From IMG/VR virus record IMGVR_UViG_3300042568_000281, positions 1 through 25,897 of that record: 25,897 nucleotides of DNA; one strand, written 5' to 3'. How positions within the stretch are numbered: position 1 is the stretch's first letter; every line of letters starts with the position of its first letter. A program made the translations under genes and the position numbers. The notes beneath the pieces were generated by a model that worked only from the letters and a program-made list of their open reading frames with translations, was not told where the DNA came from and searched no databases. The DNA is from a virus. Shown here in pieces: positions 1-25,897 of this stretch.

Positions 1-1769
1 ACGGCATCCTTGACGCCGCCTATGGCCTGCGACAGGCCCGTGGTCTGCGGCTGCTGCGGCGGCGCTTTGAGCTGCGCAGTGAGGAGGGGCGACGCCTTGG
101 CGACACCCGGCGACCACGCTCCCGGCTTGCCCGGCATCTTGCCGTGCGCGCCATGCGGCGTCGTCCCGCCCATGGGATTGATCAGCGACTGCAAGAGCTG
201 CTGCGTGAAGGCGTCGACGCCCGGCGTCACTGCCCCCGCCGTGGCAAACGCGCGGCGGGGCGCGAGCCCGCGCAGCATCTCGTCCACCTCTGGGTTCGCG
301 CCCGGCACCGGGGTGCCGCCGCTCGCGAAGCCGAGGCCTGCCATGCTCGGATGCACGGCACCGCCCTCGGACGACGGCATCAGGCCGCCGGCGTAGGCAT
401 GCGGGCGCTCGGCATGCTCGGTCGCCATGTCGTAGTCGACGGCCTTGATGCCCTCGGGCGTCTCGCTGACGGCCTCCGGGTGGTGCTTCTCGACGTCCTG
501 CGCCGAGAGGCCGATCTGCGGCTGGTTCGAGCCCTTGTACTTGAACTTGATGATCTTCTGGCCGTCGTGGGTGCGGCCGATCTCGGTGATGTCTTCCTTG
601 ACGCGCTCGTCCGAGAAGAACGGCGTCGGCTGCCCGGTGACGCCGGATGTCGTGCTGCCGTAGAGCGGCCCGGTGCCCATCGCGATGTTCGCGAGGAACT
701 GCGCCACCTGAAACGGGTACCCCTGCTGCTGCTGGTACTGGTTGTAGAGGGCCGCGTTGAGCTGCTGCTGGGTCTGCTGCTCCAGCGTGCCGGCGCCAAG
801 CAGCGCCTGACCGCTCGCCAGCCCCGTCTGCGTGCCCATCTGGCCCAGTCCGGCGAGGCTCTGCGACACGCCCTGCCCGTAGCCGAGGAGGCCCTGCCCG
901 AGGCCCTGCTGGGCCTGCGCGGCCGCCATGGGCTGCTGGAAGGCCTGCTGCCCGATCTGGAGGAGCTGGGGAGAGAGCTGCTGCAGCGCGGCCCGGTTGG
1001 CCTGCTCGGCCCCGAGGCCCACGCCCTGCTGCTGCTGGGCCGCCTGCAGGGCCTGCCCGTAGCCTTGCGACAGGAGGCCCCCTTGAGCCTGCTGCGCCGC
1101 CAGACCCTGCTGGCGGGCCAGATTTGCGGCCGCAATCGAGCCTCTGTCGCCGCCGAAGGCGCCGCGCATGGCCTGCGAGCCCATGAGCTGGCTCTGCTGC
1201 TGCTGCTGCTGCTGGTACAGACCCTGCATCGTCGGTGCAACTACCGACTGCAGGTAGGGGTCCATGTACCGCCCGATGTCGAGCTGCCCCGGGTTAACCG
1301 ACTGCGCGCCGGCCAGCCCCGCCATCGTGGCCGCGCCCGTGTAGGGGGCCCCCGCCGCCTGTGCCGCGCCGATGTTCTGCCCCGCCTGCCCGTAGTAGGG
1401 GAGGGCCGCCTCGGCGGATCCCGTCAGGGCCGTCGTCGCCGCCTGCTGGTAGGGCTGGTAGCCCTGCCCCGCGTTGGCAATCTGGGCGGTGCCGGCCTGC
1501 TGAGTGGCCGTCAGCGGCGCGACAAACTGGCCCTGATACGGCTGGAACGGCTGCTGCGCGACCTGCTCAGCGCGGGCGTTGACGGCGTTGTAGCGCGCCT
1601 GAACTTCCGGTGGAATTGTCGTCGTCTGCTGCTGGTAGGTCGTGCCGCCCGAGCCGCCCTTGCCGCCACCGAACGCAAGATGCCGCCGCGCAACCGGCGG
1701 GGCTCCGTCGCGGCCCATGAAGTCCTCGAAGGGGGCCCCGTCGTTCCATATCTTGCGTTCAGAGAACAT
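1..1769 (-). CDS. Q-rich virion protein with internal S74 chaperone domain (3' truncated by window)
   Basis: An open frame starts at ATG 1769 and stays open to base 1, giving about 589 residues with the C-terminus missing. The TGATG overlap with the preceding GNAT-like gene suggests translational coupling; no strong Shine-Dalgarno sequence is visible. Residues ~45-350 are rich in Gln, Ala and Gly, with a run of seven Gln near residues 186-192. Around residue 386 comes SDERVKEDITEIG, followed by IGLSAQDVEKHHPEAV and KAVDYDMAT, the hallmarks of the Peptidase_S74 intramolecular chaperone of tail spikes and fibres. The Ser and Lys of the SDxRxK self-cleavage motif are present. S74 domains usually sit at the extreme C-terminus; here more than 140 residues follow, including Gly-rich GG motifs. 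It is probably a virion or tail protein. The Q-rich part could instead belong to an ejected internal protein. Confidence 0.88.
   Translation of the reverse strand, partial: MFSERKIWNDGAPFEDFMGRDGAPPVARRHLAFGGGKGGSGGTTYQQQTTTIPPEVQARYNAVNARAEQVAQQPFQPYQGQFVAPLTATQQAGTAQIANAGQGYQPYQQAATTALTGSAEAALPYYGQAGQNIGAAQAAGAPYTGAATMAGLAGAQSVNPGQLDIGRYMDPYLQSVVAPTMQGLYQQQQQQQSQLMGSQAMRGAFGGDRGSIAAANLARQQGLAAQQAQGGLLSQGYGQALQAAQQQQGVGLGAEQANRAALQQLSPQLLQIGQQAFQQPMAAAQAQQGLGQGLLGYGQGVSQSLAGLGQMGTQTGLASGQALLGAGTLEQQTQQQLNAALYNQYQQQQGYPFQVAQFLANIAMGTGPLYGSTTSGVTGQPTPFFSDERVKEDITEIGRTHDGQKIIKFKYKGSNQPQIGLSAQDVEKHHPEAVSETPEGIKAVDYDMATEHAERPHAYAGGLMPSSEGGAVHPSMAGLGFASGGTPVPGANPEVDEMLRGLAPRRAFATAGAVTPGVDAFTQQLLQSLINPMGGTTPHGAHGKMPGKPGAWSPGVAKASPLLTAQLKAPPQQPQTTGLSQAIGGVKDA
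1194..1214 (-). repeat. CAG x7 codon run (poly-Gln)
   Basis: Seven consecutive CAG codons on the minus strand encode a short polyglutamine run inside the S74-containing protein. Several shorter CAG runs flank it. Such a pure trinucleotide run may vary in length by slippage; that is inference. Confidence 0.85.
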
Positions 1770-2284
1770 CAGTGTTCAGCCTTGTTGGTGCCGCCCGGCG
1801 GCAGTTTGTTGGTCACCCCGGTCTCGGCCCCCAGCAACCAGTAGGCGCCGGCGGGCTTTCCGAAGATGCGCTCGTAGAGCCTCACCTTCCCTTCCGTCCG
1901 GCTGTTCGACAAAACGCCGATCATCAGGGGCATCTCAAGCTTCGCCGCGGCCGCCTTGGCGAACTCGCACAGCTTGCGCGCGCGGCCGCCCTTGGCGCTG
2001 CGATACTCCGGGTGGACGAACACGCCGCGCTCCTCCAGCACGATCTGGTCGCTGTACCAGAGCTTGCAGGTGCGCAGCAGGATGCCGCCCTCGAAGTGGT
2101 CGGCGCCGGGAGCCCCGATCACGCCGCAGATGCCGCCGTCGCGGTTGAGCGCGGGCCACACCTCGGCGAGGAGCTTCTGCGCGTCAGGCTGCACGAAGCC
2201 GTTCTCCTCGCTGCCTTGCAGGCAGAGATCCATAAATTGATGAACGTCTTCGGGTGTGCCGACGCGTACTCGGATGTCAGTCAT
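1769..2284 (-). CDS. GNAT-like acetyltransferase
   Basis: A 171-residue protein beginning MTDIRVRVGTPEDV, a typical GNAT N-terminal strand and helix. The central stretch GVFVHPEYRSAKGGRARKL matches the GNAT motif A region, where an R/Q-x-x-G-x-G/A loop binds the acetyl-CoA pyrophosphate, followed by an alpha helix. The strand PLMIGVLSN and the RLYERIFGK region fit the rest of the fold. I chose ATG 2284 because GAGGAG lies just upstream; ATG 2326, which overlaps the previous stop as TAATG, would add 14 residues. The gene sits between virion genes. Its substrate is unknown; phage GNATs may modify phage or host proteins or small molecules. Confidence 0.82.
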   Translation of the reverse strand: MTDIRVRVGTPEDVHQFMDLCLQGSEENGFVQPDAQKLLAEVWPALNRDGGICGVIGAPGADHFEGGILLRTCKLWYSDQIVLEERGVFVHPEYRSAKGGRARKLCEFAKAAAAKLEMPLMIGVLSNSRTEGKVRLYERIFGKPAGAYWLLGAETGVTNKLPPGGTNKAEH

Positions 2285-2325
2285 CTGCTTCTCCTCAAGC
2301 ATTGACGGGGTTGCGGACGTGCTCA

Positions 2326-2946
2326 TTAGTCTTTCTTCGGCCCGGGGAGGCTTTCGAGTGTCTTGATGGTCTTCGCCCGGAACTTCTTGACGAACTCGTC
2401 GAGTATCTTGTGGCCGTCGTCGAGGCCTCCCTTCCCCAGCCGCGCGACGTCCTCGGGGTGGATCACGTACTCGCCGCCGGCGGCGACGATGGGGACCGTC
2501 GCGCTGCCGCCCTCGGCCTTGCCCGGCATCGGCGCGTTGTAGGGCAGCACGTCCTCGACGTAGGGTTGGTCGCCTTGGGCGTCGTAAGGCTCGCCAGACT
2601 GGCCGTAGGGCGCCCCCGCGCCCGCCTTCGAGGCGCTGTAGAAGGGTGAGCTGAAGATCGACTTGGCGACCTTGAAGCCCGCGGTCGTGTTGCCCTCGCC
2701 CATGGCCGAGATGATGTCGGCCGGAATGACGTAGGCCCCGGAGGGGACGTGCATCGGCAGGTGGTCGGTGCGCCCGGCGACGGCGCTGTGGATCGCGCCG
2801 GTATGGACCTTGCCGCCGGTGGCGCGCGGCTTGCGCGCGGTGTTCAAGGCGGCAGCGATGGCCTGTTCGCGCGGACGCCCTGACGAGAGCATCTCGCGGA
2901 TGTTCGCGCTGATCGTGGCCTGCGAGGAACCGCGCTTCAATGGCAC
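2326..2946 (-). CDS. Phage protein with duplicated GxYVI module
   Basis: A 206-residue protein starting at GTG 2946, with CGGAG about 7 bases upstream. The N-terminus (MPLKRGSSQATISANIREM, then an SGRPREQAIAAAL helix) is a pattern I associate with small DNA-associated or virion proteins of podophages. Two related modules follow: PSGAYVIPADIISAMGEGN (residues ~68-86) and AAGGEYVIHPEDVARLGKGG (residues ~155-174), each followed by a helical stretch. This kind of module occurs in phage structural proteins carrying GG motifs. The C-terminus is basic. The function is unknown. It is followed by the GNAT-like gene and preceded by a 64-base gap with a possible promoter. Confidence 0.85.
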   Translation of the reverse strand: MPLKRGSSQATISANIREMLSSGRPREQAIAAALNTARKPRATGGKVHTGAIHSAVAGRTDHLPMHVPSGAYVIPADIISAMGEGNTTAGFKVAKSIFSSPFYSASKAGAGAPYGQSGEPYDAQGDQPYVEDVLPYNAPMPGKAEGGSATVPIVAAGGEYVIHPEDVARLGKGGLDDGHKILDEFVKKFRAKTIKTLESLPGPKKD

Positions 2947-2969
2947 TCAGACACTCCGGGTAATAGGGT

Positions 2970-2998
2970 ATAGTACCGCGTGCGGCGTCGCCTCTGAA
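2970..2998 (-). promoter_or_regulatory. Possible sigma70-type promoter
   Basis: On the minus strand TTCAGA (2998-2993) is separated by 17 bases from TACTAT (2975-2970). Each hexamer matches four of six consensus positions. It lies in the gap before the 206-residue gene, the only gap of any size in this part of the cluster. The support is weak and rests on the sequence match only. Confidence 0.3.
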
Positions 2999-3010
2999 GA
3001 TGACGGTATG

Positions 3011-3493
3011 TCAGGCTACCTGTGTGACGGAGACGATGATCGAGGGCACACCGGGCTCCGCCGGGGGGCCCGCGGTCGCCGCCGCGGCGTATATACCCGC
3101 CGTGGTGGCGGTGCCCGCCATCCACAACTCATAGTAATCGCCCGCGGTCGTGCATTCGAGGTTGATGTTCACGGCGAGGATCGTCGGCTCCGCGTTCAGG
3201 CAGACGACCTTCGTGTTGCTGTAGGTGACGTCGGAGCCGTTCTTCCTGAACCAGATCGAGCATGTCTTGTTTGAGGCGACTGCCTGCACGACGGCGGAGA
3301 CCACGAAGATGTAGGTGCCGATGGCGGGCAGCGTGATGCGCGAAGCCTTGCCGCCCGAGGTCACGAGGCTGATGCCCGCCGTGCTGTCAGTCGTATTGAA
3401 GGTGATGACTTGCGCCGTGTTGGTCGCGGCAATGGTCTGCGTCGTGGTGTCGTAGACCATGATGTGCGGCGTCGGGCCGATCCGGTACGTCAT
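3011..3493 (-). CDS. Small virion protein, C1q/TNF-like jelly-roll candidate
   Basis: A 160-residue protein rich in beta-strand patterns: MVYDTTTQTIAATNTAQVI, then IYLV-type strands, CSIWFRKNGSDVTYS, and a final AGDYYELWMAGT...PSIIVSVTQVA. A D-T-T-x-Q start, a W-x-R-K-N-G core and a G-D-Y-x-E-L-x-W stretch near the end are typical of C1q/TNF-like jelly-roll modules seen in many phage tail-associated proteins. The start ATG 3493 overlaps the preceding stop as TAATG, with GGGGGGTGA upstream. It is probably a decoration or receptor-contact protein. The assignment rests on motif recall and not on a database search. Confidence 0.83.
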   Translation of the reverse strand: MTYRIGPTPHIMVYDTTTQTIAATNTAQVITFNTTDSTAGISLVTSGGKASRITLPAIGTYIFVVSAVVQAVASNKTCSIWFRKNGSDVTYSNTKVVCLNAEPTILAVNINLECTTAGDYYELWMAGTATTAGIYAAAATAGPPAEPGVPSIIVSVTQVA

Positions 3494-3882
3494 TAGATCA
3501 CCCCCCAGCCGGTGTTGTTCGATACCATGGTGATGCTCTGGTACTGGACCGGCAGGAGCTGCGTCGCGGCGCCGTCGATGAATTCGCCGCCGGCGGCGGC
3601 CACGGTAATGACGCCGGTGCCGCTGTTCTTCACGGTGAAGATCTGGCCCCGAATGCCCGTCGCCGTGGGCAGCGTCACGGTGAACGTATTGGCCGTGCAG
3701 TCGACGACGCAGTCGTTCGCCGTGACCGTGTAGGTGCCGCTGACCGGGGTGTACTTGACCTTCAAGGCCCCGCCGAGGGCGGGCTGGATCAGCGTCAGGA
3801 AGTCGCCCATCAGGCGCTGGATGCCGTTGATGGCGACGACGCCGTTCTTCTGGCAGGTCAACAAATCATCAAGCGAAGCCAT
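3493..3882 (-). CDS. Small phage structural protein
   Basis: A 129-residue protein beginning MASLDDLLTCQKNGVVAIN, an N-terminus I recall from virion proteins of related podophages. The remainder is beta-rich: VSGTYTVTANDCVVDCTANT, TVTLPTATGIRGQIFTVKN and GEFIDGAATQLL resemble a tail-fibre or tailspike repeat module. I chose ATG 3882 because AAGGAGG ends six bases upstream; a TTG two codons earlier would leave no spacer. The gene is coupled to the next gene by TAATG. A homing endonuclease gene lies between it and the nozzle gene on the other strand. Confidence 0.85.
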   Translation of the reverse strand: MASLDDLLTCQKNGVVAINGIQRLMGDFLTLIQPALGGALKVKYTPVSGTYTVTANDCVVDCTANTFTVTLPTATGIRGQIFTVKNSGTGVITVAAAGGEFIDGAATQLLPVQYQSITMVSNNTGWGVI

Positions 3883-3915
3883 TCCCAACCTCCTTGCGGC
3901 AACTCAGAAAATTGG

Positions 3916-3933
3916 GTATGCCATACATATGTA
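3916..3933. repeat. Two adjacent palindromes at the homing endonuclease start
   Basis: GTATG-C-CATAC (3916-3926) is followed by and overlaps TACATATGTA (3924-3933), a perfect 10-base palindrome that contains the ATG start of the HNH-AP2 gene. They could be an operator, part of a translation-control hairpin or an insertion-site signature. Which one is not decidable here. Confidence 0.6.
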
Positions 3934-4420
3934 CAGAAAAATCTCTATCGCCAGACTGCATGCCCTGCTTCGGTATGACGCCGCGACAGGCGCTCTGTAT
4001 TGGCACCGCACCTCGCAATGGGTGAAAGCAGGGAGGCGCGCAGGGACGCTGTCGCTGGGTTATCGGGTCATAAGTATCGACGGGTGTGTTTTGCGCGCAC
4101 ACCGCATCGTGTGGGCCATGGCGCATGGCCGTTGGCCTCGTAAGGGCCTTGATCATATCAACGGCCGCCGCGACGACAACCGCATAGAGAATTTGCGTGA
4201 AGCTACGCAGAGTGAAAACATGGCCAATGTGCCGCGCGCGAGAAACAACAAGTCGGGAGCCAAGGGCGTGTCGTGGCATGCAGCGGGCCAGAAATGGCAG
4301 GCGCACATACAAAAGAACCGAAAGCACCGATATCTCGGCCTTTTTGACACCGTAGAAGAGGCGGCCGCTGCGTATCAAGAGGCCGCGCAACGACTGCATG
4401 GGGTCTTCGCGAAGCACTAG
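3929..4420 (+). CDS. HNH homing endonuclease with AP2 domain
   Basis: A 163-residue protein and the only convincing plus-strand gene. Residues ~5-92 form an HNH_3-type module: AHRIVWAMAHGRWP followed by LDHINGRRDDNRIENLREAT, with the catalytic and metal-binding His and Asn residues intact (H58, D75-H76, N78, N84, N88). Residues ~110-160 (GVSWHAAGQKWQAHI, RYLGLFDTVEEAAAAY) are an AP2-type DNA-binding domain. This architecture is a known free-standing homing endonuclease class. I chose ATG 3929 because the frame upstream is the shadow of the neighbouring gene. No strong Shine-Dalgarno sequence is visible, and any promoter (TTGCGG, 17 bases, TATGCC) is poor. Its stop overlaps the convergent nozzle gene stop in CTAG. 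It is likely a selfish insertion. Confidence 0.93.
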   Translation: MYRKISIARLHALLRYDAATGALYWHRTSQWVKAGRRAGTLSLGYRVISIDGCVLRAHRIVWAMAHGRWPRKGLDHINGRRDDNRIENLREATQSENMANVPRARNNKSGAKGVSWHAAGQKWQAHIQKNRKHRYLGLFDTVEEAAAAYQEAAQRLHGVFAKH

Positions 4421-6729
4421 AACTTACCCGCAGGCGTGAGACGGTATCGGGGAGCGCCGATGCGCCAGAACGTGTCGACGTCGTTGCTCTCGAATTTGAT
4501 CGACACGAGCCTGCCGCGCAGCCGCGGTGTGATGTACTGGGTCACCTGCGTCATTGAGTACGGGCCGTGGACACGCGGCGTCTGCCCGGGGTAGTCGGCG
4601 ACGTAGAACGTCATCAACAGCGTCGCGTTCTGGGCGCCGTTGTAGTAGCCCCACTTGAAGTCCGGCCAGACCTGATCGATGAACGACAGCAGGTCGCCGT
4701 CCTGCAAAGTGAAGTACCCCGTCTGGAAGCTCGAAGCCATCGGCTGCCCGTCGGCGTTCGGTGACGTCTCATGCTGGAAGATGAGGCCGCTTGAGGCACC
4801 GCCGATGGGCGGCCCAAGTACCGACTGATCGATCCACGCAGTCCGCGACAGGTACCCGAAGTCCCAACCGCCCGTCGACAGCGAGTACTTGACGTAGGCA
4901 TCAACCTCTCCGCCGCCGGACTGCGTCGGGAAGTACCACGTGATCTCGTTGAAGCGGGAGTTCGGCGCCGCGCGGATCTTGTCGACGTAGTCCGTGTCCA
5001 GCTGCTGGAAGATGAAGTCCCACACCGTGCAGGGCAGCGACTTCACGCCGTCGCCTGCGAAGGCGAAGAACTGCGACTGGCTCATCCAGAAGACGCTGTT
5101 GTTCAGGAGCCCGACAGCCTTCTTGCCGATCAGGCCGCACCCTACCGCGATCTCGTTGAAATTGTAGACGTCCGGCAGGTTGACGTACTGCATCGACCAA
5201 AGCGCGAGGTCGGTCCAGATCAGGCCCTGCTGCGGGCCCTGCAGGCCGCCAACGATGCGGCTGCCCTTGGTCAGCCGGTACGAGCCCGCCTGATTGACCG
5301 GCGTCGCGATCCACGAATTGAAGTTGTTCAGGTCGCACCACCGGATCAGCAGATGATCCTGCACGCCCGTGAACGTGGACCCGAGAGCCACGATCTGCCG
5401 CTGCGGCATCGCGAGGAACATGCTGTGGTTCGAGATCGGCGCCTGCGGAATGATCTGGGCGTTCAGGAAGCTGGTAGTCGGCGACCACTGGTAGATCGGT
5501 CCTCCGGGCTCCTCGTCGAATGTGAGCAGCGACGACGTGTCGGGGCTGGCGATGAGGATCTCGCCCCAGTTGTCGAGGGCCCAGTCTGACGCCTCGACGG
5601 GAAACCCCGCCGCCGCGACGGCACCGGCACCCGTCGAGTAGCCGCCGGTTGAATAGCCTCCGGTCGAGTAACCGGAGCCCTCAGTCAGCGGCCCGTAGGT
5701 CACGTAATAGATGTAGCGGGCGTCGCCCCCGTTGATGAAACCTGACGTTGTCGCGGTGGCGGACTGCGCCGCCTGAATCGTGAAAGTGCCCGTTGTGGGG
5801 ACGGTCTGCACGATGTAGTCGCCCGTCAGCGTGACGCCGCCGACGGTCGTCGCGATGAGAACGGGGTAAGTGTCGCCCGGGGAAAAACCGTGATCAGCCA
5901 GCGTGACCGTGACGATGGACGCGCCGCTTACCGTATCAAATTCGGCCACGTCGCCGCCGTTAGCCACCGAAGACGTCGCCAGTGCTGGGTCACCCAGCGC
6001 GTCGAGGGCCGCGATCTGGTAAGTGGTCGACGACGCGGCAACGCAGGGGTACACCCCAAACAGGATCAGGCCGCCCACGCTGATGTGCGCGGGGATGTAG
6101 ACCGCGTCGTAGCTGGTGATGTTGCTGCCGCCGCTGCCCACGGTTCCCGCGACTGTCTGGGGCCCCGCCGTGGCGTTCAAGTACGACACCGATCCCGCCG
6201 ACGAGGCCGTCACAGTAGCGGTCGCGTTGAAGCCCGCAGGCGTCACGCCCGCGACGACGACGGTGCCGCCGACGGGAAATACATGCGTGCCCGCGTACGT
6301 GATCGTGGCCGTCGTGCCGTCGCCCGAGGCACCTGTCGTGGCTGCGCTGAACCCGGGGTCGCTGATGGTCACGGTGCTCGACCCGAGGGTCGTCGTGCAG
6401 TCGACGCCGGTGTTGGTGTCGAAGACTTGCGGCGTGATGTCTCGCGCCGCGCCCTCGTTGATGACGTAGAGGGAGCCCTCCGGGGTGCCCGCGTTGCCGA
6501 CGGCGAGATAGTCGTTGGAGAGGTTGTCGCGCCACGCCCACAGGGCGCGCGGCACGCCTGTCAGCGCCGAGGGATAGTAACGCGACCAGCCGCCCAGCTT
6601 CTGCACGAGCCCGAGGTTCTCGCGGTCCTTCATGAAGCGGATGAATTGCGTGGAGCTGATCGCGGCTTCGTTCAGCGCAGGCGTGCGCTGGGTGTCGACC
6701 GTCGGGATCAGCTTCAGGGTGGAGTGCAT
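4417..6729 (-). CDS. Large tail protein, probable P22 gp10-like nozzle/stabilisation protein
   Basis: A 770-residue protein beginning MHSTLKLIPTVDTQRTPALNE, a start pattern typical of the large tail (nozzle/DNA stabilisation) proteins of podophages. The C-terminal half contains IRWCDLNNFNSWIATPVNQA, GGLQGPQQGLIWTDLALW and RGRLVSIKFESNDVDTFWRIG, resembling the beta-propeller-like family of P22 gp10. The N-terminal region holds Ig-like beta domains (FSPGDTYPVLIATTVGGVTL and neighbours), and a GYSTG unit is repeated three times near residues 353-367. GAGGGT precedes the ATG. It directly follows the adaptor gene, as expected for a head-tail joining pathway. The family call is from motif recall; T7 gp12-type proteins are the main alternative. 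Confidence 0.88.
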   Translation of the reverse strand: MHSTLKLIPTVDTQRTPALNEAAISSTQFIRFMKDRENLGLVQKLGGWSRYYPSALTGVPRALWAWRDNLSNDYLAVGNAGTPEGSLYVINEGAARDITPQVFDTNTGVDCTTTLGSSTVTISDPGFSAATTGASGDGTTATITYAGTHVFPVGGTVVVAGVTPAGFNATATVTASSAGSVSYLNATAGPQTVAGTVGSGGSNITSYDAVYIPAHISVGGLILFGVYPCVAASSTTYQIAALDALGDPALATSSVANGGDVAEFDTVSGASIVTVTLADHGFSPGDTYPVLIATTVGGVTLTGDYIVQTVPTTGTFTIQAAQSATATTSGFINGGDARYIYYVTYGPLTEGSGYSTGGYSTGGYSTGAGAVAAAGFPVEASDWALDNWGEILIASPDTSSLLTFDEEPGGPIYQWSPTTSFLNAQIIPQAPISNHSMFLAMPQRQIVALGSTFTGVQDHLLIRWCDLNNFNSWIATPVNQAGSYRLTKGSRIVGGLQGPQQGLIWTDLALWSMQYVNLPDVYNFNEIAVGCGLIGKKAVGLLNNSVFWMSQSQFFAFAGDGVKSLPCTVWDFIFQQLDTDYVDKIRAAPNSRFNEITWYFPTQSGGGEVDAYVKYSLSTGGWDFGYLSRTAWIDQSVLGPPIGGASSGLIFQHETSPNADGQPMASSFQTGYFTLQDGDLLSFIDQVWPDFKWGYYNGAQNATLLMTFYVADYPGQTPRVHGPYSMTQVTQYITPRLRGRLVSIKFESNDVDTFWRIGAPRYRLTPAGKF
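5629..5673 (-). repeat. Three tandem 15-base repeats encoding GYSTG
   Basis: Within the nozzle-like gene, the five-residue unit GYSTG is encoded three times in a row, with silent differences between copies. It probably forms a flexible linker between the N-terminal beta domains and the propeller-like region. Confidence 0.85.
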
Positions 6730-6732
6730 GCG

Positions 6733-7458
6733 CTACCCTCGCGAAGGCGTCGCCGCGACCGCGGGCGCCATCGACGACCACGCACCCGCCTCGAACTTCT
6801 TGCGAGACTCCTCGACCGTCGCGCTCTTCAGTAGCGTCTGGTACTGCGTCTCGTAGTTTATAGGCATGCCGGCGTCGTTCGGCTGGCTGGCGCCGAGCGC
6901 GAAGTCACGCTGGTAGCCGCTGATGAAGACCATGGAGGCCATGATGAACAGGTCGGGCAGGTACGTGCTGATGAAGGTCGTCGTGTTGGACGCCGACAGG
7001 GAGTCGGGGCGGACGGTGCCGACGATCTCGACACTGTAGTTGGCGCTCGGCCACGGCGCGATTAATGCCGTGTTCTGGTCCAGCATCGCCATCCACCGGG
7101 GGACGCCCGTCGCCGTCGGCGAGGCATAGACCGTGTCCATCCAGACCTTGGTCGTCGGCAGCAGGTTGACGCGCGTCCCCGAATTCGGGTTCGAGGTGCC
7201 GACGGGCGTGATGACGTTGATCTCCTGCACCGTCACGAACTGCGTCAGGGGCCACGTGATCTGTCGGCTTCCTGTCGTGCAGGTGAAGCCGGAAGTGGCC
7301 GTGACAGTCGTCAACAGGTCGAGATCGCGGTAGATGCGGTTCTCGGCGTAGGTGATGCACTGCGGCAGGTTGGCGACGAAGTTGACGTCCGCCGGGTCCA
7401 CCACCGCGAGGTTGGCCAGCTCGGTGACGAACGTGGCGTAGGTCAGTCCGGTCGTCAT
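6733..7458 (-). CDS. Head-tail adaptor protein (SU10-adaptor-like)
   Basis: A 241-residue protein. The segment FVANLPQCITYAENRIYRDLDLL matches the characteristic N-terminal helix of the phage adaptor family described from SU10-like podophages, where the protein forms a ring between portal and nozzle. A beta-rich middle (TWPLTQFVTVQEINVITPVG) and a C-terminal helical region with YQRDFAL, YETQYQTLLKSA and EESRKKFEAGAW fit the family. AGGGGGTAAA precedes ATG 7458. The gene lies three bases upstream of the nozzle-like gene, which supports a shared role in the connector. Length is normal for the family. The family name is from recall. Confidence 0.85.
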   Translation of the reverse strand: MTTGLTYATFVTELANLAVVDPADVNFVANLPQCITYAENRIYRDLDLLTTVTATSGFTCTTGSRQITWPLTQFVTVQEINVITPVGTSNPNSGTRVNLLPTTKVWMDTVYASPTATGVPRWMAMLDQNTALIAPWPSANYSVEIVGTVRPDSLSASNTTTFISTYLPDLFIMASMVFISGYQRDFALGASQPNDAGMPINYETQYQTLLKSATVEESRKKFEAGAWSSMAPAVAATPSRG

Positions 7459-7466
7459 TTTACCCC

Positions 7467-7997
7467 CTACCCGCGGGCGAGTTTTTCAAGCGTATTGGTC
7501 TTCTGCGCAGAGCCGGCGGAGCTGCCGACCCAGTATCCTACCACTGCCGTGAATGAAGTACCAAGGCTGCCCAACATGATGTTGGCGAGCGTCTGGGAAC
7601 TCTCGGGGATTTCTTGGCGGATCACGACGTACAGCATCGCGAAGAAACCGAACGTGATCAGTATGCTGATGATCGGCGCGCCCCACGCGATAACCGAGCC
7701 AGCCTCGGCGAGCTTTACCGTCTGGTTGCGGGCGTTCTGCACGTCCGCGAGCTGCGCCTGCAGGGTGTCGAATTCCTGCCGGCGAGCGTCGGCCTCAGCC
7801 TGAATCATCGCCATCTTGAACTGCAGGGCAAGGTTGGGATCGGCGGCGATGGCCCTCTCGATGCCGGCAGCGTCGGAGGTTCCCAAAAGGTCTTGGGCGA
7901 TGCCCGTGATCTTGGATACGGCGGCGCCAGTCTTGTCGCCCATGATCCAGCTGGCGACGGTCGGCGCGAGGCCGAGCAGGAGAGGGAGGAAAGGCAT
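7467..7997 (-). CDS. Holin, GTA-type three-TM family
   Basis: A 176-residue protein with a hydrophobic N-terminus (residues 3-19), a charged helical middle rich in Gln and Ala (50-98) and two strong membrane segments (about 102-126 and 137-158). This organisation matches the GTA_holin_3TM family found in gene transfer agents and phages of Alphaproteobacteria. The protein would form lesions in the inner membrane that release the endolysin. It overlaps the endolysin stop as TAATG and has no clear Shine-Dalgarno sequence of its own, so translation is probably coupled to the endolysin. No Rz/Rz1 spanin pair was seen nearby. Confidence 0.88.
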   Translation of the reverse strand: MPFLPLLLGLAPTVASWIMGDKTGAAVSKITGIAQDLLGTSDAAGIERAIAADPNLALQFKMAMIQAEADARRQEFDTLQAQLADVQNARNQTVKLAEAGSVIAWGAPIISILITFGFFAMLYVVIRQEIPESSQTLANIMLGSLGTSFTAVVGYWVGSSAGSAQKTNTLEKLARG

Positions 7998-8560
7998 TAG
8001 GAGGGTGCCCCCTGTGCGTAGCGGAGATCGCTCAAGAACCCGTGGTGGTAGCCGGCGATCAGGTCGGCTTTGTCAGTCCCGTTGATGATGCGCCGCGCGC
8101 CAATCGGGTCATCCACCGTGTCGTTGAAGTAGTTCTTGAGGCTCTTGCCGGTGAAGTCTCCCGCCATCATACCTTCGAACATGATCGCGGCGGCGATACG
8201 CGGGTCCATGGCGAGGTCAAGATTGGCCAAGAGATCGACGCCCAGCAGGCGGCCCATCTTCTTGTAGTTATCTTCCCACGTGAGCTGGACGTAGCCGCGG
8301 CCGTACCACGGGTAGTAGCGCAGGTTCCGCCGGCGCCACTCCTCCGATAGCCAGTAGGCTTCGCGAACCGGCTGCATCGTCATGTTCGTCTCGTGGTAGG
8401 TCGTGGCGAGCATGTAGGCCAGCCAGCGGAGGTCCGTCAGCTTGCGCGCCTCCCACTCGTCGAGGATGGCGTCGATGCCGTTCACCTGATCCTGCGTAAG
8501 CGTGCCGCCGAACAGGTCCGGGCGGATGCCGTCGAAGAAGGCCTTCCGGTTCGTGCTCAT
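7997..8560 (-). CDS. Endolysin, glycoside hydrolase family 19-like
   Basis: A 187-residue protein. FFDGIRPDLFGGTLTQDQV at the start, then RWLAYMLATTYHETNMTMQP with the catalytic-type Glu at residue 57 and a second Glu at 67, then YGRGYVQLTWEDNYKKMG, LDLAMDPRIAAAIMFEGM and GARRIINGTDKADLIAGY are the diagnostic blocks of GH19/chitinase-like phage endolysins that cleave the peptidoglycan glycan strand. No signal peptide is visible, so export depends on the holin next door. GAGGAT lies just upstream of ATG 8560. It precedes the holin in a compact lysis cassette placed between tail genes and connector genes. Confidence 0.95.
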   Translation of the reverse strand: MSTNRKAFFDGIRPDLFGGTLTQDQVNGIDAILDEWEARKLTDLRWLAYMLATTYHETNMTMQPVREAYWLSEEWRRRNLRYYPWYGRGYVQLTWEDNYKKMGRLLGVDLLANLDLAMDPRIAAAIMFEGMMAGDFTGKSLKNYFNDTVDDPIGARRIINGTDKADLIAGYHHGFLSDLRYAQGAPS

Positions 8561-8612
8561 GAGATCCTCAGAGGGAGCTGTACAGGCGGGGACTTGTTTA
8601 TGCGCAGGCTAT

Positions 8613-8792
8613 CTATCGCGCGCCAACACTCACCGCGGCGTGCTGTGTTCCGGATTCCCGGTGCAGCCTGCTGATGTGCGCGATCATCTCCGCCTCCGTG
8701 CCGGTGAATACATGGCCGGCGCTATCGTCGACATGCCCGTCGATAATCGGGCGGACCCACCAAAGGGGTTGGCCGTTTTTGCGGTTACTCAT
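8613..8792 (-). CDS. WWVRP micro-protein, copy B
   Basis: A 59-residue protein beginning MSNRKNGQPLWWVRPIIDGH. Its first 18 residues are nearly the same as those of the adjacent 47-residue protein at 8828-8971, so the two are tandem paralogues. After the shared block it continues with an amphipathic helix (EAEMIAHISRLHRESG). I chose ATG 8792, with GAGGGAC upstream, because the longer in-frame start would overlap the neighbour. No membrane segment is evident. It lies between the fibre gene and the endolysin. I do not recognise the family; roles in virion completion or lysis control are both possible from position alone. Confidence 0.75.
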   Translation of the reverse strand: MSNRKNGQPLWWVRPIIDGHVDDSAGHVFTGTEAEMIAHISRLHRESGTQHAAVSVGAR

Positions 8793-8827
8793 AACGTCCC
8801 TCACGAAAGACAGGGTTGGCGTGGTGA

Positions 8828-8971
8828 TCACGGCGCGCGAGCCAGTTCGGCCAGCCACCCGACCAGCCGCGCGCTGAGTGTATGCGAGCCGGTCCCGTCG
8901 TCAGTATAGCCGAATCCGTCGACAATCGGACGGACCCACCACAGGGGCTTGCCGTCGCTGCGGGCGCTCAC
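8828..8971 (-). CDS. WWVRP micro-protein, copy A
   Basis: A 47-residue protein starting at GTG 8971 in a GTGA overlap with the stop of the GLUG-repeat fibre gene, a classic translational coupling arrangement. It begins MSARSDGKPLWWVRPIVDGF, closely matching copy B (8613-8792). The tails differ: this copy ends with a helix-like LSARLVGWLAELARAP. The shared block and the coupling argue that it is real although it is very short. Function unknown. Confidence 0.7.
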   Translation of the reverse strand: MSARSDGKPLWWVRPIVDGFGYTDDGTGSHTLSARLVGWLAELARAP

Positions 8972-11082
8972 GACCGGGACACCACGAAAGACGCCGTGGC
9001 GCAACCGTTCGTCACGTCGCCTGTGAAAAACCGCTGCGTAGTTGAGACGGAATCGGTCCGGTAGGCAGAGGCGCTGATCAGGGTAGCATCCGAAAACAAA
9101 TATCCGGCGTCGTCGCCGCCCGTAATCATCGGATTAGCGAAGGTGCCGCCGTCTGAAACGCCACGACCAACATATACGCACGGCGCGACGCCGCCGTTCT
9201 TTACCTGCGCGGCGATGCCGGTGCCGGCACCGTTCGTCTGGTTGTTTGCGCCGGTAATTGTCCACGTCGTTCCAGCGGTTCCCCGGAAAACATAGATTTC
9301 CTTCATGGTGCCGCGCGTGCCCGCTGCCATGCCGGTCAGCGTCGTCTCTGTGCCATCCAGAACCTTGTAGGAAACGATCTGGCGCGTGCCGTGAGTATTT
9401 GTGTTGACGCTGTTCTGTGAAACCGTCCAGCCCGCAGGAGACGCGGTTGCGGGGCCTGATGTCGTAGTGTTCTGCGCCAGATCGTACAGCACCGCGAAAT
9501 CGCCCGACTGTATGCCCGCCGGCATTGAGACGGTGGCGCTGCCTTGCGTCGCGGCGTTGCCGATGAACAGAATTTGCGGATAGGTCGGGATGGTCGGCGC
9601 GGGCGGGGCCGGGCTGACCGTGTTCAGGTAGGGCAACCCTCCCGTGGTGCCGCCCGTGATCGACCACTTGCTGTCGAAGCCAGTTGGCAGCCCGGCCTGA
9701 AGTTGGGCCTCAGTTTTGGCCTCCACGCCCGTTACCGTCGCTGTTCTACCGACGCTCTCGATGCAATATGCGCTGTTCGTGATCGTGCCGTTGTTTAGCC
9801 CAATGACGGCATTCGTGCCAGAGCTTCCCGAAGATGTGCCGAACACCAAAGCCTGATCGACCGTGCCGCCAGCCTGATTTTGTCCGACTGCACCCGCGAC
9901 ACGAATACTGCCTGTCGCGGCACCGAACGTCTCCAAGTGGTCGATGACGCCGCTCGACCGATTGAGGCCCACGCCACCGCTCACGTTCTGGACGCCGGTT
10001 GCGTTGCCCAGAGCCCAGTTCTCAGACAGCGTTCCGTAGTTGTCGCCAACAAGACCGCCGACGCGGTCGTCTATACCAACCGCGTTGCCCCGCGCGATGT
10101 TCCGCGCAGCCAAGGAGTTGGTTTCAGACTGACGCCCCAGAAGGCCACCGACATCGGCAGCGCCCGACGCACTTCCGAATGCCTCGTTGTCAAGAACTTG
10201 ACCTTCTAGGTTGATGCCACCTAACGCGCCAGCATAGTTCGCCACGTTGACGCTCGTGGAGCCGACGACATCGATGTAAGTCTCGCAGTTCTGCACGATT
10301 GCCGTGTTGAGCGTGCCCTCGCCTTCGTTCTTGCCGTTGGCCCCAAAGATGACGCCCTGCCAAGCCCCGGTCGTTTCATTGGTTCCAAGGAAGTTCGTGA
10401 CACCGGGGCTCATGTTGCCGCTAGGCGCGAAGCAGCTACCAGAGCGAACGATGACGCCGTCGATCAAACCCCAGTTCTGGCCGCAGCAATTAGCCAGATA
10501 GGTGTTGAAGCCGTCGATGGTCAGCGAGACGTTGGTGTTGCACTCGCCGCCAATGATCTGGCCCGTCACGTTGTTCAAGCCGACAAGGCCGCCGTTGTTG
10601 GAACCGCTGCTTGACGAAATGACCGTCGCAGTCGAACTACAGTTCTCAATTAAACCGTTGTTTATCGCGGCAAGCGATCCGATCTTATTGCCGTTCACGA
10701 ACATCGGGCCGAGATACCCCACCAGACTGACGTTGGTGAGCGCGAAATAACCCCTGATTGTGAGGTCCCTTACAACGCCGGCTGAACCGATATTAGCGAA
10801 CAGGCCATCGTTGGCGCTGGGCGACGAGTTGAGAACCGTGATATTGGAGATCGTGTATCCGCCGCCGTCGAATGTGCCGGTGTAGACAGACGAGATGATG
10901 CCGCCGCCGGCTGTAAATACGCCGTCGCGCACGGCGTTGTAGTTCCCCCGCATCGTAACATCGGCCGAGGGATTGGCGTTCAGGACCGTCCCGAGCTGGC
11001 GCAGGCTCGTGACTACGCCGACACCAGAGACGAGCCAGCCGGGGCCGGCTTTAAAGAGGAGGCGTCTGATGGTCGGCTGCAC
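8968..11082 (-). CDS. GLUG-repeat fibre or adhesin-like protein
   Basis: A 704-residue protein starting at GTG 11082, two bases after the previous stop, so probably coupled. Residues ~60-440 are built of repeats such as GGLVGLNNVTGQIIGG, GGLLGRQSETNSLAARN and VGGLVGDNYGTLSENWALG, the GLUG motif that forms a right-handed beta structure in surface adhesins and phage fibres. A Pro-rich linker near residue 490 (PAPPAPTIPTYP) leads into a separate C-terminal beta domain, QGSATVSMPAGIQSGDFAVL to the end, of a type seen in several tail fibres. It is the best candidate for a host-contacting fibre. The GTGA overlap couples it to the micro-protein gene downstream. Confidence 0.9.
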   Translation of the reverse strand: MQPTIRRLLFKAGPGWLVSGVGVVTSLRQLGTVLNANPSADVTMRGNYNAVRDGVFTAGGGIISSVYTGTFDGGGYTISNITVLNSSPSANDGLFANIGSAGVVRDLTIRGYFALTNVSLVGYLGPMFVNGNKIGSLAAINNGLIENCSSTATVISSSSGSNNGGLVGLNNVTGQIIGGECNTNVSLTIDGFNTYLANCCGQNWGLIDGVIVRSGSCFAPSGNMSPGVTNFLGTNETTGAWQGVIFGANGKNEGEGTLNTAIVQNCETYIDVVGSTSVNVANYAGALGGINLEGQVLDNEAFGSASGAADVGGLLGRQSETNSLAARNIARGNAVGIDDRVGGLVGDNYGTLSENWALGNATGVQNVSGGVGLNRSSGVIDHLETFGAATGSIRVAGAVGQNQAGGTVDQALVFGTSSGSSGTNAVIGLNNGTITNSAYCIESVGRTATVTGVEAKTEAQLQAGLPTGFDSKWSITGGTTGGLPYLNTVSPAPPAPTIPTYPQILFIGNAATQGSATVSMPAGIQSGDFAVLYDLAQNTTTSGPATASPAGWTVSQNSVNTNTHGTRQIVSYKVLDGTETTLTGMAAGTRGTMKEIYVFRGTAGTTWTITGANNQTNGAGTGIAAQVKNGGVAPCVYVGRGVSDGGTFANPMITGGDDAGYLFSDATLISASAYRTDSVSTTQRFFTGDVTNGCATASFVVSRS

Positions 11083-11084
11083 GA

Positions 11085-11843
11085 TTAGACGCCAATCGAA
11101 GAAAGCTTGATCGTGAAGACTGTTTCGGCTTCCGGCGTGAATGCCGCTGAGGTTACGAGGTACCCGAACAAGGCCCCGCCCGAAGGGATGCGGTACTGCT
11201 CGTCGATGCCTGTGGTCTTGACGTAGAGGGTCGAGCCAAGATCAACCGGCGTGCCAAGGGGGATAGAGCCGAGGTAGCTGGCGCGGTCGCCCGACGGCAA
11301 ATCCCACGCAGCAGCATCTGCCAGAGCCGAAGGCGGCGTTACGCTGTAGAGCTGCAGCGCAAAGTTCGATATGCCCGCGGGGAGCGAAGCGGTGTCGATC
11401 TGCAACTCCGCCTTCGTGATCAGGACACCGCCGCCGCCTGACGGGCCGATGGTCGCAAAAGTCATCGCCGCCACCAAGGAGCCTACCACGTCGCCCGCAC
11501 CGTACGCCGTCGTGTTGTTCGGGCGCGTGAAGGTACTCGACGAAGTGTAGGCGAGGCCTTGCGAGGTAAGAATGCCTCCCGAAGGCGAACCAGCGGTGCC
11601 CCCACCGACTATCAACAGCCGCCCGTTGACGTCCGTCTGGATAGTTGAGGAGCCGCCGTCCGAGTAGGACGGCAGGCTGATGTTGTATTGGCCGAGGATG
11701 GTTGTTGTTGCCATGGCGTTCAGTAAAACTCCAAGTTGAGCTGTCGTTATCCTGACCGATACCCCTGCCTGCACAGCCTCAAGCAGTTCGCCGCCGTTCA
11801 AGGCAATGGCGACAGGCAGATTGGGAATTTGAATGGCCGACAA
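11085..11843 (-). CDS. Phage tail-associated protein
   Basis: A 252-residue protein starting at TTG 11843, with GGAGGG seven bases upstream. The N-terminus IPNLPVAIALNGGELLEAVQ and VSVRITTAQLGVLL match a short N-terminal module common at the head of phage tail-fibre or spike proteins (pattern: x-L-P-x-A-x-x-L-x-G-x-E-L-x-x-V-Q). The body is beta-rich with Gly and Ser, including FTRPNNTTAYGAGDVVG and a C-terminal YGVSA-like beta domain. It precedes the GLUG fibre gene and may be its attachment or partner protein. The pairing is inferred from order. Confidence 0.85.
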   Translation of the reverse strand: MSAIQIPNLPVAIALNGGELLEAVQAGVSVRITTAQLGVLLNAMATTTILGQYNISLPSYSDGGSSTIQTDVNGRLLIVGGGTAGSPSGGILTSQGLAYTSSSTFTRPNNTTAYGAGDVVGSLVAAMTFATIGPSGGGGVLITKAELQIDTASLPAGISNFALQLYSVTPPSALADAAAWDLPSGDRASYLGSIPLGTPVDLGSTLYVKTTGIDEQYRIPSGGALFGYLVTSAAFTPEAETVFTIKLSSIGV

Positions 11844-11858
11844 AGTTAAACCCTCCGA

Positions 11859-12362
11859 TTACGTCAGCGGCCCTGTTTCAGGCACGTCAGTGTTGTTGTA
11901 GGGCAGGCCCGGATCGTCGTCGCCCGGAGCGTTGGGGTCGGTACCCGGCTGCTCGTTGAGGCTCCCCGGGGCGGCGCCGGTCTGCTGCGTCACCCGGGTG
12001 TCGTCGTCCTGCGTGATGCGCCCGTCGTTGCCGGGGATCGGGATGCCCGTCCAGAAGTCGACGGTGTCCTGACCGCTGGTCGTGCGGCGTGTCGTGGACG
12101 CGGCGACGAAGTCCTGAACACGGGGGTTCTGGATCGGCACCGGATCCGCAGGGATCACGATGGAGCGCAGCTGCTGCTGCTGGTCGTCGTTGCATTTGCG
12201 GCAGACGAGGACGCGCGTGTTCTGCAGCGTCGTGCCGCGCCAGTCGAATTGCCAAGCGAGGCTGATGTGGTTGTAGCGGAAACCGCAGCGATCACAGATC
12301 GCGTGAGCCTGCGGATTGCTCGGGCTAGTTCTGGCCCTTCCCGACCGTGATGCGTATCCCAT
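11859..12362 (-). CDS. Zinc-ribbon virion-cluster protein
   Basis: A 167-residue protein with a CxxC pair at C23/C26 (CDRCGFRY) and a second at C54/C57 (CRKCNDD), the layout of a zinc ribbon of about 35 residues. The rest is polar, Pro- and Asp-rich and probably disordered. GTGAGGTGA lies just upstream of ATG 12362. It is a protein type I recall near the head-tail genes of podophages, with no defined function. Zinc binding is predicted only from the cysteine spacing. Confidence 0.82.
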   Translation of the reverse strand: MGYASRSGRARTSPSNPQAHAICDRCGFRYNHISLAWQFDWRGTTLQNTRVLVCRKCNDDQQQQLRSIVIPADPVPIQNPRVQDFVAASTTRRTTSGQDTVDFWTGIPIPGNDGRITQDDDTRVTQQTGAAPGSLNEQPGTDPNAPGDDDPGLPYNNTDVPETGPLT

Positions 12363-12370
12363 GTGTCACC

Positions 12371-13063
12371 TCACGGCCGGTAGTAGCCCGCCAGTTGCGG
12401 CGAGATGTATTGCTGCGCAGTTTCGATGTTCTGATCCGCTGCGATCTTGTAGGTCTCATCGGCGACCGCCTTGAGGCCTTGCGCGATCTGCGGGTTCCAC
12501 ACCTTGGCGAGCCGGTAGGCGAGGCCGTCAGCGAAGGCTTCGAGCCACAGGTACGGGATTTCGACCGTCTGCCCGCTTGAGAACTCCGAGTCCTGCAGCC
12601 GGCGCACGCGGTAATACTTGAGCGTCGACGTGCTGGAACCGTCCGGCACCGGCCAGAGCGTGACCGTCGGGCTGATGAGACGGTCGAACCAGAAAGACGT
12701 GGGGAAGCCCTGCTGCGCCTTGTTCGGGTACGAGGCGTACTCCGTGCGGCTGACGGGCATGATGATACGGTCAGTGTTCGACCCGCCGTCTGTCGTCACC
12801 ATGTAGGCGTCGAGGATCATGACCGTGTTGGCGTCGACCGCATACGTCGAGACGCCCTGCGTCACGGGCGTCGTGACGAGGTCGACGGCCCACAGGTTGA
12901 CGCCTTGGTTCGACCACGTCGCCAGCATCATGTTCGTCGCCATACGGGCGCTCTGCATGTGCTCCTGCACGAGCGACGTCGGCCTGATCTGGCAGAGATT
13001 GAAGGCGTAGAGCGTCAGCTCGCCGAGAGAGGGGTCAAACGTGTAGGTGCCGCTTGTGGTCAT
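12371..13063 (-). CDS. Head-tail joining protein, gp4-like candidate
   Basis: A 230-residue protein. TFDPSLGELTLYAFNLCQIR, then SARMATNMMLATWSNQGVNLW, VTQGVSTYAVDANTVMILDAY, SRTEYASYPNKAQQGFPTSF, TVTLWPVPDG, and a C-terminal helix ending ISPQLAGYYRP. These blocks resemble the tail accessory or adaptor family that includes P22 gp4 and relatives. TAGGAGAGG precedes ATG 13063. Together with the second adaptor-like gene at 6733-7458, this phage may use two ring proteins between portal and nozzle, or one of these may be misassigned. Identification is by recalled pattern. Confidence 0.83.
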   Translation of the reverse strand: MTTSGTYTFDPSLGELTLYAFNLCQIRPTSLVQEHMQSARMATNMMLATWSNQGVNLWAVDLVTTPVTQGVSTYAVDANTVMILDAYMVTTDGGSNTDRIIMPVSRTEYASYPNKAQQGFPTSFWFDRLISPTVTLWPVPDGSSTSTLKYYRVRRLQDSEFSSGQTVEIPYLWLEAFADGLAYRLAKVWNPQIAQGLKAVADETYKIAADQNIETAQQYISPQLAGYYRP

Positions 13064-13077
13064 CGGGTATTCCTCTC

Positions 13078-15189
13078 CTACAACAACATGAGGAAGTTAC
13101 CGTCGGAAGTTCCCGCCGGGGGGGCCGTGAACACCCAACCAGAATTATTGCCGCCGTTGGTGCTGTTAGCGCCAGCATACCACGTAGCGCCGCTGCTTGT
13201 GGCGGTGCTTCTGCTGATGGTCAGGTAGTCAGCACTGACAGTCCCCGTACTCTTGAACAATGTATGAGACGCGGCGGTGGCGCTTTGTATTGTAACCAAA
13301 TTCCCCGCCGTTCCGCTCACACTCCAGTTGGCGATGGTCTGCGTCGTGCCCGACGTAAACGAAAACGTAGTCGGCTGAACAGTATTGGAAAGCGTCCCGA
13401 ACGTGTTGCTGCCGGTGACGACCAACGCACCGGCCCCCGCATTGGCCACCGTTATCCCGCTGTAGTCGCCGCCGCCCCCGGCAAAAGTTTTGGACGATGC
13501 AGAGTTTAGCGCGATAGTGCCTGTGCCGGTGGTGGTCATTCCGGAGGAGGTCACAGTCCACGGCGCGGTGCCGCTGATTGTCCATGTGCCGGACCCGATG
13601 ACGATTGCGCGTGTGGCTGTGCCGGAATCGGCTCGGACGCCCCCCGCCGCGTCCGTCAGCGTGACGTTGAAGCCGTTCGCGTCAAACGTACCCCGAACTA
13701 CCGCCACCCCATCGTTAGACGCCTTAGAACAGGTAAAATTGTCTTGCAGTTCAACAATGGTAGAGGGCGCGTTTACCAGCACGCCTGCAGTTGAAGTAAT
13801 TCCCGCAGACGTAAACAACTGAGTTGTTCGGCCATAAAAACCAAAACTCTGGCGAAACGCGGTGCCGGTGAACGAGCAGCCGGTGCCAAATATCAGGTTG
13901 CCATATATTTGCACACCAAAATCAGGAAAAGAAGAACCGGGCGATATGGAGAGAATCATGTCGGAGATGGCCGCGACCCGCGCCGACATGTCCAGCGTTC
14001 CGACATACGGCGGTGTGTCGGAATTGAACGTCACCGTCGCGCCGTCATTCAGACCCGTTGTGCTGAAGATGCAGGTATCTTGGGGAAGCGGGAAGTTAGC
14101 GGCGGAAGGTGTTCCGATGGAGGTCAACGCCCACGCTGTCGCTGTCCACAAACCGCCCGCAGCCAAGTTCCAATACACCGTCTTCGGCGCGGTAAATGTG
14201 ACGCCTGAATTACCTTTGCAGTCGCCAAGGCTGCTCCCCGAAATAGGCGCTGCTGAGCCTGCAATCGTAATATCGCGGAAATCAACATTATCACCGGAAA
14301 AAGCGTTGCATGTGAGCGTTACTGCGGTGCCTACCGTAGCCGAACGCAGGAAAGACCGGTTGGCGAGTGACGCACCTGTGGATATTGAAAGAGTGCCCGT
14401 GACCGTAGCCCCCAAAGGGGAAGACACAGTCAACGTCCGAAAATTAAAAGTTGCGGACGTAAACGACAGATTTCTGAACGTGCCTAGATTAGACATGGTA
14501 GGCGCGCTGGAGGCGGAAGTAATATTCACATCGTAATAAGTTTTGCTGTTGAAATTTACGGTACCGGTTGAGCTAATATTCAATACTGACGTGCCTGCGT
14601 TAATCGTTGTCGTTCCGGTAGAGTTATCGGTATACCCAGACGTAGATATCGTGCTGGAACCCAAATTCAGGGTTTTTGCTGACGAGCCGGTAAGTTGAAA
14701 CACCCCCGTGGCGAGTGTCAGGTTGTAGTTTCCGGTATCGAACGTGCCCGCTGAAAGCGCCGACGTTCCCGATCCTCCAACTGTCAGCGCACTGCCGAGG
14801 GTCCACTCGCCGCCAACACCGTTGAATGTTATCGCGGCATTTATAGTCACGCCATTTGTAGTTACTGTTTTTCCGGTGGTGGTCGATGAAAAAGTTATCG
14901 CGCCAGTGCTGGACCAGATTGTCCCGGCTGCCAGCAACATTGACCCACGAATATTTAGCGTTGGGGATGTGCCTGTGGCGAACGTCACCGTTCCGGCGGA
15001 TACGGTGATGTCGAGGCCCGCCAACGCGCCCGTCATCGTGACGGTGTAGGTGCCTGCCTGATCAAAGAACACATTGTCGGCAACGGTGGGGACAGAGAAG
15101 CCGCTACTTCCACCAGACGTGTCGGACCAGTTAGTGGTCGATGTTGTATTCCATGTTCCGGTGCCGCCTACCCAGTACCTGTCGGCCAT
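13078..15189 (-). CDS. Large beta-solenoid tail protein
   Basis: A 703-residue protein beginning MADRYWVGGTGTWNTTSTTN, a very recognisable start for phage tail-associated beta-solenoid proteins (WVGGTGxW...NWS...VPT..DNVFFD). Low-complexity Ser/Thr/Gly strands fill the sequence. A second copy of the opening module occurs near residues 338-400 (VYWNLAAGGLWTATAWALTS then FPLPQDTCIF), so the protein seems internally duplicated. Start ATG 15189 overlaps the upstream stop as TAATG. The gene is much less GC-rich than its neighbours, which points to recent acquisition of a receptor-binding module. Its exact role is unknown. Confidence 0.88.
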   Translation of the reverse strand: MADRYWVGGTGTWNTTSTTNWSDTSGGSSGFSVPTVADNVFFDQAGTYTVTMTGALAGLDITVSAGTVTFATGTSPTLNIRGSMLLAAGTIWSSTGAITFSSTTTGKTVTTNGVTINAAITFNGVGGEWTLGSALTVGGSGTSALSAGTFDTGNYNLTLATGVFQLTGSSAKTLNLGSSTISTSGYTDNSTGTTTINAGTSVLNISSTGTVNFNSKTYYDVNITSASSAPTMSNLGTFRNLSFTSATFNFRTLTVSSPLGATVTGTLSISTGASLANRSFLRSATVGTAVTLTCNAFSGDNVDFRDITIAGSAAPISGSSLGDCKGNSGVTFTAPKTVYWNLAAGGLWTATAWALTSIGTPSAANFPLPQDTCIFSTTGLNDGATVTFNSDTPPYVGTLDMSARVAAISDMILSISPGSSFPDFGVQIYGNLIFGTGCSFTGTAFRQSFGFYGRTTQLFTSAGITSTAGVLVNAPSTIVELQDNFTCSKASNDGVAVVRGTFDANGFNVTLTDAAGGVRADSGTATRAIVIGSGTWTISGTAPWTVTSSGMTTTGTGTIALNSASSKTFAGGGGDYSGITVANAGAGALVVTGSNTFGTLSNTVQPTTFSFTSGTTQTIANWSVSGTAGNLVTIQSATAASHTLFKSTGTVSADYLTISRSTATSSGATWYAGANSTNGGNNSGWVFTAPPAGTSDGNFLMLL

Positions 15190-15356
15190 TAAAGGTCCTC
15201 CGGTAACGGCGCGCTTACAATTGCAATCCAGTTATCGCGGCGCTGCTCCTTGAAAGCGTTTATTGCGGCGTCGGTCATGTCGTGGTTTTCAGGCAAGTGT
15301 AAAGCGTCTCTAAAAATCCCGTATGCAGTAGAGTATTCAAACTCAATTTTGATCAT
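15189..15356 (-). CDS. Small 55-residue protein
   Basis: A short open frame from ATG 15356 beginning MIKIEFEYSTAYGIFRDALH and ending IAIVSAPLPEDL. It begins one base after the upstream stop and its stop overlaps the next start as TAATG. It fills what would otherwise be a gap of 168 bases, and the arrangement TAGCATG ... TAATG supports a real coupled gene. The base composition is AT-rich like the gene that follows, so both may have come together. It may be a helper or chaperone of the neighbouring tail protein; that is inference from position. Confidence 0.72.
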   Translation of the reverse strand: MIKIEFEYSTAYGIFRDALHLPENHDMTDAAINAFKEQRRDNWIAIVSAPLPEDL

Positions 15357-15357
15357 G

Positions 15358-15900
15358 CTACGCCTGCGTGGTTACCGCGACGACATCCCAAAAGGATTCG
15401 TCTGAATTGTAAACGCATCCGACGTAAGTCACTTTGCTTGCGGTAGTCGTAGTCGGGAGGGTTACGCCGATGGCCCTGAATGACCCGGAGCCTGCTACGG
15501 TCCAAGTCAGAAGTCGTGGCGTGCCGTCATCTTTGAGCCGAAATAGAAGTTTGTCGCCGTTGAGAGGGGTTCCGCCGGTTGCCGCATTTATAGTGAGCCC
15601 AGCGGCCAACGCCGTAAACACGTAAACATCAGCCGTTGCGATGCTTGGCGTGACTGAAGACGCCGACGCCGTAGACGATACGCGCGGGTCGATTCTCTTA
15701 GCTGACAGCGTTTGCGTGTCGGTTGTTCCGACTATGGCCCCCGTCGGCGCAGGCAGTTCTCCAACGACCCCGGCGTTATCGTACAGAATGCGCCCGGTCG
15801 TGCCGTTGACGATGGGGCTCGTGCCGATAGTAATATCACCGCCGCCGCCGCCGGCTTGCGTGATTGTTAGGCCGCTGCCGGAAAGAGATAGCCCGCTCAC
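15358..15900 (-). CDS. Tail-fibre-like protein
   Basis: A 180-residue protein starting at GTG 15900 in a GTGA overlap with the preceding gene. TGRILYDNAGVVGELP and GTTDTQTLSAKRIDPRVSST match a widespread module of phage tail fibres; the later VYVFTALAAGLTINAA, GTPLNGDKLLFRLKDDGTPR and SDESFWDVVAVTTQA form the usual C-terminal beta domain. Length is typical. It lies in the lower-GC stretch. It is likely a component of the host-contact apparatus. Confidence 0.87.
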   Translation of the reverse strand: MSGLSLSGSGLTITQAGGGGGDITIGTSPIVNGTTGRILYDNAGVVGELPAPTGAIVGTTDTQTLSAKRIDPRVSSTASASSVTPSIATADVYVFTALAAGLTINAATGGTPLNGDKLLFRLKDDGTPRLLTWTVAGSGSFRAIGVTLPTTTTASKVTYVGCVYNSDESFWDVVAVTTQA

Positions 15901-16544
15901 AGGCTCACGCTCCCCGACTGGATAATAGTTGCCGTCGCGGAACCCCCGCCGCTATTCAGCAGAACACGAACATAGCGGGGCGTGAAAGCGTAGTTAGTCT
16001 GTTGCGCCGTGGTAGCCCCGACGACAGCGGTGTCGGCGCTGTCAATCCACGTCATGCTGGCCGCGGTTGTGGGGTTCGTCGGGTCGTTGGGGTCATCCAA
16101 CGACTGCTGAAGGGTGTAGTTGACCGTCCCGTTGACGTTAATCTGAACAGCAACGGCTGGAAGTGCCCACGGGTCCAGCATAACCCACGGTGAGCCGCCG
16201 ACGCCGTTGGTGCCGATGGTGACGTTACCCGCCAGCGCCGCGCTGTTGGTGACGGAGGTGACCGTGTAGAAGTCGAGGTCAGTGTAGGTCGACGTGTTGT
16301 TGACGCCGGTCACGGCCTCGCTGAGCACGTCGCCGGCCCTGTTCGTCCCCGTCACCGTGAAGGTGACGCCCGTCTCGTTGGCGGTCGTGGTGATCAGAAC
16401 GCGCCGGGGGGCTCCCAGCTGGGCTACGCCGCCCGAGACGAGGGCGCCGTTCAGCGTGAAGGTGGCGGCGGGGTTCTGGGCCTGCGCGATGCCGTCGGCA
16501 TCGGCGGACGCCAGCGGACCTGCGGTGACAGTAATCGGGCGCAT
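15897..16544 (-). CDS. Phage virion protein (beta-rich, unknown role)
   Basis: A 215-residue protein beginning MRPITVTAGPLASADADGIA and containing APRRVLITTTANETGVTFTV and VQINVNGTVNYTLQQSLDDP. This is a protein type I recall from many phage virion clusters, with no assigned function. AGGAG formed by the previous stop (TAG) and GAG lies nine bases before ATG 16544. The stop overlaps the next start as GTGA. Confidence 0.86.
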   Translation of the reverse strand: MRPITVTAGPLASADADGIAQAQNPAATFTLNGALVSGGVAQLGAPRRVLITTTANETGVTFTVTGTNRAGDVLSEAVTGVNNTSTYTDLDFYTVTSVTNSAALAGNVTIGTNGVGGSPWVMLDPWALPAVAVQINVNGTVNYTLQQSLDDPNDPTNPTTAASMTWIDSADTAVVGATTAQQTNYAFTPRYVRVLLNSGGGSATATIIQSGSVSL

Positions 16545-16555
16545 CTACAGGGCTC

Positions 16556-16831
16556 CTAGCATTTCACGTCCCACTTCTTCAGCGCAAGGTTGATGCGGCT
16601 GTTCGGATCGTGGGCGGTTTTGGGGGACGTCAGCTTCTCCTTCATCCCGCACATGCGGGAGCGGAAGCTGTCGCGGCGCGCGGCGGACGCCGGGCTGCTC
16701 TTGGCCTGCTCCGCGGTGACGGGAGGCTTGATGTTGTAGCCGATGGCGCGCAGAGACGCCCGGCCGGTGGCGTTCAAGCCGCCCGACGGATCCTTGCCTT
16801 CGCGACGCTGCCATGCCGGGTTACGGGCCAT
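16556..16831 (-). CDS. DUF6321-like small protein
   Basis: A 91-residue basic protein beginning MARNPAWQRREGKDPSGGLN and continuing ATGRASLRAIGYNIKPPV, ARRDSFRSRMCGMKEKL, TAHDPNSRINLALKKWDVKC. These blocks correspond to the DUF6321 pattern known from cyanophages and related environmental phages, where each block is conserved but the function is unknown. I chose ATG 16831, preceded by GAGGGA; the longer reading frame would start inside the terminator region. It is the first gene after that terminator. Confidence 0.85.
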   Translation of the reverse strand: MARNPAWQRREGKDPSGGLNATGRASLRAIGYNIKPPVTAEQAKSSPASAARRDSFRSRMCGMKEKLTSPKTAHDPNSRINLALKKWDVKC

Positions 16832-16842
16832 GTGTCCCTCGG

Positions 16843-16871
16843 AAAAAGAGGCGGGGGCCGAGGCCCCCGCC
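16843..16871 (-). terminator. Rho-independent terminator
   Basis: On the minus strand a GC-rich stem (GGCGGGGGC, loop CTCG, GCCCCCGCC) spans 16850-16871 and is followed by CTCTTTTT (about 16850-16843). It lies between the small KxGG gene and the DUF6321-like gene, in the direction of transcription. It may cause partial termination and lower expression of the tail genes. Confidence 0.75.
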
Positions 16872-16878
16872 ATCGGCA

Positions 16879-17145
16879 TCAGCAGCCCTTGACCTTATGG
16901 CCCGTGGGCGGAGTGCCCGAGGCCGCAGAGGAGAGCGGGTTCATGTTGGAACCCGCTCGGCCGCCGCTCTTGCGCGGCTTGCGCCCGGCATGCATGGCGG
17001 CTGCCTTGCCGGACATCTTGACGGTCTTGCCCCCGCGCTTGCGCTCCCGGGCCGCCGACAGGATCGGTTCGGCGTCGGCGGTACGCGACGGCGGGCTGAC
17101 GTCGGCGGTGACCACGCCGCCGCTCTTACGATGACGAGCCTTCAT
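16879..17145 (-). CDS. Small basic KxGG protein
   Basis: An 88-residue protein beginning MKARHRKSGGVVTADVS. It carries repeated basic-GG motifs (RKSGGVV, KRGGKTV, RKSGGRAG) and the segment KMSGKAAAMHAGRKPRKSGG, similar to parts of the large KxGG protein at 22818-24182 (for example GPAAMRADRKQRKAGGRS). I chose ATG 17145, with TAAGGAG six bases before it; a longer frame begins upstream in the previous gene. It is probably disordered and may bind nucleic acid or other virion components. It is closed by the terminator just downstream. Function unknown. Confidence 0.82.
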   Translation of the reverse strand: MKARHRKSGGVVTADVSPPSRTADAEPILSAARERKRGGKTVKMSGKAAAMHAGRKPRKSGGRAGSNMNPLSSAASGTPPTGHKVKGC

Positions 17146-17155
17146 GGCTTGCTCC

Positions 17156-18184
17156 TTACGTCGGGTTGACGGCGATGCCGGTGGTGGCTGCCGTAGCGGC
17201 GGCACCATCGACGTAGATCTGGCCCCGAGAGGTGGCGTCGGTGCCGAACTCGGTGATGCCGACGAGGGTGCAGTCCTTCATCAGCAGCAGGCCGCCAGCC
17301 GAGGCCGGGAGCGTCGCGAGGGCGCTCATGGTCGTCGAGGTGGAGGCCACGTTGTTGATGAACGTGCAGCGGTCGAACTTCTGCCAGCGGTCGATGCCGG
17401 CAGCGGCCGCCACGATGATGCCCAGAGGCGTCGTGGCGCTCGTCTGGAAGACGAAGTTGCACTCCCTGAACGTGTTCCGCGTGGTGCCGCCCGAGAACTG
17501 CAGGGTGGCATTCGCCACCGTGCGCGCCACGGTATCGAGGCCGAGTTCGCAGCCGTCGAAGGTGTGCTCGCCGGTGCCGCTGATCAGCAGCGAACGGCTG
17601 GTGGTCGCCTGCGCCGAAGCCGCGTCGCCCGCGCCACCGAACTGGACGTTCGAGTAGTAGTTGCGGCCGCCGCTGTCGGTCCACGCGATCTGGCTGGCAC
17701 CGCCGGTCGAGAAACCGTTGTACACCGAGAAGTTCGCGAAGATGCACCCCGAGGCCGACACCGTCACGAAGTTGCCCGACCCGAAGGTCGCCATCGTGTA
17801 GGTTCCCGACGGAGGGGCGATGCGTGCGCGCTGGCTGACCATGGTCGGGGCGCACATGCCAACGATGTGGCACGCGTCCTTCGCCCAGACGAGCGTGCCG
17901 GCGGTAGCCGCCGGCGTCAGGACCTGCGCGTTTGCCAGCGACAGGCGCTGGGTGGAGGCTGTCGTGCCGTCGCTGACGATCACGGCCACGTCGTTCTGGC
18001 CGGCCGTCATCTTGTACTGCGCTCCGTAGAGCGTCTGGAGGGGGCTGTCCGCCGATCCGGTGTTGCCGTCGCTTCCGTTGACGTAGTCGACGAAGTAGAC
18101 GTTGCCGGTGGTCAGAGGAAGACCGGACATCCCCATGGTGGGGATGCCGGCGACTTCCAGCCCGCTCAGGTGAGTGATACCCAT
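17156..18184 (-). CDS. Beta-helix virion protein
   Basis: A 342-residue protein starting at ATG 18184, MGITHLSGLEVAGIPTMGMS. The N-terminus is a recognisable phage pattern. VYFVDYVNGSDGNTGSADSPLQTLYGA is a signature of right-handed parallel beta-helix proteins (N-G-S-D-x-N-x-G...S-P-x-x-T). Later rungs such as HTFDGCELGLDTVAR, NTFRECNFVFQTS and QKFDRCTFINNV repeat the helix pattern. It follows the major capsid and endonuclease genes and may be a capsid decoration or fibre. An upstream in-frame start at 18283 would lie in the endonuclease gene, so I prefer 18184, which overlaps the micro-ORF stop as TGATG and has GGGGGGTG before it. Confidence 0.87.
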   Translation of the reverse strand: MGITHLSGLEVAGIPTMGMSGLPLTTGNVYFVDYVNGSDGNTGSADSPLQTLYGAQYKMTAGQNDVAVIVSDGTTASTQRLSLANAQVLTPAATAGTLVWAKDACHIVGMCAPTMVSQRARIAPPSGTYTMATFGSGNFVTVSASGCIFANFSVYNGFSTGGASQIAWTDSGGRNYYSNVQFGGAGDAASAQATTSRSLLISGTGEHTFDGCELGLDTVARTVANATLQFSGGTTRNTFRECNFVFQTSATTPLGIIVAAAAGIDRWQKFDRCTFINNVASTSTTMSALATLPASAGGLLLMKDCTLVGITEFGTDATSRGQIYVDGAAATAATTGIAVNPT

Positions 18185-18216
18185 CAGGCACCCCCCGTTA
18201 CTTTGAAACAAGCCAT
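18184..18216 (-). CDS. Possible 10-codon leader ORF
   Basis: ATG 18216 opens a 10-codon frame encoding MACFKVTGGA and ends in TGATG, overlapping the start of the beta-helix gene. Its ATG overlaps the endonuclease stop as TAATG, with GAAAGGAAC upstream. It could be a leader that couples translation, or a relic of the gene start before the endonuclease gene arrived. It is too short to be sure. Confidence 0.35.
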   Translation of the reverse strand: MACFKVTGGA

Positions 18217-18911
18217 TAGCTGTTCCTTTCGTCAGAAGTAGAGGAAGAGAGTTCCGTGTGCCGTTCAAGATACCGAATGGCACTCGTCAAGATTTCGGGG
18301 CTGTCTTTCATCTTGCCGATGGCGGTATTGCAGTCGAAACAGAGAAGTCCGCGCACCTTGCCGGTAGCGTGATCGTGGTCGACCGCGAGAGCCTTCACCT
18401 TGCCATTACGCTTGTGCGTTTCCGGCTGCTTGCAGATGGCGCAAGCACCATCCTGAGCGGCGAGCATCAGCTCGTAGTCTTCCAGCGAAAGCCCGAAAGA
18501 AGCCCGCAACGAGCGGGCCTTCTCCAGACGCGGCGACGCACGGCGATAGGCACGGTGATACGCAAGCTTGCCTTCACGTGTCGTATGGTCGAATTCGCCG
18601 CCGATGCCGTTGAAGAGCGTCAAGTTCTCGTAACGGCAATCCGAAGGATCGCCGTTCTTGAACCGGACGCGCCTCTCGGGCCACCTGCCAGTCACGTAGA
18701 ACCAAGCCAGACGACTATCGGTGATGTCGATGTTGTCTAGACGAATGCAGCGGTAACCGCGTGCGTCGTTGCGGCCACCGGCGCGGGCGCCGGGTTTTAC
18801 ATTCTTGGCGGGCCTGATCTTCCACGTGAACACGCCCGACGCTGGATTGTAGTCCAGCGCGTTGCGTATCTGTTCGTGGGAGAGGTTTGGCACTTTCGCT
18901 TTACCCTTCAT
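18216..18911 (-). CDS. Endonuclease VII-type nuclease fused to a degenerate HNH module
   Basis: A 231-residue protein. The C-terminal part (about 150-220) has C157-x2-C160, HDHATGKVRGLLC with H179, D180, H181 and C191-x2-C194, followed by N195, the zinc and active-site layout of recombination endonuclease VII (T4 gp49 type). Residues ~12-100 resemble the HNH_3 module of the plus-strand endonuclease (DYNPASGVFTW, RLAWFYVTGRWP, NGDPSDCRYENL), but the catalytic DHxN block reads RFKN and the preceding His is Ser. This half is probably a DNA-binding relic. The gene sits between the capsid and beta-helix genes and looks like an inserted homing-type gene. GGAGGAG lies only three bases before ATG 18911, at the foot of a hairpin. 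Confidence 0.93.
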   Translation of the reverse strand: MKGKAKVPNLSHEQIRNALDYNPASGVFTWKIRPAKNVKPGARAGGRNDARGYRCIRLDNIDITDSRLAWFYVTGRWPERRVRFKNGDPSDCRYENLTLFNGIGGEFDHTTREGKLAYHRAYRRASPRLEKARSLRASFGLSLEDYELMLAAQDGACAICKQPETHKRNGKVKALAVDHDHATGKVRGLLCFDCNTAIGKMKDSPEILTSAIRYLERHTELSSSTSDERNS

Positions 18912-18919
18912 CTGCTCCT

Positions 18920-18947
18920 CCAGTGCGGGGTATGAACCCTACACTGG
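18920..18947 (-). promoter_or_regulatory. Hairpin touching the endonuclease Shine-Dalgarno
   Basis: On the minus strand CCAGTG (18947-18942) pairs with CACTGG (18925-18920), and inside it GGGT pairs with ACCC around loop TCAT. The last two G of the 3' arm belong to the Shine-Dalgarno sequence GGAGGAG (18921-18915). The hairpin could reduce translation of the endonuclease. Similar control hairpins are known for some phage T4 homing endonuclease genes. Confidence 0.55.
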
Positions 18948-19000
18948 AACGGCGGCTGTCTGCAAACCTGATTGGAAAGAGTCCTGAAAACCCTTTAAAA

Positions 19001-19915
19001 TCAAGCCGTTGGAAAACTCCCGAAGATTGAACGAAAATTGTAGTAGCCGAACGAGTACCGTTCGTAGCCCTTCACCAGCAGGTTGTCGGTGACGAAGTCC
19101 ACCTGCATGTCCGTCTCGAACTTGATGCGCTCCATGTAGGAGAGCCCGTCGATGTTGGTCATCAGGAACCACGAGTAGGCCGACGTCAGGAAGTCGTTGA
19201 CCATGTAGCCCTCGGGCAGGCCGCCCGCGGTGGTCAGGATCGCGTTGACGTCGTTGTCGGCCGTGCCGGGGCGCAGCTCGGTCTTGGTCAGTCGGATGGC
19301 GACCGGCTCCAGCTGCGGCGGCACGATGAGCTTCCGGGCGCGGGCGAAGACCTTGAGGCCTGCCTGATCCTTGAAGTTCGTCCGAACCGCGATCATCGAG
19401 TTCAGCAGCGACGCCTCGTTCAGGTCGACCTGAATGGCCGGCTTGTTGGCGACCGTGCCGCCGTCGATGGGATGGTCGGTGGCGCAGAGCGCCTTGCCGT
19501 CGCCGCCGATGGAGGCGTTGTAGGTGGTCGCCGTGTTCAGGATGTTCGCGCCGTAGATCTCCTTGGTCTGCTGGAAGCTCTCGATCAGACCGAGGTTCGA
19601 CGGGTGGAACTGCGTCTTGTACAGGTTGTCGTCGATGGCCTTGCGAGTGATCGCGTAGCCGAGGGCGATTTCCGTGTGCTCCTGATTGTAGACGAAGCGT
19701 TCGCCGGCGCCGTTGTCGAAGGCAGTCTGGCCGCCTTCGGTCTTCAGCTGGGCGAGCCCGAGGTACCGCATCTCGGCGGTGCGTTCGAGCGCCATCTTCG
19801 AATCGTGCTTGGTGAAGATCTTGTCGTACTGAGACGGGATCATCTCGTACTTGCCCTCGACGCCACGCAGGCCGGGGAGGAGCAAGTCCTTGATGGCGGA
19901 AAGATTAACAGCCAT
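19001..19915 (-). CDS. Major capsid protein (Mu gpT-like)
   Basis: A 304-residue protein. LLLPGLRGVEGKYEMIPSQY, MALERTAEMRYLGLAQLKTEG, QEHTEIALGYAITRKAIDDN and the C-terminal KGYERYSFGYYNFRSIFGS match the Mu gpT-like major head subunit family, with the HK97 fold. This is the main shell protein. Length is normal. AAGGAG, which overlaps the stop of the preceding gene, lies nine bases before ATG 19915. The gene follows the scaffold and decoration-like genes, as expected. No processing site can be recognised from sequence alone. The gene is followed by an inserted endonuclease instead of directly by the next structural gene. Confidence 0.94.
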   Translation of the reverse strand: MAVNLSAIKDLLLPGLRGVEGKYEMIPSQYDKIFTKHDSKMALERTAEMRYLGLAQLKTEGGQTAFDNGAGERFVYNQEHTEIALGYAITRKAIDDNLYKTQFHPSNLGLIESFQQTKEIYGANILNTATTYNASIGGDGKALCATDHPIDGGTVANKPAIQVDLNEASLLNSMIAVRTNFKDQAGLKVFARARKLIVPPQLEPVAIRLTKTELRPGTADNDVNAILTTAGGLPEGYMVNDFLTSAYSWFLMTNIDGLSYMERIKFETDMQVDFVTDNLLVKGYERYSFGYYNFRSIFGSFPTA

Positions 19916-19928
19916 TGGTCATTACTCC

Positions 19929-20558
19929 TTAGCTGATGCCGGTGGGGCCGGCGCCGTTCGAGCGCAGCCATTCGTTGTTGAAGCCGACGATGACCTTGTT
20001 GTAGGCCGTGGTCGGGTCAGCACCGGGGCCGCCCGGCGGGGCAGCGATCAGGCCACGCACGATGAACGGGAAGGTCACCGTAGTGTTGGCGGTGTCGAGG
20101 TAGGCGCCGGACTGGCCGGTGCTGGAGTTGCCCGTGCCGATGGCGAACTGGGCGTACTGTCCGACCTTCGAGCTGGTGACCGTGGTCAGCGTGCCCGTGA
20201 TGTTGAAGGTCGTGCTGGCGCCCATGACCTCAAACTGCGCGTTCGGGTCGTCGATGACGTAGGCTTCGACGTCACCCGAGGCATCGCTGCCGGGCCAGTA
20301 GCTGTTCCACACGGTGCGCTTCTGCGACACCGAGGTGTACTTGCAGCCGACGAAGATGCCGGCGAGCGTGGTGGTGCCGGCCGCGGCCTGCGTGATGTAG
20401 CCATTCGCGGTCGAGATGACCGGCATGACCGGGTCGCCGGTGTAGACAGGGGTGGTGTCGGTGGACGCAATCAGACGGGTCGACTGCGCGAAAGTCGGCG
20501 CACCGCCCGAGCCGCCGTAGTACTGGCGGAAACCGAAAGGCGTATTCGTGTTCGCCAT
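19929..20558 (-). CDS. Small virion protein next to the capsid (decoration candidate)
   Basis: A 209-residue protein starting MANTNTPFGFRQYYGGSGG. AAAGGAG lies eight bases upstream of ATG 20558, which decides this start over an earlier in-frame ATG at 20636. The N-terminus is a pattern I recall from structural proteins encoded beside the capsid gene (NTPFGFRPV-like). The rest is beta-rich: TDTTPVYTGDPVMPVIST, GIFVGCKYTSVSQKRTVW, DVEAYVIDDPNAQFEVMG. It is first in the second head block, directly upstream of the major capsid gene, so it may be a decoration or cement protein. That role is inferred from position. Confidence 0.85.
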   Translation of the reverse strand: MANTNTPFGFRQYYGGSGGAPTFAQSTRLIASTDTTPVYTGDPVMPVISTANGYITQAAAGTTTLAGIFVGCKYTSVSQKRTVWNSYWPGSDASGDVEAYVIDDPNAQFEVMGASTTFNITGTLTTVTSSKVGQYAQFAIGTGNSSTGQSGAYLDTANTTVTFPFIVRGLIAAPPGGPGADPTTAYNKVIVGFNNEWLRSNGAGPTGIS

Positions 20559-20652
20559 ATCGGAAACTCCTTTGTGAAGGAAGGTCCGCAGGCGTCCCGA
20601 GACGTCGCAAGATCCGTGAAAGTCAAAGCCTCGCACCGGGGAGGCAGTGGAT

Positions 20653-20682
20653 ATAATGCGCCAAGACGGCGGCAGGCTTCAA
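20653..20682 (-). promoter_or_regulatory. Possible promoter of the capsid block
   Basis: On the minus strand TTGAAG (20682-20677) and CATTAT (20658-20653) are separated by 18 bases. Each matches four of six sigma70 consensus positions. The position just downstream of a terminator and upstream of the capsid genes supports it. TTATAT two bases further is an alternative -10. Confidence 0.35.
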
Positions 20683-20699
20683 CTTGACAGTATGTCAAG
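20683..20699. repeat. Palindrome CTTGACA-GTA-TGTCAAG (operator-like)
   Basis: A perfect inverted repeat with 7-base arms and a 3-base spacer on the plus strand. It lies between the terminator and the candidate promoter, where a repressor or activator could bind. It could also extend the terminator hairpin in the RNA. Confidence 0.6.
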
Positions 20700-20722
20700 A
20701 AAAAGGGGGCCCGAAGGCCCCC
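20700..20722 (-). terminator. Rho-independent terminator after the assembly block
   Basis: On the minus strand GGGGGCC-TTCG-GGCCCCC forms a perfect 7-bp stem with a stable tetraloop and is followed by TTTTT. It lies 20 bases after the stop of the 196-residue gene and separates the assembly block from the capsid block. Confidence 0.88.
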
Positions 20723-20742
20723 TCAGACTGAGAGACGGACCC

Positions 20743-21333
20743 CTATGCGTCTTTCGGGATCGGGATCGCCTCGAAGCTCTTCTTGATGACGGGGCGCGTG
20801 CGCGCGTCGGAGAACTCGGCTTCCATCGTGCCCGGAGGAGCCGCGTTGAGCTGCTGCTCCTTCGCCCGGATCTGGTTGCGCGCGCGGTGCCGGTCCATCT
20901 CCTCGATGCGATCCGTGATCGCCTTCGGGCGCTGCATCAGGACCTGACCCTTGCGCTCGATGGTGTCGCCCTTCCAGTTGACGGGCATCATCTCCGGGTG
21001 GCGCCGGGCGGGGACTGCCTCCCAGCCGGTGCGGGCGAGCGCGACCTGATAGGCGGGATCCTCCTGCCCCATGATCGTGCGGCGCTTCCACTCGTAGGTC
21101 CAGCCATCAGGAACCATGTCGGGTGAGAAGTAGAACTCATCCGTTCCCTCGTTCATGTCACCGAGGTGGCCGAGGATCTCGGCCTCGCGCCGCGCGGCCG
21201 CGGCGCGGGGGTCATCGTCACGCAGCGGGGGCCGCATGTCGGGGCGCGGAGACGTGTCGAGGACCGTCTCTTCCGTCTCTTCGGGGCGGCGCGCGCGGCG
21301 GCGGCGGCCGGCGGTCTGGGGCAGCGTGTCCAT
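20743..21333 (-). CDS. Hypothetical phage protein, scaffold companion
   Basis: A 196-residue protein starting MDTLPQTAGRRRRARRPEET. The start overlaps the scaffold-like gene stop as TGATG. The N-terminus is very basic, then acidic. The middle DEFYFSPDMVPDGWTYEWKR and GWEAVPARRHPEMMPV are conserved-looking; the C-terminal half is helical (ITDRIEEMDRHRARNQIRA). I do not recognise a family. Its position just after the scaffold-like gene and before a terminator suggests a capsid-assembly role. It is the last gene of this transcription unit. Confidence 0.8.
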   Translation of the reverse strand: MDTLPQTAGRRRRARRPEETEETVLDTSPRPDMRPPLRDDDPRAAAARREAEILGHLGDMNEGTDEFYFSPDMVPDGWTYEWKRRTIMGQEDPAYQVALARTGWEAVPARRHPEMMPVNWKGDTIERKGQVLMQRPKAITDRIEEMDRHRARNQIRAKEQQLNAAPPGTMEAEFSDARTRPVIKKSFEAIPIPKDA

Positions 21334-22139
21334 CAGTTCAACCGTCCTTCCTTCTTGAGCGCGACCTTGTTCTTCGCGTACTCCTCGGGGGTCATCTTCA
21401 TCATCGCGGCCATCTCACGCTCTTCGCCAGAGAGGCGGACCACGTTGCCGCCCCGCGTCTCGCGGGATACCGGCGCAGCGGGCGGCGGTGTCGAGCGCCT
21501 TGAGGCAGTCGACAGCGCCTCGTCGTTCGCGGGGGCCTTGCGGAGCCCCAGCACGCTTTCGACAGCATCGAAGTACTCGTCGCTGTCGGCGGCGTGGCCG
21601 TCGGCCACGGCCAGATTGTGCGCCGCGATCATCTTCTGGTTCAGGCGCGGGTCGTTGACGAACTGCGGGTGCCTGCGCACCCACTCGGCCGAACGCGGCG
21701 AAAGCTGCACCGCAAACGCCTCGACAGGATCCGACGGGCGCGACACCGGCATGACGGGCGCCGGTGTGTTCTCCAGCGCCTGCTTGCCCTGTTCGAGCTG
21801 CAGGAGCTTGGCGGCGTGGGTCGACATGTCCTCCTGATAGCCGGCGGCGGCGTCGTAGTCGCCGTTCGACATGGCCGCCTTGTAGTTGGCCTTGGCGATC
21901 TCGTTGCTCTGGCGGAGCGTGTCGATGGCGTTGGACACGAGCTGCAGGTTGGTCTCCTGCACCGTGCCACGTGCCTCGTGTGCCTCCAGCTCGGCGCTGT
22001 GACGCGCCTCCTCGGCGGCCTTGGCGCGCGCCTCGGCCGCGGCCAGTCGCTGCTTCAGGTCGTCGACGCCTTCGTCGAGCGTGACTTCCTTCGGCTGCGT
22101 CTCTTCCTCGATGACGATCTCTTCGTTTTCGATGCTCAT
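21333..22139 (-). CDS. Scaffold-like protein
   Basis: A 268-residue acidic protein with no cysteine. It starts MSIENEEIVIEEETQPKEVT, then a long coiled coil (about residues 25-125, LKQRLAAAEARAKAAEEARH) and a polar C-terminal half that ends with the basic segment TPEEYAKNKVALKKEGRLN. Scaffold proteins of Mu- and HK97-type phages share this design of a coiled-coil body and a basic capsid-binding tail. GAGGA lies just upstream of ATG 22139. The order GroES-like, scaffold-like, companion, virion protein, capsid supports the call. Confidence 0.82.
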   Translation of the reverse strand: MSIENEEIVIEEETQPKEVTLDEGVDDLKQRLAAAEARAKAAEEARHSAELEAHEARGTVQETNLQLVSNAIDTLRQSNEIAKANYKAAMSNGDYDAAAGYQEDMSTHAAKLLQLEQGKQALENTPAPVMPVSRPSDPVEAFAVQLSPRSAEWVRRHPQFVNDPRLNQKMIAAHNLAVADGHAADSDEYFDAVESVLGLRKAPANDEALSTASRRSTPPPAAPVSRETRGGNVVRLSGEEREMAAMMKMTPEEYAKNKVALKKEGRLN

Positions 22140-22146
22140 GCTGTCC

Positions 22147-22539
22147 TCACCACACCCGGTCGGGCTGGTCGACCTTGCCCCTGATCGCCGTGTCGTCGAT
22201 CAGTCTGCAGGCGACGCCGTTGACGTTGATCGCCCAGCCATCGCTGGGCCTGAAGATGACCCAGTCACCTTCGTTGATGTTGGCATCGACGAACCACTCC
22301 CCGCGGTCGTCGACGAAGGCCCTCGGGCCCTTCTTCACAACGAGCCCCGCCTTGCCCTGAATGCGGTCCTCGGAAGTGTAGCTGTCCGTCAGGTAGATGC
22401 CCGACTTGGTCCGGCTGGGGCGTACATAGATCGCGACCAGAACCGCGTTGTTGAAGACGTCGACCCCGGATACGTCGCCAAGCGAGGCGAGCAACTCCTT
22501 CTTCGGATCGACCTCGTGTTTCATAGCCATCTGCGGCAT
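22147..22539 (-). CDS. GroES-like co-chaperonin
   Basis: A 130-residue protein. NNAVLVAIYVRPSRTKSGIY, a hydrophobic mobile-loop tripeptide IYL (residues 48-50) after SG, then AGLVVKKGPRAF and EGDWVIFRPSDGWAINVN follow the GroES order: beta strand, mobile loop, beta strand, base. The IYL equivalent of the GroES IVL contacts GroEL. I chose ATG 22539, preceded by GAGGAG (22550-22545); the longer frame would run through the small gene upstream. It lies just before the scaffold gene, so it probably helps host GroEL fold the capsid protein, by analogy with T4 gp31. The role is inferred. Confidence 0.9.
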   Translation of the reverse strand: MPQMAMKHEVDPKKELLASLGDVSGVDVFNNAVLVAIYVRPSRTKSGIYLTDSYTSEDRIQGKAGLVVKKGPRAFVDDRGEWFVDANINEGDWVIFRPSDGWAINVNGVACRLIDDTAIRGKVDQPDRVW

Positions 22540-22540
22540 G

Positions 22541-22741
22541 TCAGCTCCTCTCTGCGCCTTTGGTGATCGCCTCCGCTTCCTCGTAGATGTCGAGCGCCTC
22601 GCGGAGGCCTTGGAAGCGCCCGGTTTCCCGTGCGTACTCACGCTCGGTCATCGTGCCGTTCATCACGTTGTGCGTGATGACGGTCATGCGTTCGGCGGCA
22701 AGCTCGTCGAACTTGCGGCCCAGTCTCGTGTCGAATTTCAC
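22541..22741 (-). CDS. Small helical protein
   Basis: A 66-residue protein from GTG 22741, with GGGAGGAG five bases upstream. It consists of helical stretches (MTEREYARETGRFQGLREA, IYEEAEAITKGAERS) with no membrane segment or cysteine. Its stop lies one base before the GroES-like start, and it contains the GroES-like Shine-Dalgarno sequence. Function unknown. Confidence 0.82.
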   Translation of the reverse strand: MKFDTRLGRKFDELAAERMTVITHNVMNGTMTEREYARETGRFQGLREALDIYEEAEAITKGAERS

Positions 22742-22765
22742 TGGCTCCTCCCAGTGGCCGAAGGT

Positions 22766-22801
22766 GGGACGCTGCGCCGTGAGGAGCCGTCGCAGCGTCC
22801 C
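22766..22801 (-). other. 11-bp hairpin without T tail
   Basis: On the minus strand GGGACGCTGCG and CGCAGCGTCCC pair around a 14-base loop. No T-run follows, so it is not a canonical terminator; it may be an RNA stability or processing element between the KxGG genes and the assembly block. The adjacent 22813-22825 region has a small palindrome (AGCGA-TTA-TCGCT) that includes the stop codon of the upstream gene. Confidence 0.65.
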
Positions 22802-22817
22802 GGTCGCCGGCCAGCGA

Positions 22818-24182
22818 TTATCGCTTGTGCTTCTGGATCGCGGTCTTCTCGATGCGCCCCATCCCGCTCAGGGAGCCCGCGTCCATGTCCTTGTAGGAGC
22901 GCGCGCGGCCGCCCGAGAGGCGCCCCACACGCTTGCCGTGTTCGATCTCGGTCTTCTCCAGCCTGCCCATGCCGCTCAGGGCACCTGCGTCCATGTCCTT
23001 GAAGGACTTGTAGGCGGCGCGGCCGCCGCGCTTGCGCGGCATCGGGGGCATGCCCGGCGGGCCACCCATGCCCGGCGGCATGCCCGGGGGCGGGCCGGGG
23101 GGCGGCATCGGCATCGGAGGCATGCCCGCGCCCATGCCCGGGGGCACGATGGGCGGCGGCGGCATTGGCGGCAGCGTCGGCGCCTTCGGCATCATCGCCT
23201 GCTGATCGTCGGGCTTCCCGGCGTTGATCGAGATGACGATGTTGGTCTTACCCTTGGCGCGGCCGCCGCGCTTGCGGCCTTGACGCATCTTCGCGAGCAT
23301 CATCGCGTTGCGCGCCTGCCGTCCCTTCTCGCCTTCCGGTGTGCGCAGCTGGGCCTCGTCTTCCGCAGCCTGCTTCGCGTACATCGCGTCGAAGATTTCG
23401 CGCGAGCTGCCACCCTTGTTACGGCCGCCTGCGGCCTTCGGCATGCGGCCGCCGGTCGGACGCGTGCCGCCGAAGTAGGTTCCGCCGCCGCTCTTCTTGC
23501 CGATGCCTTTGGCCTTCATAAGCTCGTCGATATTCCGGTACGGTTCACCAGTTGCCTGCGATCCGCCGTCGGGGCCCCGCGTCGGGGCGTCACCCGGAAT
23601 AGGCTTTTTAGCTGAGCCGCCAGCCTGCTTCTTCGTGCGGCCGCCGCTCTTCTTGCCCTCGATCAGCTTCTTGGCGAGCATCACGGGGGAGAGCGCCTCC
23701 AGCAGGCCGCCCCCTTCCTTGTGGGCGCGGCCGCCCTTCTTCAGCTTGATGTCTTCCTTCGCGCCGTGGTGCAGGTTCTTGGCGTGCTGGCGCAGGGCCT
23801 TCTTCACGAGCTTCTTGTCCTGCTCGACGTCGCCGCCCTTGGCATAGCCGCCGATGTGGGCGTTGCCGCCCTCGCGAGCCTTGTTCGCCTTCTTCACGTT
23901 GCGGTTGATCAGGTCCGTCACCAGCGAGCGGCCGCCGGCCTTGCGCTGCTTGCGGTCGGCGCGCATGGCGGCAGGGCCGCCCTCGCACATCTCGACGACC
24001 TTACCGCCCTTGCGGAAGGCGCGACGCGAGAGCGGGCGCATGCCCGTCTTCATGTCGGTGTTCATCATCTCGGGCGGCGTCCAGTCCGAGGAATCGACCT
24101 TGGCCCTCGGCTCGCCCTTGCCGCCCATGCGGTTGGCCTTGGCCTTCATGGCCGCGCGTGCGGCCTTTGACATCTCACTCAT
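22818..24182 (-). CDS. Large basic KxGG-repeat protein
   Basis: A 454-residue, very basic protein. DSSDWTPPEMMNTDMKTGMR and PLSRRAFRKGGKVVE near the start, then a long series of (K/R)-x-G-G motifs (RKAGGRS, AKGGDVE, KKGGRAHKEGGG, KKSGGRTKKQAGG, KRGGRAKG and others). Residues ~329-385 are a Pro/Met/Gly-rich stretch (PPMPPPPIVPPGMGAGMPPM), and the last 70 residues hold two copies of a DMDAGxLSGMGRxEKT unit. Such proteins occur beside portal and capsid genes of environmental phages without a known role. CGGAG precedes ATG 24182, just after the stop of the preceding gene. Confidence 0.86.
   Translation of the reverse strand: MSEMSKAARAAMKAKANRMGGKGEPRAKVDSSDWTPPEMMNTDMKTGMRPLSRRAFRKGGKVVEMCEGGPAAMRADRKQRKAGGRSLVTDLINRNVKKANKAREGGNAHIGGYAKGGDVEQDKKLVKKALRQHAKNLHHGAKEDIKLKKGGRAHKEGGGLLEALSPVMLAKKLIEGKKSGGRTKKQAGGSAKKPIPGDAPTRGPDGGSQATGEPYRNIDELMKAKGIGKKSGGGTYFGGTRPTGGRMPKAAGGRNKGGSSREIFDAMYAKQAAEDEAQLRTPEGEKGRQARNAMMLAKMRQGRKRGGRAKGKTNIVISINAGKPDDQQAMMPKAPTLPPMPPPPIVPPGMGAGMPPMPMPPPGPPPGMPPGMGGPPGMPPMPRKRGGRAAYKSFKDMDAGALSGMGRLEKTEIEHGKRVGRLSGGRARSYKDMDAGSLSGMGRIEKTAIQKHKR
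22826..23009 (-). repeat. Tandem repeat of KDMDAGxLSGMGRxEKT unit
   Basis: Two copies of a roughly 35-residue unit: FKDMDAGALSGMGRLEKTEI and YKDMDAGSLSGMGRIEKTAI. The DNA of both copies is also alike, so the duplication appears recent. It is at the C-terminus of the KxGG protein. Confidence 0.85.
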
Positions 24183-25897
24183 CTATTTTCTCCGTGTTAC
24201 TGCGAGCGCGTGCTCGACGATGCTTCTCGACTTGGCGGGGGTCTTGGTTCGTCCGCCGCGCTTGAAGCCTGCGCCGCCATCGCCGCCCTGCAGCATGTCG
24301 CTGTAGTTGGGCGTCTGCGGGCTGGCCGTGTCAACGGGGACGGGATCCGGCGCTGCGGGCGCGGCCGGCGCAGGCGCCGTCGGTGCCGCGGGCGTCGCAG
24401 CCTTCGGGAACAGGCCCTCGTAGGTCTTGCCGTTCAGCGCATTATACATCAGGGCACGGCTGGCATCGTTGGGGGCATCCCCTCTCGCCTGCGCATCCAT
24501 GCGCTGGTAGGCTCCGTAGGGGGCCTGCTGCGGCATGGCCTGCTGCTGTTGCGGGGCCTGCGCCGCGACCTGCCGGTTGAGGTCGCTGAAGGCCCCCTGA
24601 AGGTTCTGCTGGAGCTGGGCGATGCCACCGCCGTGGGCCTTGCCGACGCGGCCGCCTTTCTTGAACATCGGCCCTTTGACGTCGACAAGGTTCTGGGCGA
24701 CGACCTCGTCGGGGCTCAGGCCTGTAAGGCGCGACGTGCGCTCGATGCTCTGGTTGATGTGCGAGATCATGGGGCTTGCCCTGTAGCCGCCCTTGGTCCC
24801 TATATCCTTGGCACCGGCCCACGCGACTTCCTGAAAATGCCGGGGGCTCTTCGCGCCTTTAGTCTTCTTGGCCAGATCGGCGAGGGCCCCTTCGTAGTGG
24901 CCATAGGTTCCCTCGGGAGGGACCGACATCTTGGGGTCGTAGAGGCCCGACATCTGCTCGTCGATGGTAGACCCTGACGCGTCGCCGAGAAAATTGTGCG
25001 AGAAGTTGTACCTCTTGGGGTTGGCGGGCGTGACGCCCTTCCCCTGCATGATCATCTTGTTGAACTGGTCGATGTTGCCCCCGATGTAGCGGCCCCCGAT
25101 GGGGAACGGCAGGTCGTAGGACTTCTCAGGGAACTGCTGCTTGTGCGCCTTGACGTAGTTCCCGTAGTGCGACGTTAGGAAATTCGACGTCGGATCAGCG
25201 CCGCCCGTCGTCGCCGACATCGCGTCCGCGAAGCGTTCCTTGAAGAGGCGCGACCCGATCTTCGGCCCATGCTTGGCGACGTACTCATTGTGGAGCTGTC
25301 CCATCAGGTACCAGTCGCTCGCTTCGCGAGGCTGCAGCATGCCTCTCTCAAAGGCCCCCGACAGGCGCTGTATCGCCTCCGGGCTGCGGGCGTGGGCCTC
25401 ATATTTGACCTGCGTCTCAGGCTTGACCTTCTTGATGCCCGTCGTCGGAGCCTTCACGCCAAATTCGGACGAGGAGGCGTCATATCGCTTGAGCGGATCG
25501 AAGTAGGGTTTGTAGCGGCCCTCCTCGATGTCCTTCTGGATCACCTTCTTCGCCGTCTGCACGGCGAGAGCCTCTGGCGAAAGGCGCTTGGCGAGGTAGT
25601 CGACCTTCTTCTTAGGGTCGTGGGCCCACTCGGGAGGCGCCGTCTCAGGGTACCGCGTCGCCAGATCGGGGAACGTCTCTGCGGGGCGCAGATCGAGCGT
25701 CTTCTTGATGGTGGGCGTCGGGGGTTTCTTGGCCACGTCTACATCTCCCCCGCGCTTGAATGAGTTGAAGCCGTTGCCCTTGATGCTGTCGCGCATCTGC
25801 GGCGTGACGTCGAGGGAGTGCAGGGGCGCCGTCTCGTTGCCGGGAGTAGCGCGGCGCTGCGCGATAGCGATTTCGGCTGCTTCGCGTGTGGGATGTG
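24183..25897 (-). CDS. KxGG protein (5' end cut by window edge)
   Basis: The frame is open from the window edge to the stop at 24183, at least 570 residues; an internal ATG at 25796 exists but the coding sequence clearly extends further upstream (...PLHSLDVTPQMRDSIKGN). That stretch resembles the S/T-P-x-M-R-x-S-I tail segment seen in large polyvalent phage proteins. The middle (SHNFLGDASGSTIDEQMSGL, RHFQEVAWAGAKDI, MISHINQSIERTSRLTGLS) is a conserved-looking domain I cannot name with confidence. KRGGDV, KKGGRVGKAHGGG and KRGGRTKT motifs occur, and a Gln/Pro-Ala-rich tail follows. It leads the cluster, probably just downstream of portal and terminase genes outside the window. Confidence 0.85.
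   Translation of the reverse strand, partial: HPTREAAEIAIAQRRATPGNETAPLHSLDVTPQMRDSIKGNGFNSFKRGGDVDVAKKPPTPTIKKTLDLRPAETFPDLATRYPETAPPEWAHDPKKKVDYLAKRLSPEALAVQTAKKVIQKDIEEGRYKPYFDPLKRYDASSSEFGVKAPTTGIKKVKPETQVKYEAHARSPEAIQRLSGAFERGMLQPREASDWYLMGQLHNEYVAKHGPKIGSRLFKERFADAMSATTGGADPTSNFLTSHYGNYVKAHKQQFPEKSYDLPFPIGGRYIGGNIDQFNKMIMQGKGVTPANPKRYNFSHNFLGDASGSTIDEQMSGLYDPKMSVPPEGTYGHYEGALADLAKKTKGAKSPRHFQEVAWAGAKDIGTKGGYRASPMISHINQSIERTSRLTGLSPDEVVAQNLVDVKGPMFKKGGRVGKAHGGGIAQLQQNLQGAFSDLNRQVAAQAPQQQQAMPQQAPYGAYQRMDAQARGDAPNDASRALMYNALNGKTYEGLFPKAATPAAPTAPAPAAPAAPDPVPVDTASPQTPNYSDMLQGGDGGAGFKRGGRTKTPAKSRSIVEHALAVTRRK

Follow-up and report, generated by a model that had tools for sequence, protein, structure and literature searches.

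Short conserved boundary sequences constitute one proposed route to mosaicism in phage genomes and are unidentifiable at most boundaries (PMC3029335). A second report describes high recombinant yields of the lambda Red system between genes diverged by 22% (PMC2327257). Such mosaic boundaries, together with the tail fibre assembly chaperones and the small proteins of host takeover, are the described systems closest to the locus considered here.

The locus lies in a 25,897-base virus record, hereafter the window. A preliminary description had singled out two adjacent small ORFs with a near-identical start, termed tandem WWVRP micro-proteins and assigned to no named family. With a probability of about 0.8, the ORF nearer the endolysin, ORF-B, is a real small gene, and its neighbor, ORF-A, is a recombination product in which the beginning of a WWVRP gene has been joined, in frame, to the end of a second small gene, U. 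We favor reading the pair as a genuine small gene flanked by the scar of a recombination event, which corrects the tempting interpretation of the two as tandem paralogues. The analysis also defines a family of small proteins under purifying selection that resides in the fibre cassettes of uncultured phages, and provides a base-level example, with a readable scar, of fibre/lysis cassette exchange between distinct phages.

Organization of the locus

Table 1. Positions of the two small ORFs, their parts and their flanking genes in the window.
Feature	Position	Strand	Description
ORF-B	8613-8792	minus	59 aa, MSNRKNGQPLWWVRPIIDGHVDDSAGHVFTGTEAEMIAHISRLHRESGTQHAAVSVGAR; full-length WWVRP small protein by sequence (P0002)
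ORF-A	8828-8971	minus	47 aa, VSARSDGKPLWWVRPIVDGFGYTDDGTGSHTLSARLVGWLAELARAP; GTG start; probable in-frame chimera (P0001)
ORF-A 5′ part	8925-8971	minus	matches WWVRP-gene start (blastn)
ORF-A 3′ part	8828-8924	minus	matches 3′ half of gene U (blastn)
Likely recombination joint	8916-8925	minus	within GTnGACGG of both parental gene types; read from alignment edges
GAGGG, candidate Shine-Dalgarno-like site	8798-8802	minus	5 bases 5′ of ORF-B ATG; read by eye
Fibre-like ORF	8968-11082	minus	704 aa; upstream of ORF-A; label from position and similarity
Endolysin, GH19-type	7997-8560	minus	downstream of ORF-B; PF00182 E 3.2e-7; phrog_181 endolysin E 7.2e-36

The two small ORFs sit between a fibre-like ORF and an endolysin gene (Table 1), where the preliminary description had placed them, and the GTGA coupling to the fibre gene that it reported is present, the GTG of ORF-A overlapping the TGA of the fibre-like ORF. 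Their common start (KPLWWVRPIVDG / QPLWWVRPIIDG in ORF-A/ORF-B) extends over 48 bp at 83% identity (E 2e-8) before the two diverge. A degenerate motif of 26 bases has two occurrences in the record, against none for its reversed control; the shared start is thus not due to chance.

The label of the fibre-like ORF derives from its position and its similarity to fibre-like ORFs in related loci, amounting to ~34-37% identity over the larger matching part with those that precede U-WWVRP pairs (L005, L010, L011, and L013); searches of PHROGs and Pfam and tblastn against the phage collection gave no match. By eye, no Shine-Dalgarno-like site was seen before ORF-A. A scan of positions 7900-9400 limited to one promoter type found no sigma-70-like sites, and terminator-like matches in the same interval numbered three where 1.1 would be expected: the fibre-like ORF contains one, at 9118-9105 of the minus strand, and the other two are on the plus strand.

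The capsid protein of the window shares 88.8% identity with that of an uncultured Manatee Spring phage and ~39-41% with those of Pelagibacter and Roseobacter phages, which makes an alphaproteobacterial host possible. Elsewhere in the window, a plus-strand ORF at 3734-4420, opposite in strand to its neighbors and probably starting later than 3734, resembles a homing endonuclease (HNH_3, E 3.9e-17; AP2, E 1.7e-8). A minus-strand ORF at 18216-18911, in the structural region, matches Endonuclease_7 (E 4.4e-26) and HNH_3 (E 2.8e-9). A third, at 1769-2326 on the minus strand, is a possible GNAT acetyltransferase (E 6.1e-5, under the Pfam cut-off); in MW202675.1, a "putative acetyltransferase" adjoins an internal virion protein.

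The WWVRP family

The preliminary description had suggested looking for the WWVRP motif in other phages, and homologues of ORF-B do exist. Scans of IMG/VR recovered full-length relatives in a further 16 contigs, so that the family, counting the window, comprises seven distinct proteins (49-59 aa) across 17 records. ORF-B is a full member of this unnamed family of small proteins. A profile search of the 17 records yielded one full or nearly full WWVRP match in each, the 49-aa type running into its stop; ORF-B itself covers columns 1-57 of 58. A second, partial match, found in three of the 17 records (the window, L003, and L004), corresponds to ORF-A and spans columns 2-26 of 58 in all three. 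ORF-A is therefore not a full member of the family, and the portrayal of the pair as two equivalent micro-proteins is not supported.

The absence of a named family noted earlier is upheld: neither ORF-A nor ORF-B has a match in PHROGs, Pfam, or NCBIfam, and the family as a whole lacks a significant match in the three collections. In Pfam, no family reached E<=1 for ORF-A, ORF-B, or the members from L026 and L022. PHROGs returned for the seven members weak matches to families of unknown function only, the best being phrog_6595 (89 aa, unknown function), which matched two of the seven at a nonsignificant best E of 0.024 and covered residues 31-55 in the member shown. Translated searches of the phage collection (tblastn) gave one noise match each (ORF-B, E 4; ORF-A, E 8), the best sequence match in the PDB had an E of 0.16, and a literature search for the string WWVRP found no paper in the library searched.

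Several candidate matches were set aside. A PADLOC match of one of the seven members to a type I specificity subunit (E 0.031) was ignored as weak. The sole locus found among the genome contigs, L056 from a Reyranellaceae metagenome-assembled genome (a weak profile score, E 0.0105), was taken as a chance match rather than a cellular homologue because the same DNA, read in a different frame, gives a long protein that by our reading is alpha/beta-hydrolase-like. L014, a 15-residue match devoid of the WWVRP motif, enters none of the counts. Among 385 sampled genomes from the class of G017 there were no matches, a result of little weight given the lack of a positive control.

The family evolves as protein. 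Across three pairs chosen as independent, 32 synonymous changes over 104 sites compare with 28 nonsynonymous changes over 367 (Fisher test on rounded counts, p 1e-8; pN/pS 0.25), and the dN/dS values of single pairs range from 0.10 to 0.56. The per-site synonymous rate, approximately four times the nonsynonymous one, indicates that the WWVRP protein is constrained, unlike the outcome that had been named as refuting the proposal, namely, no homologues and codon statistics like those of noncoding DNA. Gene U also shows selection in two pairs (p 0.0025). An RNA element is unsupported: folding of four stretches gave z-scores of 0.84, 1.13, 1.37, and -0.22, and Rfam has no match within the window.

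The AlphaFold2 model of ORF-B, built from seven sequences (pLDDT 85.3), places strands at residues 8-17, 27-30, and 50-55 and a helix at 33-47, which corresponds to a predicted beta-beta-alpha-beta fold. U folded alone (pLDDT 76.9) is modeled as two helices, a hairpin, and a helix. Foldseek returned no matches to the ORF-B model at E<=0.001 (best E 0.43 in the PDB and 0.12 in BFVD). VIA-align, for which a Z under 8 may reflect just a common arrangement according to the tool, ranked a PaaB subunit first (Z 5.4), followed by T7 Gp2 (5.3), Dmd (5.1), and AcrIC9 and AcrIF9 (both 4.5).

Possible roles of ORF-B

Tentatively, ORF-B may be a small, soluble protein with an accessory role, probably expressed alongside the late genes and exchanged irrespective of the fibre and lysis types that flank it; it would be directed at the host or the infection rather than serve as an obligatory fibre chaperone. 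The accessory role is favored, on thin evidence, because WWVRP accompanies several fibre-like ORFs and is absent after one related fibre end. The latter, in L070, has 73% identity to the L022 fibre end across 240 aa and no WWVRP gene after it; a scan for that fibre end gave four contigs, three of the L022 type and that of L070. The case against a chaperone is thin, since L070 is a single instance.

A fibre-assembly chaperone or fibre-tip partner, which we consider doubtful, would suit the position of the gene: in the loci read, a fibre-like gene precedes WWVRP, either immediately or with U or ORF-A in between; in L022, WWVRP overlaps the fibre-like ORF as ATGA; and the related genome MW202675.1 supplies a positional counterpart, the gene after its tail fibre encoding a PF16778 tail assembly chaperone. 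However, no chaperone family was matched in Pfam (four sequences), NCBIfam, or PHROGs (seven members), and WWVRP occurs with differing fibre-like ORFs (the L005 type, L022, and the L026 type), of which those of L022 and the L026 type share ~20% over 182 aa; nor is the L070 fibre end followed by the gene. Of the roles suggested in the preliminary description, fibre association stands as a matter of position, an obligatory fibre role being somewhat weakened by L070, a lysis-related role has its position next to the endolysin in its favor and nothing further, and host takeover is possible.

The special case of the accessory role in which ORF-B would, like T7 Gp2, T4 Dmd, and the anti-CRISPR mini-proteins, inhibit a host protein is doubtful to the same degree. 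Its size, its predicted fold, and the presence of these very proteins among the VIA-align rows are in keeping with such a role, but the list is headed by the PaaB subunit, the Z scores fall in the range of common arrangements, and the best Foldseek E values are weak. Furthermore, a late-gene position is unusual for an early host-takeover gene, which counts against the inhibitor.

Two-part make-up of ORF-A

Alignment by blastn divides ORF-A into two parts. Window positions 8970-8925 match the WWVRP start of L026 at 91.3% (E 1e-12), and positions 8924-8628 match L017, from the same record as L005, at 90.2% over 297 bp, from the tail of U through into ORF-B. The two alignments abut at 8925/8924, and the first match reaches 8916 in L022, which puts the joint in about 8916-8925, where both gene types, as read from the parental sequences, carry GTnGACGG in a match of ~8 bases. 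At the protein level, ORF-A matches the WWVRP profile (E 1.2e-9) as well as that of U (E 5.5e-16), its last 31 residues aligning with the last 31 of U. The 97 bases of its 3′ part are identical to L021 at 87 positions, to L025 at 88, to L028 at 75, and to L030 at 70.

Both parental gene types persist intact in related phages. The 66-67-aa gene U stands ahead of WWVRP in L005, L009, L010, L011, and L013, its start overlapping the stop of the fibre-like ORF as ATGA in L005, L010, L011, and L013; a single WWVRP gene, with no U, is found in L022, L023, L024, L026, and L027. No parent was found that combines the window's own fibre with an intact WWVRP; a scan for that fibre gave only two contigs, both of the same population. 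The ORF-A junction motif occurs in two IMG/VR contigs besides the window and in no other, in a scan that may omit records very near the window; these two are ~99.96% identical to it over 11,520 and 9,753 bp, and the three records that carry ORF-A are therefore counted as one population.

We infer the following order of events. A phage with the arrangement fibre-WWVRP would have recombined with one carrying fibre-U-WWVRP, the crossover falling at the short GTnGACGG match, so that ~16-19 codons from the beginning of a WWVRP gene other than ORF-B would have been fused in frame to the last ~28-31 codons of U. The outcome would be a shortened WWVRP head attached to the tail of U, with an intact WWVRP gene behind it, and ORF-A would be mostly a by-product.

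It is unlikely, though of interest as a new phage gene arising by in-frame recombination within a fibre cassette, that ORF-A is instead a newly born functional gene, its hybrid fold offering a new binding face with the intact WWVRP kept alongside. Under that proposal, the first beta strand of WWVRP (residues 8-17 in the ORF-B model) would be joined to the predicted hairpin-plus-helix tail of U, giving a mini-protein with a possible beta-beta-alpha fold. Relative to its two nearest gene types, ORF-A shows eight synonymous changes over 35 sites and five nonsynonymous changes over 100 (p 0.005). The fusion itself could have been selected, given that ORF-A keeps its frame and leans synonymous, but these differences may predate the fusion.

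Exchange between fibre and lysis blocks

In the related loci compared, the WWVRP gene often coincides with the edge of an exchanged block. Eight loci were compared in 28 pairs, which are not independent, L028 and L030 carrying the same WWVRP protein. An in-register block covers the WWVRP gene in all 28. The left homology edge lies within six bases of the WWVRP start in 18 pairs, the right edge between -40 and +15 bases of its stop in 23, and both edges fall at the gene in 15. That homology stops near the WWVRP stop in 23 of the 28 marks the gene as an edge of fibre/lysis exchange. Three pairs continue downstream (window-L026, L021-L025, and L028-L030), and in L027-L028 and L027-L030 the first ~50 bases of WWVRP align and no more. 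Blocks confined to the gene show roughly 69-84% identity.

One block, of 3,019 columns at 90% between L021 (3141-6159) and L028 (3180-6159), is read as a transferred fibre cassette. It takes in U, WWVRP, and the greater part of the fibre-like ORF and terminates where WWVRP ends; blastn found nothing else in common between the ~12-kb stretches compared. L022 and L028 have in common 4.4 kb downstream (94.6%) and WWVRP (84%); the fibre is not shared. A 5.0-kb stretch extending to the end of WWVRP is common to L026 and L027 (89.8%), unlike the adjoining lysis genes.

From the endolysin side, a scan gave 97 stretches and 84 relatives, of which the best 80 were kept, yielding 79 loci, some with upstream DNA ending early; counting these, seven of the 79 carry WWVRP. 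Among 21 endolysin loci whose slot was read, several that lack WWVRP contain small hydrophobic ORFs, and the slot of L069 holds an 85-aa protein of phrog_14370 (E 1.8e-8). As with a moron, the presence and exchange of WWVRP are independent of its neighbors (seven of 79 loci; both edges in 15 of 28 pairs).

The history of ORF-B bears similar traces. Homology between the window and L026 starts at the ORF-B start and runs for 4,206 alignment columns at 89.5%. ORF-B itself is nearest the L005 type, with its first 60 bases identical, whereas the closing residues (SVGAR) and the spacer before the endolysin are similar to L026; a recombination switch near its 3′ end is likely. A mosaic reading of the 3′ end of the gene proper is nonetheless weak because, in three consecutive segments, ORF-B is nearer L021 (60/60, 49/60, and 35/42 bases) than L026 (43/60, 41/60, and 31/42) throughout.

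It is quite improbable that the region matters as a DNA linker for fibre/lysis exchange, with the protein incidental. That homology ends at the gene in the majority of pairs would fit a linker, as would the boundary-sequence proposal (PMC3029335) and the lambda Red yields (PMC2327257). Against it stand the fourfold excess of synonymous change, the unremarkable folding z-scores, and the lack of an Rfam match; moreover, a gene held in common within a variable slot could by itself produce exchange at its edges. Very improbable is a simple tandem duplication with later divergence of the second half, which the adjacency of the ORFs and their common 48-bp start would suggest, and which is rejected because the tail of ORF-A matches U (E 5.5e-16; of 97 bases, 87 identical to L021 and 88 to L025), the profile of U being dissimilar to that of WWVRP (probability 0.1%, both profiles shallow); by the same comparison, U and WWVRP are unsupported as paralogues.

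Comparison with known systems

The small host-takeover proteins T7 Gp2, T4 Dmd, AcrIC9, and AcrIF9 resemble the ORF-B model in size and in general beta/alpha topology (Z 4.5-5.3); they differ in showing 4-19% identity in those rows and Z scores in the common range. The tail fibre assembly chaperones (PF16778 Phage_tail_APC; PHROGs "tail fiber assembly") occupy the same slot after the fibre gene, in MW202675.1 as well, whereas WWVRP bears no sequence match to them, accompanies differing fibre-like ORFs, and is absent after one related fibre end. The parallel with phage mosaic boundaries lies in fibre and lysis blocks that switch at the edges of a short common sequence, with a hybrid ORF left at one joint. 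Here, in contrast, the common sequence is itself a selected protein-coding gene, and the match at the ORF-A joint spans just ~8 bases.

Follow-up and report, generated by a model that had tools for sequence, protein, structure and literature searches.

The founder of the DHHRN, or endonuclease VII (EndoVII), family of homing endonucleases is F-CphI (S-PM2p177), and within the wider group of EndoVII proteins the nuclease domain is placed C-terminally in the endonuclease clade and N-terminally in resolvases (PMC6083498). Two further groups of described enzymes are relevant here: the T4-type homing endonucleases I-TevI, SegB and Aeh1 MobE, which are regulated by hairpins that sequester the ribosome-binding site (RBS) (PMC2988022), and the domain-swapping T5orf172 homing nucleases, in which exchange occurs between the DNA-binding and nuclease parts (PMC10448857). 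The gene described here lies in a viral DNA of 25,897 nucleotides (IMG/VR record IMGVR_UViG_3300042568_000281), the whole of which is referred to as the window. We consider it probable that this gene is a mobile, free-standing homing endonuclease gene, the product of which cuts with an EndoVII domain and has kept a dead HNH module, most likely for target binding.

Gene and domain organization

The open reading frame 18216-18911(-) begins with ATG, preceded by the Shine-Dalgarno sequence GGAGGAG, and its 231-residue product is composed of a degenerate HNH_3 module at residues ~8-103 and an intact EndoVII domain at residues 141-218 (Table 1). Profile searches, a check proposed in an earlier note made from the sequence alone, place both halves above their curated Pfam cut-offs: Endonuclease_7 (PF02945) matches residues 135-216 (E 4e-26) and HNH_3 matches residues 67-100 (E 3e-9; 36.9 bits versus a cut-off of 24.8), while the corresponding PHROG matches are the HNH family phrog_99 at residues 5-99 (E 1e-22) and endonuclease VII families at residues ~118-221. 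The EndoVII residues CxxC(157,160), DHDH(178-181), R187, CxxC(191,194) and N195 are all intact, in agreement with the claim of the earlier note that the C-terminal half keeps the zinc and HDH layout of endonuclease VII, and across 22 relatives these motif residues are invariant, with the exception of the second Asp of DHDH. The C-terminal position of the EndoVII half, with a separate N-terminal part ahead of it, is the layout of a DHHRN homing endonuclease.

The model of the full-length protein has a pLDDT of 83.9 and a pTM of 0.49, and does not fix the placement of the HNH_3 and EndoVII domains relative to each other. In structure comparison its C-terminal half matches T4 EndoVII (Z 6.4, ~35% identity). 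A Foldseek search with the whole-protein model returned EndoVII matches only and none for the N-terminal module, the fold match of which was obtained with VIA-align.

Table 1. Positions of the features of the endonuclease locus in the window.
Feature	Position	Strand	Basis or remark
Probable free-standing homing endonuclease gene, dead HNH_3 module and EndoVII nuclease, 231 aa	18216..18911	-	ORF, Pfam, PHROG, model
Degenerate HNH_3 module, residues 8-103, predicted targeting domain	18603..18890	-	phrog_99, separate model, dN/dS
Relic active site V82-R83-F84-K85-N86-G87...N96-L97 (live modules VDHxNG...NL)	18621..18668	-	Module alignment
Linker (residues 104-140), which recombines in relatives	18492..18602	-	Nucleotide comparison of L009 with L017/L018
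Endonuclease VII catalytic domain, residues 141-218	18258..18491	-	PF02945, DHHRN residues, T4 EndoVII match
RNA hairpin, 3' arm holding the Shine-Dalgarno sequence (18915-18921)	18918..18949	-	Folding z, covariation
Major capsid protein gene, presumed target	19001..19915	-	phrog_371; upstream neighbor in close relatives
Last 12 capsid codons, recoded; predicted co-converted and immune target site	19004..19039	-	Comparison with L024
Structural gene that follows; its ATG (18184) is where homology with the empty-site phage restarts	17156..18184	-	

The N-terminal module and its relic active site

Modeled alone, the N-terminal module (pLDDT 88.8, pTM 0.81) finds its best aligned PDB chain in the nuclease domain of I-HmuI (1u3e; Z 7.4-7.6, 86 residues, 2.9 Å), the only fold match after this being I-PpoI (Z 3.3-4.4), and a profile search with the module also finds 1u3e (E 1.6e-4). 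A Z below 8 is modest alone, but profile and fold agree, and the module as modeled is of the HNH_3/I-HmuI nuclease fold, in agreement with the resemblance to HNH_3 reported in the earlier note, which had suggested the comparison of a predicted structure with HNH_3 domains. The active site of I-HmuI, in its established numbering and residue roles, comprises D74, H75, N87 and N96. D74 and H75 align to R83 and F84 of the window protein and the metal ligand N96 aligns to G105, such that R83, F84 and G105 stand where an HNH nuclease has its catalytic Asp-His pair and metal-binding Asn. N87 of I-HmuI is retained as N96, and R93 is retained as well. The catalytic pair reported lost from the letters of the gene (RFKN for DHxN) is indeed missing; the Ser that had been read as a replacement of the catalytic His, by contrast, is S66, at the position of the His of the AHR motif, which is non-catalytic; of the 35 modules that retain Asp-His, 3 are without this residue as well.

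Loss of the active site is the rule in fused modules. In a 48-row HNH_3 alignment, the Asp-His pair is found in 35/35 unfused and 0/13 fused modules, the latter carrying R/K/T/Q and F/Y at the pair (mostly R/K for D and F/Y for H), and most of them have likewise lost the residue equivalent to I-HmuI N96; L017 and L018 retain an Asn close to the metal-ligand position. When all such ORFs in the collected loci are considered (31 distinct HNH_3-EndoVII fusions that cover the site and 73 unfused HNH_3 ORFs), Asp-His is kept in none of the fusions and the His is missing in 30, the sole fusion with a His at the site (L110) lacking the Asp, whereas the catalytic His is present in 73/73 unfused ORFs (Fisher P 3e-25), a contrast that is inflated because the unfused set was fetched by a live query and some of the fusions by a query that included the relic motif. 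A scan with EndoVII patterns only still gave no live HNH_3 module among its fusions. The dN/dS values of the N-terminal module in unsaturated pairs are mostly 0.04-0.2 (range 0.04-0.24) and similar to those of the EndoVII half; the dead module is thus under purifying selection as strong as that on the nuclease, from which it follows that the module is used for something. In a tree computed from 94 columns a single branch (91/74, present in 94% of bootstraps) sets the dead modules apart from the rest, which is compatible with a single loss of the active site, without proving it.

Insertion site and recoding of the capsid tail

In the window the endonuclease gene follows the major capsid gene at a distance of 93 nt, and the distance is similar in relatives (~20); wherever the locus of a close relative includes the capsid gene, this is the upstream neighbor. 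Empty sites are found in L024 and L026, and the endonuclease gene is thus optional between conserved genes. L024 is 97.5% identical to the window upstream, and its capsid gene and the next gene are set apart by only a short gap; homology restarts exactly at the ATG of the latter, with downstream identity down to 87%. An endonuclease borne by a group I intron was considered and rejected, as a search of 17000-20000 against Rfam gave nothing at E<=1 and the capsid frame ends before the gene.

Relative to L024, silent changes are present in 10 of the last 12 capsid codons and in 7 of the other 292 (P 8e-13), the recoded tract being confined to ~36 nt before the capsid stop and silent throughout. 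AGY encodes the Ser of GSFPT in 11/15 capsid tails of gene-carrying loci versus 4/52 of gene-less ones (P 1e-6, relatedness ignored), and a similar tail bias is seen across gene-carrying capsid backgrounds of 80-94% identity. This recoding would fit co-conversion together with an immune target. It is not universal, since the Ser codon is the ordinary TCG in L102 and L105, both of which carry the gene, and since L016 (with the gene) and L035 (without it) have identical capsid tails. The leader of the next gene in L035 matches the end of the L016 endonuclease gene, a clean gain or loss.

Further features were observed around the insertion site. Nine loci (L030, L032, L042, L043, L061, L064, L081, L084 and L092) contain a conserved pseudoknot-like element between the capsid gene and the next gene, the pairs of which (CTAGG..CCTAG, ATCACACTG..CAGTGTGAT and CTGCAC..GTGCAGGAGG) would hide the Shine-Dalgarno sequence of the next gene, and C-terminal tails of endonucleases, for example TGLADSAQT (L008, L014, L099, L102, L106), resemble the translated element, as if the gene runs into it. 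A second EndoVII-type ORF is present ~2 kb downstream of the first in L011 (5379-5849) and L012 (5927-6397).

The N-terminal half and its presumed target

A comparison of L009 with L017/L018, phages that are 95-100% identical around the locus and have identical EndoVII halves, reveals differences in the N-terminal module (dS 0.43-0.54), in the linker (33-47% nucleotide identity) and in the capsid tail (~80%), and constitutes one natural experiment that appears to tie the N-terminal half to the target. Over 19 gene-carrying loci, the relation between capsid-tail and N-module distances, with capsid-body distance removed, was not significant (partial r 0.10, p 0.09). Among the loci matched in a search with a distant relative, those that have the same capsid family in the flank mostly show the EndoVII ORF starting ~15-150 nt past the capsid end, a position that is kept even at 30-42% capsid identity and with unrelated N-terminal modules. 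The alternative modules behind capsid genes include a zinc knuckle plus HPLY...DVG module; the idea that the HPLY/DVG module is another degenerate HNH was dropped because it had no profile match. In uncultured phages, the 3' end of the capsid gene emerges as a candidate hot spot of homing.

Leader hairpin and expression

The leader folds into a hairpin in the window (z -3.2) and in every close relative (z -4.7 to -8.3 in seven of them), with six pairs changed on both sides and a covariation score reached by 0/500 shuffles, and it is also found in L260 and L261, both of which are outside the set that defined it. Most relatives have a TTGACA-like box together with a sigma-70-like -10 at the top of the hairpin, and the mean promoter score of the family is 9.3/12 versus 7.6 in shuffles; the window hairpin has no recognizable promoter (best 7/12, p 0.59). 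The hairpin would hide the RBS on transcripts that read through from the capsid gene, while transcripts that start at the -10 atop the hairpin in most relatives would be free of the 5' arm and would be translated, which amounts to a putative expression switch. A promoter-like hairpin of the same type follows the capsid gene of L085 without an endonuclease ORF and may be what a lost gene left behind, and a similar hairpin in L050 precedes a short, possibly truncated ORF.

History of the fusion

In two fusions, L281 and L283, EndoVII is preceded by a dead HNH_3 module, an AP2-like segment and one more module, in this order, and their genes sit behind capsid genes 58% and 65% identical, respectively. 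The HNH-AP2 family phrog_99 spans residues 2-168 of L283 (E 1e-45), where the Pfam AP2 match is below threshold (16 versus 33 bits); in L281 there is no Pfam AP2 match. By their sequences, both look like an entire HNH_3-AP2 homing nuclease that lost cutting and gained EndoVII. Together with the death of the module in all fusions found and its maintenance by selection, these candidate intermediates lend support to the earlier suggestion that a homing nuclease had its catalytic part replaced and kept the old module; the order of replacement, with HNH death after the arrival of EndoVII as against recruitment of an already dead module, is the part that we infer. The locus would accordingly represent a case in which catalysis has passed to a second nuclease domain, with the first retained, probably as the targeting part. 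Tentatively, and as a reading that we find plausible without quite calling it probable, the fusion may be a catalytic transplant, in which the HNH site was rebuilt as a DNA-grip domain after fusion to EndoVII, with Arg/Lys in place of the metal ligand and Phe/Tyr in place of the general base, and with the capsid 3' end as a standing docking site that EndoVII has reached repeatedly with exchangeable targeting modules.

Other arrangements of these domains were also seen. In a further clade (L109-L115, L120-L125), a dead HNH_3 module (RxRNGDxxDLRWxNLY) is combined with an F-CphI-like zinc ribbon and EndoVII, and a capsid gene of the window's family is absent from the available flanks. In L339 (Salmonella phage Si3), EndoVII-type and live HNH_3-AP2 nuclease genes (364-846, 1610-2125) are located near a DNA polymerase gene in pieces, and could fuse. 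The window itself has a second putative homing nuclease at 3734-4420 (+), on the strand opposite to the structural genes; this is an HNH_3-AP2 protein with Asp-His intact, the HNH module of which is ~35% identical to the dead module of 18216-18911(-).

Proposed mechanism and alternatives

In the proposed mechanism, a homing endonuclease gene has entered the interval between the gene for the major capsid protein and the structural gene that follows it. The former HNH nuclease domain of its product, with catalysis lost, would most likely have been retained for binding to the homing site, namely conserved DNA that encodes the capsid C-terminus YYN(F/W)RSI(F/Y/W)GSFPT, and cleavage is predicted to be the task of the C-terminal EndoVII domain. 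In a co-infecting phage that lacks the gene, the 3' end of the capsid gene would be cut, and repair would copy the gene and a short flanking tract into the recipient, where the copied tract would silently recode the site and thereby confer immunity.

Several other explanations have to be weighed. That the HNH_3 module serves folding, dimerization or autorepression, and not target binding, would agree with tail and N-module distances that are uncorrelated family-wide and with the ability of T4 homing enzymes to double as repressors (PMC2988022); it is unlikely in view of the different N-terminal modules carried by EndoVII nucleases at the same position, which fit exchangeable targeting parts, and of the joint change of N-module and capsid tail between L009 and L017/L018. 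Residual catalysis in this module, for example nicking via other residues, might be suspected from the kept N96 and R93 and from the Asn of L017/L018, but with general base and metal ligands gone, the His almost universally missing from the fusions, and conserved R/K and F/Y replacements that are ill-suited to a metal site, we regard it as extremely improbable.

The capsid tail could also have been recoded by ordinary recombination of a divergent capsid end, and not by homing, given that phage genomes are mosaic and that identity to L024 also falls downstream of the gene. This is rather improbable for a silent tract that ends so close to the capsid stop, and with a similar bias recurring in divergent gene-carrying backgrounds. 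A Holliday-junction resolvase of the T4 gp49 type with an accessory domain, and not a homing enzyme, is suggested by the level of identity between the EndoVII domain and T4 EndoVII; however, only the catalytic part matches gp49, in a C-terminal position and with no full-length match, the C-terminal placement is that of the endonuclease clade and not of resolvases (PMC6083498), and the gene is optional, with empty sites, always behind the capsid gene and with a recoded flank, all of which makes a resolvase highly improbable. For the preferred reading, a homing endonuclease with a retained HNH_3 module, L024 (empty) and the window (occupied) are paired sites suited to a cleavage comparison, and if the dead module is kept for targeting, the fusion would offer a natural example on which to model the linking of nucleases to binding modules.

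Comparison with described homing endonucleases

Among deposited phage records, none covers at least 80% of the fused protein, and the best matches are separate genes or EndoVII alone; two of the records that pass 80% for L283 were inspected and set aside, H127 consisting of separate annotated genes and H134 being an ordinary live HNH_3-AP2 ORF. In the literature found, the coverage of which is incomplete, an HNH_3-EndoVII fusion is not described.

As in I-TevI, SegB and MobE, the RBS is located in the 3' arm of a hairpin, with internal promoter geometry in most relatives of the window, but the promoter in these relatives is sigma-70-like and not T4 late, and in the window it is unrecognizable. 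The swapped part of the T5orf172 nucleases is a dedicated DNA-binding region, whereas that of the window protein is a former nuclease domain. The HNH_3-AP2 phage homing endonucleases (phrog_99; prototype I-HmuI), to which the ORF at 3734-4420 (+) belongs, share the domain of the N-terminal module; in contrast to these, the window module is without Asp-His and is followed by EndoVII in place of AP2, an AP2-like part being retained among fusions only in L281 and L283. The closest described enzyme is F-CphI, with which the window protein has in common a complete set of DHHRN residues in a C-terminal EndoVII domain (41% identity over 95 aa) and a free-standing gene beside a presumed target gene. 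The N-terminus of F-CphI is a short zinc ribbon with no HNH_3 match, in contrast to the dead HNH_3 module of the window protein, and its gene is found by psbA and not behind a capsid gene. Judged by residues and context, the window protein is a DHHRN-type enzyme with a different putative targeting part.
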